Below, piece by piece: positions 1 to 64,000 of a stretch of DNA of 64,000 nt (its first letter is position 1; every line of letters begins with the position of its first letter). Under the pieces are notes generated by a model. The model ran no database searches. It had not been told where the DNA came from and saw only the letters and a program-made list of their open reading frames with translations. Source of the stretch: Alphaproteobacteria bacterium (lineage in GTDB: Bacteria; Pseudomonadota; Alphaproteobacteria; Micropepsales; Micropepsaceae); contig JAFKEW010000044.1 in NCBI GenBank assembly GCA_017308375.1, positions 124,001-188,000 on the forward strand, written 5' to 3'. Made by a program: the position numbers and the translations under genes.

Positions 1-1157
1 ATCGCGTTGCCCAGGTTTACCAACCGTCCCTCGGACAGAAGGATGATCTTCTTGCCGTCGGGGAAGGCGATCTCATCGACCTGTGGTTTCACATTGGTCC
101 ATTTGAAATTGCGCAGGCCGCCAACCTGAATTTCCGAATCGAAGTGGCCAATGTTGCAGACGATGGCGCGGTCCTTCATCGCCCGCATATGATCCACCGT
201 GATCACATCGACATTGCCGGTTGCGGTCACGAAGATGTCGGCACGCGGGGCCGCTTCTTCCATTGTCACCACTTCATAGCCTTCCATTGCGGCCTGAAGG
301 GCACAGATCGGATCGATCTCGCTCACCATCACGCGGCAACCCGCCTGGCGGAGCGATGCGGCAGACCCTTTGCCCACATCACCAAAGCCCGCAACCATGG
401 CAACCTTGCCGGCCATCATCACATCGGTGCCGCGGCGAATGCCGTCCACCAGCGATTCACGGCAGCCATACAGATTGTCGAATTTCGATTTGGTCACGCT
501 GTCGTTGACGTTGATCGCAGGAAAAAGAAGGCGCCCGTCTTTTTCCATCTGGTACAGGCGATGGACACCGGTGGTGGTTTCTTCGGTCACGCCGCGGATC
601 GCATCGCTCGTTTTCGTGTACCAGCCCGGCTTGCTTTTCAGCCGCTGTTTGATGGCTGCGAAAAGAACGGTCTCTTCTTCGTTTTCCGGCTTTTCGAGGA
701 AGGCGGTGTCACCGCCTTCGGCGCGGCGGCCCAGATGCAGAAGCAGGGTGGCATCGCCGCCATCGTCCAGAATCATATTGGGCGTGCCGCCATCGCCCCA
801 CTCGAAGATCCGGTGTGTGTAGTCCCAGTAATCGGTCAGGCTCTCGCCCTTCACGGCGAAAACCGGCGTACCGCCGGCAGCAATTGCGGCAGCGGCGTGG
901 TCCTGGGTCGAATAGATATTGCAGGAGGCCCAGCGCACATCCGCGCCCAGCGCCGTCAGGGTTTCGATCAGAACGGCGGTCTGAATTGTCATATGCAGGG
1001 AGCCCGCGACCCGTGCGCCTTTCAGTGGCTGTTTCGCGCCATATTCTTCCCGCGTCGCCATTAGGCCCGGCATCTCGGTTTCGGCGATCTCGATTTCCTT
1101 CCGGCCCCAATCGGCCAGCGAAATGTCTTTGACGACGTAGTCCTTGGATGTGCTCAC
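1..1157 (-). CDS. ahcY: Adenosylhomocysteinase, 3' end outside window
   Basis: Hydrolyses S-adenosylhomocysteine to adenosine and homocysteine in the cytosol, closing the methylation cycle. About 385 codons are present and the C-terminus runs off the left edge. The Rossmann NAD motif GFGDVGKG lies near residues 254-261, preceded by the conserved [13 protein letters not shown] block carrying substrate-binding Lys and Asp. The N-terminal [16 protein letters not shown] segment is typical of the family. The start is GTG at 1155-1157, since the family N-terminus ([14 protein letters not shown]) begins there. It has its own promoter and an operator-like inverted repeat just upstream. In many alphaproteobacteria this gene lies beside hprK-EIIA-ptsH, as here. 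Identity is secure. Confidence 0.97.
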
Positions 1158-1185
1158 GAATATTTCCTTGCAGTTGGGCGCGCGG

Positions 1186-1214
1186 GATATAGCAGGGCGG
1201 TTTTGTGGGGGCAA
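1186..1214 (-). promoter_or_regulatory. Predicted sigma70-type promoter of ahcY
   Basis: On the minus strand a TTGCCC -35 box (1209-1214) is followed after exactly 17 bases by TATATC (-10, 1186-1191). The -10 ends 28 bases before the GTG start of ahcY. Box sequences and spacing are seen directly; promoter function is inference. Confidence 0.5.
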
Positions 1215-1216
1215 GT

Positions 1217-1245
1217 CAGATATAAAGAAATCTGCATATCTTTAT
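1217..1245. promoter_or_regulatory. Inverted-repeat operator upstream of ahcY
   Basis: ATAAAGA (1222-1228) and TCTTTAT (1239-1245) form a perfect 7-bp inverted repeat with a 10-base spacer. It is interleaved with a second one, CAGAT (1217-1221) and ATCTG (1230-1234). The AT-rich block stands out in a GC-rich region and touches the upstream edge of the predicted ahcY -35 box. ArsR-family regulators that respond to S-adenosylhomocysteine (SahR type) bind AT-rich TAAAGA/TCTTTA-like palindromes at methionine-cycle genes, so this is a candidate site. No such regulator gene lies in the window. Confidence 0.45.
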
Positions 1246-1399
1246 TCTGGCTATGAAGTTCCAACCGTTTCCGTCACGCAGCGGGCCAATGGTGCGGAAC
1301 CGGCGCCCGGCGTAGAATGCAGCCAACAAATGCGCCGCCGGGCGCATGTCATGCGCGTTTGCGTAGAACATTCCGATACATCAAACCCAGGAGAGCGTC

Positions 1400-1849
1400 A
1401 TGAAACGTCGCGTTGCCGCGTTCGCGGCCCTGTTTGCGTTGTTCGCCTTCCCCGCGTTTGCTGCCAGTTCCACCGCCAACGCGCGGGGGTATGACAATGG
1501 TCCTGTCTGGGATATTGCCGCCATTCAAACCAAGGATGGCTATTTCGACGACTATATGAAATTCGTCACCACCACTTGGAAGACCCAGCAGGAAGCCTTG
1601 AAAAAGGCGGGCTATATCACCGGTTACAAGGTCTATGTGGTCGCCGATCCGCGCGATGGCGAGCCGGACATCTACCTCGCGACCGAGTTCAAGAACATGG
1701 CGGCCATGGATGTCCCGCTGGACGAGATGGATGCGTTCGCCAGAAAAATGTTCGGTTCCATCGAAACGGCCAATAAACAGCAAGCTGATCGCGGTACGAT
1801 CCGCACCATCCGCGGCAATATGCTGATGCGGGAGATTGTATTCAAGTAA
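1400..1849 (+). CDS. Small secreted protein of unknown function
   Basis: 149 residues. Residues 1-21 are a classical signal peptide (Lys-Arg-Arg, hydrophobic core, AFA-AS cleavage), so the mature protein of about 128 residues is periplasmic or secreted. The mature part alternates predicted strands and helices, with aromatic-rich motifs such as VWDIAAIQTKDGYFDDYM and YKVYVVADPRDGEPDIYLA. This resembles small dimeric alpha-beta-barrel folds, but no family is recognised with certainty. AGGAG lies about 8 bases before the ATG. It is monocistronic: divergent from ahcY and closed by a strong terminator. It interrupts the usual ptsH-ahcY neighbourhood on the opposite strand. Confidence 0.75.
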   Translation: MKRRVAAFAALFALFAFPAFAASSTANARGYDNGPVWDIAAIQTKDGYFDDYMKFVTTTWKTQQEALKKAGYITGYKVYVVADPRDGEPDIYLATEFKNMAAMDVPLDEMDAFARKMFGSIETANKQQADRGTIRTIRGNMLMREIVFK

Positions 1850-1857
1850 GGTTCTGG

Positions 1858-1890
1858 CGGGGCCGTCCTGCAGCCAGGCGGCCCCGTTTT
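1858..1890 (+). terminator. Rho-independent terminator
   Basis: CGGGGCCG (1858-1865) pairs with CGGCCCCG (1879-1886). Inside it CCTG (1867-1870) pairs with CAGG (1875-1878), and TTTT follows the stem. It sits 8 bases after the stop of the small secreted protein gene. The opposite strand has no T-run after the stem, so it acts on the plus strand only. Confidence 0.8.
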
Positions 1891-1942
1891 CTCTTGTCGT
1901 ATTACGGCGACAATGCGCGCTGTGGCGGACCGGAAGGCCCGC

Positions 1943-2218
1943 TCAATCTTCGCCGAATTTCGCTTCGACCAAGGCCATGATGGCGACGATTGCGGCTTCC
2001 GCGTCGGCGCCTTCGGCAGTTATCTCGATCTGTGAACCGGGGCTTGCCGCCAGCATCATCAATCCCATGATGGAACGTGCGTCGACGCATTGCCCGTCTT
2101 TTGTGATCGTGATGTGCGATTGAAAGCGCGCTGCCGCCTCCACCAGCTTGGCGGAAGCGCGTGCGTGCAAACCACGTTTGTTGGTGATGCGGGCGATCGC
2201 GCCGCGCCGGGTGCTCAA
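1943..2218 (-). CDS. ptsH: Phosphocarrier protein HPr
   Basis: 91-residue cytosolic PTS phosphocarrier. GLHARASAK carries the phosphorylatable His18, and the ARSIMGLMM helix carries Ser49, the equivalent of the HPr-kinase site Ser46. The start is TTG at 2216-2218, overlapping the TGA of the EIIA gene (TTGA), so translation is probably coupled. A much longer upstream reading frame exists, but its extra residues are an out-of-frame read of the EIIA gene. With HprK and a mannose-type EIIA and no EIIB/EIIC in view, this fits the regulatory PTS of alphaproteobacteria rather than sugar transport. Confidence 0.95.
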   Translation of the reverse strand: MSTRRGAIARITNKRGLHARASAKLVEAAARFQSHITITKDGQCVDARSIMGLMMLAASPGSQIEITAEGADAEAAIVAIMALVEAKFGED

Positions 2219-2619
2219 GCCGCACCGGCAAGATCGGCCGATCCCGCCCTCATATATTTCCGTCCGGCGTCGATGGATTCCTTGACCGCCTGGTCCAGCG
2301 GCAGTTTCGTCCGCACGTCGACGAGCTTGATCAGGCTCGGCAGATTGATGCCAGCCAGAACCTCGATCTTGCCACGCTCCAGAAGGGTCAGCGCCAGATT
2401 GCAGGGGGTACCGCCGAACATGTCGGTCGCAATCACCACGCCCTTGCCCATATCCACGGACTTCGCAGCCGCGGCGATTTCGCGCTGGCGCCGTTCGATA
2501 TCGTCTTCGGGCCCGATGCAAACAGCCCGCAAATGGGTTTGCGGGCCGACCATGTGCTCCATCGCCGAAATGAATTCCTGCGCCAAACGGCCATGCGTGA
2601 CGAGGACTATGCCAATCAT
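2215..2619 (-). CDS. PTS EIIA component, mannose/fructose family
   Basis: 134 residues of the EIIA-Man fold. The N-terminal strand MIGIVLVTHGRLAQ contains the expected phospho-accepting His9, and DMFGGTPCNLAL is the conserved loop of this family. It receives phosphate from HPr. In alphaproteobacteria lacking a membrane mannose permease at the locus, this protein (often called ManX or PtsM) is thought to act as a regulatory output. It lies between hprK (58-base gap) and ptsH (4-base overlap). The usual alphaproteobacterial neighbour rapZ is absent from the gap. Confidence 0.93.
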   Translation of the reverse strand: MIGIVLVTHGRLAQEFISAMEHMVGPQTHLRAVCIGPEDDIERRQREIAAAAKSVDMGKGVVIATDMFGGTPCNLALTLLERGKIEVLAGINLPSLIKLVDVRTKLPLDQAVKESIDAGRKYMRAGSADLAGAA

Positions 2620-2677
2620 GTCTATGTTCTATCCTGTACCGGCTGAAGATAACCATCTTTGGCCGGGATGGAAGCCC

Positions 2678-3169
2678 TTAAGGGGCATTGTCCAGAAAGC
2701 CGTTGTTTGCAAAGGCTGAAGCGGCGGCCGCCAGTTTGGCTGCTGCCGCAATGTCATTACTTTTCATTGCCAGGAGAGGGACCGGCGCGACGCGGGAGAG
2801 GCCTCCGGGCGGGGCATAAAATGTGCGCTCCGGCATGCGCGGCGGTTTTTTTGCGGTCAGGCGCACGGCCATGGCGACGCGAACGCTGGCGCGGAAGGAA
2901 AGTTTCACGATGCCGGCGCCACGGATTTCCAGCAGCCCGCGCAAATTCCGCGGCGCACGGGCTTGAAGCGCATGGGTTTTGACAAACAGTTCGGTCCGGT
3001 CGTCGGCAACAAGGGTGGCGCCTGCCGCAAGGAGTTGCAGCACAAGGGCGGATTTTCCCGCACCGCTTTCACCCAGGATGAGGATGCCGCAATTGCGCAC
3101 GGCGCCAAAGGCCTTGCCTGCGTCATCCAGTGATACACAACTGGCGTGGATGTTGACCGTTTCCATCAT
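2678..3169 (-). CDS. hprK: HPr kinase/phosphorylase, short alphaproteobacterial form
   Basis: 163 residues, about half the length of Firmicute HprK. The N-terminal domain is absent, which is normal for alphaproteobacterial homologues. Walker A GESGAGKS is at residues 33-40, followed by the family LVADDRTEL segment. It phosphorylates and dephosphorylates HPr on serine (Ser49 of the downstream HPr). Its ATG overlaps the stop of the sensor kinase gene by 4 bases (ATGA), tying PTS regulation to the ChvG/ChvI system. The C-terminus, rich in Ala and Lys, is poorly conserved. Confidence 0.93.
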   Translation of the reverse strand: MMETVNIHASCVSLDDAGKAFGAVRNCGILILGESGAGKSALVLQLLAAGATLVADDRTELFVKTHALQARAPRNLRGLLEIRGAGIVKLSFRASVRVAMAVRLTAKKPPRMPERTFYAPPGGLSRVAPVPLLAMKSNDIAAAAKLAAAASAFANNGFLDNAP

Positions 3170-4797
3170 CGTGCCAGCGGCAGTTCGACCACGAACGTGG
3201 CGCCGGAGGGGTTTTCTGCGCCGGGCTCTCGCCGGTTTTCAGCCCAGATGCGGCCGCCGACACCGGTCACGATCTGCCGCGCAATGGAAAGGCCAAGCCC
3301 GGAATTGTTGCCGAATTCATGGCCCGCGGGCCGTTCCGTATAGAAGCGGTCGAAAATCGTTTCGAGATTCCCTTGCGGAATACCGGGCCCTTCGTCGGCT
3401 ACGCTCACCCGCATCCGGTTGCCGCTTGCCGCGGCCGAAATGGCGACTTTGCCACCATCCGGGCTGAACGAGATCGCGTTGTCGATCAGATTGCGGAAAA
3501 TCTGTCCCAACCGCTCGTCGCGGCCCATCACGCGTGCGTCCTTGGGCAGGTCCAGCGCGAGCGACAGGGTCACCCCGCGGGTGGGGCGGGTATAGGTATA
3601 AACTTCGACGATCGTTTCCAGCAGACGCGCTATATCGACCGGCTCATACTCTTCGCGGCTCAACTCCGCGTCCAGGCGCGATGCGTCCGAAATATCGGTG
3701 ATCAGGCGGTCGATGCGCTTCACGTCCTGCTGCACGATTTTGATCATGCTGTCCCGGCTCGCCTCGTCCTTGCTGCGCGAAAACATTTCGACTGCATTTT
3801 TCAGGGAGGTCAGCGGGTTTTTCAGTTCGTGCGCCACATCGGCGGCAAAGCGTTCGATGGCGTCAATCCGGCTGTAGAGCGCGCGCGTCATGCCGGAAAG
3901 CGAACTCGCAAGGTCCGAGATTTCGTCGCGGCGCCCCTCCATCAACGGAATGCTTTCACGACCGGCCTGTCCGCGGCGCACGCGGTCGGCTGCCGCCGCC
4001 AGCCTGCGGATCGGTGTCGCCACAAACTGTGCGAGATAGAGCGAGGATAGAAGCATGGCCAGCAAGGCCACCAGGAACACTTCCAGAAGGGTTGCGCGTT
4101 CCTCCCGCAGGATGTCGTCGATGTCGCCGCCTTCCGTCGATACCATCAGGACGCCGTAAACGGTCTTGAAGCGTTGGATGGGCACTGCAACGGAAAGCAC
4201 CAGCTTGTTCTGATCGTCCACCCGTTCGGCCGTGCTGACATCGCCGGAAAGGGCCGAGACCACTTCGTGATAAACCCGGCCGTCATGCCCGGCCTCAAAA
4301 TAGGGCTCGAGGTCCGCGAAGGGGCGCACACCCATCAGGCCGCCGTAAATGCGGTCCCACCAGCTTTTCAACTTGTGCAGGGTATCCAGCGGCGGCAATT
4401 CGCGCGTTTCGACCACATTTCGGGCGAGGAGAAACCGGGTGTCGAGCGCAAGCTTGCCGTCAGTCTCGTAAAGGCGGGCGCGCAGCAGGGGCTCGGCTTC
4501 GTCCACCTTGATCTCGCGGGAACTTTCGTCGGTGGTGTATTCCGCAAGTGTGCTGGCAACGATCAGCGCCTGCTCCTTGATGCCTTGCAGGCGCTCGTCA
4601 ACAAGGCCGATCCGGCTCGATTGCACCAGAATAACGCCGCCGATCAGAACCAGCAGTGCAACGGCGTTGAAGAAGATGATGCGCCGGGTCAGGGCCGAAT
4701 GACGGCGCATCTGGCCTGCATCCGGTGGATTGCCGCTGCGGCCGGGCACCCGATCGCCCAACCGTGTTTCGCCGCCGTTGAATCCTGGCTTGTTCAT
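3166..4797 (-). CDS. chvG: Sensor histidine kinase ChvG
   Basis: 543-residue inner-membrane sensor kinase of the ChvG/ExoS family. A cytoplasmic N-terminal tail precedes a first membrane helix at about residues 38-60. A periplasmic sensor domain of about 180 residues follows, then a second helix near 240-262 and a HAMP region. The H-box VAHELKNPLTSL has its phospho-accepting His near residue 323. The HATPase domain shows NLIDNAISFS, DEGPGIP and GLGLSIARQI. In rhizobia the pair responds to acid and envelope conditions. It sits 21 bases after chvI and overlaps hprK, so the three genes form one operon with EIIA and ptsH. Confidence 0.95.
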   Translation of the reverse strand: MNKPGFNGGETRLGDRVPGRSGNPPDAGQMRRHSALTRRIIFFNAVALLVLIGGVILVQSSRIGLVDERLQGIKEQALIVASTLAEYTTDESSREIKVDEAEPLLRARLYETDGKLALDTRFLLARNVVETRELPPLDTLHKLKSWWDRIYGGLMGVRPFADLEPYFEAGHDGRVYHEVVSALSGDVSTAERVDDQNKLVLSVAVPIQRFKTVYGVLMVSTEGGDIDDILREERATLLEVFLVALLAMLLSSLYLAQFVATPIRRLAAAADRVRRGQAGRESIPLMEGRRDEISDLASSLSGMTRALYSRIDAIERFAADVAHELKNPLTSLKNAVEMFSRSKDEASRDSMIKIVQQDVKRIDRLITDISDASRLDAELSREEYEPVDIARLLETIVEVYTYTRPTRGVTLSLALDLPKDARVMGRDERLGQIFRNLIDNAISFSPDGGKVAISAAASGNRMRVSVADEGPGIPQGNLETIFDRFYTERPAGHEFGNNSGLGLSIARQIVTGVGGRIWAENRREPGAENPSGATFVVELPLAR

Positions 4798-4818
4798 CGC
4801 GTTGCGGCGGAAGGCATC

Positions 4819-5520
4819 TCAGGCTTCGCGATAACGATATCCCACGCCGTAGAGCGTTTCGATGGCATCGAAATCTTCGTCCACGGATTTGAATTTCTTG
4901 CGCAGACGCTTGATGTGGCTATCGATTGTGCGGTCATCGACGTAGACCTGATCGTCATAGGCTGCGTCCATCAGATTGTCCCGGCTTTTGACGAAGCCCG
5001 GCCGCTGCGCCAGGCATTGCAGGATCAGGAACTCCGTCACCGTCAGCCGCACCGGTTTGCCGTCCCATGTGCATTCGTGACGTTGGGGATCGAGCGCAAG
5101 TTTGCCGCGGACCAGTGCCTCTTTCCGTGGTTCGCCGGAGATGGCGCCGGTCTTCCGTGATTCCGCCCGGCGAAGCACGGCGCGTACCCGTTCCAGCAGC
5201 AGACGTTGTGAGAACGGTTTGCGGATATAATCGTCCGCACCAGCATTCAGGCCCATCAACTCGTCGATCTCCTCATCCTTTGAGGTGAGAAAGATCACCG
5301 GCAGATCGCCGGTCTGGCGCAGGCGGCGCAAAAGCTCCAGGCCGTCCATCCGCGGCATCTTGATATCCAGAATGGCAAGATCGGGCGGGTTCGCCGTCAG
5401 TGCCGTGAGGGCAGAGGCGCCATCGCCGTAAGAGCGGACATGGTAACCCTCCTGCTCCAGCAGCATGGTAACAGAGGTCAGAATATTTTTGTCGTCGTCG
5501 ACAAGCGCAATGGTGGCCAT
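4819..5520 (-). CDS. chvI: Response regulator ChvI
   Basis: 233-residue OmpR/PhoB-family regulator. The receiver domain (residues 1-120) has acidic DDD at 8-10, phospho-acceptor Asp52 in [10 protein letters not shown], and Lys in FLTSKDEE. The winged-helix DNA-binding domain covers about residues 130-230, ending in the [11 protein letters not shown] recognition helix and YGVGYRY wing. It is the partner of the adjacent ChvG. It leads the chvI-chvG-hprK-EIIA-ptsH transcription unit, so the promoter should lie within 5521-5667. Confidence 0.95.
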
Positions 5521-5667
5521 CGTGAAGGTCCCAGCCGGTGTTCCCAGCTACTATAAGCTCGTGGGTCTCAATTCAAAGTGGCAGAAACGAAGCGAAATTG
5601 GGGCAATTCCGCCGTTTCGGGTCTTGTCTTTCAACGCGTGGATGCCGCGGGATTCCGGAATCCGGCT

Positions 5668-6144
5668 TTATTTGCCGAACGTCACTTTCAGAATCTCGTA
5701 GGAGCGCGCGCCGCCTGGCGCTGCAACTTCCACCGTATCGCCCTTCGCCTTGCCGATCAGGGCGCGCGCGATGGGGGAAGATATGGAAATCCGCCCCTGC
5801 TTGGCATCGGCCTCATGGTCGCCGACGATCTGGAACTTGCGCTCCTCGTCCGTGTCTTCGTCCACAAGCGTGACCGTCGCGCCGAATTTCACGGTATCCC
5901 CGCTCAATTTCGACACATCGATGACGTCGGCGCGGCCAAGCTGGTCCTCCAGCTCGATCACCCTGCCTTCGATGAAGGCCTGGCGTTCCTTGGCGGCATG
6001 ATATTCCGCGTTCTCGGAAAGGTCGCCATGGGCGCGCGCTTCCTCAATCATCTTGATGACCTGTGGCCGTTCCACGGTCTTCAACTGGTTGATTTCGTCT
6101 TCGAGCGCCTTGTAGCCGCCCGCGGTCATGGGGATCCGTTCCAT
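5668..6144 (-). CDS. greA: Transcription elongation factor GreA
   Basis: 158 residues, the standard GreA length. An N-terminal antiparallel coiled coil (about 1-75) contains the acidic tip [12 protein letters not shown], which reaches into the RNA polymerase secondary channel to stimulate transcript cleavage. The C-terminal domain carries [10 protein letters not shown] and the GD-x-VEV motif. A longer in-frame read begins 75 bases upstream, but the family N-terminus [11 protein letters not shown] fixes the ATG at 6142-6144. The stop is followed on the minus strand by a GGATTCC/GGAATCC palindrome without a T-run. Confidence 0.96.
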
Positions 6145-6286
6145 TGCGTCGCTAATCCTCATTACTGCAAAGAGGTTCCTTCCGGCCTGCCCGTATCCAA
6201 CGGAATGGCCGGATGCCAAACTTGCCGGACTTTTTCTAAACCCTTGTCGCGCTTATAATTTCTGATCCTGTCGCGGCAGCCATTTG

Positions 6287-9628
<3,342 letters not shown>

Positions 9629-9749
9629 TTTCTCTCGCGCACGGGTCTGCGCACGCAGGTGCGCACCCGGTCTGTCCATGATGAAGGCTAGGAGGATCGT
9701 TTAGCCGCGAGTCGTGCCGGGGGCAAGGCTTGGTGGCGGAATTTGCGCA

Positions 9750-10793
9750 TTAGCTGCGCCAGCGCAACGTCGCTTCCTGTACCGGATTGGCAAAGGGGGT
9801 ACCGGTTTCAACCGATTCTTCCCAGGCTTTCCGCAGCCGGTGGTACCAGATCGCCGGTACATCGGCGTCGCGGATCAGCATCAGCCGCGGCGAGAATTTC
9901 AGGCCTTCACGTTGAAGTTCCACCATTTTCCGGTCGTCGCCGAGGAAGGTCGGGCCGAGCGCCATGAAAAACGGCTTCAGAAAGCCGAGCCAGGCCGGCC
10001 AGAAAAATATCTGGGTCACCTGCGTCGTTTCGGCATCGATCGGCGTGCAGGTGGTCAGCCCCACCACGTCGATTTTCTGCCCGAGAAAAGTGCCCGAGAT
10101 GTTCTCGAAGCGGACACCAGGCAATTCGAAGGTGATTTCGGTCGAGACATCGCCGCCCAGAAGCCGATAGGCCGGTTTGCTCGGTTTGTGCCGTGTCATC
10201 ACGAAGCCGCGGGTCTGGGGCGCGTAGTCCTTGCTCTTCAGCCGCGGTTTGCGCCGCCACCACCAGCGGCCGTGAACATAAGGCGCGTGCGCCGGATCCA
10301 TCAGCCCGATCACCGCATGGTCGATATAGCAGTGGAAGGTCTGGCTTTCCGACCAGCGGGGCTTCGGCGCCTTCATCGCCACCTTCGGCGGTGCCATAGC
10401 CGGGGCTGCGCCTTCCTGGCCCGCAGCGGCCATATAGACCCAGATCAGTCCATCCTGCTCGGCAACGGGGTAGCCGCGAACACGGATTTTGCAGGGATCG
10501 GTATCCTGCCCCTCGACGAGGGAGGGGATCGCCGCACAAACCCCGTCCGCCCGAAAGCGCCAGCCGTGGTAAGGGCACTCCAGCGTGCCCTCGGCCATGA
10601 CCTTTCCGGCCGAAAGCGGTACACCGCGATGCGGGCAGATATCGCGCAGCGCGAACAGCGTTCCGTCCCGCATCCGCCCGATCAGAACCGGTTCTGCCAA
10701 CAGCATGAACCGGCGCAACTGACCCCGGCGCACAGTGCCGGCGAGGTCCGCCATGTACCAGAGATTGCGCAGGAAGGTCGCGTCTTCGGCCAT
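9750..10793 (-). CDS. Rieske-type aromatic ring-hydroxylating oxygenase
   Basis: 347 residues. The Rieske [2Fe-2S] motif is complete: Cys53 and His55 in CPHRG, Cys73 and His76 in CPYHGW. The catalytic domain shows a plausible mononuclear iron site (DHAVIGLMDPAHAPYVH region near residues 158-174). Length and architecture match single-component alpha subunits of the vanillate O-demethylase / phenylpropionate dioxygenase-like group, which need a separate reductase; none is nearby. Substrate cannot be predicted. It is upstream of carB on the same strand, but the 121-base gap suggests separate transcription. Confidence 0.88.
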   Translation of the reverse strand: MAEDATFLRNLWYMADLAGTVRRGQLRRFMLLAEPVLIGRMRDGTLFALRDICPHRGVPLSAGKVMAEGTLECPYHGWRFRADGVCAAIPSLVEGQDTDPCKIRVRGYPVAEQDGLIWVYMAAAGQEGAAPAMAPPKVAMKAPKPRWSESQTFHCYIDHAVIGLMDPAHAPYVHGRWWWRRKPRLKSKDYAPQTRGFVMTRHKPSKPAYRLLGGDVSTEITFELPGVRFENISGTFLGQKIDVVGLTTCTPIDAETTQVTQIFFWPAWLGFLKPFFMALGPTFLGDDRKMVELQREGLKFSPRLMLIRDADVPAIWYHRLRKAWEESVETGTPFANPVQEATLRWRS

Positions 10794-10898
10794 ATCCGTC
10801 TTCGCTCCCGCCGGAAGGGCGATGATGGCCTATTGGGTAGCGTGACGCCGCCCGGTTGTCGACCTGATCCGCCGCCACACCCAGCAGCCGGATGGGCG

Positions 10899-11966
10899 CT
10901 ATTTCTTCTTTGAGAGGGGCTTCAGCAGGCTTTCGAGGCTGGTGGTGAATTGGGCTGCCTTATAGGCCGGCAGCTTGTAGGCCCAGCCGCTCGCATGGGC
11001 GTTGATGTCGCGGGCCTCTTTCGCCGCCGCCGGTTTGCCCGGCGCCGCGTCGGCCGACACGGTTGCCCAGTAGCTCTGATCCTTTTCGAGGACGCGCACG
11101 GTCACCGTCAGCCCGTCAAAGGTGTGGGTGAGGAGTTGTGCTGCGTTGGAGAAGTCGAGGTCTTTTGCCGGCCTTATGTCGTCGAAGCTGAAGCCGGTGA
11201 TCGCAGTGGCCACGCCATTGGGCGATTGTGCGCTTTGCAGTTCGCGGCCCGGCGGCAGATCGCGCAGCGTGAAATCCGCATCACTCGGCTTCTTACGTGC
11301 CACGCTGTAACGGGGACCCGTGGCCGGCACCACCTCAACGGATTGGATGCGGGCGCGATCGATGGTGACAACGTCCTTGTCCATCCAGGCCGCCGGATCG
11401 CCCTTGATGTCAAGTGCGCCCTTCACCAGCCAGCTCTGCATCGTATCGGGTTTGCGCACGTAATATCCGGTCAGGCCATTCGCATCGCCGATGTTCTCGG
11501 ACTTGCCGATAATCAGCGAGGCAAGGTCTTTGCCCTTCTCGTTCGACAGCGTGATCAGCAGGCCCTTGCCGCCGGTCGATGGCGGATCGAGGTCGAGATA
11601 ATGCAGCCAGTCCACCCGCGCCGTCTTTGGCTCGACCGTTTGCAGCGCCGCGATGGCGACGATGGCCTTGCGTACCTGGTCGAAGGCGGCGGGGTAGTTG
11701 CCGCGTCCCGGCAGAACCCATCCCGTTTCCGGCTTGAACGCAACGTCGAATGCGCCATGGCTCTGTGACACGACATGAATTCTGGTCACCTCGCGGACGT
11801 GGTGCGCCAGATCGGGGAAAAAGGTCTGGGATTCATAGTGCGGGGCCGCCAGCATCTGTTGCCGGTAGAGCGCGGCCACGGCAAGCGCGCAAAAAATGGC
11901 TGCCACAATCGCCAGAAAAAGAAGATTGCGCCGCCGGTTTGAAAACAATTCGTGCATCGTCACCAT
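10899..11966 (-). CDS. DUF4340 protein, last gene of Gld-like ABC operon
   Basis: 355 residues. One N-terminal membrane helix (about residues 14-33) anchors a long periplasmic part with the repeated beta-rich pattern of DUF4340 (FPDLAHHVREVTRIHV; TGWVLPGRGNYPA; LASLIIGKSEN). The family is almost always encoded directly after a GldG-like subunit, as here (7-base gap). It probably forms part of the extracytoplasmic section of the transporter; its biochemical role is unknown. GAGGG four bases before ATG 11966 supports this start. The C-terminus ends in a Lys-rich tail (LSKKK). Confidence 0.85.
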   Translation of the reverse strand: MVTMHELFSNRRRNLLFLAIVAAIFCALAVAALYRQQMLAAPHYESQTFFPDLAHHVREVTRIHVVSQSHGAFDVAFKPETGWVLPGRGNYPAAFDQVRKAIVAIAALQTVEPKTARVDWLHYLDLDPPSTGGKGLLITLSNEKGKDLASLIIGKSENIGDANGLTGYYVRKPDTMQSWLVKGALDIKGDPAAWMDKDVVTIDRARIQSVEVVPATGPRYSVARKKPSDADFTLRDLPPGRELQSAQSPNGVATAITGFSFDDIRPAKDLDFSNAAQLLTHTFDGLTVTVRVLEKDQSYWATVSADAAPGKPAAAKEARDINAHASGWAYKLPAYKAAQFTTSLESLLKPLSKKK

Positions 11967-11973
11967 CGCGCCC

Positions 11974-13887
11974 TCACAGGTTCAGGGCGCGCGCGCGCCG
12001 TCTTTTGCGCAAAATGGCGAGGCCGAGCGCAAATCCGGCGACAAGAAGTGGCATAAGCCCGATATTGACGAAAGCGAGAATGGCGCCCAGCCGGTCGATA
12101 TCCTTGCGCAGATTGTGCTGCACCTGCCGCAGTTGGCTGCGGGTATCCAGCAGTTCCCGTTTGAAACGGTCGATCTCACCGGCCTGTGCGGTGGTGATGG
12201 TATCACCTTTGGCACCCGCCCCCTGTTGCAGGGCGCGCAGGCGTTCCTGCGTATCGGCCAGTTTTGATTTCAGCGCATCGGCTTCGGTCTGGAATTCGGC
12301 TTGCGCATTGGCCTGCAGTTTCTGCACCACCGTGAAGGGCCGGTCGTTCGTGGCGCGTGTGCGCAGAGAGATGAGGTCGTTCGAACCCATCAGATTTTCA
12401 ACGGCATTGACGATGAAGGCACCGTTGTCGGCAAACGGGGTCGCAACCTGCTGGCCGAACGCGCTCTGCACCCGGACCCAGAAACGGTCGTCGAAAATAT
12501 CGCTGTCCGCCACCACAATGATATTGGCGTCCGCCTTGGACGATTTCAGTTGCGGTGGCAGCGGCTCCTTGTTCGCGCCGCTGTCGGCGGATTTCACATC
12601 CGCCGGCGGCCCGTCTGGAAACGCGGTTTTGACCGGGCCGGAGATCCGCGCCGCGATCACATAATCCTTCCCGGTCGGGCGGATCTGCGCCAGAAGCGCG
12701 CGCGGTTGCGTGACGGTACGTGCTTCTTCACCGGGGATCAGGGCCGCGCGGTTCGACGAATGGATCAACGGTGTGAAGGTCGTGCTCGCGCCCTTGACCG
12801 GTGTCAGTGCGCCTGCCGTCGCCAGATTGAGCGTTTGCAGATTGGCAGTCAGTGGATCGCTGTGGTCAAAATCATCGGCCGTCAGATGCAGCCAGATGGG
12901 GTAGATCGCCACCGGTTCGCGCGGATCGGCCGAAACCTGCACCCGTTGCGCCCGGTCAAGATCGGCCACCACCGAATTGGGATTGAACGCAATGCCCCAT
13001 GCCTTGAACAGTTGTGGCAGATTTGAAACCACCGGTGCGCCCGCCTGTGGATCGAAGCCTTGCCCCGGCGCCGCCAACCCGGAATCGGGATCGACAAAAA
13101 CCAGCACCCGTCCGCCACGCAGTACGAATTGATCGATGGCGTAGCGTTGCGCATCGCTCAGTTGCGGCGGCTGCGCGATCAGAAGCACATCGATGTCTGC
13201 TGGAATGCGGTCGAATGCCCCGCGCAGCATCCGTGTATCGTATTCGTCCACCAATTGCTGATAGGCGACATAGGGCTGTGCACGGCCCTGCATGGCGGCC
13301 ATTACTCCGCCCGGCCCTGTGTCCAGCGGCAGACCGGTGATGATGCCCAGCACCGGCTTCTTCGGTGTGGATAACCGGTAGATCAACTGCGTCAGGTCAT
13401 ATTCCAGAAACGCCTCGCGATTCTGGTTGAAGAAGGCGATGGTCTGCCGCCCATCGATGGTGTTGGTGCCGACAAGGCCGAAATAGACCATGTCGCCACT
13501 GTCGGTCGGCGCGCCGGTCAGGCCATCGGCCACCGCCTCGTCTTCGGCGGGGGTAAACGGCTCCGGATCGATTTCTTCAAACCGGATCTTGCCGTGCGAA
13601 AGGGCCGCATATTCCTGCAGCAGGTCGCGCACGCGCTTCGCATAAGCGCTGATCTGGGCGTAATCCGCTGCCACATGCTTCGAATAGAAGAATTTCAGCG
13701 TGATCGGTTCCTGCAGCTTCGCAATCGTGTTGCGCGTGCCCTTGGAAAGCGTGAACAGCCCGTTCTGGGTCAAGTCGATCCGCGCCGTGGTGATCGTGGA
13801 GTCGACGGCGATGTTCAGGGCCACAAAAATGATCGCGGCGAACACGATGGTGGCGAGGGCATAAAGGCGGCGGGGCAGGGGGCGCAT
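11974..13887 (-). CDS. GldG-like ABC auxiliary protein
   Basis: 637 residues. An N-terminal membrane helix (about 8-28) is followed by a periplasmic region containing the GldG/IFT52-like domain (about residues 160-300: PVLGIITGLPLDTG, VDVLLIAQPPQLSDAQRYAIDQFVLRG). A coiled coil lies near 540-595 (QTEADALKSKLADTQERLRAL), and a C-terminal membrane helix near 605-630 precedes a basic tail. This is the architecture of GldG proteins in Bacteroidota gliding and of the 'uncharacterised ABC transport, auxiliary component' of proteobacteria. It is 3 bases downstream of the permease gene, so it is one operon with it. Confidence 0.88.
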   Translation of the reverse strand: MRPLPRRLYALATIVFAAIIFVALNIAVDSTITTARIDLTQNGLFTLSKGTRNTIAKLQEPITLKFFYSKHVAADYAQISAYAKRVRDLLQEYAALSHGKIRFEEIDPEPFTPAEDEAVADGLTGAPTDSGDMVYFGLVGTNTIDGRQTIAFFNQNREAFLEYDLTQLIYRLSTPKKPVLGIITGLPLDTGPGGVMAAMQGRAQPYVAYQQLVDEYDTRMLRGAFDRIPADIDVLLIAQPPQLSDAQRYAIDQFVLRGGRVLVFVDPDSGLAAPGQGFDPQAGAPVVSNLPQLFKAWGIAFNPNSVVADLDRAQRVQVSADPREPVAIYPIWLHLTADDFDHSDPLTANLQTLNLATAGALTPVKGASTTFTPLIHSSNRAALIPGEEARTVTQPRALLAQIRPTGKDYVIAARISGPVKTAFPDGPPADVKSADSGANKEPLPPQLKSSKADANIIVVADSDIFDDRFWVRVQSAFGQQVATPFADNGAFIVNAVENLMGSNDLISLRTRATNDRPFTVVQKLQANAQAEFQTEADALKSKLADTQERLRALQQGAGAKGDTITTAQAGEIDRFKRELLDTRSQLRQVQHNLRKDIDRLGAILAFVNIGLMPLLVAGFALGLAILRKRRRARALNL

Positions 13888-13890
13888 TGT

Positions 13891-14625
13891 TCAGCCCGCC
13901 TTCTTCATGTCGATGACCACGACATTGGCGGTCAGGAACAGTGCGATCAGCGACAGGAAGAACACGACATCGCGCAAATCGATCACACCAGCCGCAATGG
14001 CTGCGAAATGGGTCAGGAAACTGAAAGAGGAGATCGCGTTCACCAGCACCAGCGGTGCCCAGGCGCGAAAGAATTCAATCACGATCGGCGCGCCGGAAAC
14101 GGTGAACAGAAAACAGACCACTACGCTGACGACAAACGCGATCACCTGATTGTTGGTGGTGGCCGATAAGCAGGCGCCAATCGCCAGATAGCCCCCCGCC
14201 ATCAGGAAACTGCCGATATAGCCCGCCAGGATCACGCCATTGTCCGGCTGGCCCAGATAATTCACCGTCAGCCAGATCGGGAAGGTCAGCGCGAGCGCAA
14301 GGCCTGTGAACACCCATGCGGCCAGATATTTGCCCAGCACGGTCGCCCACAACGGCACCGGCAGCGTCATCAGCAATTCCATCGTGCCGGTACGCCGTTC
14401 CTCCGCCCACAACCGCATTGCGATGGCAGGTACCAGAAACAGGTAAAGCCACGGGTGATAGCCGAAGAACACGGTCAGGTCGGCGATGCCGTTGTCGTAG
14501 AAGCGGCCGATATAGAATGTGAATGCGCCCATCGCGAACAGAAAGATCACGATGAACACGTAAGCCAGTGGCGTCGCGAAATAGGCCGCGAATTCGCGCC
14601 GGAAAATGGGCCACACCGCACTCAT
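13891..14625 (-). CDS. GldF-like ABC-2 permease
   Basis: 244-residue inner-membrane protein with six predicted helices, typical of the ABC-2 permease subfamily found with GldG. Recognisable features are the N-terminal FRREFAAYFATPLAYVFI entry helix, the cytosolic WAEERRTGTMELLMTLPV loop that contacts the ATPase, and the terminal helix FFLSLIALFLTANVVVID. Its ATG overlaps the ATPase stop (ATGA at 14622-14625). Substrate unknown. Confidence 0.9.
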   Translation of the reverse strand: MSAVWPIFRREFAAYFATPLAYVFIVIFLFAMGAFTFYIGRFYDNGIADLTVFFGYHPWLYLFLVPAIAMRLWAEERRTGTMELLMTLPVPLWATVLGKYLAAWVFTGLALALTFPIWLTVNYLGQPDNGVILAGYIGSFLMAGGYLAIGACLSATTNNQVIAFVVSVVVCFLFTVSGAPIVIEFFRAWAPLVLVNAISSFSFLTHFAAIAAGVIDLRDVVFFLSLIALFLTANVVVIDMKKAG

Positions 14626-15584
14626 GCCCGCCCCTCGCGCGCCCGCTTGGCGTCATCGGTGGTGATGGCGCGGAAGACATCGTCCAGCCGCCCAGCCTCG
14701 GCATAGAGCGCCTTCACGGCCCAGCCTTCCCGCTGCGCAAGTGCGCTTACGTCTTCAATCAGTAGCGTCCCGGTTTTCGGGAATGCGGTCAGCCGCGCAA
14801 GGCCGCCATCTACCGCTTGCTCTTCCACGCTGGCGACCCCCGCCATTGTTTTCAGCCGCGCTTTCACGGCTTCGGCCTGATCGCGCGCGATGGCCAGCGT
14901 CACCGCGTTGTGGTGGCGGGAGCGTGTCAGCAACTCATCCGGCGTGCCATCTGCCACGATGCGGCCGCGGTCGATAATGACCGCGCGCGTGCACACGGCC
15001 CCCACTTCTTCCAGCAGGTGGGTGGAGATCACAATGGCCTTCTCCGGCGCCATCTGGCGGATCAGCTTGCGCACCGCATGTTTCTGATTGGGGTCGAGGC
15101 CATCGGTCGGCTCGTCCATGATCAGAACCGGCGGGTCGTGCAGAATGGCCTGCGCCAGCCCGACACGCCGCTTGAACCCCTTGGACAGGGTGTCGATCGG
15201 CTGATCCAGTACCGGCTCCAGTTCCGTTTTGCCGATGACGAAGGCCATGCGTTCACGGGTGCGCTCCTTGCTCAGGGCGCGCACCTCGGCAATGAAATTC
15301 AGGAACTGGCGCGGGGTCATATCGCCATAGGCCGGCGCGCCCTCGGGCAGGTAACCAATCTGTGATTGCGCCCGGATGGCATCGGTCTCGACGTCGTATC
15401 CGCAAATCCGGATACGGCCGGCGCTGGGGGCGAGATAGCCCGTCACCATTTTCATGGTGGTCGATTTGCCGGCGCCGTTGGGGCCGAGAAATCCCAGCAC
15501 CTCCCCTTTGCCAACAGCAAGATCGATCCCCGCAACGGCTGTTGCCGGGCCGAAATGCTTCGTCAGACCTTCAATTTCAATCAT
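14622..15584 (-). CDS. GldA-like ABC transporter ATP-binding protein
   Basis: 320-residue ATPase that leads the four-gene operon. Walker A GPNGAGKST is at residues 34-42, the Q-loop region at IGYLPEGAPAYGD, Walker B and catalytic Glu at VLIMDEPTDGLDPNQ, and the switch His in VISTHLLEE. The signature helix reads LSKGFKRRVGLAQ, the variant usual in Gld/Nod-type ATPases. A C-terminal extension of about 90 residues is the regulatory domain of this group. The start is ATG 15582-15584 because MIEIEGLTKHFG is the family N-terminus; a GTG/ATG further upstream adds seven unconserved residues. Confidence 0.92.
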   Translation of the reverse strand: MIEIEGLTKHFGPATAVAGIDLAVGKGEVLGFLGPNGAGKSTTMKMVTGYLAPSAGRIRICGYDVETDAIRAQSQIGYLPEGAPAYGDMTPRQFLNFIAEVRALSKERTRERMAFVIGKTELEPVLDQPIDTLSKGFKRRVGLAQAILHDPPVLIMDEPTDGLDPNQKHAVRKLIRQMAPEKAIVISTHLLEEVGAVCTRAVIIDRGRIVADGTPDELLTRSRHHNAVTLAIARDQAEAVKARLKTMAGVASVEEQAVDGGLARLTAFPKTGTLLIEDVSALAQREGWAVKALYAEAGRLDDVFRAITTDDAKRAREGRA

Positions 15585-15700
15585 GACCGGTAAGCAAAGA
15601 CCCACCGCCGCTGCCCGGTTCCCTTAGAGAAATCAGGGCCCCCTCGCAAGGCCGCGGGAATTACTGTTCCGTCATATCGTGGCGGATCGGCCGGTTCGGG

Positions 15701-16192
15701 GTGGGTGTGGCGGCTTCACTCGCGCCGCAACGGTTGACTGGCCTGCCTGTTCTGCAAAGACTCCATCCGATCGCATGCGATCTGCGCAACCCTTACCGAT
15801 TACGCAGGCCCCAACTGAACCCTGTTCGTTTCATCAACCGCAAAACGCTGGAGCGTGCCACCATCGTCGGTGTCGTGCTGCAGATCGCCATGGTTATCGC
15901 CGGGCATTTCATCCCCTGGGTTGCAGAACATGTGTTCATGTTCGGCGGCATGATGATTTCGGCTACTGCGGGTTATCTCTACGCCATGGACAGTGGCCCC
16001 GGCTTCGGTATCGCTGCACTGGGCGGGGCCATTGCCGGCGGCACCTGCGCGCTGATCGGCATCGCGCTGTCCGTCATCATGCGCGATGTGCCGGAAATTG
16101 TGCTGGTGTTCGGCACCGTGATCTCGACGGTCACGGGCGCGATTGGCGGCCTTTTCGGGCAGATGGCCGCCAATATGCGCAGGATGGGCTAA
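15701..16192 (+). CDS. Small membrane protein, unknown function
   Basis: Up to 163 residues; the hydrophobic part is the last 110 or so. About four membrane helices are predicted, starting near TIVGVVLQIAMVIAGHFIP, with Gly/Ala-rich segments (GIAALGGAIAGGTCALIGIAL). The basic segment RKTLERA just before helix 1 looks like the natural N-terminus of this kind of protein. The true start may therefore be well downstream of the GTG at 15701; no convincing in-frame ATG or Shine-Dalgarno marks it. The stop overlaps the stop of the convergent SDR gene. No family was recognised. Confidence 0.55.
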   Translation: MGVAASLAPQRLTGLPVLQRLHPIACDLRNPYRLRRPQLNPVRFINRKTLERATIVGVVLQIAMVIAGHFIPWVAEHVFMFGGMMISATAGYLYAMDSGPGFGIAALGGAIAGGTCALIGIALSVIMRDVPEIVLVFGTVISTVTGAIGGLFGQMAANMRRMG

Positions 16193-16932
16193 ACGCGCAG
16201 CATCAGCCCGCCATCGACCACCAGGCCGTGCCCGGTGACGAAACCGCCATCGTCGGATGCCAGGAACAGTGCACCGCGCGCCAGATCGATAGGTTGGCCG
16301 AGGCGCCGTAACGCCGATTTCTTGGCCCAGATTTCCGCGACGTCGGGGCGCGCGTCCCACAACGGGCTCGTCATCCCGGTCTTGATGGCGCCGGGCTCAA
16401 GATAATTCGCGGTGATGCCGAATTTGCCGAGTTCGAGGGCCAATGTGCGGGTCAGCCCTGCAACGCCGGCTTTGGAAGCACAATAGGCGGAAAGCCCGTA
16501 ATCGGTCCCCTCCGCCATTACAGAGGCCACGTTGATGATGCGCCCGGCCGGGCTTTGCTTCAGATGGGGCAGGGCGGCCTGGCACAACCGCATCTGCGCG
16601 GTGAGGTTCACACTCAGCGTGCGCTGCCACACTTCGTCGGTCATGTCTTCGATACGGGTGTAGGAGGAGACACCGGCGTTGTTCAGCACGATATCCAGCC
16701 GGCCGGATTTGTCTGTTGCCGTACGGACGATGTCTTCGGCCGCACCCTCAGCCGCAATGTCCTTTTCCAGGCAGGTTATTCCCTTGCGCCCCTCATGGGC
16801 TGCCGCCAGATTTTTTCCCGGCAGGTCGACGGCCAGAACATGGGCCCCTTCCTTGGCAAAAAGTTGGGCACAAGCCTGCCCGATGCCGGAGGCGGCACCG
16901 GTAACGATGGCGGAACGGTTTTCAAGACGCAT
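16189..16932 (-). CDS. Short-chain dehydrogenase/reductase (SDR)
   Basis: 247 residues, classical SDR. Cofactor motif TGAASGIG is at residues 11-18, with an acidic residue after strand 2 (AVDLPG) favouring NAD. NNAG follows, the catalytic Ser precedes YCASK (Tyr and Lys), and EPGAIKT comes after the active site. The C-terminal FVTGHGLVVDGGLML is canonical. GAGGG about 8 bases before ATG 16932 supports the start over an ATG 27 bases upstream. Substrate cannot be inferred from the neighbours, and the gene is alone on its strand. Confidence 0.92.
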   Translation of the reverse strand: MRLENRSAIVTGAASGIGQACAQLFAKEGAHVLAVDLPGKNLAAAHEGRKGITCLEKDIAAEGAAEDIVRTATDKSGRLDIVLNNAGVSSYTRIEDMTDEVWQRTLSVNLTAQMRLCQAALPHLKQSPAGRIINVASVMAEGTDYGLSAYCASKAGVAGLTRTLALELGKFGITANYLEPGAIKTGMTSPLWDARPDVAEIWAKKSALRRLGQPIDLARGALFLASDDGGFVTGHGLVVDGGLMLRV

Positions 16933-17406
16933 GGCGTTTCCCTCGGATGGTTTTGCCAAAGGGTGCCGCGCGGCGCGCGCCGAGCCAAGGAGAAATTGTG
17001 CCTGCGGGAAATCCGTGGAGAAATCAGCGGGGAGAGTGGAGAAATCAGCGGGGAGAGAAGTTGCCGGTCATCCGGGACAAAAGCCCCGACAGGGGCTGGG
17101 GGGCTTGAAACATGTCCGAGACCTTCGTCCTTGGGACGACCGGCTCAGTGAATATTGAAATCAAAAACGGCGCCGGAAGGGTCTAATTAAGGCTCTTTCG
17201 GGGCATGTTGATCCGGCCATCGCCGGTGCCGCTTTTGCGGTACGGGTTGTGGCCGGCGCTTGGGTTCCGGGCAATTGGCCATCGAAGCGATGCTTCTGCA
17301 ACCGGTTGGAAAACCGGGATCTTCCTAAACTTCTGCGGTATTGCGTTTTAATGTGTGGATAGTTCGAACATAGTAGCCCGCTTGCCGTCTTGAGACAGGA
17401 GTGCCG
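16933..17406. other. 474-base gap between SDR and O-methyltransferase genes
   Basis: No credible coding sequence is seen. It holds a 21-bp perfect tandem duplication (17015-17056), a short hairpin AGCCCC/GGGGCT at 17082-17097, and a CCGGTT/AACCGG hairpin near 17300-17317. The right end carries AGGAG (17397-17401), six bases before the O-methyltransferase ATG. The base composition from 17320 to 17370 is AT-richer than the flanks, which fits a promoter region. Confidence 0.5.
17015..17056. repeat. 21-bp tandem repeat, two copies
   Basis: Two perfect head-to-tail copies (17015-17035 and 17036-17056) of a 21-bp purine-rich unit beginning GTGGAGAAATC and ending GGGGAGA. It lies between the SDR start and the O-methyltransferase gene and encodes nothing obvious. 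It is probably a replication-slippage duplication. Confidence 0.8.
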
Positions 17407-18066
17407 ATGAAATCCGATCTTGGTCTGTCGCCCGCGGTTGAAGATTTTGTTTCCCGTTTCGGCGTCCGCGAACATCCGGTGCTGTTGCGCTGCCGTGCCG
17501 AAACGCGGCGGAACAATCCGCTCGCCATGATGCAGATCGGGGAGGATCAGGGCGCTTTCATGGGATTGTTGGCCCGGTTGATGGGCGCCGCGCGCTATCT
17601 CGAAATTGGGGTTTTCACCGGTTATTCGACCCTCGCAATGGCACTGGCCTTGCCGGAGAACGCTTCGATCGTCGCACTCGACATTTCGCGGGAGTTTACC
17701 GATATCGCCCGCGGTTATTGGGATGAGGCGGGCGTCTCACGCAAGATCGATCTGCGTATCGGCCCCGCACTTGAAAGCCTCGACAGGATGATCGCGAAGG
17801 GCGAAGGCCCGTTCGACATGGCGTTTATCGATGCCGACAAGACCAACTATGACAATTATTACGAACGAGTGCTGCAATTGCTGCGGCCGGGCGGCCTGAT
17901 CGCACTCGACAACATGTTGTGGAGCGGCAAGGTTGCAACCGATTCCGACCAGTCGCCCGATACTGTGGCGTTGCGCGCCCTGAATGCCAGAATTCATGCC
18001 GATACCCGCGTGGATATCGCACTTGTCACCGTCGCTGACGGCATCATGCTGGCCCGCAAGAAATAG
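17407..18066 (+). CDS. O-methyltransferase, CCoAOMT/COMT-like family
   Basis: 219-residue SAM-dependent methyltransferase (family 3). Motif I is YLEIGVFTGYSTLAMA near residues 65-80, followed by VALDIS for ribose binding. The metal-binding segment is FDMAFIDADKTNYDNYYE, and GGLIALDNMLWSGKV is the later conserved block. These enzymes methylate catechol-type hydroxyls using a divalent cation. The start is ATG 17407 with AGGAG six bases before it; the GTG two codons earlier sits on the Shine-Dalgarno. It stands alone, so the substrate is unknown. Confidence 0.92.
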   Translation: MKSDLGLSPAVEDFVSRFGVREHPVLLRCRAETRRNNPLAMMQIGEDQGAFMGLLARLMGAARYLEIGVFTGYSTLAMALALPENASIVALDISREFTDIARGYWDEAGVSRKIDLRIGPALESLDRMIAKGEGPFDMAFIDADKTNYDNYYERVLQLLRPGGLIALDNMLWSGKVATDSDQSPDTVALRALNARIHADTRVDIALVTVADGIMLARKK

Positions 18067-18114
18067 AGGTGGAAACCGGGTTGCAGGCGAGCCTGCTTCG
18101 CCGCATCATCACGG

Positions 18115-18531
18115 ATGATGGCAGAGGAACCCATAGCGTTTCTCCGCGCGGTGAAAGGCCCCGCCGCGCGGGTGCAGGAAAATAAAGGCCCCGGTCATTC
18201 CACCTTGCCCGGTCATTCCGCCTTGCAGGTGCGTTTCGACCGTGCCGAACTCAATCGTATTCTCAACATCTATGGCCGTATGGTCGCGATCGGCGAATGG
18301 CGCGATTACGCGATTGATTTTCTGTCAGACAGGGCGGTGTTTTCAGCCTATCGCCGCACCAGCGAGATGCCGCTCTACACCATCGTCAAGCAGCCGCGTT
18401 TGAAAGCGCGCCAGGGCCAGTATGCCGTGATCGCGGCCGGTGGCCATGTGCTCAAGCGCGGGCATGATCTGATGCAGGTCCTGCGCGTGCTGGAGCGGAA
18501 ATTGATCAAGGCCCTTTCGGGACCGGCGTGA
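18115..18531 (+). CDS. DUF2794 protein
   Basis: 138 residues. From about residue 40 it matches the alphaproteobacterial DUF2794 family: FDRAELNRILNIYGRMVA, EWRDYAIDFLSDRAVFS, YTIVKQPRL and GHVLKRGHDLMQVLRVL. Function unknown. The first 35-40 residues are unconserved and contain a duplicated six-codon segment (GHSTLP then GHSALQ, from an 18-bp tandem repeat at 18191-18226), so the real start could be further in. No clear Shine-Dalgarno precedes 18115. The 3' end overlaps the convergent GrpB gene by 26 bases. Confidence 0.85.
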   Translation: MMAEEPIAFLRAVKGPAARVQENKGPGHSTLPGHSALQVRFDRAELNRILNIYGRMVAIGEWRDYAIDFLSDRAVFSAYRRTSEMPLYTIVKQPRLKARQGQYAVIAAGGHVLKRGHDLMQVLRVLERKLIKALSGPA

Positions 18532-19072
18532 CGATCCCGGCCCAGGCCAGCGCGTCTGCCTGTGTCCGCTTGATCCAGCAATTCTTCTCGGCGTTATAGG
18601 CCTGCGTGTCGAAGGGCTGCAGCGATGCCGCGCGCACCTTTTCCGCCTCATAGGCTTTGGCTATGTCGGGATTGGTCCGCAGATAGTCGCGGAAGGCGAT
18701 GTGGCGGGGAATCTCCGGGTTGCCGGGGGCGTAGAAATGAAGCTGCACCTCCCGTTTGCCGGTCAGCGGGTTGTGCAGGCGGCAATAACGCCGCCCGGGC
18801 AGGCCGAATTCCCCCATCCAGTCATAGCCCAGTGCCCGTACATCCGGTTCGATCTCGTCCAAGGCGGCGCAATCGCGGACCACCGGCAGCAGATCGACAA
18901 TCGGCTTGGCCAGGATGCCGGGAACCGACGTGGAACCGATGTGGTGCACGATCAGAAGCCGCTCCCCCAGCGCCACTTTCAGGCTGCGGATCTCGGAAGC
19001 CGCGCGTTGCCGCCATTCGGGCTTGTGCGGAACCAGCTCAACGGGGATGGGGGCGGTGTTGGGATCGATCAT
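18506..19072 (-). CDS. GrpB family protein
   Basis: 188 residues of the GrpB/UPF0157 family, which has a nucleotidyltransferase-like fold. Diagnostic motifs are VHHIGSTSVPGILAKPIVDLLPVV, LGYDWMGEFGLPGRRYC and VQLHFYAPGNPEIPRHIAFRDYLR. Biochemical role is not established; in some bacteria the domain is fused to dephospho-CoA kinase. Its stop lies inside the 3' end of the convergent DUF2794 gene. Upstream it is insulated from the Bax-inhibitor gene by a strong terminator. Confidence 0.9.
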   Translation of the reverse strand: MIDPNTAPIPVELVPHKPEWRQRAASEIRSLKVALGERLLIVHHIGSTSVPGILAKPIVDLLPVVRDCAALDEIEPDVRALGYDWMGEFGLPGRRYCRLHNPLTGKREVQLHFYAPGNPEIPRHIAFRDYLRTNPDIAKAYEAEKVRAASLQPFDTQAYNAEKNCWIKRTQADALAWAGIVTPVPKGP

Positions 19073-19080
19073 ACTGACAG

Positions 19081-19117
19081 AAAAGAAAGGCCACGGCGAT
19101 TTTTCGCCGTGGCCTTT
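19081..19117 (-). terminator. Rho-independent terminator of the Bax-inhibitor gene
   Basis: A perfect 14-bp stem, AAAGGCCACGGCGA (19086-19099) with its complement at 19104-19117, and a 4-base loop. On the minus strand it is followed by CTTTTCT. It lies 20 bases beyond the stop of the gene at 19137-19880. Confidence 0.88.
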
Positions 19118-19136
19118 GTCACAGCCGAAGCTGTTG

Positions 19137-19880
19137 TCAGCGGCGATCGCCCATCAGACGCATCAACATGATGAACAGGTTGATGAAATCGAGGTAGAGC
19201 GCCAGCGCACCCATGATGGCCGCCCGGCCGGCAACGGTGCCGTCCATTTCGGCGTAGTACATTTCCTTGATCTTCTGGGTGTCATAGGCCGTCAGCCCGG
19301 TGAAGATCAGGACGCCCGCGACCGAGATGATGAACTGCAGCATGGACGACTGGAAGAACATGCCGACCAGCGAAGCGATGATGAGGCCGATCAGGCCCAT
19401 GAACAGGAACGAACCCAGGCCGGTCAGATCCCGCTTGGTGGTGTAGCCCCACAGGCTCATCGCGCCGAAGGTGGCAGCGGTGATGAAGAACACCTGTGCG
19501 ACGCTTGCCCCCGTATAGAGCAGCAGGAACGGCGCCAGCGACACACCCATCAGGGCGGCATAGCCCCAGAAGGTGCCCTGTGCGGCCTGTACGCTCATCC
19601 GGTTGATGCGGAACGAGAGCAGAAGCACCAGGCCCAGCGGTGCGAACAGCGCCACCCAGCCCAGCATGGAAAGTGAGTAGGTGCCCTGTTGCGGCAGGTA
19701 CTGGAAGAACAGCGACCGGACGGGCGCGACATTGGCCACGATCCAGGCACTGATGCCGGTCAGCACAAGGCCGGACAGCATGTAGTTGTAGACCCGGAGC
19801 ATATGCGCCCGCAGGCCTTGGTCGATAGTTGCTGCCGTACCGGCTTGGCCGCGCAGGACCCTGTTGTCGAATTCAGCCAT
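19137..19880 (-). CDS. Bax inhibitor-1/YccA family membrane protein
   Basis: 247 residues with seven predicted membrane helices. Family signatures are TGISAWIVANVAPV in helix 1, FFITAATFGAMSLWGY in the middle, and VLIFTGLTAYDTQKIKEMY with conserved Asp residues near the C-terminus (LYLDFINLFIMLMRL). Proteobacterial members (YccA, YbhL) modulate FtsH or act as pH-gated cation leaks; the role here is not determined. AAGGAGG precedes the ATG. A candidate promoter and a strong terminator make it a single-gene unit. Confidence 0.93.
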   Translation of the reverse strand: MAEFDNRVLRGQAGTAATIDQGLRAHMLRVYNYMLSGLVLTGISAWIVANVAPVRSLFFQYLPQQGTYSLSMLGWVALFAPLGLVLLLSFRINRMSVQAAQGTFWGYAALMGVSLAPFLLLYTGASVAQVFFITAATFGAMSLWGYTTKRDLTGLGSFLFMGLIGLIIASLVGMFFQSSMLQFIISVAGVLIFTGLTAYDTQKIKEMYYAEMDGTVAGRAAIMGALALYLDFINLFIMLMRLMGDRR

Positions 19881-19927
19881 AATTCAAAAAACCTCCTTGC
19901 CGCCGCATGGGCGGACGGTACCGGACT

Positions 19928-19956
19928 AATATCGGAATTCGCCCGCCCCGGATCAA
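19928..19956 (-). promoter_or_regulatory. Candidate promoter of the Bax-inhibitor gene
   Basis: On the minus strand TTGATC (19951-19956) and GATATT (19928-19933) are separated by 17 bases, about 48 bases before the start codon. The match to the sigma70 consensus is only moderate. Confidence 0.35.
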
Positions 19957-19990
19957 GACTTGGCGGCAGACAAACTGACAGGGTTTTCTT

Positions 19991-20515
19991 ATGACGAATC
20001 AGGATGATAACCAACGCTTCACAATTGTGACGGACGTGCGCGGGCTGGAAGACGGGATTTCCGGCCTGATCCGGGCGGCTTTTGGCGGCCAGGACGATGA
20101 AGCGATTCTGGTGCGGCAGCTCCGCACAGAGGGGGCCATGCTGGTGGAACTGGCGGCCGTCGCGGATGGTGTGCCGGTGGGCCATATCGCCTTCAGCCGG
20201 CTTGCCACCCAGCCGAAATTCCTTGCGCTGGCCGCGCTGGCGCCGCTCAGCGTTACCCCGGCTAGACAGGGCAGGGGAATCGGGTCCGCGCTTGCGCGGG
20301 CGGGGCTCGAGGCCTGCCGGACACAGGGCATTGCCGCGGTGGCGGTGCTGGGAGACCCTGCTTATTACGGCCGCTTCGGCTTCACCCTGGAGGCTGCGCG
20401 CATGCTCGACAGCGCCTATTCCGGCCCGCATTTTCAGGCCCTCGCGCTGATCCCGGGCGCCTTGTCGGGCGGGCCATGGACGGTTCGCTATCCGGCCGCT
20501 TTTGGCGATCTGTAA
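19991..20515 (+). CDS. GNAT N-acetyltransferase, YhbS-like
   Basis: 174 residues of the GNAT fold. The strand LAALAPLSVTP leads to the acetyl-CoA loop ARQGRGIGSALARAGLEACR, and VAVLGDPAYYGRFGFT is the strand-5 motif typical of YhbS-type acetyltransferases. The N-terminal part ends in VAVADGVPVGHIAFS. It is divergent from the Bax-inhibitor gene across a 110-base region. The target is unknown. Confidence 0.9.
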   Translation: MTNQDDNQRFTIVTDVRGLEDGISGLIRAAFGGQDDEAILVRQLRTEGAMLVELAAVADGVPVGHIAFSRLATQPKFLALAALAPLSVTPARQGRGIGSALARAGLEACRTQGIAAVAVLGDPAYYGRFGFTLEAARMLDSAYSGPHFQALALIPGALSGGPWTVRYPAAFGDL

Positions 20516-20581
20516 CGGCTGTTTCTACCACCCCGTGATTTGTGAACGGCGCTGTGGCGCATCGTCTGGCCATGCCTGATC

Positions 20582-20624
20582 GTCAGCAATGTTGACAATT
20601 TGTAGTTTTGTAAACAATGTTGAC
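20582..20624. promoter_or_regulatory. Repeated motif upstream of PhyH gene, candidate operator
   Basis: CAATGTTGAC occurs twice as a direct repeat (20587-20596 and 20615-20624), 28 bases apart. The first copy is also part of an imperfect palindrome, GTCA-N7-TGAC (20582-20596), and contains a -35-like TTGACA. Sited just upstream of the PhyH/MarR pair, it is a plausible binding site for the MarR-type regulator (inference). Confidence 0.4.
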
Positions 20625-20646
20625 GAAATGGTTTGAGGGAAACGTC

Positions 20647-21468
20647 ATGACAAGCACGCTGCTACGTCCGATCAGCGAAGAGGAAGTTGCGCGCTTTGAG
20701 GTTGACGGCGCGATCTGTCTCAAAACCATGTTCGATACGCGATGGATTGAGGCCACGCGCGCCATGATCGAGAACGCGCTTGGCGATCCCGGCCCGATTG
20801 TGATCGATGTACGCGAAAAGACCGGGCGCATGGCGGTTGAAACCTATCCCTGGCGGCGCATTGCGGCGTTTCGCGATTACATTTTTCAATCGCCGGCTGC
20901 TGCGATTGCGGCGCGTCTGCTGCGGTCGGAAAACGTCAATCTGCTCTACGACCAGTTTCTGGTGAAGGAGCCCGGCACCGAAACGCCGACATCCTGGCAT
21001 CAGGACGGGCCGTCCTGGCCGGTCCATTCCGACCACGCGCTGTCGATCTGGATGGCGCTCGATCCGGTGACATTGTGCTCCGGCGGTCTCAAATATGTGC
21101 GCGGGTCGCATAAGGGGCCGCGCTACAGCCAATACGTCAACGTCGTCCGCCATGGTCAGAAGCAGGCGAAATCCGATCTTCCGGATTGCCCGGATTTCGA
21201 TACGCTGGGCGATGCGGTCGAATTGCTGAGCTGGGATCTCGAACCGGGGGATTGTGTCGTGCACAATTTGTGGACTGCTCATGCCACGGGCGGCAATCTC
21301 GATCCCGCCACCCGCCGCCGCGCGCATACCACACGCTGGACCGGAGACCGGGCAACTTACAGCACCAAATCCGTGCCGCTTCGCATGCCATTCACGCCGG
21401 ATCTCAAAGATGGTGCGCCGTTGAATAGTGAATGGTTTCCGCAGGTGCCGTTCGCACGCACATGGTGA
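20647..21468 (+). CDS. Phytanoyl-CoA dioxygenase (PhyH) family protein
   Basis: 273-residue Fe(II)/2-oxoglutarate-dependent oxygenase. The iron facial triad is visible as His-x-Asp in SWHQDGPSW (near residue 120) and the distal His in VVHNLWTAHATGGN, with an Arg-rich stretch after it for 2-oxoglutarate binding. Bacterial PhyH proteins hydroxylate varied small molecules; the substrate is unknown. GAGGGA sits six bases before ATG 20647; an ATG 30 bases earlier lies inside the putative operator. The stop overlaps the MarR-like gene start (ATGGTGA), so the two are co-translated. Confidence 0.9.
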   Translation: MTSTLLRPISEEEVARFEVDGAICLKTMFDTRWIEATRAMIENALGDPGPIVIDVREKTGRMAVETYPWRRIAAFRDYIFQSPAAAIAARLLRSENVNLLYDQFLVKEPGTETPTSWHQDGPSWPVHSDHALSIWMALDPVTLCSGGLKYVRGSHKGPRYSQYVNVVRHGQKQAKSDLPDCPDFDTLGDAVELLSWDLEPGDCVVHNLWTAHATGGNLDPATRRRAHTTRWTGDRATYSTKSVPLRMPFTPDLKDGAPLNSEWFPQVPFARTW

Positions 21469-21944
21469 AGCGCAGCAAGACATCGCCTGCGAAAAGGGAT
21501 GACGCGCGCGTCTTTCTTCTGCTGACGCTGTTTCGCGGCCTCGACTGGATTGATGAGGGGCTGGGCAACATTCTCGCCTATCACGGCTGGCCGCGTGTCA
21601 CCCGTCCGCAATCGCTGATCATGGCGTTGATCTATGCGGGCGAAAGCCGTCCGGTTGAAATCGCCAGGCGTCTGGGCATGAGCCGGCAGGCTGTGCATCG
21701 CGTGCTGGGCGATATGGTGGCGGCAAAACTGATCGTGCTGCGGGATGACCCTACGGACAAGCGGGCCAAGCGCGTGGAGTTCGCGCCGGGTACGGACCGT
21801 ATTCGTGCCGATGCCCGCGCCGCACTGAATGAGCTGGACAGGCAGGTTTCCCGGATGGTCGGTGGAGACACGGTGGTGCGCCTGCATGATGCGTTCGGCC
21901 CCAAGTTGGGGCCGCCTTACGATCCCGCGAAGCGGCGGCGCTGA
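21462..21944 (+). CDS. MarR-like winged-helix regulator
   Basis: 160 residues. The winged helix-turn-helix is clear: RPVEIARRLGMSRQAVHRVLGDMVAAKLIVLRDDPTD, with a basic wing (KRAKRVEFA). Flanking helices resemble the MarR dimerisation region. It starts within the stop codon of the PhyH gene, so it probably regulates that operon, perhaps through the repeats at 20582-20624 (inference). The C-terminus is basic and Pro-rich and looks unstructured. Confidence 0.85.
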   Translation: MVKRSKTSPAKRDDARVFLLLTLFRGLDWIDEGLGNILAYHGWPRVTRPQSLIMALIYAGESRPVEIARRLGMSRQAVHRVLGDMVAAKLIVLRDDPTDKRAKRVEFAPGTDRIRADARAALNELDRQVSRMVGGDTVVRLHDAFGPKLGPPYDPAKRRR

Positions 21945-24458
21945 TCAGGGCGCGCGTAGCTGTTGCGCCGGGCGGGCGGCAAGGGCGGCCCATGTCCCGG
22001 CGATGCCCATCGCAATGGCTGCGAGCCCGCCACCCGCAACGGTGAAAAGGGCCGCGCGGGCATCGAACACCAATGCCACGCCGAACACGTTGTGCGCGAT
22101 CACCGCCGCTGCCAGACTGCCTGCGACAAGTGCCAGAACACCCGTCAATGCACCAAGAATGGCATATTCCGTCGCGTGGATGGCCGCGATCCTGCCGCGT
22201 GTGGCGCCGAGAACTTTCAGCACTGTGGAATCATAGGTTCGCACCCGCTGGCCAATCGCAATCGCACCCGCCAGCACCAGAAGACCGGACAGGATGGTGA
22301 GCAGGCTGGCCAGCCGCACGCCGGTGGCCAGGCTTTGTAACAGCGTGTTGACCTCCGCAATTGCATCTTTCACCCGCACGGTCGAGACGTTGGGGAATGC
22401 ATCCGTCACCGCGCGGTAAAGTGCGGCTTCCTCTGCGGGGGCCACATGCACGGTAGCAAGGAAGCTGTGTGGCGCCTTGTCGATCACGCTGGGGGACAGG
22501 ATCAGAATGAAATTCTGCCGCCCATTGGTGAAATTGACGCGGCGCAGGCTGGTGATGGTGCCGGTCAACTCGCGCCCCAGCACATTCAGGGTCAGCGTAT
22601 CGCCGAGGGTGAGTCCCATGCCGCGCGCGATTTCCGCATCGAAGGAAATCTGCGTCGGTCCGCGATAATCGGGCGCCCACCATTGGCCTTGCGTGATCTC
22701 GGTACCCTTGGGCGGGGTGGCGGCGTAGGTGATGCCGCGGTCGCCGTTTAGCGCCCATTTGACGTTTTCGTCCACCTTGGCATCACGCGCCGGCGTACCA
22801 TTCAACGAAACGATCCGTCCACGGATCATCGGAGTGCGGCGAAAATCCGCCGCTGTTGGAAAACGGCCGACCAGCCGGTCGAAACGCGCGGCCTCGTCCG
22901 GCTGGATATCGACGAAGAAAAAGCTTGGTGCGCTTTCCGGCAGATCGTCGCGCACCTGCGCGGTGATGGTGGCGTCGAGCAGCGTCACGGTGGCAAGCAG
23001 GGTCAGTCCCAGACCAAGCGCGGTGATCACACCGGCGGTTGCCGCGCCGGGGCGGACCAGATTGGCAATGGCCATGCGTAAAAGGCTTGTGCGCATCGGT
23101 GGCAAATGGCGGAGCAGAAGCCGCAGCCCGCCCGCGATCAGGCGCAGAACCGCCAGCCCCACGGCGATACCGCCCAGAAATTCCAGCGCGAAGATTTTTT
23201 GCGGCGCTATCAGAAGCGCGAGCGCAATGACGGCAAGCGCGGCGATCCCGGCTGCGGCCAGATAGGGCCATCGCCCGTGGGCACGGCTGCGTGCGATCTG
23301 GTCGCGAAAAAGACTCGCAGCGCGGATTTCGCGTGCCCGCGCCAGCGGTGGGATGCCGAACACCGCCGCCGACAGGATGCCAAAAGCAAACGCCAGCAGA
23401 AGCGGGCGCGGATAAATCCCGATTGCCGCCGGCAGCGGCAGGGCGCCCGCGAACAGAAATGGCATGGCAAAGGGCAGGGCGGCGCCCACCACCAGCCCCG
23501 CCGCCACGGCGGCAAGCGCGATCGCCATGATCTGCAGGAAGAACACCAGAAAGATGGTGGCGCCGTCAGCCCCCAACGCCTTCAGGATAGCGATGTCCCG
23601 CCGCTTGCGGTCGAGAAAGGCACCAATCGCCTGTCCGGCGCCGACGCCGCCAACGGCAAGCGCCGTCAACCCGGCGAGGGTCAGGAACATCGTGATCTGT
23701 GCGATGAAGCGGCTGGTGCCGGGGGCGGCATTGTCGCGGTCGCGAATTTCCCAGCCTGCGTCGGGAAACGCTGCCAATGCGGCATTGCGGAATTCCTGCG
23801 GCGTGTGGCCGGCCGCCAGCGCCACGCGATAGCGGTACTGGATCAGGCTGCCAATGGTGACGAGTCCAGTTCGTGCCAGCGCCGCGTTCGACAGCATCAG
23901 ATGCGGCCCCAGGCTGAAACCGCCGGAGATGCGATCGGGCTCGTCGGTCAAAACCGCATGAACGCGAAAGGTTTGTGTGCCCACGCGCCGGGTTTGATGT
24001 GCAGCCGGTCGAACAGGCTCTGTTCCGCCACGGCACCGCAAATCATGGTGCCATCTTCCGGCGCACAGGCGAGGGCCGATGTCAAATCACGCGCCGGGGA
24101 AAGGGCCACTGCACCATAAAGCGGATAGGTGCCATCCACCGCTTTCAGTTCAACCAGTTGGCGTTCGGCTTCATGCCCAGCCTTCAACGCGTAGGCCATC
24201 GCGCGCAGCGAAGCGGTTTCCGAAACGCGGCCGAAGCGGGAGAGGAATTGCCGCTCGGCGGGGGTGGCTGTGCGATGGACCAGCGCCACCGACACGTCGC
24301 CGCCCAACAGGACACGGCCCTGTTGCGCCAGCCCGCTCAAAAACGCTTCGGACAGCGAACCGACCGCGGCGATCGCCGCCACAGAAGATGCGAAAGCCAT
24401 TCAGCCCGCCGCTGAGTTCGCGCAGGGCAAAGCGCCAGGCAAGCTGCAGCCGGTTCAC
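21945..24458 (-). pseudogene. YbbP-like FtsX-family ABC permease, broken by two frameshifts
   Basis: Homology runs through three segments in two frames. The GTG at 24456-24458 (overlapping the ybbA stop as GTGA) begins VNRLQLAWRFALRELSGG, the family N-terminus, up to about 24384. The match then moves to another frame (VAAIAAVGSLSEAF to LHIKPG), which closes at 23948. It returns to the first frame at about 23987 (RVGTQTFRVHAV) and runs to the stop. Residues expected between FRIF and VAAIAAV and between KPG and RVG are missing, so small deletions are likelier than single-base slips. About 838 codons remain. The long 3' part keeps two FtsX-like domains and periplasmic regions. As read, no full permease can be made; a sequencing or assembly error is the alternative. 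Confidence 0.8.
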
Positions 24459-25159
24459 GTCCGTTCGTCGGCCACGATGCGGCCATCCTTCAATCGCACG
24501 ATCCGTTCGCAACGCCGGGCCAGTGCTTCTTCATGCGTGACCAGAAACAATGTCGTGTTCGCACGCGCATGCAGGGCGAACAGAAGATCGGCGATCTGTG
24601 CCCCGGTCGCCCCGTCCAGATTGCCTGTGGGCTCGTCCGCAAACAGGACCTTGGGCTGTGGCGCCATTGCGCGGGCCAGCGCCACGCGCTGTTGCTCGCC
24701 ACCGCTCAACTGGCCGGGATAATGTTGCAGGCGCGGGCCAAGCCCCACCGCCTCCAGCGCTTCGCGGGCCCGGTCGAACGGCGCGTCTGCGCCCAACAGC
24801 TCCAGCGGCACCGCCACGTTCTCCAGCGCGCTCATCGCCGCGATCAGGTGAAAGGATTGGAACACGATGCCAACGCGCCCGCGCCGGAAGCGGGCCAGCG
24901 CATCTTCGCCCAGCGTCGTGATGTCAGTGCCGGCAATGGTCACGCGGCCCGAACTCGGCGCTTCCAGACCGGCCGCCACCATCAGCAGCGATGATTTTCC
25001 CGAACCCGATGGCCCCAAAAGCGCGATGGCTGAGCCCTGTTCCACATTGAGGTCGATTCCGTTCAGGATGTTGACCGGCCCTGCCGCGCTCGCCAGTGTC
25101 AGCTTCACATCGCTGAGCGCAATCGCGGGCGATTGGGTTTGCGGCGTCGAAGCTTGCAT
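24455..25159 (-). CDS. YbbA-like ABC transporter ATP-binding protein
   Basis: 234 residues of the LolD/MacB-type ATPase family. Walker A GPSGSGKSS, Q-loop VGIVFQSFHLI, signature LSGGEQQRVALARA, Walker B VLFADEPTGNLDG and switch His in LVTHEEALA are all intact. The start is ATG 25157-25159; a much longer upstream in-frame read is non-coding sequence antisense to the esterase gene. Together with the broken permease and the divergent TesA-like esterase it is the ybbA-ybbP-tesA grouping known in many proteobacteria. Confidence 0.93.
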   Translation of the reverse strand: MQASTPQTQSPAIALSDVKLTLASAAGPVNILNGIDLNVEQGSAIALLGPSGSGKSSLLMVAAGLEAPSSGRVTIAGTDITTLGEDALARFRRGRVGIVFQSFHLIAAMSALENVAVPLELLGADAPFDRAREALEAVGLGPRLQHYPGQLSGGEQQRVALARAMAPQPKVLFADEPTGNLDGATGAQIADLLFALHARANTTLFLVTHEEALARRCERIVRLKDGRIVADERT

Positions 25160-25222
25160 CGGGCGGGGCTTTCCATGGCGGACGGCGGGATTGGGCAATC
25201 GGTACCCTAAAGGCGATATGGC

Positions 25223-25876
25223 ATGAGCGGCCTGCGATTCAAGTTTATGTTGGTCATTGCGGCCTTGTTGTGGGCTGGTGCCGTGCCCGCCATGGCCGCG
25301 GCGCCTTTGAAGATATTGGCACTCGGCACCAGTCTGACACAGGGCTATGGCGTCCCGCCGGGACAGGAACTGCCCGCGGTATTGCAGGCGCGGCTGAACG
25401 CGTCGGGCTATCGGGTCAAGGTGATTAATGCCGGGGTCTCGGGCGATACCACGGCAGGCGGGCTTTCGCGGCTCGACTGGTCGCTGGCGGACCGGCCCGA
25501 TGCCGCGATTGTCGAACTTGGCTCGAATGACGCCTTGCGCGGGCTGCCGCCAAAGGAAATCGAAAAGAATCTCACCGCTATCCTCACCCGGCTCAAGGCG
25601 GCAAACATCCCGGTCCTGCTGTGCGGTATGCAGGCGCCGCGCAATCTGGGTGCCGAATATGACAGGCAATTCGATGCGATCTACCCCACACTGGCCAGGC
25701 GCTTCGATGTGATTCTGTATCCGTTCATGCTGGAAGGGGTGGCGATGAACCCAAAGCTCAATCAGGCAGACGGTATTCATCCCAATCCGGCAGGTGTGCG
25801 CATCATCGCCGATCGCATGATGCCGTTTGTGCAAAAGCTGCTCGCCCGCGTGCCGGGCGCACACGCGAAAGAATAA
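25223..25876 (+). CDS. TesA-like arylesterase/lysophospholipase, SGNH family
   Basis: 217 residues with a signal peptide (about residues 1-27, ending PAMA-AA), so periplasmic. SGNH blocks are present: block I LALGTSLTQGYGVP (catalytic Ser in the GTSLT variant of GDSLT), Gly in INAGVSGDTT, Asn in ELGSNDALRG, and Asp/His in DGIHPN. E. coli TesA is a thioesterase, arylesterase and lysophospholipase L1. It is divergent from ybbA across a 63-base gap, the usual pairing. Confidence 0.92.
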   Translation: MSGLRFKFMLVIAALLWAGAVPAMAAAPLKILALGTSLTQGYGVPPGQELPAVLQARLNASGYRVKVINAGVSGDTTAGGLSRLDWSLADRPDAAIVELGSNDALRGLPPKEIEKNLTAILTRLKAANIPVLLCGMQAPRNLGAEYDRQFDAIYPTLARRFDVILYPFMLEGVAMNPKLNQADGIHPNPAGVRIIADRMMPFVQKLLARVPGAHAKE

Positions 25877-25883
25877 CGCACGC

Positions 25884-27431
25884 ATGTTCGGGCGGCTTCT
25901 CTCGGTCGGCGGCTATACGCTGCTCTCACGCATCGCGGGCTTTGTGCGCGATGTACTGATGGCCGCGATATTGGGCGCCGGTCCGGCGTCTGACGCCTTT
26001 CTGGTCGCCTTCCGCCTGCCCAACAATTTCCGCGCCATCTTCGCGGAGGGGGCCTTTAATCTCGCCTTTCTGCCGCGCTTTACCCAGGTTCATACCCGCG
26101 AAGGCGCAGAAGCGGCGGCGCGTTTTGCCGACCGTGTTTTCTCCTGGCAGATGGCGGCGCAACTGGTATTGCTGCTGGCGGCGCTTCTCGCCATGCCGTG
26201 GATCGTGCGCATCTTCGCGCCCGGCTTTGCCGACAATCCGGGGCAGATGGCGCTGGCTGTAGAATTGTCACGCATCGCCTTCCCCTATCTGATCGCGATC
26301 ACGGTGGTGACGCAGCTTTCCGCGATGCTGAACGCCATCGGGAGGTTCAAGGCCGCGGCCGCCGCGCCAATTTTCCTCAACATCGCGATGATCACCACCT
26401 TGCTGCTGGCCTGGCTGTTCCCCACTGCCGCGCATGCCGCCGCCTGGGGTGTGTTCGGTGCCGGTATCCTGCAATTGCTGTTCATGGTCTGGATGGCGGC
26501 AAAAAGCGGGTTGACCCTGCGCATCGCCCGCCCGCGGTGGACGCGCGATGTGCGCGAATTCATGGGGGCACTGGGGGCTGCCACCTTCGGCTCGGCCAGT
26601 GTGCAGATCGGCTTGTTTGTGGACACGCTGATCGCGAGCTTCCTGCCTTCCGGCGATCTGACCGCGCTTTATTATGCCGACCGCATCAACCAGTTGCCGA
26701 TGGGCACGCTGGGCATCGCGCTCGGCACCGTACTGCTGCCGGAGATGGCCGCGCGTCTTGCCGGTGGTGATCGCAAGGCGGCGGATCATGCCCAGAACCG
26801 TGCCGCCGCTCTCGGCCTGTTTCTCACCTTGCCGTTCGTGGCGGCGTTTTTCGCGGTGCCGGATCAGATCATGCGCGGGCTGTTTGCCCATGGCGCCTTT
26901 CATCTTGAAGCGGCGGCCGTTTCGGCCGATGCGCTGATGGCCTATGGCATCGGTCTGCCGGCCTTTGTGCTGATCCGCTGCGTTGCGCCCACATTCTACG
27001 CGCGCGGAGATACCGCCACGCCGGTGCGCGCCACCATCGCATCGGTGGCCGTGAACATCGCACTGAAATTCGCGCTGGTGTGGGGCTTTCACTTCGGCGC
27101 GGTGGGCATCGCGCTCGGCACTGCGATTGCGGCTTGGGTCAATGTCGGACTTCTGGTGGCGATGGCCAGCCGCCGCGATCTGCTTTCGATTGATGCCGGT
27201 TTCTGGCGCGCCTTGCCGGTATCGTTGCTGGCTGCGGTGCTCACCGGTCTTTGCGCGTGGGCAGGTGCGGCGGCTGCCGCACATATGTTCGGTTCGGCGG
27301 GTGCACTCGCCGATGCTGTGGTGCTCGGCGTGGCTGTTCTGGGCGGGGCAATCGCCTATGCTGCCGTGACATGGTTGTTCCGTGACCGCCTGCCGCTCGG
27401 CCGCTTTGCTGTGAAAAGGCTTCCCGCATGA
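25884..27431 (+). CDS. murJ: Lipid II flippase MurJ
   Basis: 515 residues, polytopic (about 14 membrane helices), MOP-superfamily flippase that moves lipid II across the inner membrane for peptidoglycan synthesis. Diagnostic segments are the N-terminal TLLSRIAGFVRDVLMAAILGAG and FRLPNNFRAIFAEGAFNLAFLPRF, then YADRINQLPMGTLGIALGTVLLP. The start at 25884, eight bases after the esterase stop, fits the family N-terminus; an upstream read overlaps the esterase in another frame. The stop overlaps thpR by ATGA. Confidence 0.96.
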   Translation: MFGRLLSVGGYTLLSRIAGFVRDVLMAAILGAGPASDAFLVAFRLPNNFRAIFAEGAFNLAFLPRFTQVHTREGAEAAARFADRVFSWQMAAQLVLLLAALLAMPWIVRIFAPGFADNPGQMALAVELSRIAFPYLIAITVVTQLSAMLNAIGRFKAAAAAPIFLNIAMITTLLLAWLFPTAAHAAAWGVFGAGILQLLFMVWMAAKSGLTLRIARPRWTRDVREFMGALGAATFGSASVQIGLFVDTLIASFLPSGDLTALYYADRINQLPMGTLGIALGTVLLPEMAARLAGGDRKAADHAQNRAAALGLFLTLPFVAAFFAVPDQIMRGLFAHGAFHLEAAAVSADALMAYGIGLPAFVLIRCVAPTFYARGDTATPVRATIASVAVNIALKFALVWGFHFGAVGIALGTAIAAWVNVGLLVAMASRRDLLSIDAGFWRALPVSLLAAVLTGLCAWAGAAAAAHMFGSAGALADAVVLGVAVLGGAIAYAAVTWLFRDRLPLGRFAVKRLPA

Positions 27432-27973
27432 TCCGTTTGTTCACCGCGCTTGAGCTTCCCGATTCCGTGGCACAAGGCCTTTCGCTGATTCAGGCCGGTG
27501 TTCCTGGCGCGCGCTGGCAATCTCGGGAGCAATTGCACCTGACCTTGCGCTTTATCGGTGAGGTTGACGGGCGCGATGCCAACGCGATTGACGATGCGCT
27601 GTCGGGAATCGATGCGACCGGGTTCATGCTGACGCTCAAAGGTGTGGGGGAGTTCGGCGGGAAAAATCCTCGCGCCTTGTGGGCGGGTGTGGAGCCTTCG
27701 CCCGCTCTCACCCATCTGCAGCGCAAGATCGAAAGCGCTCTTCAACGCGCCGGCCTCCCGGCGGAGCCGCGCAAATACACCCCGCATGTCACACTGGCCC
27801 GTTTGCGCAACACGCCGCCGGGCGCGGTGATGGACTATCTGGCCGATCATGGCCTTTATGCCAGCGCGCCATTCGCGGTTGGAAGCTTCACGTTGTTTTC
27901 CAGCGTGCTGTCGCAGAACGGCAGCATCTACCGGCAGGAACAGGTCTACCCCTTGCGTGGCGACGGCGCCTAG
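27428..27973 (+). CDS. thpR: RNA 2',3'-cyclic phosphodiesterase
   Basis: 181 residues of the 2H phosphoesterase superfamily (LigT/ThpR). Both catalytic motifs are present: HLTLRF near residues 38-43 and HVTLAR near 120-125, with the family N-terminus MIRLFTALELPDSV. It hydrolyses 2',3'-cyclic phosphate ends of RNA. It is translationally coupled to murJ (4-base overlap) and meets the convergent zinc-peptidase gene with overlapping stop codons. Confidence 0.94.
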   Translation: MIRLFTALELPDSVAQGLSLIQAGVPGARWQSREQLHLTLRFIGEVDGRDANAIDDALSGIDATGFMLTLKGVGEFGGKNPRALWAGVEPSPALTHLQRKIESALQRAGLPAEPRKYTPHVTLARLRNTPPGAVMDYLADHGLYASAPFAVGSFTLFSSVLSQNGSIYRQEQVYPLRGDGA

Positions 27974-28383
27974 CCGGCGGCAGTTTCGATCGCGTCCATT
28001 GCCGCGTCGGAAAGACCGAAATGATGTCCGATCTCGTGGATCAGCACGTGGCGCACAATCGCATCCAACGTCTCATGATGCTCCGCCCAGTAGTCGAGAA
28101 TGGGGCGGCGATAGAGAAAGATCATGGTCGGGTCGGGCTGGCCGGTGTTGGCTTCCCGCGCGGCCAGATCGCTGCCCTGAAACAGGCCCAGAATATCGAA
28201 CGGGCTCTCAAGCTCCATCTCATACGTCACGGATTGGTCGGGAAAATCCTGGACCAGAAACACCACGCCGCTGACAAGCGCGCGGAATTCGGCGGGCAGG
28301 CCGGCAAAAGCGGCTTCGGCCAGCACTTCCATGTCCTCAAGGCTCGGGGCTTTTCTGCCGTTCCAGTCCACGCCGGTTTGCAC
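27970..28383 (-). CDS. Zinc metallopeptidase-like protein (zincin_1 family)
   Basis: 137 residues. The HEIGHHFGLSD sequence near residues 116-126 is a gluzincin/metzincin-like HExxH site with a third downstream ligand. FLYRRPILDYWAEH is the conserved block preceding it, as in the small cytosolic metallopeptidase family PF06262. No signal peptide. Substrate unknown, and proteolytic activity for this family is poorly documented. Confidence 0.88.
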   Translation of the reverse strand: MQTGVDWNGRKAPSLEDMEVLAEAAFAGLPAEFRALVSGVVFLVQDFPDQSVTYEMELESPFDILGLFQGSDLAAREANTGQPDPTMIFLYRRPILDYWAEHHETLDAIVRHVLIHEIGHHFGLSDAAMDAIETAAG

Positions 28384-28463
28384 TCCGTTTGCCGCCGTCC
28401 GCGGGGCTTATATGCTATGGGCCCGGGAAACGGAATGTGCGGGAAGATTGAGGAGGCGCCTTG

Positions 28464-28757
28464 ATGAAAAAGCTCGATACGAAAGCGCGCGATACGGCAC
28501 TGAAGGCATTGCCGCAATGGAAATTGGTGGAAGGGCGCGATGCCATCACGCGCATTTTTGAGTTCCGTGATTTCAATGAAGCATTCGGCTTCATGACCCG
28601 CACGGCCCTGCAGGCCGAGAAGATGGATCACCATCCCGAATGGTTCAACGTCTACAAAAAGGTTGAGGTCACGCTCTCCACCCATGATGCGGGCGGGGTG
28701 ACGGAGAATGACATCAAAATGGCGACGGCGATGGAAGCCTACGCGACGAAGCGGTAG
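28464..28757 (+). CDS. phhB: 4a-hydroxytetrahydrobiopterin dehydratase
   Basis: 97 residues, the usual length of pterin-4a-carbinolamine dehydratase (PCD/DCoH). The active-site segment [15 protein letters not shown] carries the catalytic histidines and Trp, followed by [17 protein letters not shown]. It recycles the pterin cofactor of aromatic amino acid hydroxylases; no phhA is in the window. The ATG at 28464 is preceded by GAGGAG; a TTG just before adds one codon. The last 19 bases overlap the convergent MBL-fold gene. Confidence 0.95.
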
Positions 28758-29596
28758 CTGCCACCTTCCTGCCGGATGTGGCCCGCCGTCGGCGCCGCGA
28801 AATGTGTGCCGATGATCAGCACAGGTTTATCGGCATAATCCGCGATGAAGGATTTGCGTGTGGCCGTCGCGGTGTCCCGGTCGCTGTCATATTTGTCCAG
28901 CCATTCGGGATGCGTCACCTGACAGGGGTGGTGCATCATGTCGCCGGTGATGATCGCGGTTTCACCTCTGGATTCGATCACCACGCTGACATGGCCCGGT
29001 GTGTGGCCGATGGTCGGCATCAGCTGGATCTCCGGCGAGATACGGTGGTCGAGTTCGACCTTCTTCGCCAGCCCTGCATTCAGAATGGGCGCCACGGAAT
29101 CCGCCATGATGTCCACTTGCTCCTGATCGGTGCTCTGGACCCAGTGATCGTATTCCACGCGGCCAATCAGATATTGCGCCTTCGGAAAGGTGGGCACCCA
29201 TTTCCCGTCCACTTTCATGGTGTTCCAGCCGACATGATCGACATGCAGATGCGTGCACACCACGGCGTCAACGCTTTCGCGTGACCATCCCGCGTCCGAC
29301 AGATGCTCCAGAAACGGCGTCGAGAGCGGCAGGTTTCGGGTTAGCCCGCGCGGCTTGTCATTGCCGACGCAGGTATCGACCACCAGGCGCATACCCGGTG
29401 CTTCCACCAGAAGCGCATGAATCGACAGAACCAGTTGCCCGTCTTCGGAAGCAAAATGCGGCTGCAGCCATGGCATCTCCTGCAAGGCTTCCGGTGTCGC
29501 TTCCGGCAGGAAGGAGTGCTTGGGATGATATTTGACCGGCAGTTCCAGTTCGACGATGCGCTTGATCGTAATATCGCCGATTGTCCAGCTCAGCAT
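28739..29596 (-). CDS. MBL-fold metallo-hydrolase
   Basis: 285 residues of the metallo-beta-lactamase fold. Metal ligands are in [12 protein letters not shown] (HxHxDH), [12 protein letters not shown] and [12 protein letters not shown], and the terminal His is in [13 protein letters not shown]. Overall length and the opening [13 protein letters not shown] block resemble the quorum-quenching-lactonase/AttM-like and related hydrolase group, but the substrate is not predictable. GGAGGA six bases before ATG 29596 fixes the start; an ATG five codons earlier lacks one. Confidence 0.9.
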
Positions 29597-29660
29597 GGTT
29601 TCCTCCGGCATTGTGTCGTGATCGCGTGAACTGTCTAAGTCCTGAATCGTATCAGCACGT

Positions 29661-31595
29661 TTATCTCTTCGCGTTCTTCACCAGATCGGCAACCACTGTG
29701 GGATCGGCGAGTGTGGTGGTATCGCCCAGATTGCCGGTATCGCCTTCCGCGATCTTGCGCAGAATTCGCCGCATGATCTTGCCGGAGCGTGTTTTGGGCA
29801 GGCTCGGCGAGAACTGGATCACATCCGGCTTCGCAATCGGGCTGATTTCCTTCGCCACCCACTGTTTCAGACGTTCGGTCAACGCATCGTCACCGTTATT
29901 GCCTGCCGTCAGCGTGACATAGGCGTAGATGCCCTGTCCCTTGATGTCATGCGGATAGCCAACCACGGCGGCCTCCGCCACGATCTCGTGCGCGACAAGG
30001 GCGGATTCCACTTCCGCGGTGCCGAGCCGGTGGCCCGAAACATTGATCACGTCATCGACGCGGCCGGTGATCCAGTAATAACCGTCTTCATCGCGGCGGC
30101 AGCCATCGCCGGTGAAATATTTGCCGGTATAGGTTTTGAAATAGGTGTCGATGAATCGCTGGTGATCGCCGTAAACCGTGCGCATCTGCCCCGGCCAGGA
30201 ATCGAGCAGCACCAGGTTACCGCTGGCTTCACCGTCCAGCACCTTGCCGTCCGCATCCACGATCTGCGGCTGAATGCCGAAGAACGGTTTGGTCGCGGAA
30301 CCGGGCTTCTGATCGATTGCGCCGGGCAGCGGCGAAATCAAAATACCGCCTGTCTCCGTCTGCCACCAGGTGTCCACCACCGGGCAGCGTTCGTCGCCCG
30401 CGACGCGCCAATACCACAGCCACGCTTCGGGGTTGATCGGCTCACCCACACTGCCCAGAAGCCTGAGTGATTTGCGCGATGTCTTCTTCACCGGCCCTTC
30501 GCCCTCGCGCATCAGGGCGCGAATGGCGGTCGGTGCTGTGTAGAAAATGTTGACCTTGTGTTTGTCGATCACTTCCCAGAAACGCGATGTGGTGGGGTAA
30601 TTCGGCACGCCCTCGAACATCACGGTGGTCGCGCCATTGGCGAGCGGGCCGTAAACGATATAGCTGTGCCCGGTCACCCAGCCGACATCGGCGGTACACC
30701 AGTAAATGTCGCCTTCGTGATAATCGAAGATGATTTCGTGGGTATAGGCCACGAACAGTAGATAGCCTGCCGTGGTGTGCAGCACACCCTTGGGCTTTCC
30801 GGTGGAGCCAGAGGTGTAAAGCACGAACAGCGGGTCTTCCGCGTTCATCGCTTCCGCCGGGCAGTTGGTGGAAACCTTGGCGCGTTCATCGTGGTACCAG
30901 ATATCGCGGCCCGCGCGCATGTCGATCTTGCCGCCGGTGCGTTTCACCACAAGGCAGGTTTTCACATCGGGGCAGCGCGCCAGCGCCTCATCCGTATTCT
31001 TTTTCAACGGAATGGGCTTGCCACCGCGCAAACCTTCATCGGCGGTGATGATGATCGTGCTTTCGCAATCCTTGATGCGCCCGGCAATACTGTCGGGGGA
31101 GAAGCCCGCGAAAATCACCGAATGGATCGCGCCGATCCGCGCACACGCCAGCATCGCATAGGCCGCTTCGGGGATCATCGGCAGGTAGATCGTCACCCGG
31201 TCGCCCTTCTTCACCCCTTGCGCCTTCAGCACGTTGGCAAAGCGGCACACTTCGTCATGCAGTTCCTGATAGGTGATGGCGCGCGATTCCTGCGGGTCGT
31301 CACCTTCCCACAGGATTGCGGTCTGCTTCGCGCGCTTCGGCAGGTGGCGGTCGATGCAATTCACCGTCACGTTCAGCGTGCCGTCCTCAAACCATTTGAT
31401 GTGGAGATTGGCTGGATCATAGGAGCAATTCTTCACCTTGGTGAATGGCTTGATCCAGTCGAGGCGTTTGGCCACCTCCCCCCAGAAACCGTCCGGGTCC
31501 TTGATCGACCGCGCATACATTTCCTCGTATTTCGCGCGGTCGATAAACGCACGCTTGCGCCATTCATCGGGAACGGGGATCAGCGTATCGGACAT
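29661..31595 (-). CDS. acs: Acetyl-CoA synthetase
   Basis: 644 residues, AMP-forming acetate-CoA ligase that activates acetate in the cytosol. Adenylate motifs are [15 protein letters not shown] (P-loop) and WWQTETGG, with TGD and [16 protein letters not shown] in the C-terminal lid. [16 protein letters not shown] holds the catalytic Lys (about residue 605) that is silenced by acetylation in other bacteria. GAGGAA lies six bases before the chosen ATG 31595; the ATG two codons earlier abuts it. It is alone on its strand, with the CoA-transferase gene upstream. Confidence 0.96.
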
Positions 31596-31653
31596 GGACA
31601 TTTCCTCAGTATTGCAGAATTTTCATCAATAGTGCCGCCTCGGCGCACCGTCT

Positions 31654-32799
31654 TCAAGATTGATCGAAGTCCTTCTGGTCCGCGCCGGGCCTTGGCGGAT
31701 CGCGGCGGATGGACGCGGGCGTTTTGGAAAAATGGATTGGCGGCTTCATCGCGCGCCATTTTCCTTCGGTTGGATGTTCGCGGGTCTGGAAGAAATTTAC
31801 CGCTTTCAGATGCGGGTCTTCCAGCACATCGTTCAGCGTGTTCGCTCGCATGATCGGAATACGATTTTCATCGCCCAATGTCATCCATTCGTCTGTCGTG
31901 TGCTTCAACGCCGCCTCGCGCAGCATTTCGTAGTAGACCGCCACCCGCTGCCCCTTCGGCGCATTGACGAAACGGTCGCTTTCGTAAGCATTGGGAATGC
32001 CGCCCAGTTCCAGGAACTTCGCCGATGCCGCCCGGCTGACCGGCTGAATGGCGATGTAACCGTCCTTGGTTTTCAGTGGCCGCCGGTCGTTCGCCAATGC
32101 CGGCGTGTGCCCGATGCGGCCCTGCACCGGCATGAAGGTTTCCCCGTAGAGGTGCTCCAGCATGGTGAAATGGGTGAAGCTTTCGAACATCGGCACTTCG
32201 ACGAATTGCCCTTCACCGGTTCGTTCGCGGTGGAACAGTGCGGCCAGCGTGGCGTAAAGCGCATGCAGGCTCGAAACCTTGTCGGCGACAAAGGTTGGTA
32301 GAAGCCGCATTTCGCCGCCATCCACCCGCGGCAGAAGGTCGGAAGCACCCGATGCCGCCTGTACCAGATCGTCGAACGCCTGCCGTCCGGCATAGGGCCC
32401 GCCCGCGCCATAGCCGACGCAATGCACATACACGATGGACGGGTTGATCTTCGCCACTTCCTCGTAACCGAAGCCCAGCCGCGCCATCGCGTCGGCCCGC
32501 ACATTGTGGATGAACACCTGTGCCTTCGGGATCAGCTTGCGCAGTCTGGCGCGGCCTTCGTCGGATTTCAGGTCCATGATGACGGAACGCTTGTTCCTGT
32601 TCATCGCCATGAAGGTGGCACCCATATCCTCGTTCTTGGCGAAGCGGCTGCCCGTCCGCTGGCGGTCACCGCCGGGGTTTTCGACCTTGATCACGTCGGC
32701 ACCCAGATCGCCCATCGTCTGGGTGGCATAGGGCCCGAAAATGAATTCGGTCAGGTCCAGGACCGTAACGCCGTCAAGAGGGCCGGATGGAGCTTTCAT
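31654..32799 (-). CDS. Family III CoA-transferase (CaiB/BaiF)
   Basis: 381 residues. Family features are LDGVTVLDLTEFIFGPYATQTMGDLGADVIKVENP at the N-terminus, RNKRSVIMDLKS, and FIHNVRADAMARLGFGYE. These enzymes move CoA between acyl groups through a covalent Asp-acyl intermediate. The exact substrate is not inferable. The start is ATG 32799, because MKAPSGPLDGVTVLDL matches the family; the longer frame upstream is spurious. It is divergent from the creatininase-family gene across 217 bases. Confidence 0.92.
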   Translation of the reverse strand: MKAPSGPLDGVTVLDLTEFIFGPYATQTMGDLGADVIKVENPGGDRQRTGSRFAKNEDMGATFMAMNRNKRSVIMDLKSDEGRARLRKLIPKAQVFIHNVRADAMARLGFGYEEVAKINPSIVYVHCVGYGAGGPYAGRQAFDDLVQAASGASDLLPRVDGGEMRLLPTFVADKVSSLHALYATLAALFHRERTGEGQFVEVPMFESFTHFTMLEHLYGETFMPVQGRIGHTPALANDRRPLKTKDGYIAIQPVSRAASAKFLELGGIPNAYESDRFVNAPKGQRVAVYYEMLREAALKHTTDEWMTLGDENRIPIMRANTLNDVLEDPHLKAVNFFQTREHPTEGKWRAMKPPIHFSKTPASIRRDPPRPGADQKDFDQS

Positions 32800-33016
32800 G
32801 GGGGAAATCCTTTCAAATTCAGCAATAGCGATTGTTCGGCAGATTAGGCCATGAGCGCCAAGGGGCAAGGGCTTCGGCCCTTTTGTTCGCCGCCATATCG
32901 ACGTACGCACCGCTTTCCGTCATAAATCGCCGCCTGCCGGTTCCGCCTGCCATTTCATGACTTGGCGTGGCGGGGCCGGCTTTTACCTTATTCCATTTGT
33001 GGAAACGGCACTGCCG

Positions 33017-33763
33017 ATGCAGCTTCATCTATCCTCATGGCCGGAAATCGAAACCTATCTGGCGCGCTCGAAAGCCATTTTGATTCCCATCGGCTCGACG
33101 GAGCAGCATGGCCCCAACGGTCTTCTTGGCACCGATGCGCTGTGTGCGGAGATCATTGGCAAGCGCGCCGGTGACGAAGCGGGCTTTCTGGTCGGCCCCA
33201 CCTTCAATGTCGGCCAGGCGCAGCATCACATGGGCTTTCCCGGCACCATCACGCTTAGGCCCGCCACCATGATCGCGGCGATGACGGATTGGGCGCAAAG
33301 CCTGTCGCATCACGGCTTTGAGAGGATTTATTGGCTGAACGGGCATGGCGGCAATGTCGCCACCATCAATGCCGCCTTTGCTGAGATTTATCACAGCGTG
33401 AGCTTTGGCGGCGAAGGGGGCAATCATCCGAAACTGCGTTGCCTGTTGCGCAACTGGTGGGAGCTTTCGGGCGTGATGGATACCTGCCGCCAACTCTTCC
33501 CGGTGGGGGAGGGTAGCCACGCCACGCCCAGTGAAGTGTCGGTGACCTATTTCGCTTACCCGGAAGCGCAAAAATCCGTCGCCATGACACCGAAAATCGC
33601 GCCCAATGGCCCGATCTACGATGCCGATGATTATCGCCGCCGTTTTCCCGATGGCCGGATCGGCTCCGATCCATCACAGGCCAATGTCGCGGCTGGCGAA
33701 AAAATTGTGCGCATGGCGGTCAAGGCGCTGATCCGCGAATTCCAGCATTTCGCGGCGGCATGA
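33017..33763 (+). CDS. Creatininase family amidohydrolase
   Basis: 248 residues. Metal-binding residues are visible in PIGSTEQHGPNGLLGTDALCAE (Glu, His, Asp) and in the later NGHGGNVATI (His). GPTFNVGQAQHHMGFPGTI is the expected middle block. The family includes creatininase, formamidase-like FAPy deformylase and mycofactocin MftE; none is specifically indicated. ATG 33017 is preferred to one 60 bases upstream, whose extra residues are unconserved. The next gene is a broken GNAT on the other strand. Confidence 0.9.
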   Translation: MQLHLSSWPEIETYLARSKAILIPIGSTEQHGPNGLLGTDALCAEIIGKRAGDEAGFLVGPTFNVGQAQHHMGFPGTITLRPATMIAAMTDWAQSLSHHGFERIYWLNGHGGNVATINAAFAEIYHSVSFGGEGGNHPKLRCLLRNWWELSGVMDTCRQLFPVGEGSHATPSEVSVTYFAYPEAQKSVAMTPKIAPNGPIYDADDYRRRFPDGRIGSDPSQANVAAGEKIVRMAVKALIREFQHFAAA

Positions 33764-33784
33764 TTTTTCGTCAGTCTGTTTTCG

Positions 33785-34196
33785 TCAATCTGTGCGCGCA
33801 GGCCGCCATTCGTAGCGGATATCGGGCAGCTTTTCCTCGTTCCGGCTGCCATCGGTGAATTCCGCGGCTTTGCAGCCGTGGCGCTCGTAGAAGCGGCGCG
33901 CGCCTTCATTCTCCTGAAACACCCAGAACTGAAAACCGGCTGGCCTGAGGACCCGCATCATGCGCAGCAGTGCCGTGCCGGTTTCGCTGTTCTGATAGTC
34001 GGGGTGGACATAGAGATGATTCAGCCAATCGGCATTGAGCGCGGCAAAGCCGATCACCCGCCGGCCCAGAACAGCCACCCAAACCTGCTCGCGCGCAAGA
34101 ACGCCCGGCCATCTCGGCACGCGCCTCGATGAACACCTCGCCGATCTCGAACGCATCGGCCGCATTTGCCCGGCGAATTGTAACATTCGAACGCAT
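33785..34196 (-). pseudogene. GNAT acetyltransferase with internal deletion and frameshift
   Basis: Reading from ATG 34196 gives a GNAT N-terminus (MRSNVTIRRANAADAFEIGEV up to ARAEM, 34110). The family match then resumes in another frame at about 34102 (VLAREQVWVAVLGRRVIGFAAL), followed by WLNHLYVHPDYQ, TALLRMM and a C-terminal ENEGARRFYERHGCKAAEF block. The usual segment of about 15-20 residues between helix 1 and strand 2 is missing. The span of 412 bases is not a multiple of three. This looks like a deletion of length not divisible by three, hence a pseudogene. The acetyl-CoA loop also reads YQNSETG instead of the normal Gly-rich turn. Confidence 0.72.
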
Positions 34197-34255
34197 GCGC
34201 CGGATTGTAGCCAAACGGCTTGACTTGCGCACGTGGCAGCCCAATATCGCCGCTT

Positions 34256-36183
<1,928 letters not shown>

Positions 36184-36203
36184 GGGCACCCTGGCGGGAA
36201 GGT

Positions 36204-37703
36204 TTACTCCGCCGCGATCAGTTCGGGTGCGCTTGCATTGGCTGCCTTGGCGGGGCGCTTGGTGAATTCCATCGTGCCGTCATTCAGCTTGCCCATGCGC
36301 AATGCCATCATGTCGAGCGCATAGTTCTGGTAGAGCTTCCACGGCTTTTTCGATCCCTGCTTGGGCAGGATGTCGAGCGCGCGCTGGACGTAACCGCTGG
36401 AGAAATCGAGCCACGGCAACGGCTTCACATCCGGATCGTTCAGCCGCGGCGTACAGGCGGCAAATCCGCGCTTGTCCATGTAATTGATCAGGCGGTTCAC
36501 ATACTCGCAGGTCAGGTCGCATTTCAGCGTCCATGACGCATTCGTGTAACCGAAGGCCGACGCCAGGTTCGGCACGTCCTGATACATCATGCCCTTGTAG
36601 CTCATGCCCTTGCCGAGGTCTTTCACCTCGCCATCCACGGACACCTGCATCCCGCCCAGCAGAATGAGTTTCAGCCCGGTGGCGGTCACGATGATGTCAG
36701 CGTCCAGCGTTTTGCCGGACGCGAGTTTGATGCCTTCCGGCGTGAAGCTGTCGATGGTATCGGTCACCACGCTGGCGCGGCCCTCGCGAATGGAGGCAAA
36801 CATGTCGCTGTCCGGCACCAGGCACAGCCGCTGATCCCATGGATTGTAGCGCGGTGTGAAATGCGATTTCACATCGTAATCGGGGCCAAGCTCCTGCCGC
36901 ACCAGATGGATCAACTGCTGCTTGACCTTTTCCGGCTTCTTGCGCGCCAGCCGGAAGAAGAACATGCCCATCAGCACGTTGCGCCAACGCACGATCTGAT
37001 AGGCGAGCATCGCCGGAAGATGCCGCTTCAGCCAGTTGGCGAACGCATCTTCGCCCGGCCGCGAAACGACATAGGTCGGCGAACGCTGCAGCATCGTGAC
37101 ATGGGCGGCTTCCTTCGCCATTGCCGGCACCAGCGTCACTGCGGTCGCGCCGCTGCCGATCACCACGACCTTCTTGCCGCGATAGTCGAGGTCTTCCGGC
37201 CAGAATTGTGGGTGAACGATCTTGCCCTGAAAGCTCTCACGCCCGGCAAATTCGGGATTATGCCCGCTTTCGTAGGAGTAATAGCCGCTGCACATGAAAA
37301 GGAAGTTGCAGGTGAATTTCACCACGCGCTTTTCCGGGCCCACTTCGGCTTCGACCGTCCATTGGGCATCGGCGCTGGACCAGTTGGCGCGCTTCACCAG
37401 ATGATGAAAGCGGATATTCTTTTCGATGTCGGCTTCGCGGGCGGTATCGCGCACATATTTGCGAATGGATGGGCCGTCGGCGATTGCCTTCGCCTCCCGC
37501 CATGGCCGGAAGGCATAGCCAAGCGTATACATATCGGAGTCCGAGCGGATGCCGGGATAGCGGAACAGATCCCAGGTGCCGCCAATGGCGTCGCGGCCTT
37601 CCAGAATGGCATAGCGCTTGCCGGGGCAATCCTGCTGCAGGTGCCAGGCTGCGCCGATACCCGAAAGCCCAGCGCCCACAATCAGGACATCAAAGTGTTC
37701 CAC
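36204..37703 (-). CDS. Flavin monooxygenase, Baeyer-Villiger type
   Basis: 499 residues. The FAD-binding GAGLSGIG is at residues 11-18, and the second Rossmann motif GSGATAVTL is near 180. The Baeyer-Villiger fingerprint FxGxxxHxxxWP is matched exactly by FQGKIVHPQFWP near residues 159-170. It oxidises ketones to esters, or related substrates, with NADPH and oxygen. Sequences such as VHLVRQELGPDYDVKSHFTPRYNPWDQR-like blocks (split here as LGPDYDVKSHFTPRYNPWDQ) are typical of the EthA-like group. Substrate not known. It stands alone, convergent with thiC. Confidence 0.92.
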   Translation of the reverse strand: MEHFDVLIVGAGLSGIGAAWHLQQDCPGKRYAILEGRDAIGGTWDLFRYPGIRSDSDMYTLGYAFRPWREAKAIADGPSIRKYVRDTAREADIEKNIRFHHLVKRANWSSADAQWTVEAEVGPEKRVVKFTCNFLFMCSGYYSYESGHNPEFAGRESFQGKIVHPQFWPEDLDYRGKKVVVIGSGATAVTLVPAMAKEAAHVTMLQRSPTYVVSRPGEDAFANWLKRHLPAMLAYQIVRWRNVLMGMFFFRLARKKPEKVKQQLIHLVRQELGPDYDVKSHFTPRYNPWDQRLCLVPDSDMFASIREGRASVVTDTIDSFTPEGIKLASGKTLDADIIVTATGLKLILLGGMQVSVDGEVKDLGKGMSYKGMMYQDVPNLASAFGYTNASWTLKCDLTCEYVNRLINYMDKRGFAACTPRLNDPDVKPLPWLDFSSGYVQRALDILPKQGSKKPWKLYQNYALDMMALRMGKLNDGTMEFTKRPAKAANASAPELIAAE

Positions 37704-37816
37704 GCGTGGCCACTCCCTGAAAATCTGCCCATCATGATGGGCGATTTCTTGTGAAATGACAAGTTGTCAGTTCGCGGCCGGCGGCGATTTGGCCGGAAAC
37801 TGGCCCTGTTCCGACC

Positions 37817-38077
37817 CTAGCGCAGGCCGCGCCGCCCGGTCAGTGCGTGATAGATGAGAAGCACGACAATGGCGCCCACGATCGCTATGAACATCGATGT
37901 CAAGTTGAAGTGGAAAGCATCGAAGTGCGTCAGCTGGCGGAAAATGAAACCGCCGACCAGCGCACCCACCATGCCCAGAACGATGTTGAGGATGCAGCCT
38001 TCGCCGCGCTTGTTGACGATTCGGCTGGCGATGAAGCCGGTGATCAGGCCGAAAACGATCCAGCCGAAAATGGACAT
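37817..38077 (-). CDS. GlsB/YeaQ/YmgE family small membrane protein (copy 1)
   Basis: 86 residues with three predicted membrane helices and the family Gly-rich pattern IFGWIVFGLITGFIASRIV, then GCILNIVLGMVGALVGGFIF. Transglycosylase-associated, stress-linked family; molecular role unknown. A paralogue lies 97 bases upstream on the same strand, with a large hairpin between them. Compared with copy 2 it has a charged RNKRGEG-like turn (NKRGEGC) and ends in TGRRGLR. Confidence 0.92.
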   Translation of the reverse strand: MSIFGWIVFGLITGFIASRIVNKRGEGCILNIVLGMVGALVGGFIFRQLTHFDAFHFNLTSMFIAIVGAIVVLLIYHALTGRRGLR

Positions 38078-38112
38078 TCAGGTTCCCCCGCATTGTGCGC
38101 GGAGGATGATCG

Positions 38113-38168
38113 GGATTCGGTTGCCCGTCCAGTTGGGAACATCCCATTAGGAACGGGCAACCGGATTC
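38113..38168. repeat. Large inverted repeat between the two GlsB-type genes
   Basis: CGGTTGCCCGT (38118-38128) and ACGGGCAACCG (38153-38163) are exact complements. Further pairing extends outward with bulges, and an inner hairpin TGGGA-ACA-TCCCA lies in the loop. There is no T-run on either side, so it is not a standard terminator. It may be an mRNA-stabilising structure or a remnant repeat. The same CGGTTGCCCG core recurs at 41.24 kb. Confidence 0.65.
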
Positions 38169-38174
38169 CGTATG

Positions 38175-38429
38175 TCAGGCCGCGCGCCGCACCACGGCAT
38201 GATAAATCAGAAGCACCACAATAGCGCCGATGACGGCGACCACCATGCTGTAGATATTCAGGCCGGTGACCCCGGCCGCGCCGAAAAAGCTGAACAGCCA
38301 GCCCCCCACCACCGCGCCGATAATGCCCAGAACGATGTCGAGGATCAGCCCCTCGCCGGATTTGTTGACAACTTTACTCGCGATAAAGCCTGCGATCAGA
38401 CCGAGTATGAGCCAGGAGAGAATACCCAT
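38175..38429 (-). CDS. GlsB/YeaQ/YmgE family small membrane protein (copy 2)
   Basis: 84 residues, three predicted helices: ILSWLILGLIAGFIASKVV, then GLILDIVLGIIGAVVGGWLF and a terminal helix NIYSMVVAVIGAIVVLLIYHAV. It is paralogous to the next gene downstream and differs mainly in the loops. The tandem arrangement suggests local duplication. It is first in the pair, with the large hairpin immediately after its stop. Confidence 0.92.
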   Translation of the reverse strand: MGILSWLILGLIAGFIASKVVNKSGEGLILDIVLGIIGAVVGGWLFSFFGAAGVTGLNIYSMVVAVIGAIVVLLIYHAVVRRAA

Positions 38430-38494
38430 GAGAGTTCCCTATGTTCATGACCCCTTCGTAATGAAGCGTAGGCGCGTTATCGATTCGCTGCAAC

Positions 38495-39493
38495 TCACAT
38501 GGTCACGACCACTTTGCCCTGCGCCTTGCGATCCATCAGCATACGGATGGCTTCGCCCGCGCGCGCCAGCGGAATGCGTGCCGAGACATAGGGCTTCAGC
38601 TTTCCGGTTCCGATCATATCGGTCAGTTCGCGCAACATCGCATTGCCGCGCTTGGGGTCGCGCGCGACCGATGCGCCCCAGAACACACCCACGATCTGGC
38701 AGCTTTTGAGCAAGGTCAGGTTCAGCGGAACGCGCGGAATGTCACCGGCCGCGAACCCGATCACGAGATAGCGTCCATCCCAGTTCATCGCCCGCAAGGC
38801 CGGTTCGGCATAGTCGCTGCCCACCGGATCGTAGAGCACATCGGCGCCCTTGCCCCCGGTCAGGCTTTTGATGGTTTCCGAAAGCTCTTTCTGCTGTTCG
38901 CGCGATAGTTTGCCGGTGGGATAAACGAAGCCCTCATCGGCGCCATATTTTTTCGCCAGGTCGACTTTTTCCTGCGACGAGGCACCGGCCACCACGCGCG
39001 CGCCCATCGCCTTGCCGATCTCCACCGCGGCCAGGCCCACGCCACCGGCTGCACCCAGCACCACCAGGTTTTCACCCGCTTTCAGATTGGCGCGGTCCTT
39101 CAGCGCGTAATAGGACGTACCGTAGGTGGTGAAGAACGATGCCGCCACGTCGAAGTCGAGGTTGGCAGGCATCGGGATACAACGTCCTGCGTCGGCCACG
39201 GCTTCTTCCACAAAGCCGCCATTGCCGGTGGAGGCGATCACCCGGTCGCCCGGCTTCACGTTCGTCACGCCTTCGCCAACCGCTTTCACAATGCCGGCGA
39301 TCTCACCGCCGGGGGCAAAGGGCAGGGGCGGGCGGAATTGATATTTGTCCTGAATCAGCAACACGTCGGGAAAGTTGACGCCGCACGCCTTCACGCTGAT
39401 CACGGCCTGCCCCTTGCCGGGGGTGGGGCTGGGGATGTCGCTGTATTCCAGCTCTTCCGGCGGACCGTAATGGGTGCAAAGCATGGCTTTCAT
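38495..39493 (-). CDS. NADPH:quinone oxidoreductase-like MDR protein
   Basis: 332 residues, zinc-free medium-chain dehydrogenase/reductase. Marks are the N-terminal GroES-like domain (VKACGVNFPDVLLIQDKYQ, FAPGGEIAGIVKAVG) and the NADPH-binding VLGAAGGVGLAAVEIGKAMGARVVAGASSQEK. Zinc ligands of alcohol dehydrogenases are absent. This group reduces quinones or enoyl compounds. AAGGAG before ATG 39493 fixes the start; the longer TTG frame is less likely. Confidence 0.9.
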   Translation of the reverse strand: MKAMLCTHYGPPEELEYSDIPSPTPGKGQAVISVKACGVNFPDVLLIQDKYQFRPPLPFAPGGEIAGIVKAVGEGVTNVKPGDRVIASTGNGGFVEEAVADAGRCIPMPANLDFDVAASFFTTYGTSYYALKDRANLKAGENLVVLGAAGGVGLAAVEIGKAMGARVVAGASSQEKVDLAKKYGADEGFVYPTGKLSREQQKELSETIKSLTGGKGADVLYDPVGSDYAEPALRAMNWDGRYLVIGFAAGDIPRVPLNLTLLKSCQIVGVFWGASVARDPKRGNAMLRELTDMIGTGKLKPYVSARIPLARAGEAIRMLMDRKAQGKVVVTM

Positions 39494-39760
39494 CGGGCTC
39501 TCCTTAATGGCCTGTTCCAAATGACGTTTGGCCGAACCATAGGCAAGCGGGCCCCTATCGCCAAGCGGGCCCCGCCATCAAACTTGCATCGATTTCAGTG
39601 AAAACCGGTGCCGGATTGCGTTATGTTCGGGTCAGAGGGGTGTCAGCCAGCGGCCGTTCGCGCGCGAAAATCATGGCCAATCCGAAACCGGAATTTGCCG
39701 AAAACCGGATGACCCGCCCGTGGATGCGGCTTCTGGCATGAGAAGAAGGTGAGCATCACA

Positions 39761-40180
39761 ATGTTGAAGACTTTATCTCTGGCCGCGGCGCTTTTCATGG
39801 CGGTCCCCGCATTGTTGTCCACATCGGCACAGGCTGCTGAAAATACAACCGCCAAATCTCCTGACCGCGTCTGCCTCCAGGTCGGCCGGATCTGGAATTG
39901 GCATGCGCCAGATAATCGGACCCTGATTGTGGAAGACGATACCCACCACAAATTCAAGCTCGGCCTGATGGGTTATTGCCCGAGCCTGCCGTTCAAACAG
40001 ACGCTGGGTTTCCGTGCCATTGGTGGCGGCTCGGTTCTCTCCTGCCTCACGCCGGGGGATTCGGTTTTCTTCCATGATGTCGGCATGAGCATGAATTGCG
40101 CCATCCAGAGCGTTTCTGCCTACACGCCGGAGATGGAAAAGGCCGACAAGGAAGCGGCCGCGGCGAAGAAGGGAAATTAG
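39761..40180 (+). CDS. Small secreted Cys-containing protein, DUF6491-like
   Basis: 139 residues with a signal peptide (about residues 1-25, STSAQA-AE). The mature domain has the pattern Cys, IWNWHAPDNRTLIVE, then YCPSL, then LSCLTPGDSVFF and a final Cys in MNCAIQSV. This gives four cysteines suited to two disulfides, as in DUF6491-type periplasmic proteins. Function unknown. AAGAAGG lies about 11 bases before the chosen ATG. It ends in a Lys/Ala-rich tail, and the stop overlaps the convergent asparaginase gene. Confidence 0.75.
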   Translation: MLKTLSLAAALFMAVPALLSTSAQAAENTTAKSPDRVCLQVGRIWNWHAPDNRTLIVEDDTHHKFKLGLMGYCPSLPFKQTLGFRAIGGGSVLSCLTPGDSVFFHDVGMSMNCAIQSVSAYTPEMEKADKEAAAAKKGN

Positions 40181-41184
40181 AGGTCCGCCAGCCGCAGTCC
40201 GGTAAGCGCGGCTGCTGGCCGGCATTCGCCGACGATCGTATCGCGTGTGTTGCGCACCGGCGTATGGATCAAGGTCCGCGCCGGTGCGTCGCGCCCCAAT
40301 ACGCCCAGTCTGTCGAGCATGGTGGCGATGGCCGTTTCCGCCGCCCGGGTTGCGCCATCATCAATTTTCAATGCGATGCCGAGGCCGCGCTCGGGCAGGA
40401 TGGCGGCATAAACGCCCTCCGCCCCGGTCTTCACCGCGGCATGCCCGTCACAGCCCTGCATCATGAGCGCGCACGCCCGCCCCGTGCCGGATACAAGTTC
40501 GGGGTGGGCGATCATGGCGCGCGTGATGCGGCACATGGCTTCTCCCCGTGCATCCGCAGCCGTCCCGGTAAATTTCGCCAGCGCGCGAGCGAACCCGCTG
40601 AGCGGCAGCATGAAATTTGGGGCCGTACAGCCGTCGATGCCGAAGGGCAGGTCGTTGACACCCGACAGGTCCTGCAAGGCGCGTTTCACCGCCTGCTGCA
40701 CGGGATGATCGGCATGTGCATACCCGTCGGAGGCAATGCCCCAGTGGCGCGCCACGGTCAGGAAGCCCGCATGTTTGCCGGAACAGTTGTTGTGTAACCG
40801 GTTGGGTTGTTCGCCGCGCTGGATCATGGCGTTGCGCAAGGGGGCATAGCGTGGCGGGTGGGCACCGCAGGCAAGATCGGCCTCGCTGCAGCCGATGCGC
40901 CGAAGCCATGCGCCCACCCGTTCGGTGTGCATCGCCTCGCCGGAGTGCGACGCACAAGCGAGCGCAATCTCTTCGTCATTGAGGCCGAAAGCATCCGCCG
41001 CATCGGATTCCAGCAGCGGCAGTGCCTGAACCGGTTTGAGTGCGGAGCGTGGATAGACCGGCCGTTCGACATCGCCGAGCGCAAACACGATCTCGCCGTT
41101 ATGGTCGGCAATCGCGATGGCGCCGCGATGAAGGCTTTCCACGTACCCGCCGCGGGTAACTTCCACCAGAACCGGGTTCGGCAT
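40177..41184 (-). CDS. L-asparaginase II, rhizobial (AnsA) type
   Basis: 335 residues. This family is unrelated to E. coli asparaginase and is typified by the Rhizobium etli enzyme. Its signatures are VEVTRGGYVESLHRGAIAI, YPRSALKPVQALPLLES, CASHSGEAMHTERV with the conserved Ser, and LHNNCSGKHAGFL with Cys and Lys. It hydrolyses asparagine to aspartate and ammonia, probably in the cytosol, as no signal peptide is seen. Start is ATG 41184; upstream residues in the longer frame come from a repeat-rich region. Confidence 0.92.
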   Translation of the reverse strand: MPNPVLVEVTRGGYVESLHRGAIAIADHNGEIVFALGDVERPVYPRSALKPVQALPLLESDAADAFGLNDEEIALACASHSGEAMHTERVGAWLRRIGCSEADLACGAHPPRYAPLRNAMIQRGEQPNRLHNNCSGKHAGFLTVARHWGIASDGYAHADHPVQQAVKRALQDLSGVNDLPFGIDGCTAPNFMLPLSGFARALAKFTGTAADARGEAMCRITRAMIAHPELVSGTGRACALMMQGCDGHAAVKTGAEGVYAAILPERGLGIALKIDDGATRAAETAIATMLDRLGVLGRDAPARTLIHTPVRNTRDTIVGECRPAAALTGLRLADL

Positions 41185-41212
41185 AAAAGCTGTCCTGCAA
41201 TCGGTGCCAGAC

Positions 41213-41408
41213 GCTAGCGCAACGGGCGGGCAAGTGGGAACCGGTTGCCCGCAAAAAGTTGCGCCAGACAAAGAATTTCGCTAGCGCAACGGGCGGGCAA
41301 GTGCCCGGCGGCAACGCCGCCTATTCAAACAATCCGGGCGCTTCGCGCCGGGGCGGTTGCCCGCAAAGAGTTGCACCAGACAAAGAATTTCGCTAGCGCA
41401 ACGCTAGC
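41213..41408. repeat. Palindromic repeat cluster between asparaginase and SpoU genes
   Basis: A 49-base unit occurs twice (41243-41291 and 41355-41403, about 96% alike), ending in GCTAGCGCAACG. A second unit (GCTAGCGCAAC...GGGCAAGTG) occurs at 41213-41236 and 41280-41303. Each GCGGGCAA arm (41226-41233, 41293-41300) faces a TTGCCCGC arm (41245-41252, 41357-41364). GCTAGC appears four times, and the centre holds further palindromes (GGCGGCAACGCCGCC and CCGGGCGCTTCGCGCCGGG). It resembles a REP/BIME-type intergenic array. Confidence 0.8.
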
Positions 41409-41442
41409 GCGTTTCCCCGCAATGACAAGAGGATCGGACAAT

Positions 41443-41976
41443 ATGCGCGGCTATTTCGCGGTCGGCGTCGATGGCGTCTCCAAGGCGATGAATCTCGGCA
41501 ACCTTCTGCGCATTGCCCATGCGTTCGGCGCAAGTTTCCTGTTCACCATCAACGCGCGTGTGCGCATGGCCGACGCCCAGTCCGATACCTCGCGGGCGAG
41601 CGGCCATGTGCCCTTGTTCAAATATGATGCGGCGTCGGATCTGCGCCTGCCGCAGGGGTGCAGCCTTGTCGGCGTCGAGATCACCGAAGACGCGGTTGAA
41701 CTGCCGCGCTTCCGCCATCCCACGCGCGCCGCTTATGTGTTTGGCTCCGAACGGCTGTCGCTGTCACAGCCGGTGCTCGAACGCTGCGAGCATGTGGTGA
41801 AGATTCCGATGAAGTTTTCCATCAATGTCGGCATGGCGGGCGCCATCGTGCTTTATGACCGCATGCTGGCGCTGGGCGGTTATCCGGCACGACCCGTGCG
41901 CCCCGGCGGCATCGGGGATGATATTCCCCTGCCGCACAAATGGGGCGCACCGCTGATGCGCATGCCCAAACGCTGA
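41443..41976 (+). CDS. SpoU/TrmH-family RNA 2'-O-methyltransferase
   Basis: 177 residues, a minimal SPOUT catalytic domain. Motif 1 is NLGNLLRIAHAFGA (Asn and Arg), motif 2 is AYVFGSERLSLS, and motif 3 is VKIPMKFSINVGMAGAIVLYDRML, forming the trefoil-knot SAM site. The RNA target (tRNA or rRNA) is not evident. AGAGG lies about 10 bases before ATG 41443; the in-frame ATG at 41422 has no Shine-Dalgarno, and further upstream the frame is in the repeat array. Confidence 0.9.
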   Translation: MRGYFAVGVDGVSKAMNLGNLLRIAHAFGASFLFTINARVRMADAQSDTSRASGHVPLFKYDAASDLRLPQGCSLVGVEITEDAVELPRFRHPTRAAYVFGSERLSLSQPVLERCEHVVKIPMKFSINVGMAGAIVLYDRMLALGGYPARPVRPGGIGDDIPLPHKWGAPLMRMPKR

Positions 41977-41977
41977 T

Positions 41978-42742
41978 CTATTCCAGCGTGCCATCCAGGA
42001 AGTCGAACACCGCGGCTTTGTAAAGCGCGTGCGCAATAGCCGAAAAATGATTGCAGCCGGGCAGGGTGACCGCGCGGGCATTGCCCATGGCGGCGGCCAG
42101 TGCCTTTGGATCGCCGGCCAGTTCGTCCTGGCTGCCAGCCACCACCAGTGCTTCGTGGCCGATTGCCGATACGGCGTCGCGGGTCAGCGGTGCATTCTGC
42201 GCCCGGGCACATGCCGCCAGCGCCAGCCGGTCCTCGCCCTGTTCATCGGCAAACTGGCGGAAGCTGCGCAGGATCGGTTCGCCGATGCTGGCGGGATCGG
42301 CTGCTTCCATCGCATCAGCCATCGGGTTGCCGGGCGGCGGCGGTTCGAACAGGCGCCCGCCAACTCCGCCAAGGATCAACAGATCGACGCGGTCCGGCGC
42401 CATCTGCGCCGTGGCGATGGCGGTGCGTGCACCCATCGAAAAGCCCATCACGTCGGCCTTGGCGATTTCCAGGTGATCCATCAACGCGATCACGTCCCGC
42501 GCCATGGCATCCCGCGCATAGGCTTCGGGATCGTGCGGCTTGCCGCTTTCGCCATGGCCGCGGGCGTCATAGGCAATGAAGCGTATATTTTTCCGTTCAA
42601 AGGCCCCGTACCAGCCCAGCCGCCGCCAGTTTTCGCTGCGATTGGAACTGAAGCCGTGGATCAGGACAATGGGTCTGCCCCGCTCATTTGGCCCGATATC
42701 GTCATAGGCGAGCGTCACGCCGCCGGATGTCATTTCCGCCAT
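41978..42742 (-). CDS. Alpha/beta-fold hydrolase
   Basis: 254 residues. Nucleophile elbow GFSMGA (Ser near residue 99), oxyanion motif VLIHGFSSN, cap region, then acid in AGSQDELAGD and catalytic His in GCNHFSAI. Probably an esterase, lactonase or haloperoxidase-like enzyme; specificity unknown. The start is uncertain: ATG 42742 or 42733 give the family-like N-terminus, while AAGGAGG lies further upstream near a TTG at 42778. It is convergent with the SpoU gene, with a 1-base gap. Confidence 0.88.
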   Translation of the reverse strand: MAEMTSGGVTLAYDDIGPNERGRPIVLIHGFSSNRSENWRRLGWYGAFERKNIRFIAYDARGHGESGKPHDPEAYARDAMARDVIALMDHLEIAKADVMGFSMGARTAIATAQMAPDRVDLLILGGVGGRLFEPPPPGNPMADAMEAADPASIGEPILRSFRQFADEQGEDRLALAACARAQNAPLTRDAVSAIGHEALVVAGSQDELAGDPKALAAAMGNARAVTLPGCNHFSAIAHALYKAAVFDFLDGTLE

Positions 42743-42918
42743 CTGCAAACGGTTAACCGCGACACCGCCTCCTTGCAAGAACGATTGCGGGGACGGAATC
42801 GTGGCGCGTGCGCGGTTACCTGCCCGGCCGCTCCGCCTTTTGTGACACGAACGATAATTTGCGCGGACGCGGGCTTTCTTTATGCTCTGCCGGGCAGGAA
42901 GCAGAATCGGGGTTTCGC

Positions 42919-44697
42919 ATGGTCGCCTTTTTGCGCTGGCTGCGGTCCATCGTGGCCGGCACGTTCAATGGGCTGGTCAAGATCGCATTCGCGATCGTTC
43001 TGATCTTGCTGGCCTTTGTCGTTGTCGGCCTGCTGCAGGGCGATGGACTGCCGGGCAATATGGTGCTGACGCTGGACCTCAGGCAGTCGATTGCCGATTC
43101 CGCACCCCGTACCCCGTTTGATCTTGGCGACCGCAAGCCGACCGTGATGAGCATCGTGCGCGGGCTCGATCAGGCCCAGCGTGACGCCCGGGTGAAGGGC
43201 GTCATGATGGATCTGGGTGGTGGCCTCTCGGTCGCCGAGGCGGAGGAGATTACCGCCGCACTGCGCCGCTTCCGTGCGGCCGGGAAATTCGTGGTCGCCT
43301 ATTCGCACGGATTTACCTCCAGCGGGCTGGGCGATTATCTGACGGCGACGGGGGCGGACAAGATCTGGATGCAGCCGATGTCGCCGTTCAGCCCTTCCGG
43401 CGTCGGCGCGGGCGAGGTGTTCTTCCGCGGCCTGCTCGACAAAGTTCAGGCCGAACCACAAATCATCAAACGGGCCGAATTCAAAAGCGCGGCCGACACG
43501 TTCATGGAAAAATCCATGACGGAGCCGGACCGCCTGCAACTGACCACGCTGCTCAATTCGGTTTATCATTCGGCCACGCGCGCCGCGGCGGGGGAGCGCA
43601 AGGTGCCGCTGGAAAAACTGGTCGCGACACTCGACAACGGGCCACAATTCGCGGGCGATGCGAAGAAGGCCGGATTGATCGACAACCTCGGCTACGACGA
43701 TGAAGCCCGCGCGGCGGTTTTGAAGCGCGCCGGAAAAGATGCCAAGGAAATTTCGCTGATGAAGTTCCTTCGCGCCAAGGAGTCATCGGGCGAATTCGGC
43801 AGCGGCACCAGGATCGCGTTGATCGAGGCGGCCGGCGATATTGTCGATGGCACCGCAGAGCCCGGTTTTTTCGGCGGCAATCCGGTCATCGCCAGCGATA
43901 ATCTTTCCGATGCCATTCGCGATGCCGGGAATGACAGCCGGATCAAAGCCATTGTGCTGCGGGTGGATTCGCCTGGTGGATCGGTCACCGCGTCCGACCA
44001 GATTCTGCACGCGATCAAAAGCGTGCAGGCGAAGGGCAAACCGGTGGTTGTCAGCATGGGCGGGGTTGCGGCCTCCGGCGGCTATTACATCTCCTCCGGC
44101 GCGAAAAAAATCGTGGCGGAGCCTTCCACTATCACCGGCTCTATCGGTGTGTTGACCGGCAAGGTCTCGTTCGCCAAATCGCTGGGTCTGATCGGTGTCG
44201 GTGCCGAACAGATCGGCGTCGGCAAAAACGCCCTGATCGATTCACCGCTTGAGCCATTCTCGGAAGATCAGTTGGCCCTGATCAATTCGCAGGTCGATCG
44301 CATCTATGCCGACTTCCTGCAGAAGGTCGCAACCGGCCGCAATCTGCCGCTGCACAAAGTGGAGGAGATCGCCAAGGGCCGAATCTGGAGTGGTACGGAC
44401 GCGAAGACCATTGGTCTGGTGGACAGGATCGGCGGCCTGTGGACGGCGGTTGACGAAGCCAGAACGCTCGCCAAAGTGCCCGCGAACGAGGCGGTTGTGC
44501 TGCAACGCTATCCAAGCCCGAAGGGTTTCTTCGAATCGCTGGAAAATCTGTTCGGTGGAACGGCGGCCGGTGTTCGCGCGGCACAGGGCCTTGCGCGGAT
44601 TATCGAATTGCCACCCATCCAGACGGCGTTGGAAGCGATGAGCAGCGTGCCGCGCGGTCAGGTGGAATTGCGGGCACCGCAGGTGCGGGCGCCCTGA
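42919..44697 (+). CDS. sppA: Signal peptide peptidase SppA, 67-kDa type
   Basis: 592 residues, the two-domain form. An N-terminal anchor helix (about 16-38, KIAFAIVLILLAFVVVGLL) places it on the periplasmic face of the inner membrane. The N-terminal half carries the catalytic Lys in LTATGADKIWM. The C-terminal half carries the nucleophile Ser in GGVAASGGYYISSGA and the VDSPGGSV block. It digests cleaved signal peptides. ATG 42919 begins the membrane anchor; the longer upstream frame is unconserved. Confidence 0.94.
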   Translation: MVAFLRWLRSIVAGTFNGLVKIAFAIVLILLAFVVVGLLQGDGLPGNMVLTLDLRQSIADSAPRTPFDLGDRKPTVMSIVRGLDQAQRDARVKGVMMDLGGGLSVAEAEEITAALRRFRAAGKFVVAYSHGFTSSGLGDYLTATGADKIWMQPMSPFSPSGVGAGEVFFRGLLDKVQAEPQIIKRAEFKSAADTFMEKSMTEPDRLQLTTLLNSVYHSATRAAAGERKVPLEKLVATLDNGPQFAGDAKKAGLIDNLGYDDEARAAVLKRAGKDAKEISLMKFLRAKESSGEFGSGTRIALIEAAGDIVDGTAEPGFFGGNPVIASDNLSDAIRDAGNDSRIKAIVLRVDSPGGSVTASDQILHAIKSVQAKGKPVVVSMGGVAASGGYYISSGAKKIVAEPSTITGSIGVLTGKVSFAKSLGLIGVGAEQIGVGKNALIDSPLEPFSEDQLALINSQVDRIYADFLQKVATGRNLPLHKVEEIAKGRIWSGTDAKTIGLVDRIGGLWTAVDEARTLAKVPANEAVVLQRYPSPKGFFESLENLFGGTAAGVRAAQGLARIIELPPIQTALEAMSSVPRGQVELRAPQVRAP

Positions 44698-44753
44698 GAG
44701 GGTTTCCACCGGTCACATCTGTGTTATAGTGCCCTTGGGAACGGGGGCCGCGT

Positions 44754-46061
44754 TTGAAGCGCAGCCGGCGACGCGATTGGCGGACGACGGTGGAGGATCA
44801 ATCTTTTATTGCGAATCTGGCGCAGGCTGCATTGGCGGCAATGCGCGCCGGCCGCATGGACGAGGCGGCACACACCTGGGACCGGATTCTGGCGCGCGCG
44901 CCGGAACATGCGCAGGCTTTACTCTATCGCGGGCAGATCGCCCTGCTGCGAAAGGATGCGGCAGGTGCGACGGCGCTTCTGGAACAGGCGGCAAAAGCCG
45001 CCCCGCGGGAGCCCGCGATTGCCTTGAACATGGCCTTCGCCTGCCGGGCCGCCGGCAATCTTGCTGGCGAGGCTGAAAATCTGGAGCGGGCGCTGACGCT
45101 CAATCCTTATTTCTTTCCGGCGCTGCTCGCCAAAGGCGCCATGCTGGAACGGGCAGGCCATCCGCGTTCTGCCGCGCAAGTATATCGTAATGCAATTAAG
45201 ATCGCGCCGCCGGAAGAACGGGTCCCGCCCGATCTGCGTGGCGCGCTTCAGCACGCAAGGCAATGCGTCGAAGCCGACAACGCCGCTCTTTCCGCCCACC
45301 TCGAAGCGCGTGTCGGCCCGCTGCGGTCAGAGACCGATGATGTGAACCTTGCACGTTTCGATGAATGCGCGGGCATCGCGGCGGGCAGGAAGAAGGTTTA
45401 TACCTCCGATCCGGTGATGCTCTACTATCCCCGCCTTCCGGCCATCACCTATTTCGAGGAAAGCCTGTTTCCCTGGCTGGGCGGCGTGGAAGCGGCTACC
45501 GAAATTATTCGCGCGGAATTTGCCGCGGCGGCCATGGCCGAAGGCGGGGAATTTTCGCCCTACGTCAACCATCCCGACAGCGCGCCACTCAACCAATGGG
45601 CCGAACTCAACCGCTCGCCACGCTGGAGCGCCTATTTCCTGTGGAAAGATGGTGTCCGGCAGGACGCGCATTGTGCGCAATGCCCTGAGACGGCACGCAT
45701 TCTGGAAACGCTGCCGCTGCTGGAGATTGACGGTTTCGCGCCAACAGCTTTTTTCTCCCTGCTTCAGCCCCACACCCGCATCCCACCACATACCGGTAGC
45801 ACCAACACACGGCTCACCGTTCATGTGCCTTTGATCGTCCCGGATGGTTGTGCCTTCCGTGTCGGCAACGATGTCCGTGAATGGCGGCCCGGCGCGGCCT
45901 GGGTATTCGACGATACGATCGAGCATGAGGCCTGGAACAACAGCGACAAGCCGCGCGCCATTCTGATCTTCGATGTGTGGAATCCATTGCTCAGCGCGGC
46001 GGAACGGGAGTTGTTCGCAGCACTTCTGATTGAGCGCCGCGCATATTATGCGGGCGGATAG
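44754..46061 (+). CDS. TPR protein with aspartyl/asparaginyl beta-hydroxylase domain
   Basis: 435 residues. TPR-like helical repeats fill about residues 20-170 (AALAAMRAGRMDEAAHTWDRIL; AQALLYRGQIALLRKDAAGATALL). The C-terminal third is an Asp/Asn beta-hydroxylase-type Fe(II)/2-oxoglutarate domain. It shows PHTRIPPHTGSTNTRLTVHVPL (first iron His), the CAFRVGNDVREW core, FDDTIEHEAWNNSD (second His) and RAILIFDVWNP. Such enzymes hydroxylate Asp or Asn side chains or lipid chains. The start is uncertain: TTG 44754 or GTG 44790. It is convergent with the sulfotransferase gene, overlapping by 16 bases. No signal peptide, so cytosolic. Confidence 0.88.
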   Translation: MKRSRRRDWRTTVEDQSFIANLAQAALAAMRAGRMDEAAHTWDRILARAPEHAQALLYRGQIALLRKDAAGATALLEQAAKAAPREPAIALNMAFACRAAGNLAGEAENLERALTLNPYFFPALLAKGAMLERAGHPRSAAQVYRNAIKIAPPEERVPPDLRGALQHARQCVEADNAALSAHLEARVGPLRSETDDVNLARFDECAGIAAGRKKVYTSDPVMLYYPRLPAITYFEESLFPWLGGVEAATEIIRAEFAAAAMAEGGEFSPYVNHPDSAPLNQWAELNRSPRWSAYFLWKDGVRQDAHCAQCPETARILETLPLLEIDGFAPTAFFSLLQPHTRIPPHTGSTNTRLTVHVPLIVPDGCAFRVGNDVREWRPGAAWVFDDTIEHEAWNNSDKPRAILIFDVWNPLLSAAERELFAALLIERRAYYAGG

Positions 46062-47677
46062 CCGAACGCTTCCACCCATGGCGCAAGCGGCGCCATGATT
46101 GGGGCAAGCGCCACCGCATAGTTGCGCCACAACGCAACACTCTCTGCATTCAAGCCGCGCATGATTTGCGTCGCGCCCGGTGTCGCGATGGCGCGGCGTT
46201 GCGCCCGCGCCGTGAAATTCCGCATCTGCGCATTCCAATCGACACCGATGAAGGCGCAAAGCCTGCGCGTCTCACTGTCGAAATCGGCAATCAGGTCTTC
46301 GTTGCGAATCTCGGCGATGGTGAGCGGAAGCTTCTGCCGGAACAGCGCCGCCACGCCCATATAGGCGCTATAGAAACTGGCGGCGGAGTCCGGCAGCAGG
46401 AATTCATAAGTATAGGCATTCATCCGGAAGCGGCGGCGAATGCAGCTCAGCACCACATCGCGCGGATCGCGAATGGCGAAGATGATTTTCGCTTCGGGAA
46501 ACAGGCGCGCGATCAACGGCAGTTTCAATGTGTGCAATGGATGTTTGTCGATGAAAATCCCGCCTTCGGGTGCGGCGCCGAATTCACGGACGCGCTGCCA
46601 ATAGAGGGCGCGATAATGCCGGACACCTGCTGCATCCAGATTGCGCAGGCGGTCCAGCCCCTCCGGTGCGGCAAGAAAGGCGCGTGCGGAATCGGCAAGG
46701 GCCTCTTTTTCATCCAGCGAGATCGCGCCTGGAAGGCTCGCCAGGATTTGCTCCAGCAATGTGGTGCCGGAGCGTGGGAACCCCAGTAGAAAAATATGTT
46801 TCGCCGGTTCACTGTCTGCGCCTGCCACTATTGTTTGTGGCCATGGCGTGGTGTTGCGGAAATAGTGATCCAGCCACCCGATGACAGGGCGCATGGTGCG
46901 GCCGGGGGCAAAGCGCGCCGCCGCTGCCCGATGCATTTCCCGGTTGCCCTGCACATAGGCTGTATAAGCGTCCGCGAAGCGGTCTTGCCGGTGATAGAGA
47001 TCGCCCAATGCGCCAAAGGCGTGATAACGCTCCTCGGCATTGCCACGCCCGCCGCTCAGCATATTTTTCAAGGCGGTTTCGGCGTCTGTGAAATGGCTTT
47101 CCGCAATGTCGGCGGTCGCGCGGGCCAGCCGGGCGTCGTTCTGATCACGATTGATGGCAAGGGCACGGCCTGCAAGATCCCGTACCGCGTTCCAGTCGCC
47201 GCGCCGCGCGGCGAGGGAGGCAAGGCGCCCCAATATCTCTGCCCGCGCCGGGTCGAGAACAAGCGCTGCCTCATAAGCTTTGCGTGCCCGATCCAGTTCG
47301 CCGAGTGCTTCCAGCGCCCAGCCGGCATTGAAATGGGCGTGTGCGAAATCAGGTTTGGCAGCGGCGGCGGCTTCGAATGCGGATACGGCCTCCAGCAAAC
47401 GGTTCTGCCGTGCAAAGGTGAGGCCCAGCGCGTTGTGGATGGCCGGGTCCTGCGGCGCCAGTTCGCGCGCCTGCAACAGATCGTTCAGTGCGTCCTGCTC
47501 GCGGCCTTCGCGTTCGAACGCCAGTGCGCGCAGATTGAGCAGCAGGGGATGCACCACGCCATCGCTCAGAGCCGCACGGGCGAGCCTGATTGCGCCGGCC
47601 GTGTCGGACGTCTGAAGCGCACGCTCCACCGCGTGCAGGCGGGCTTTGTCCCCGGCGGTCAGTGGCGGTGCAGACAA
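46046..47677 (-). CDS. TPR-containing sulfotransferase
   Basis: 543 residues. Residues 1-240 are tetratricopeptide repeats (HNALGLTFARQNRLLEAVSAFEAA; HAHFNAGWALEALGELDRARKAYEAAL). The C-terminal 270 residues are a PAPS-dependent sulfotransferase: 5'-phosphosulfate loop LGFPRSGTTLLEQIL, catalytic-region FIDKHPLHTLKLP, and 3'-phosphate motif FAIRDPRDVVLSCIRR. The TPR half probably recruits a peptide or protein substrate, as in protein-tyrosine sulfotransferase-like bacterial enzymes (inference). It lies directly downstream of the TonB-dependent receptor on the same strand, but a terminator separates them. Confidence 0.92.
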   Translation of the reverse strand: MSAPPLTAGDKARLHAVERALQTSDTAGAIRLARAALSDGVVHPLLLNLRALAFEREGREQDALNDLLQARELAPQDPAIHNALGLTFARQNRLLEAVSAFEAAAAAKPDFAHAHFNAGWALEALGELDRARKAYEAALVLDPARAEILGRLASLAARRGDWNAVRDLAGRALAINRDQNDARLARATADIAESHFTDAETALKNMLSGGRGNAEERYHAFGALGDLYHRQDRFADAYTAYVQGNREMHRAAAARFAPGRTMRPVIGWLDHYFRNTTPWPQTIVAGADSEPAKHIFLLGFPRSGTTLLEQILASLPGAISLDEKEALADSARAFLAAPEGLDRLRNLDAAGVRHYRALYWQRVREFGAAPEGGIFIDKHPLHTLKLPLIARLFPEAKIIFAIRDPRDVVLSCIRRRFRMNAYTYEFLLPDSAASFYSAYMGVAALFRQKLPLTIAEIRNEDLIADFDSETRRLCAFIGVDWNAQMRNFTARAQRRAIATPGATQIMRGLNAESVALWRNYAVALAPIMAPLAPWVEAFGYPPA

Positions 47678-47819
47678 AATGCATCTCCTTACCCACTCGA
47701 TGTCATGGCCCGCCGGAGTGCGGACCGTCCAGGTGAGTTGCGCACAGCTTAACAGGAACGCGTACGGACAGTCCTGTCGCAGAAGCTAAGGTGTCATATA
47801 GGCGGCCCGGCCAAGCACA

Positions 47820-47850
47820 CAAAAAAGCGGCGGCCTTTTGGGCCGCCGCT
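47820..47850 (-). terminator. Rho-independent terminator of the TonB-dependent receptor gene
   Basis: AGCGGCGGCC (47826-47835) pairs with GGCCGCCGCT (47841-47850). Read on the minus strand, the stem is followed by TTTTTT. It lies 24 bases beyond the receptor stop. Confidence 0.9.
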
Positions 47851-47873
47851 CGAAGTCGTCGTTGCGTCGAGGC

Positions 47874-50800
47874 TTAGTACTTCAGGGTTGCACCCACGAA
47901 GAACACCCGGCCCAGCGAGTCGTAGACCTGCGGGAAGGTGTTGCCGCTGCCGTAAGGCGGCACGGCCACATAGCTCGAATCGAGGATCGGCGGGTCCTTG
48001 TCGAACAGGTTGGTCACACCGGCGCGGAGGTTGACACCTTCGCGGACGGTCCATGTGCCAGCCAGGTCGAAGTAGTTGTAGGTGCCGATATGCGCATCCG
48101 CGAGGTCGCCGCATGGGCCGCCGCAGAGGCCGTTCAACAACGGGTTGTCGGTGTTGAAGTCAACCGACGAGCCGCCGATGAAACGCCACGCAACCGAGAT
48201 GTCGAAGTCCCATGGCGCGCTCCAAGTCACGCGCAGTTTGTGGCGCCATTTCGGTGTCGGCGTGCCGCAGACGTTACCGTACCGGCCCGAACACTCATAG
48301 ACGTGTGGCTCGGGAAGCCCGGCTGCCTCGTAAATCGCCGGCGGGATTGGCTGGGTGGCATAGCTGCCGGTATATGTGCCGACGAGGTTGATCGCCAACG
48401 CGCCGTTCGGGCCCATGCCCCACTGGTCGAGATCGGTCTGATAGTTGATCTCGACATCCACACCTTCGTTTTTCAGGAAGCCGGTGTTGGTGTTCAGTGA
48501 TTCGACATAACCCGCGGTGGTCCCGAAGATGATGCCGGTACCCGTGCCGCGATGGATCAGGTTACACAGGAACGGCGCACCCGAGAGGGCGCAGCCGGAG
48601 ATCACAGTCTGCTGCGGCAGCGTGTTGATCAGGCCCTTCACCTTGATATTGAAGTAGTCGATCGTCGCGGTGAAGCCGTCCAGGAAGGTCGGCGTGAACA
48701 CGATGCCGGCGGTCCATGAGTCAGCCGATTCCGGCTTCAGACTCTGGTTGCCACCGAACAGGGCGGAACATTGACCGGCCGGGCAATCCAGTGACGGGTT
48801 GCCGTAAAGGCCTGCCGGCAAGCCGGTGTTGGCGCATTGCGCGGCCGTCAGCGTCGGGTTGGTGCCGCACGGATCGGCACCGCCCCACAGCCCGATCGAC
48901 CGCTGTGAGAACAGCTCCACCACGTTCGGTGCACGCACCGCACGGGCATAGCTGCCGCGCAGACGGAAGTCGTCGATCGGCTGCCATTCCAGGCCGTATT
49001 TGTACGACGAGGTAACGCCGGACAGGTTGTAGGAGGAATAGCGGTATCCGGCGTTGGCGGTCAGGTCCTCTGCGAAGGGCATGCCCTGCACGATCGGAAC
49101 CCGGATTTCGCCGAAGCCTTCGGCCACGTTGTAGGAGCCGTTGACGGACGGCGTCGGCCCACCCTGACCGGCAAGGTCGCCGCTGGTGAACAGCGCGTCG
49201 GTCCGCAGGGTCAGCGATTCCTGGCGATACTCCGTGCCAACGCTGACAGCCACAGGAGCCTGCGCCCAGGGGGACTGAATGCCCCATTGGCCCAGATCGC
49301 CTGCGATGTTCGCGCCGACCACCTGTTCAACCGTCGAACCTTCTTTGAAGCCCGGTGTCGCGAGATATTTGATGACGTCCGGAGTGAGGCCATTCAGGTC
49401 GAACAGATTGTAAGGCACGCACGATGCGTCGGTACCGGCGATAACCGATTTACAGGTCGGCACACCACCGACATCGACAACCTGCAACGCATTCTGCTGG
49501 CGGGTTACCGATGTATCGTTCAGGTAGTTTTCGGCATAGATCGAGGTGCCGTACTGGCCGAACACTTCGTAATTCCAGCTATCGCCAAGGTCACCCTTCA
49601 CACCGACGACGATACGGTAATCGGTATGACGCAGATCGTCCTGGCGGTCGCCGGCTTCGACGAAGCGGCGCCCAACCTGAAGGTTCACATCATCGGTTGG
49701 CCCGATCAGCCCTTGCGAGATCAGCGGCTGACAGAAGAGGGAGAAGGGCGAGTTCGGGTTGGTCGCGCTACCCAAGAACGGGTTGTCGCAGTTCACGTGC
49801 ATGTTGCCGTTGAACGGCGCGGTACCGCGGAAGTAGCCGGATGGTGCAATCTGCGCCACCGTGTGATCGTCCATGAACATGAAGTTCGCGAACACATCGA
49901 AGGCCTTGTTCACTTCATAATGAGCAAAGCCGCCACCCATATAGCGCTCGTCCGGGCGCTGCAGATAGTTCAGCGGGGCGAAGTTGTAGGCATCGCGGGA
50001 ACCGACATACGGCTCAAGCGATCCGCCCGGCAGGCTGCGATACGCCGTACCGAAATTCGGATTCTGCTGAATGTCGTCGTCTGTACCGAGCACGCCGTCC
50101 GGGCCTGCCAGAAGGAACGAATCCTGGCTGCGGATATTGCCGACCGCCGCGTTGCTCGATCCAAGGCAGGTGAACCCTCTGGGATCGAGGGTGGCAGGAA
50201 GTCCGTTCTGCGGATTGGAATTGGATGCCACCGCGCAGGACGACCAGTCGCGTGCGCCTTGCAGAACCTTCTGGATATTGCGGTAACCGGCATAGAGGGT
50301 GACGTTGCCTTTGCCGTCAGCCGTGTTGGCGCCCATGATCAGGGTCGCATCGACGGTGCCACCATCCCACAGGCTGCTCGGTGCGCGCACCAGCGGAAAG
50401 CCTGCACTGTCAAGCGATGGCCCGATGACATCGTTGCCGTTGGTGTGCTGCGCAACGCCGTACTGGGCGTCGAGTTCGATGCCCTCGAAATCCTTGCGCA
50501 TGATGAAGTTGACAACGCCGGCCACAGCATCGGAGCCGTACACCGAAGAGGCGCCGCCGGTCAGAACTTCAACATGATCCACCAGCGCGGCGGGGATGAA
50601 GTTCAGGTCAGGGGCCGCCGTGCTTCTGCCGGCAGCGCTCGGATCGCCCGGCATCAGGCGCTTGCCATCGATCAGCACCAGGGTGCGGTTGGCACCAAGG
50701 TTACGCAGATTGGCGGTTGCCGTACCGGTTGCGCCGTTGGCGAGATTGCCGCCCTGATCGGCGAAGGCTGATGGCAGGCTGTTGACCAGGTTTTCGACAC

Positions 50801-51020
50801 CGGTCGTGCCCTGGAATTGCATTTCCTGCTGACCGACCGCGGTCACCGGGCTGGAGCTGTAAAGACCCTGTTGCGGAATGCGTGAACCCGTGACGATCAC
50901 GGTTTCAACCGACTGGTCCTGCGCGAACGCAGGTGTGCTCAGGCCAAACGCTGCAGCGGATGCCGCACCGAGAAGCAGAGCAGAGCGCAGGCTGGACCTG
51001 CCATTTGTAAGTTCAATCAC
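47874..51020 (-). CDS. TonB-dependent outer-membrane receptor
   Basis: 1048 residues. A signal peptide (about 1-33, STPAFA-QD) is followed by a TonB box-like segment SVETVIVTGSRIP, then the plug domain (about 45-165: LVLIDGKRLMPGD, VEVLTGGASSVYGSDAVAGVVNFIMRK). A 22-strand barrel of roughly 850 residues ends in the aromatic C-terminus VFFVGATLKY. The extracellular loops are unusually Cys-rich, with closely spaced pairs (for example PTCKSVIAGTDASCVPYN, CALSGAPFLC, LCGGPCG), probably disulfides. The type is common in Caulobacterales and Sphingomonadales; ligand unknown. Start is GTG 51018-51020, and no N-terminal signalling domain is present. Confidence 0.94.
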   Translation of the reverse strand: MIELTNGRSSLRSALLLGAASAAAFGLSTPAFAQDQSVETVIVTGSRIPQQGLYSSSPVTAVGQQEMQFQGTTGVENLVNSLPSAFADQGGNLANGATGTATANLRNLGANRTLVLIDGKRLMPGDPSAAGRSTAAPDLNFIPAALVDHVEVLTGGASSVYGSDAVAGVVNFIMRKDFEGIELDAQYGVAQHTNGNDVIGPSLDSAGFPLVRAPSSLWDGGTVDATLIMGANTADGKGNVTLYAGYRNIQKVLQGARDWSSCAVASNSNPQNGLPATLDPRGFTCLGSSNAAVGNIRSQDSFLLAGPDGVLGTDDDIQQNPNFGTAYRSLPGGSLEPYVGSRDAYNFAPLNYLQRPDERYMGGGFAHYEVNKAFDVFANFMFMDDHTVAQIAPSGYFRGTAPFNGNMHVNCDNPFLGSATNPNSPFSLFCQPLISQGLIGPTDDVNLQVGRRFVEAGDRQDDLRHTDYRIVVGVKGDLGDSWNYEVFGQYGTSIYAENYLNDTSVTRQQNALQVVDVGGVPTCKSVIAGTDASCVPYNLFDLNGLTPDVIKYLATPGFKEGSTVEQVVGANIAGDLGQWGIQSPWAQAPVAVSVGTEYRQESLTLRTDALFTSGDLAGQGGPTPSVNGSYNVAEGFGEIRVPIVQGMPFAEDLTANAGYRYSSYNLSGVTSSYKYGLEWQPIDDFRLRGSYARAVRAPNVVELFSQRSIGLWGGADPCGTNPTLTAAQCANTGLPAGLYGNPSLDCPAGQCSALFGGNQSLKPESADSWTAGIVFTPTFLDGFTATIDYFNIKVKGLINTLPQQTVISGCALSGAPFLCNLIHRGTGTGIIFGTTAGYVESLNTNTGFLKNEGVDVEINYQTDLDQWGMGPNGALAINLVGTYTGSYATQPIPPAIYEAAGLPEPHVYECSGRYGNVCGTPTPKWRHKLRVTWSAPWDFDISVAWRFIGGSSVDFNTDNPLLNGLCGGPCGDLADAHIGTYNYFDLAGTWTVREGVNLRAGVTNLFDKDPPILDSSYVAVPPYGSGNTFPQVYDSLGRVFFVGATLKY

Positions 51021-51341
51021 GTTGGGAACCCCCTTGGTATTGTCGCAACGACGACGTCCACCAACGAGCGTGTCTTCGCCAGAATGGCTAAAATCTCCCC
51101 AAACGTTTTTGTAACGCAGAGGAAATGCTCGTTTGCGCGAAAGCTAGAAGAGCGCCCTTGCCCGGTCAAAATGGATTTGGTGTACAGACAAATTCGCCTT
51201 CCGTTTGTGATAATTTCGCACCACCTCTGTGGTATTCTGTTATGAAGTGGCTGACCAAGCGCGTGTTTCGCAAGGAAAATGCCGTCGTTCTGACCGGAGC
51301 TGTGTTAAAATAGCCGCAGATGGGGCGCGATGGAGGATGGA
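51021..51341. other. 321-base divergent region between receptor and small secreted protein genes
   Basis: No coding sequence is seen. It must carry promoters for both flanking genes. A TTAAAAT -10-like box lies about 35 bases before the ATG at 51342. AT-rich stretches occur near 51085-51110 and 51190-51210. No clear Fur-like or extended palindromic operator was found by eye. Confidence 0.45.
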
Positions 51342-51701
51342 ATGCTGAAAAGCGTATGGATCCTTGCGGTTGCATCTGTTTTTCCGCTGTCCGTTATGGC
51401 GGCTCCGGCCGCTTCGGGCTCGACTCAATGCCTGCAAACGCGTGACGTGGCGTCGTTCTCGCAAGGTGGCCGCCTTGCTGTGGTGGCCACTGCGAAGGAC
51501 GGCCGGAAATATGATGTCGCCTTCCGCAATGCCTGCCCTTATCACCTGAACAGCCACTTCGTGTATGAGCAGTGGAAGCTCGGGCGCTGCCTGACCGCAG
51601 GGGATGCCTTGCCGATCAGCACCGGCGGGGCCTGCATCGTCGCTTCGGTCAAGGCCCGGCCCGCCGCGTCTCCCGCACAAACACCGGCCGGGGCTTATTG
51701 A
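51342..51701 (+). CDS. Small secreted Cys-containing protein
   Basis: 119 residues with a signal peptide (about 1-21, VMAAPAASG cleavage zone). The mature part has four cysteines: STQCLQTRD, FRNACPYHL, LGRCLTAG and GGACIVASV. The spacing recalls the DUF6491-like protein at 39.8 kb, but overall similarity is weak. A Pro/Ala-rich tail follows. Function unknown. GGAGG five bases before ATG 51342 supports the start. The TGA overlaps the TTG start of the deacetylase gene (TTGA), so the two are probably co-translated. Confidence 0.7.
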   Translation: MLKSVWILAVASVFPLSVMAAPAASGSTQCLQTRDVASFSQGGRLAVVATAKDGRKYDVAFRNACPYHLNSHFVYEQWKLGRCLTAGDALPISTGGACIVASVKARPAASPAQTPAGAY

Positions 51702-52645
51702 CCATTTCAACCGCGATCATCACGCACCCGGCCTGTCTTGGTCACAAGCCGCCGGATGGCCATCCGGAGCGGCCGCGCCGGTTGTCGGCCGTGCTCGATT
51801 CGCTGGCCGGGGCGGAATTTCAGGCTCTCACCTGGCTTGAGGCACCGCGCGCCACGCTGGAAGCCCTGATCCGGGCCCATGACGAAAGTGTGGTGGAAGC
51901 GATTCTGGGCGCCATGGATGTCCATGCCGGGCAGGGTGAATATGTCTCGATCGACGGGGATACCATCATGTCCGCCGGTTCGGCGGAGGCGGCGCTCCGT
52001 GCCGCCGGTGCGGGTGTGCTGGCGGTGGATGCGGTGATGGCCGGCCGTCATCGCAACGCCTTTTGCGCCGTGCGTCCGCCCGGCCACCATGCCGAACGCT
52101 TTCACCCGATGGGGTTCTGCCTGTTCAACAATATTGCCGTGGCGGCGCTCCATGCCCGTGCGGTTCATGGCGTGGGCCGTATCGCCATCGTCGATTTCGA
52201 TGTGCATCACGGCAACGGCACACAGGATATTTTCTGGAACGATCCGCAGACGCTTTATGTATCGACGCACCAGTCGCCGCTTTATCCGGGCACCGGCGCT
52301 GCGGATGAACGTGGTGCGCATGGCAACATTCTCAACCTGCCGCTGGCGCCCGGCAGTGATGGTGCTGTTTTTCGCGCTGTTCTGGAGCAGGCGATGCTGC
52401 CGGCGCTGGAGCAGTTTTCCCCGGAATTTCTTTTTATTTCCGCGGGCTTCGATGCCTGTGCCGATGACCCGCTGGCCGATCTGCGGCTGACCGATGCCGA
52501 TTTTGCCTTCGCGACCCATATGCTTTGTACATTCGCGGCAGGGCCTTGCGGCGGGCGCGTTGTGTCGGCGCTGGAAGGCGGTTATGACCTCGGCGCGCTC
52601 GGCCTTGCGGCGGCGGCGCATGTGCGCACGCTGATGGAGTTTTGA
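51698..52645 (+). CDS. HDAC-like deacetylase (class II type)
   Basis: 315 residues of the arginase/deacetylase fold. The catalytic His pair is in RPPGHHAERFHPMGFCLFNN, and zinc ligands are in VDFDVHHGNGTQDIF (Asp, His). Later motifs are STHQSPLYPGTG, SAGFDACADDPL and ALEGGYDLGAL. Bacterial members deacetylate acetyl-lysine, acetylpolyamines or related amides. The start TTG 51698 overlaps the previous stop; in-frame upstream sequence belongs to the small secreted protein in another frame. It is followed by xseB two bases after its stop, a gene order common in alphaproteobacteria. Confidence 0.92.
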   Translation: MTISTAIITHPACLGHKPPDGHPERPRRLSAVLDSLAGAEFQALTWLEAPRATLEALIRAHDESVVEAILGAMDVHAGQGEYVSIDGDTIMSAGSAEAALRAAGAGVLAVDAVMAGRHRNAFCAVRPPGHHAERFHPMGFCLFNNIAVAALHARAVHGVGRIAIVDFDVHHGNGTQDIFWNDPQTLYVSTHQSPLYPGTGAADERGAHGNILNLPLAPGSDGAVFRAVLEQAMLPALEQFSPEFLFISAGFDACADDPLADLRLTDADFAFATHMLCTFAAGPCGGRVVSALEGGYDLGALGLAAAAHVRTLMEF

Positions 52646-52647
52646 TC

Positions 52648-52908
52648 ATGGCGAAATCTGCCCAGAAACCGGACGATGCCGCGGTCGAATCGCTGAGCTT
52701 CGAAGCGGCCCTGCGTGAGCTTGAGACCATTGTCGCCCGGCTGGAGCAGGGGGAGGTCGATCTGGAAGATTCCATCGTCCTCTATGAGCGCGGGCAGGCG
52801 CTGAAGGCGCATTGCGAGAAGACATTGAAGGCTGCCGAAAGCCGGCTGGAAAAGATCGTACAAGGCGCAAATGGGCCCGCGGGCAGCGAACGCATGGATG
52901 TCGGCTGA
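52648..52908 (+). CDS. xseB: Exodeoxyribonuclease VII small subunit
   Basis: 86 residues, helical. The family core LSFEAALRELETIVARLEQGEVDLEDSI is followed by LYERGQALKAHCEKTLKAAESR. It binds XseA to form the single-strand exonuclease. ATG 52648, two bases after the deacetylase stop, is chosen over a TTG upstream that overlaps it. In relatives ispA usually follows; here 246 bases without a gene separate xseB from dxs. Confidence 0.94.
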   Translation: MAKSAQKPDDAAVESLSFEAALRELETIVARLEQGEVDLEDSIVLYERGQALKAHCEKTLKAAESRLEKIVQGANGPAGSERMDVG

Positions 52909-53154
52909 CTCCATGCGCGCTTTTTCGCAACCGCCGATCACATCGCCGTGTGACCGGCCCGGTACTGGTCCGGTACGGTCGGGCGGTCTTGCGCGCCCGG
53001 TTCCGGGCGTGTACGCGCGTCTTGATTTGTGGAATGAAAAGGCCGATTTTCGGCCCGCTGCGGCAGGGAATGGGGCGGCCTATCAACGGCGGGTTTGTGC
53101 CGGATGCTCTGGCCGCGCCAGACGGCATGTTCACGCCAACAGTTGGAACATCTG

Positions 53155-55080
53155 ATGAGTTTGCCTTCCAAAACGCCTCTTCTCGACACGATTGAAACGC
53201 CTGTGGCGCTCCGCGCTCTCGAAAGGGGGCAATTGAATCAATTGGCGGGCGAATTGCGGCAGGAGCTGATTGACGTTGTTTCCGTTACCGGCGGCCATCT
53301 GGGTGCCGGTCTCGGTGTCGTCGAACTGACGGTTGCGCTGCATTACGTCTTCAATACGCCCGACGACAAGCTGATCTGGGATGTCGGCCATCAGGCCTAT
53401 CCCCACAAGATTCTCACCGGCCGGCGCGCGCGCATGCGCACGCTGCGCCAGGGCGGTGGCCTCTCCGGTTTCACCAAGCGCGCCGAAAGCGAATACGATC
53501 CGTTCGGCGCCGCCCATTCCTCGACCTCGATTTCGGCCGGCCTCGGCTTTGCGGTCGCGCGCGATCTGAAACAGGGAAACAACAATGTCATCGCCGTGAT
53601 CGGCGATGGCGCGATGAGCGCGGGCATGGCGTATGAGGCCATGAACAATGCGGGCGCGATGGACGCGCGCCTGATCGTGATCCTGAACGACAACGACATG
53701 TCGATTGCGCCGCCCGTCGGCGCGATGAGCGCCTATCTGGCGCGCCTCGTTTCCAGCCGCCCGTATCGGGAGCTGCGCAATTTCGGCAAAAAGGTTGCGG
53801 AGCGTCTACCGCGCCCGATGAAGATCGGCGCGCAGCGCGCGGAAGAGTATGCCCGTGGCATGGTCACCGGCGGCACGATGTTTGAGGAGCTTGGCTTCTT
53901 CTATGTCGGCCCGATTGACGGTCACAATCTCGATCACCTGATTCCGGTGCTGGAGAATGTGCGCGACACGCGCAACGGCCCCATCCTCGTCCATGTCGTG
54001 ACGCAGAAGGGCAAGGGTTATGCACCGGCTGAGGCCAGCGCCGACAAATATCACGGCGTTTCCAAGTTCAATGTGCTGACGGGCGAACAGAAGAAATCCA
54101 ATTCCAAGGCGCCCACCTATCAGAAGGTGTTTGGCGAAACGCTGAGCAAGCATGCGGAGACCGATCCGCGTATCGTTGCGATCACGGCTGCGATGCCGTC
54201 CGGCACCGGGCTCGATATCTTCGGCAAGCATCATCCGAACCGCTGTTTCGATGTCGGCATTGCCGAACAGCACGGTGTGACCTTTGCCGCCGGTCTTGCG
54301 GCCGATGGCATGCGCCCGTTCGCGGCGATCTATTCCACCTTCCTGCAGCGCGCTTACGATCAGGTCGTGCACGATGTCGCGATCCAGCACCTGCCGGTGC
54401 GCTTTGCGATGGATCGCGCGGGCCTTGTCGGGGCCGATGGGCCGACCCATGCCGGTTCGTTCGACATTACCTATCTTTCGACCTTGCCGGGTTTCGTGGT
54501 CATGGCGCCATCGGATGAGGTTGAGCTGATGCACATGATCGCCACGGCGGTGGAGATCGATGATCGTCCTTCCTCTTTGCGTTATCCGCGCGGGGAAGGC
54601 ATCGGGGTCGAACGTCCGGCCATCGGCACGCCGCTTTCGCTCGGCAAGGGCCGGGTGATCCGCGAAGGCAGTTCGATTGCGATCCTGAGTTTCGGCACAC
54701 GCCTTGCGGAAAGCCTGCTCGCCGCCGAAAAGCTTTCGGCCTATGGCCTGTCCGCCACGGTGGCCGATGCCCGTTTCGCCAAGCCGCTGGACGAGGATCT
54801 GATCCGCCGCTTGGCGCGTGAGCATGAAGTCCTCATCACCGTCGAGGAGGGCGCCGTTGGCGGCTTCGGTTCGCATGTGATGCAGTTCCTTGCCTGGGAA
54901 GGGTTGCTGGACAAGGGGCTGAAGCTGCGCCCGATGGTGCTGCCGGATCACTTCATCGATCAGGATTCGCCGGAGAAGATGTACGAGGCTGCGGGCCTTG
55001 ACGCGAAATCCATCGTGGCGGCCGTCCTTGGCGCGTTGGGGCGGGATCGCGATGCCGCCGCTGCCGGCCTGATCGCCTGA
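53155..55080 (+). CDS. dxs: 1-deoxy-D-xylulose-5-phosphate synthase
   Basis: 641 residues, first enzyme of the MEP isoprenoid pathway, condensing pyruvate and glyceraldehyde 3-phosphate with thiamine diphosphate. [21 protein letters not shown] is the N-terminal block, and the ThDP motif runs [35 protein letters not shown] holds the catalytic Glu, and [15 protein letters not shown] follows. ATG 53155 matches the family N-terminus; the 60 bases upstream in frame are unconserved. The gene depends on thiamine, as does the riboswitch-controlled thiC elsewhere in the window, but the two are not linked. Confidence 0.97.
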
Positions 55081-55108
55081 TCGAAGGTTTTGTTTTTCCG
55101 TTGGTGAC

Positions 55109-56314
55109 ATGCCGATCCGTATTACCGGTCTTGGCCATGCTGGCGATGGCATAACGGAAGACGGCCGTTTCGCCCCTTTCACGGTGCCCGGCGACCTGGT
55201 CACGCTGGATGCACAGGATCGTCTGGTGGAGGTGGTTGCCGCTTCGCCCGATCGGGTTGAACCGCCCTGTCCCCATTTCGGCCATTGCGGCGGCTGTGCG
55301 CTTCAGCATCTGAAGGTGCCCGTCTATACCGCTTTCAAACGCGATCTGGTTCATCGCACGCTGGCACAGCGCGGCTTCAGCGGCATTGAAGTCGCCGAAG
55401 TCCACTCCGTTCCTCCATACACACGCCGCCGCGTGGTGCTGCACGCGCACAAGCAGGGCGGCCAGACTCGCCTCGGCTTTCATGCGCGCGGCTCTCACAC
55501 CATCGTCGATCTCAGCGCCTGTGTGATCATGAAACCGGCGCTCTTCTCCTGTGCCGCGGGCCTCAAGCCGTATCTCAATCAATGGCTGCGGGAGAATGAG
55601 CGCATCGCCCTGCATCTGACCCTGGCGGACAATGGCATCGCCCTGCATCTTTCGTGGAAGCATGCGCGCGCGCCCGCGATGATCGCGAACCTGGCAAAGA
55701 TTGCTGCATACCTCGACATCATTCGCATGACCGAAGGTGATGAAATCTTGCTGGAGCGTGAAGCGCCCCAGCTCCGCTTCGGCAAGGCCGATGTGCGTCT
55801 GCCGGCGGACCCGTTCCTCCAGCCGGCGCGGGAGGGGGAGGCGATCCTTCTGTCTCATATCCGCAATGGCGTGCGCGGTGCGAAAACGATTGCCGATCTT
55901 TTCTGTGGCCTCGGCACCTTCAGTCTGCCGCTCGCGGAAAGGCACAAGGTGCTGGCCTTCGATTCCGATCCGGCGATGGTGGCGGCGCTTCTGACGGCGG
56001 CGCGCGGCACGCAGGGGCTGAAGCCGGTAACGGCGGAACGCCGCGATCTCTTTCGCCGCCCGCTTCTGGGGCCGGAGATCGCACAATGTGATGCCATCGT
56101 GCTCGATCCACCGCGTGCGGGTGCGGCAGCGCAAGTGGCGCAGATCGCGGAGTCCAGATTGGCCCGCTTGGTCTATGTGTCCTGCAATCCGGCCAGTTTC
56201 GCGCGCGATGCCCGCACCTTGGCCGATCGCGGCTTTCGTATCGGCACGGTGTTTCCGGTCGATCAGTTCCTGTGGTCGGCAGAACTTGAACTGGCCGCCG
56301 TTTTTACCCGATGA
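55109..56314 (+). CDS. TrmA/RlmD-like RNA uracil-5 methyltransferase
   Basis: 401 residues. The [4Fe-4S] motif CPHFGHCGGCALQH (residues 52-65) is complete, which favours an RlmC/RlmD-like enzyme over TrmA. SAM motif I is IADLFCGLGTFSLPLA, the D-x-PR motif is IVLDPPRAGA, and the nucleophile Cys is in LVYVSCNPASFARD. It methylates C5 of a uridine in 23S rRNA or tRNA. A shortened TRAM-like N-terminus is present. In many relatives tlyA lies between dxs and this gene; here the gap is 28 bases. It overlaps the next gene's longer start by ATGA. Confidence 0.93.
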   Translation: MPIRITGLGHAGDGITEDGRFAPFTVPGDLVTLDAQDRLVEVVAASPDRVEPPCPHFGHCGGCALQHLKVPVYTAFKRDLVHRTLAQRGFSGIEVAEVHSVPPYTRRRVVLHAHKQGGQTRLGFHARGSHTIVDLSACVIMKPALFSCAAGLKPYLNQWLRENERIALHLTLADNGIALHLSWKHARAPAMIANLAKIAAYLDIIRMTEGDEILLEREAPQLRFGKADVRLPADPFLQPAREGEAILLSHIRNGVRGAKTIADLFCGLGTFSLPLAERHKVLAFDSDPAMVAALLTAARGTQGLKPVTAERRDLFRRPLLGPEIAQCDAIVLDPPRAGAAAQVAQIAESRLARLVYVSCNPASFARDARTLADRGFRIGTVFPVDQFLWSAELELAAVFTR

Positions 56315-56337
56315 TCGTTCCCTCGCTTGGGGGTGCG

Positions 56338-57081
56338 ATGCGGCGCGCCATTGTCCTTGTCATGTCCGGCCTGCTGGCATTGGCGCCTGTCACGTCTGCC
56401 GCTGCGGCTTCTGCCTTCGCCAATTGGGCAGCCATTGTGGTGGCGGGCGATTATCACGCCCATGATGGCGAACCGACCGAGGCGTTCGACAATGCCAGGC
56501 GTGATGTCACGCGCGATCTCGTCCGCATCGGTTTCCGGCCTGCCAATATCCGTGAATTTTCCGTCCGCCCGGACCGCTATCCATCCGCCGCGCTGGATCT
56601 TTCCGAGCCGCAGACGATCGCCGACGGCCTGTGGGATGTCACCGATCATGCCACCGGTGGCTGTCTGGTTTATTTCAGCACCCATGGCTCGCCCGATGGC
56701 ATCGTGGTGGGGGAGGTGATGCTCTCCCCGCGTCAGCTCGATGCGATTGTTGGCAATGCCTGCGGGACGCGGCCAACCGTGGTGGTGTTGTCGGCGTGTT
56801 ATTCCGGTGTGTTCGTGCCGGCGATGAAGGCACCCAACCGTTTCATCATGACGGCGGCGCGCGCAGATCGCAGCTCATTCGGCTGCGGCACCGACAACAA
56901 ATATCCTTATTTCGACGATTGCTTCCTGCGCGCCATGCCGGCGTCCCACGGTTTTCCGGATCTTGCGGATCGCACCAGGATCTGTGTGGCTGGTCTGGAA
57001 CGCGAAACCGGCATGGCCCCGCCATCCGATCCGCAAATCTTCATGGGCACCGACGCCGCGCACGAACTGCCCGGCTGGTGA
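56338..57081 (+). CDS. Secreted C13/caspase-like cysteine peptidase
   Basis: 247 residues. Signal peptide MRRAIVLVMSGLLALAPVTS then AAA, followed by a clan CD fold: strand WAAIVVAGDYHA, catalytic His in CLVYFSTHGSPDG, catalytic Cys in VVVLSACYSGVFVPAM. The arrangement fits the C13 (legumain-like) family found in bacterial periplasms. Two further Cys (FGCGTDN, FDDCFL) may form a disulfide. The ATG at 56338 gives a proper signal peptide; one at 56311 overlaps the upstream stop and adds nine residues. Substrate unknown. Confidence 0.85.
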   Translation: MRRAIVLVMSGLLALAPVTSAAAASAFANWAAIVVAGDYHAHDGEPTEAFDNARRDVTRDLVRIGFRPANIREFSVRPDRYPSAALDLSEPQTIADGLWDVTDHATGGCLVYFSTHGSPDGIVVGEVMLSPRQLDAIVGNACGTRPTVVVLSACYSGVFVPAMKAPNRFIMTAARADRSSFGCGTDNKYPYFDDCFLRAMPASHGFPDLADRTRICVAGLERETGMAPPSDPQIFMGTDAAHELPGW

Positions 57082-58182
57082 TCAGCCCATCTGCCCGCGA
57101 TGGCGCAGCGCGTGGTCGGCCAGCACACAGGCCAGCATCGCTTCGCCCACCGGCACCGCACGAATGCCGACGCAGGGGTCATGCCGCCCCTTGGTCAGGA
57201 TTTCGGTTTCGTTGCCCTTCACATCCACCGTCTTGCGCGGCGTCAGGATGGAGGAGGTCGGCTTCACCGCAAACCGCGCCACGATCTGCTGACCGGTGGA
57301 GATCCCACCCAGAATGCCGCCCGCGTGGTTGGAGAGGAATTTCGGCTTGCCGCCTTTCCCCTTTCGCATCTCGTCGGCGTTTTCCGCCCCGGTCAGGGCG
57401 GCGGCCGCAAACCCGTCACCGATTTCGACAGCCTTCACGGCATTGACGCTCATCAACGCGGCGGCGATGTCCGCATCCAGTTTGGCGTAAAGCGGCGCGC
57501 CGAGGCCTGCCGGAATCCCGTCCGCCACCACTTCGATGATGGCACCGACAGAGGAGCCTTTCTTGCGCACGCCTTCCAGGTATTCCGTCCACGGATCAAC
57601 GGCCTTTGCGTCGGGGCAGAAGAAGGGGTTCTTCGCCACCTCGTCCCAATCCCATTGCGAACGGCTGATCTTCTGCGTTCCCATCTGGATCAGGGCGCCG
57701 CGGATCGTGATTTTCTTGTAGATGGTGTCGAGCACCTTGCGCGCAATCGCACCCGCTGCGACGCGAGCTGCGGTTTCGCGCGCGCTCTGCCGCCCGCCGC
57801 CGCGGTAATCGCGCACGCCATATTTCGCCCAATAGGTGTAATCGGCGTGACCGGGGCGGAACTTGTCGCGGATGTCGCTGTAGTCTTTGGAGCGTTGATC
57901 CACATTCTCGATCAGGAGCGTAATCGGCGTGCCGGTGGTGACCTGGGCCTTCATCCGCTCGTCCTGAAATACGCCGGAGAGGATGCGCACCTGGTCGGGC
58001 TCTTTGCGCTGGGTGACGAATTTCGACTGGCCGGGTTTGCGCCGGTCCAGGTCGCGCTGAATGTCGGCTTCGGTCAGCGGAATACCGGGCGGGCAGCCAT
58101 CCACCACGCAGCCGAGGGCCGGCCCATGGCTCTCGCCAAAGGTGGTGACGCGAAACAGATGCCCGAACGTGTTGTGCGACAT
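57082..58182 (-). CDS. aroC: Chorismate synthase
   Basis: 366 residues, last enzyme of the shikimate pathway, FMN-dependent. Signatures are [20 protein letters not shown] near the N-terminus, the RRKPGQSKF block, and the [26 protein letters not shown] region, with [14 protein letters not shown] later. Same strand as the phosphatase and fabI upstream (11-base gap), forming a fabI-phosphatase-aroC unit known from other alphaproteobacteria. It is convergent with the cysteine-peptidase gene without a gap. Confidence 0.97.
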
Positions 58183-58193
58183 GATGGGCGTTT

Positions 58194-58823
58194 CTATGGG
58201 CGATTTGCGCCCGCGTCCAGCCGGACCACCTCGCTGCCCCGGACGCGGTAAAGCACACCCTGCGTTTCATCCAGGTCCGACATCTGCTTCCAGCTCATCC
58301 CGGCAAACAGCCCGCGCAGAATCCGGGTCAGCGCCCCATGGCTGACGGCAAAGGTGTCCTCGCAAAGGCCTTGCGCCCATTCGGTGGCCCGTGCCGCCAC
58401 TTCGGCATAGTTTTCGCCGCCGCCCGGCACGTGCACATCCCATTTGTCGTTCATGCGCCGGTCAAATGCCGCCGGGTCCAGCGCGCGGGCCTCCGCATCG
58501 GTCAGCCCGTCCCACGAACCCAGATTGATTTCGGCAATCCGCGCATCGACTTCGAATTCATCAACCGGCCGCAGCTTCAGTTCGCCACGAATGATTTCCA
58601 TCGTATGCCGCGCCCGGGGCAGGGGGCTTGCGATATAAAGCAGATTGGAAAAGTCCGGCCGTGCCGCAGCCAGAATGCCGCCGATGATGGCGGCCTGTTC
58701 GCGGCCTTTGTCCGTCAGCTCGGTGTCCTTGCACCAGCCCTGAAAGCGCCCTTCCACATTGGCGCGCGTTTCGCCGTGACGGCAGAAATAAAGCGTGACC
58801 CCGGGCGCCAGTTCAAGCGCCAT
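58194..58823 (-). CDS. Histidine phosphatase family protein
   Basis: 209 residues of the phosphoglycerate-mutase-like superfamily. The RHG motif is [18 protein letters not shown] (phospho-His near residue 15), followed by [13 protein letters not shown], acid [10 protein letters not shown] and a second His in [12 protein letters not shown]. Probably a general phosphomonoesterase. It starts 11 bases inside the fabI gene in another frame and precedes aroC. Confidence 0.92.
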
Positions 58824-59637
58824 CGGTCTTGTTCACCGCAATGTCGGGCGCATCTTCCGCCTTCATGCCGACGACGTGATAACCCGCATCCACATGCAGG
58901 CATTCCCCCGTCACCGCGGCACCGAGGTCGGATAGAAGAAACAAGGCAGCGTTGCCCACTTCCTGTGTCGTCACCGTGCGCCGCAGGGGGGAGTTGTACT
59001 CGTTCCATTTCAGGATGTAGCGGAAATCGCCAATCCCGCTCGCGGCCAGTGTCTTGATCGGGCCTGCCGAAATCGAATTGACGCGAATCTGCTTCTTGCC
59101 CAGATCTTCGGCCATGTAACGCACGCTGGTTTCCAGCGCCGCCTTGGCCACGCCCATCACATTGTAATGCGGCATCACCTTTTCGGCGCCGTAATAGGTC
59201 AGCGTCACCATGCTGCCGCCATTCGGCATCAGCTTTTCCGCCCGCTGCGCCGCCGCGGTAAAGGAGTAGCAGGAGATGTTCATCGTCATCGCGAAATTGT
59301 CGGGCGTGGTGTCCACATAGCGGCCCTTCAACTGTTCCTTGTCGGAAAAGGCGATGGCGTGCACCAGAAAATCGAGCGAACCCCACTTACTTTGCAGTTC
59401 CGCAAAAACCGCGTCCAGCGAGCCTTGATTGGTGACATCGCAATCCATCAGGGCGGCCGGCTTCAACGGCTCGACCAGCGGCACCACGCGCTTGCGGAAG
59501 GCCTCGCCCTGATAGGTGAAGGCCAGTTCCGCGCCCGCTTCGTGCAGCGCCTGGGCAATGCCCCACGCGATGGAGCGGTCATTGGCGACCCCCATGATCA
59601 GGCCGCGCTTGCCCTTCATGAGGCCCTCGAAAGCCAT
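58813..59637 (-). CDS. fabI: Enoyl-[acyl-carrier-protein] reductase FabI
   Basis: 274 residues, NADH-dependent last step of the type II fatty-acid elongation cycle and triclosan target. GKRGLIMGVANDRSIAWGIA is the FabI-specific cofactor loop. The active site has YYGAEKVMPHYNVMGVAK, with Tyr and Lys spaced by six residues. SAGPIKTLAASGI and GECLHVDAGYHVVGM follow. AGGAGG nine bases before ATG 59637 fixes the start; a 69-residue upstream extension is spurious. Confidence 0.97.
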   Translation of the reverse strand: MAFEGLMKGKRGLIMGVANDRSIAWGIAQALHEAGAELAFTYQGEAFRKRVVPLVEPLKPAALMDCDVTNQGSLDAVFAELQSKWGSLDFLVHAIAFSDKEQLKGRYVDTTPDNFAMTMNISCYSFTAAAQRAEKLMPNGGSMVTLTYYGAEKVMPHYNVMGVAKAALETSVRYMAEDLGKKQIRVNSISAGPIKTLAASGIGDFRYILKWNEYNSPLRRTVTTQEVGNAALFLLSDLGAAVTGECLHVDAGYHVVGMKAEDAPDIAVNKTDGA

Positions 59638-59777
59638 GCAATCCTCCTGATTCCAAACGATTTTAGCGGCCCTGGCGGAATTTCGCCATTGCGGGCCCGT
59701 GGCGGGGCCCGATTGACGCCCGCACTCCCATACCCAAAAGTCTGCGCAGGCGCAAAGAGAAGAAGGATTTTCGGGGG

Positions 59778-61028
59778 ATGGACAGGGAACAATCGGGTGT
59801 GGGCACGCTTTCGGCGGAAAAACTGGCACAAATTCCACCCACATTGCAGGGGATTGTGGATGCGGGCGACCTTTCCGGTTTTGTCACGCTGATCTGGCGC
59901 AAGGGCGAGATTGCGCAAACGAACATACTCGGCAAGCGTGACATCGAACAGAATCTGCCGATGGCGCGCGACACGCTGTTCCGCATCGCCTCGATGACCA
60001 AGCCGATCACCTCGGTCGCGGCCCTGATGCTGCTGGAAGAGGGCAAGCTGTCCTTGAACGACCCGGTCACCAAATGGATGCCGGAATTTTCCAGCATGCG
60101 TGTCCTGAAAGATGCGCAAGGCCCGCTGGAAGAGACCGTACCCGCCGCCCGCGCCATCACGGTGGAGGATCTTTTCACCCACCGGTCTGGCCTGGCCTAT
60201 GGCTTCACCTCGATCGGCCCGATTGCGGAGGCGCATCAGAAGGCGCTGGGTGATGTGCTGAACATTCCCACATCGCCTGATGTCTGGCTGAAGGCGCTGG
60301 CATCGCTGCCGCTTTCCTATCAGCCGGGAACGCGGTTTCACTACAGCCACGCAACCGATGTACTCGGCTTTCTTGTCGGGCGCGTTGCGGGCATGCCGTT
60401 CCGCGATTTTCTGATGCAGCGCATCTTGGGTCCGCTCGGCATGACGGATACGGATTTTTATGTGCCGCCGGAAAAGCGCGCTCGTTCCGCCGTGGTCTAC
60501 CGCCAGGATGAGAAGACCGGCGCGCTGATCCCGCTGGAATTCAAGCAATATGATTCACCGCCCGATTTCTGCGGCGGTGGCGGCGGTCTCATTTCCACGG
60601 CGGACGATTATCTCAAATTCGCCCGCATGCTGCTGAACAGGGGCACGCTGGATGGCAAGCGCTATCTGAAACCGGAAACCGTTGCGCTGATGACGGCCAA
60701 CCGCCTCACGCCGGATCAGCGTCAGCACACGTTCCTTGGCCTTCCGTTCTGGCTGGGGCAGGGCTTTGGCCTTGGCGTTTCGATGATCACCGACCCCGAT
60801 CAACTGGGCTTTCTGGGCAAGGGTTCGCCCGGGTCGTTCGGCTGGCCCGGCGCCTTCGGCACCTGGTGGCAGGCCGACCCGGAGGAGGAGATGATCCTGA
60901 TCTATCTGATCCAGAACGCGATGCCGCTGGATCCGGGATCGGCGGCACAACTGGCGACGGGGCAACGCATGGGCGGCCGCGTGGCCCTGCCGATGTTCCA
61001 GAACCTCGCCTACGCCGCGCTGGAGTGA
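59778..61028 (+). CDS. Serine hydrolase of the class C beta-lactamase/EstB family
   Basis: 416 residues, no signal peptide, so probably cytosolic. Catalytic SxxK is ASMTKPITS (Ser near residue 72), the Tyr motif is FHYSHATDVLGF, and the WPGAFGTWWQADPEEEMI segment is typical of EstB-type esterases. Such proteins are usually esterases or transesterases rather than antibiotic-inactivating enzymes. The gene is followed by a two-hairpin intergenic repeat. It is divergent from fabI across 140 bases. Confidence 0.9.
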   Translation: MDREQSGVGTLSAEKLAQIPPTLQGIVDAGDLSGFVTLIWRKGEIAQTNILGKRDIEQNLPMARDTLFRIASMTKPITSVAALMLLEEGKLSLNDPVTKWMPEFSSMRVLKDAQGPLEETVPAARAITVEDLFTHRSGLAYGFTSIGPIAEAHQKALGDVLNIPTSPDVWLKALASLPLSYQPGTRFHYSHATDVLGFLVGRVAGMPFRDFLMQRILGPLGMTDTDFYVPPEKRARSAVVYRQDEKTGALIPLEFKQYDSPPDFCGGGGGLISTADDYLKFARMLLNRGTLDGKRYLKPETVALMTANRLTPDQRQHTFLGLPFWLGQGFGLGVSMITDPDQLGFLGKGSPGSFGWPGAFGTWWQADPEEEMILIYLIQNAMPLDPGSAAQLATGQRMGGRVALPMFQNLAYAALE

Positions 61029-61032
61029 TTCT

Positions 61033-61078
61033 CCTCCCCCGTTTTACGGGGGAGGTGTTCCGGAGGAACGGAGGGGGC
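61033..61078. repeat. Two-hairpin intergenic repeat (REP-like)
   Basis: CCTCCCCCG (61033-61041) pairs with CGGGGGAGG (61047-61055). A second hairpin GTTCC/GGAAC (61057-61069) follows, then GGAGGGGGC. Elements of this form, a C-rich/G-rich hairpin plus a small variable one ending GGAGGGGGC, are scattered between genes in many alphaproteobacterial genomes. It may also slow or end transcription of the preceding esterase gene, though no T-run follows. Confidence 0.7.
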
Positions 61079-61098
61079 GGCGCGCACAGGGGGAACGA

Positions 61099-61692
61099 AT
61101 GCCCACAACGCTGCTGTTGATCCGCCACGCGCAATCGGTGCCCGATCGCGCCATTCCGGAAGAAGAATGGCCATTGTCGGACGCCGGGCGTGCGCAGGCA
61201 CAGACCCTTACCAGCCTGTTGTCACGGCTTGGTGCGAACAACGTCGTGTCCAGCCCCTATATCCGTGCGGTCGATACCGTTCGCCCGTTTGCGGAACGAC
61301 AGCATTTGCCGATTGCGATAGAGCCGGATTTGCGCGAGCGATTGCTGACACGCGAATGGTTTGCGAGTGAAGCCGAGCTTTTTGCCGCGCTGCGCCGTAT
61401 GCATGCCGATCTCAATTTCGCTTACCCTGATGGGGAAAGCGGCCATGCCTGCCGCACCCGTTTTATGACTGCGCTCTCCAGCATCGCCGCTGCCAACGAA
61501 GGTGGTTGTGTCGCCATCGCCACGCATGGCGCTGTTATCTCCCATCTCTTGTCGTGTCTGGATGAAACGCTTCCGTTTGAGTTCTGGCATCGCATCCGCA
61601 ATCCGCACCTGTTTCATCTTGAATGGCAGGGCGGTCTGCGTTGGGTTGGCGAAACGACGCTCGACGGCGAGGCAGGCGTTAGGGCGTGGTGA
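61099..61692 (+). CDS. Histidine phosphatase family protein
   Basis: 197 residues. The RHG-like motif is LLIRHAQSVPDRA (phospho-His near residue 9), with VVSSPYIRAVDTVRPF, an acidic residue in LLTREWFAS and second His in VAIATHGAVISHL. Resembles the CobC/GpmB phosphatase group. It is distinct from, and only distantly related to, the phosphatase at 58.2 kb. GGGGGAAC precedes the ATG. The stop overlaps the TetR gene by 14 bases. Confidence 0.9.
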   Translation: MPTTLLLIRHAQSVPDRAIPEEEWPLSDAGRAQAQTLTSLLSRLGANNVVSSPYIRAVDTVRPFAERQHLPIAIEPDLRERLLTREWFASEAELFAALRRMHADLNFAYPDGESGHACRTRFMTALSSIAAANEGGCVAIATHGAVISHLLSCLDETLPFEFWHRIRNPHLFHLEWQGGLRWVGETTLDGEAGVRAW

Positions 61693-62326
61693 TGCGCGTA
61701 CGCGACTTGTTGCTGCCTGCGCACAGCGTTTCAATGGCGGCATCGGCAATCGCCTGCAACGCTTTTCGCGGCACACCGGTGCGCGATTGGATCGCCATGG
61801 AATAGAGGGCTGCAGATGCCATCATGGCCAGCGCCCGCGGGTTGGAACTGGCGGAAATCTCGCCCGCCTTTTTCGCCGCCGCAAACCGCACTTCAAGCGC
61901 CTTTTCGATGTCATGCAAAGCATCGCCCAGTGCCTTGCGCACGTCTGCGTCCTGTGCGGCTTCGGTCACCCCGGTTGCGATCATGAAGCAGCCACGCGCC
62001 TTGCCGTGCTTCGGTACGTAGGTGTCCAGCGCCTCAGCATAGAAATGCTGCAGGCCTTCGGACAGCGGAATATCCGGCGCCAGAACCACATCGATCATCC
62101 GCCGTGAGGTCCGGCGATAAGTGTCGAACGCCTTCATATAAAGCGCGTGTTTGCCACCAAAGGCCGCATAAAGGCTGGGCCGGTTCATACCCGTGGCAGC
62201 CCCGATATCGTCGAGTGAGGTGCCGGAGAACCCGCGCTCCCAAAACACATCGCGTGCGTTGCGCAATGCTTTGTCGGGATCATAGGCGCGGGGGCGGCCG
62301 CGCTTCGGTACCGATTTTTGTACCAT
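61679..62326 (-). CDS. TetR-family regulator
   Basis: 215 residues. A basic N-terminus (KRGRPRAYD) precedes the TetR helix-turn-helix FSGTSLDDIGAATGMNRPSLYAAFGGKHALY. The ligand-binding domain has ARGCFMIATGVTEAAQ, the TetR_C-type feature shared by AcrR/NemR-like repressors. ATG 62326 is chosen since MVQKSVPKRGRPRA is a normal start; a 203-residue upstream extension is antisense to the GST gene. It is divergent from the GST gene, with palindromes in between, so it most likely represses itself and that gene. Confidence 0.92.
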   Translation of the reverse strand: MVQKSVPKRGRPRAYDPDKALRNARDVFWERGFSGTSLDDIGAATGMNRPSLYAAFGGKHALYMKAFDTYRRTSRRMIDVVLAPDIPLSEGLQHFYAEALDTYVPKHGKARGCFMIATGVTEAAQDADVRKALGDALHDIEKALEVRFAAAKKAGEISASSNPRALAMMASAALYSMAIQSRTGVPRKALQAIADAAIETLCAGSNKSRTRITTP

Positions 62327-62376
62327 GTCGTATAAAATCCTTGACGGCCTGTATTTTGTCCAATACGGTACAAAAA
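62307..62376. promoter_or_regulatory. TetR operator region between divergent genes
   Basis: TTTTTGTACC (62315-62324) and GGTACAAAAA (62367-62376) are perfect 10-bp complements. Between them lies GTATT-N6-AATAC (62351-62366). GGTAC-N8-GTACC (62307-62324) runs into the regulator's start. A plus-strand -35 TTGACG (62341-62346) and a weak -10 TACGGT (62364-62369), 17 bases apart, overlap the central palindrome, so a bound repressor would block the GST promoter. Confidence 0.6.
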
Positions 62377-62392
62377 TAAACGGGAGATGCCA

Positions 62393-63028
62393 ATGGAACT
62401 CTATTTCTCGCCTCTGGCCTGTTCGATGTCCGCCCGTATCGCCCTTTATGAGGCTGGTGTGGATGCGACGTTCACTTACGTGGAAACCCGCACGAAGACG
62501 CTTGGCGACGGCAGCGATTTTCTTGGCATCAACGGCATGGGGCAGGTGCCGGTGCTCCGTACCGATAACGGTGATCTGATCGCGGAAAATCCGGTTGTGC
62601 TGCAATACATCGCCGATGCCTATCCGGGTTCTGGCCTTGCGCCGCATGGCGGTCTGGAACGTGTCCGCCTGCAGCAATGGCTGAATTTCATCACTTCGGA
62701 ACTGCACAAGCTCGTCTTCATTTCGCTGCTGGATGCCAAAGCGCCACAGGGCGCGAAGGATTATGCGCGGGCAAAGGCCGGTCCCATTCTCGATTACCTG
62801 AACGCGCAACTGCAGGGCCGTGAATTTCTGCTCGACCGCTTCACGGTGGCGGATGCCTATCTGGTCACGGTGCTGAACTGGGCGGCGCCTTGCGGCATCG
62901 ACCTTGCGCAGTGGCCGAACATACAGGCCTATCATGCGGGTTTGCGGGCGCGGCCATCGGTGGCACGCGCAATGGCGGAAGAATTCGCGCTTTATCAGGA
63001 GCAGGATAAGCGCCGCAAGGCGGCTTAA
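62393..63028 (+). CDS. Glutathione S-transferase, beta-like
   Basis: 211 residues. Thioredoxin-like N-terminal domain MELYFSPLACSMSARIAL with Cys near residue 10 (beta-class catalytic position), cis-Pro in GMGQVPVLRT and ENPVVLQYIAD glutathione-binding Ser/Asn region. The all-helical C-terminal domain has FLLDRFTVADAYLVTVLNW (N-capping box). GGGAG six bases before ATG 62393 favours it over the ATG two codons earlier. It is divergent from, and probably regulated by, the TetR gene, fitting an electrophile or xenobiotic response. Confidence 0.93.
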   Translation: MELYFSPLACSMSARIALYEAGVDATFTYVETRTKTLGDGSDFLGINGMGQVPVLRTDNGDLIAENPVVLQYIADAYPGSGLAPHGGLERVRLQQWLNFITSELHKLVFISLLDAKAPQGAKDYARAKAGPILDYLNAQLQGREFLLDRFTVADAYLVTVLNWAAPCGIDLAQWPNIQAYHAGLRARPSVARAMAEEFALYQEQDKRRKAA

Positions 63029-63035
63029 GTCACCA

Positions 63036-63992
63036 CTACTTCATCTTCGCGCGCGGGTCGTAGCTTGCGTCCCAACCTTCGATGAAGGTTTTCAGTTTCG
63101 CATCCGCCTTGTCCGGCAGGGTCACCACCAGCCGCACATAAAGATCGCCTGCGGCCTCGCCACCGCTGGCGGATCCGCGTGCGGGAATGCCTTTGCCTTT
63201 CAGGCGCAACACGGTGCCCGAGTTGGAATTGGCGGGAACGGTCACCGTCACCGCGCCTGTCAGGGTCGGCACCTGCACCTTGCCGCCCAGCACGGCCTCC
63301 TTCAGCGTCACCGGCAGATCCATGCGCAGATTGTTGCCGTCGCGGGTGAAATAGGGGTGCGGGGCGACCGAGACCTGGATCATCACATCGCCTTGCGGTC
63401 CGCCGTTCACGCCGGGCCCACCCTGTCCGCGCAGGCGGATTTGTTGCGCATCGCGCAAGCCGGCTGGAATTCGCACATCGATCTCGCGCCCGTCCGGCAG
63501 GTTCACCCGCCGCGTGCCGCCGCGCGCGGCCTCCTCGAAACTCACGGTGACGTTCAGCGCATAGTCTTCACCGCGGCGCGGCTGGGCCTTGCGTCCGCGC
63601 CCGCCAAGGCCGCCGAACAGGTCGGCGAAAATGTCCTCGGCGCGAAAACCTTCCGCTCCTTCCGGCCCGCCGCCGGTATAGGTGTACTGATAGCTGCGCG
63701 CGCCGTCGCCGCCGAACGGATTGCCGCCACCACCGCCAAAGCCGTGGGCACGCGGGTCGAAACCGCGTGGATTGCCGTTCTCATCGATTTCGCCGCGATC
63801 GTATTGGCCGCGTTTTTCCTTGTCGCCCAGAATGTCGTAAGCGGCGCTGATCTCCTGAAACTTCTTCTTCGCGCCGGGGTCGCCGCGATGGGTATCAGGG
63901 TGGTGCTTCTTCGCCAGCGTGCGGAATGCCTTTTTGATATCGGCTTCGCTCGCTTTGCGCGGTACGCCAAGAACGCTGTAAGGGTCGGCCAT
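63036..63992 (-). CDS. CbpA/DnaJ-type co-chaperone
   Basis: 318 residues. The J domain (1-70) has the HPD tripeptide in KKHHPDTH, which triggers the Hsp70 ATPase. A Gly/Phe-rich linker (about 75-140) follows, then two beta-sandwich substrate-binding domains with FEEAARGGTRRVNLPDGR and VTLKEAVLGGKVQVPTL. The Cys-rich zinc finger of true DnaJ is missing, placing it in the CbpA (type II) class. It partners DnaK in the cytosol. Convergent with the GST gene, 7-base gap. Confidence 0.93.
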   Translation of the reverse strand: MADPYSVLGVPRKASEADIKKAFRTLAKKHHPDTHRGDPGAKKKFQEISAAYDILGDKEKRGQYDRGEIDENGNPRGFDPRAHGFGGGGGNPFGGDGARSYQYTYTGGGPEGAEGFRAEDIFADLFGGLGGRGRKAQPRRGEDYALNVTVSFEEAARGGTRRVNLPDGREIDVRIPAGLRDAQQIRLRGQGGPGVNGGPQGDVMIQVSVAPHPYFTRDGNNLRMDLPVTLKEAVLGGKVQVPTLTGAVTVTVPANSNSGTVLRLKGKGIPARGSASGGEAAGDLYVRLVVTLPDKADAKLKTFIEGWDASYDPRAKMK

Positions 63993-64000
63993 CGTTTCTC

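Follow-up and report, generated by a model that had tools for sequence, protein, structure and literature searches.

The window analysed here, a 64,000-nt stretch of DNA from a member of the Micropepsaceae, carries three genes at positions 44754-51020, as confirmed by open reading frame (ORF) coordinates and Pfam matches: they encode a TonB-dependent receptor (TBDR), a TPR-sulfotransferase (ST) and a TPR-Asp/Asn beta-hydroxylase-like 2OG oxygenase (HYD). A previous inspection of the letters without database searches (the sequence-only reading) had assigned both enzymes the plan of a TPR half plus a modifying domain and had noted a 16-base tail-to-tail overlap of their genes, and both points are borne out. 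The features of the locus are:

44754..46061, plus strand: HYD, 435 aa with a TTG start; PF05118 and TPR
44826..45209, plus strand: HYD TPR region, residues 25-152, from Pfam TPR matches
45492..45986, plus strand: HYD AspH-type oxygenase domain, residues 247-411, from PF05118
46046..46061, no strand: tail-to-tail overlap of HYD and ST, 16 bp, from ORF coordinates
46046..47677, minus strand: ST, 543 aa; PF13469 and TPR
46049..46801, minus strand: ST catalytic domain, residues 293-543, from the TPST chain alignment and conservation in 63 STs
46856..47656, minus strand: ST TPR/helical superhelix, residues 8-274, from Pfam TPR matches and helices in the predicted model
47874..51020, minus strand: TBDR, 1048 aa with a GTG start; Pfam Plug and TonB_dep_Rec
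51027..51050, minus strand: conserved leader CGTTGCGACAATACCAAGGGGGTT directly upstream of the TBDR start codon, including the ribosome-binding purine run

The leader occurs once across the whole genome, and a near-identical one precedes same-class receptors of the genus, whether or not enzymes lie close by. TBDR is the probable opening gene of a TBDR-ST operon. HYD is convergent with ST and starts 56 bp after sppA, and the three genes therefore do not form a single operon. The TTG start of HYD is uncertain, with orthologues aligning from about residue 17-20. A search of the region against Rfam returned no RNA families.

The assignment of the receptor rests on Pfam (Plug and beta-barrel), a predicted model (pLDDT 88) from which a 22-stranded barrel topology was inferred, and a PDB fold search that revealed resemblance to FepA/PfeA/BtuB/Cir-type receptors. 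According to the model topology, all 16 of its Cys residues lie in extracellular loops as eight close pairs, two of which (718/729 and 810/819) are kept in 73/73 aligned receptors of its class. The sequence-only reading had drawn attention to these pairs; they are indeed there, but loop Cys pairs are equally common in same-class receptors without nearby enzymes and hence represent a class trait rather than a marker of the enzymes. We accordingly dropped the Cys pairs as an argument for modification of the receptor.

ST combines a sulfotransferase domain (PF13469, E 2e-31) with TPR matches, and its predicted model reached a pLDDT of 95. Among the 50 fold matches listed, those to the sulfotransferase domain were all protein-tyrosine sulfotransferases (TPSTs), with TM scores (normalised to target) of up to 0.76, and a sequence search against solved structures likewise placed TPSTs on top, followed by CurM at E 7e-5. 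The likeness rests on solved TPSTs, to which ST is ~20% identical. Shared with TPST1/2 and the tick TPST are the fold, the PRSGTT loop, a Glu 21 residues further on, the Lys and the 3'-phosphate Arg; an N-terminal TPR superhelix takes the place of the Golgi anchor. Arg302, Glu323, Lys378 and Arg403 align with TPST active-site residues and are conserved in 62/63, 63/63, 62/63 and 63/63 STs, respectively, as is Ser411 in 52/63; we take the roles of this residue set to be those of 5'-PSB-loop Arg, Glu base, catalytic Lys and 3'-phosphate Arg/Ser. ST is thus predicted, from structure and sequence together, to be a protein-tyrosine-sulfotransferase-like enzyme, and the genome contains an APS kinase gene for PAPS supply.

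The oxygenase domain of HYD (PF05118, E 5e-46) has human aspartate/asparagine beta-hydroxylase (AspH; gene ASPH) as its best solved relative. HYD matches the published AspH active-site residues and TPR/oxygenase plan (PMC6817910): it shows the two-His iron site with 2OG-binding residues, the TPR part N-terminal to the oxygenase (TPR_16 above cut-off at residues 25-87, plus more TPR matches) and, like AspH, a Gly where the third Fe ligand would sit. In an alignment of 25 sequences, Ser335, His346, Gly348, Arg353, His357, Asp387, His391 and Arg401 of HYD are invariant, covering the equivalents of AspH Ser668, His679, Arg686, His690, Asp721, His725 and Arg735 (PMC6817910); AspH Arg688 is not kept. 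The TPR half gave no significant sequence match to the TPR of AspH, and, unlike the human enzyme, the bacterial HYD has no apparent ER anchor or signal peptide and no EGF-like substrate. As the corresponding substrate motif C-x-(D/N)-x4-(Y/F)-x-C is absent from the window receptor, we call HYD AspH-like rather than a true AspH orthologue. Both enzymes look cytoplasmic, judging by eye from the absence of a signal peptide.

Other molecules can be targets of related enzymes, namely lipid acyl chains for the hydroxylases LpxO and OlsC and glycans for NodST-like sulfating enzymes. The two enzymes might accordingly modify an envelope lipid or glycan, with the receptor linked for surface remodelling. 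HYD does match the models for OlsC (103 bits) and LpxO (58 bits), and ST that for NoeE (33 bits), but these scores fall far under the curated cut-offs of 450, 500 and 500 bits. We rejected HYD as an LpxO/OlsC lipid hydroxylase on the equivalog cut-offs; with AspH and TPST as the best solved relatives, TPR arms on both enzymes and the AspH-like Gly, a lipid or glycan target appears distinctly improbable.

To place the locus in context, we turned to its neighbourhood in other genomes. Within Micropepsaceae, the family of the window, a same-class TBDR lies ≤7 kb from HYD at 24/27 loci (paralogues set aside), and outside the family, mostly in Alpha- and Gammaproteobacteria, at 39/69 HYD loci. The neighbourhood survey that the sequence-only reading had proposed placed the co-occurrence of the three families far above chance: across 96 family genomes, 21/45 HYDs were found ≤5 kb from a TBDR of the same class against 0.19 expected, and 25/79 STs against 0.32 expected. 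Only one receptor class is involved, and the window TBDR is the sole match to it at E≤1e-100 among the 34 TBDRs of its genome. Gene order varies between clades while linkage is kept, from the convergent HYD><ST<TBDR to the divergent <TBDR HYD>ST>PKHD, and linkage clusters on the HYD tree (12 changes versus a mean of 25.7 with shuffled labels). The TBDR-ST-HYD linkage is real, specific and old. Culturable carriers of the module include Chromatocurvus halotolerans and Luteimonas. A literature search returned no published description of the cluster.

Could the genes be neighbours merely through common regulation, for instance by nutrient or oxygen supply, or through a mobile island, without any common substrate? 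Members of the ST and HYD families are also found on their own in these genomes, and the absence of a single operon fits this explanation as well. Against it stand the span of the linkage across two proteobacterial classes despite altered gene order, its restriction to one receptor class and the clustering on the HYD tree, which together make it improbable.

A further possibility is that the enzymes act on a separate peptide or protein from the same cell, which the receptor displays or takes back up; candidates would be a metallophore, a toxin-like peptide, a secreted signal or a small secreted partner. Methanobactin operons provide a precedent, combining a TBDR (MbnT), a sulfotransferase (MbnS) and a ribosomal peptide (within MbnABC), although MbnS belongs to PF00685 and lacks the TPR of the window ST (PMC3621798). 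In Xanthomonas, the tyrosine sulfotransferase RaxST sulfates the peptide RaxX in the cytoplasm, before its secretion (PMC9372746). Moreover, roughly 16 loci beyond the family carry a gene for a ~170-aa secreted protein of the C-x-RLACYD / LENGQVW type beside receptor and HYD, and in Polymorphobacter this gene overlaps HYD directly. Yet no protein of this type was found beside the window genes, and the small secreted ORF at 51330-51686 of the window matches no family. MbnB (PF05114) gave no match across the whole genome, which led us to reject identity with a methanobactin cluster. The precursor peptide that the sequence-only reading had suggested seeking near homologous loci did not emerge: among short ORFs of 59 intergenic stretches there was nothing general, and the family loci held no conserved short ORF between ST and TBDR or at any fixed place. 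We regard a separate peptide or protein substrate as unlikely, while still giving it serious weight.

Turning to the receptor, several observations speak against it as the substrate. None of the loop Tyr, Asp or Asn positions is both conserved where the enzymes are present and lost where they are absent; loops of ST-linked receptors show no excess of acid-flanked Tyr, with zero in the window receptor by the criterion used; same-class receptors exist in genomes without HYD; and no receptor was detected near orphan HYDs (e.g. in Brevundimonas), as searched with a generic profile built from class members and just a few receptors of the genome, which divergent receptors may escape. At L089, an island of enzymes lies with no receptor inside roughly 10 kb. 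The AspH motif occurs in 4/73 receptors of the class, whose C810-C819 loops differ in length, and we discarded the motif as coincidence. Joint modification of one peptide or protein, or of the receptor itself, as originally put forward, thus retains the linkage and the protein-modifying types of both enzymes in its favour, and finds no precursor peptide, enzyme-tracking residue, acidic-Tyr enrichment or conserved AspH motif.

As many Alpha- and Gammaproteobacteria carry the cluster, they probably use it to decorate either the receptor or something handled by it. Our preferred reading, to which we assign a probability of roughly 0.45, is that the module constitutes a TPR-guided protein modification system dedicated to one large TBDR class, and we infer that it most likely acts catalytically on the receptor itself prior to export. 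Two TPR-armed cytoplasmic enzymes, the TPST-like ST using PAPS and the AspH-like HYD using Fe(II)/2-oxoglutarate, would engage the receptor, or part of it, in the cytoplasm while it is still unfolded. Side chains destined for extracellular loops would be sulfated and hydroxylated ahead of Sec export, which may alter ligand or surface recognition by the receptor. The cytoplasmic action of the Xanthomonas sulfotransferase ahead of secretion of its substrate (PMC9372746) speaks for this order of events. More tentatively, the receptor-dedicated system in Alpha- and Gammaproteobacteria might sulfate Tyr and hydroxylate Asp/Asn on the TBDR pre-export, tuning ligand, phage or bacteriocin recognition.

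Human enzymes sulfate Tyr and hydroxylate Asp in proteins, and Tyr sulfation and Asp/Asn hydroxylation have been described chiefly in the secretory pathway of eukaryotes. Bacterial protein tyrosine sulfation is documented essentially by RaxST/RaxX, and no bacterial AspH-like enzyme has an established substrate that we are aware of. If the more tentative reading is true, the module would be a bacterial counterpart of these two mainly eukaryotic modifications. By tying the two enzyme types, along with several other oxygenases, to a single class of outer-membrane receptor, the widespread module names a candidate substrate that can be tested directly. Confirmation would place outer-membrane receptors among the targets of dedicated protein-decorating enzymes and would bear on nutrient uptake as well as on phage and bacteriocin recognition.

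In other genomes, the pair is often accompanied by additional sulfotransferases, by another 2OG oxygenase or by a hydroxylase of the YbiX/PiuC type. One further protein, F5, sulfotransferase-like by eye, had no match in Pfam, NCBIfam or PDB. No PKHD-type hydroxylase (YbiX/PiuC) was found beside the window receptor. A TBDR gene adjoining a PKHD-type 2OG oxygenase, as in one clade of the module, is known from PiuA-PiuC and Fiu-YbiX, with piuC next to piuA (PMC11878004); the window module differs in receptor class, in its TPR enzymes and in the additional sulfotransferase. At the same receptor class in other genomes, tandem STs and a TPR plus PF13759 2OG oxygenase recur, one clade of the module carries a YbiX/PiuC-type hydroxylase above the NCBIfam cut-off, and PKHD-type hydroxylases are present at 7/41 family HYD loci.

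Coordinates and Pfam matches bore out the three genes of the sequence-only reading, two of them overlapping tail to tail by 16 bp.

42808-44697: sppA, ending 56 bp before the next gene
44754-46061, plus strand: HYD, a TPR-Asp/Asn beta-hydroxylase-like 2-oxoglutarate (2OG) oxygenase (PF05118 plus TPR)
46046-47677, minus strand: ST, a TPR-sulfotransferase (PF13469 plus TPR)
47874-51020, minus strand: 1048-residue TonB-dependent receptor (Plug plus TonB barrel)

The receptor and ST genes, on the same strand and 196 bp apart, may form one operon; HYD, preceded by sppA, faces this pair.

Whether the three families group beyond chance had been left to a neighbourhood survey, for which we located HYD, ST and this receptor class in 96 genomes of the window's taxonomic family. 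Such a receptor was no more than 5 kb from 21 of 45 HYDs and 25 of 79 STs, far above the 0.19 and 0.32 expected under uniform placement, and 15 HYDs had an ST within 1 kb. The observed counts are low estimates, given the many short contigs. The receptor class was present in 29/33 HYD genomes (Fisher p 1.5e-11, uncorrected for kinship). In 40 retrieved family loci, mapped with catalytic-domain profiles, it lay within 7 kb in 24/27 HYD loci, leaving out 14 paralogous HYDs without any partner nearby. Outside the family (80 loci from a scan of ~85,000 species genomes, likewise mapped), the same distance held for 39/69 HYD loci, and 24 of those 39 also contained ST or a third enzyme, a TPR protein with a C-terminal PF13759 2OG oxygenase; linked taxa include Luteimonas, Lysobacter, Phenylobacterium, Haliea, Chromatocurvus and Sphingomonas.

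Mapped as a label onto the HYD tree, linkage required 12 changes versus a shuffled mean of 25.7; it is thus inherited and deep, and was repeatedly gained or lost. Gene order varies: in one clade (L047, L052, L053) HYD, ST and a PKHD hydroxylase form one run that leads away from the receptor, while in others HYD converges on ST. Retention of linkage despite changed order argues for selection on the grouping. That shared regulation accounts for the linkage seems improbable to us.

The predicted ST model (pLDDT 95, high confidence) matched, among the folds listed, tyrosylprotein sulfotransferases (TPSTs) besides TPR and O-GlcNAc-transferase-like proteins, the latter two falling on the TPR arm. 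With the catalytic domain alone, TPSTs topped the sequence search (E 1e-9). Arg302, Glu323, Lys378 and Arg403 align with TPST active-site residues, among them the phosphosulfate-loop Arg and the Glu base, and are kept in 62-63/63 relatives; the 21-residue spacing from that Arg to the Glu also agrees. Since the genome encodes an APS kinase, it can by its gene content make PAPS.

The closest solved relative of HYD is human AspH (E 2e-27), whose Ser668, His679, His690, His725 and Arg735 bind iron and 2-oxoglutarate (PMC6817910). HYD Ser335, His346, His357, His391 and Arg401 correspond to these, and Arg353 and Asp387 to AspH Arg686 and Asp721; all seven are invariant in 25 relatives. Lipid hydroxylase models score HYD far under their own cut-offs, and we reject that identity. 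An envelope lipid or glycan is in our view the least probable target. By eye, no signal peptide was seen in HYD or ST, which probably places both in the cytoplasm, where the tyrosine sulfotransferase of Xanthomonas also works (PMC9372746).

Given the enzymes' association with a single receptor class across differing gene orders, we tentatively regard the receptor as their likeliest substrate (probability roughly 0.45), ahead, in our judgement, of a separate peptide or protein, shared regulation and envelope lipid or glycan. The closely paired loop cysteines pointed out earlier do exist (16 Cys as 8 pairs, all in loops placed outside from predicted strands), but unlinked receptors, which lack the enzymes nearby, carry the same pairs. 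No loop Tyr, Asp or Asn tracked the enzymes between linked receptors and those from HYD-less genomes; this counts only weakly against the receptor, rather than refuting it, because the unlinked receptors are few (9-11) and some of them are kin. Acid-flanked Tyr showed no enrichment. An exact AspH consensus in the C810-C819 loop of four linked receptors was discarded as a sign of modification, as loop length varies and unlinked receptors are alike.

That the enzymes instead modify a separate peptide or protein is unlikely, though less so than shared regulation: the short precursor gene suggested earlier was not found as a shared feature of the loci, whereas a ~170-residue secreted protein (start C..RLACYD, end LENGQVW..VTIRR..LGSF) recurs next to receptor and HYD in loci beyond the family of the window, as a possible periplasmic partner or substrate. 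In Polymorphobacter its gene overlaps HYD by 4 bp.

L124:11147-11683; L123:11034-11531; L150:11273-11821; L167:13342-13878: ~170-residue secreted protein
Window 51330-51686, plus strand: small secreted protein (~118 residues, signal-peptide-like start, four Cys)
Window 51027-51050, upstream region to about 51250, minus strand: leader before the receptor start codon

The ~118-residue protein, an unlisted gene between the receptor and a histone-deacetylase-like gene, had no match in Pfam or NCBIfam.

Returning to receptor-linked enzymes, the module resembles PiuA-PiuC and Fiu-YbiX in pairing a receptor with an oxygenase, but adds TPST-like and AspH-like enzymes. A methanobactin cluster was ruled out as its identity, and no description of the module turned up in the literature covered, all of it outside subscription journals. 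We place it with known receptor-linked modifying enzymes, short of a new modification system with proof behind it. At the receptor class, L040, L043, L049 and L055 carry two or three STs in tandem, the PF13759 protein occurs in 13/41 family and 16/69 other loci, and one clade has a PKHD-type hydroxylase above the NCBIfam cut-off for the YbiX/PiuC family. Judged by domain content, a recurring plan of TPR arm plus protein-modifying domain spans at least three predicted enzyme chemistries.

L089 (a Hyphomonadaceae MAG) and L038 contain islands of multiple STs, HYDs and oxygenases that lack this receptor class within ~10 kb; L174 and L175 hold three tandem TPR-sulfotransferases, likewise without such a receptor nearby. 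F5, a ~360-residue protein (L052:12530-13666 and relatives) in 9/41 family HYD loci, has a sulfotransferase-like HTGHVGSTLVSR loop and no match in Pfam, NCBIfam or PDB.

Within the genus, the leader, single-copy in this genome, is highly conserved ahead of this receptor class. It comprises GTCGTTACGAC, then GAACCAAGGGGGTTC immediately before the start codon; farther upstream lies a promoter-like TTTTGACC. The leader may be a regulatory RNA element that surrounds the ribosome-binding site; in the window's copy, the second hairpin is weakened.
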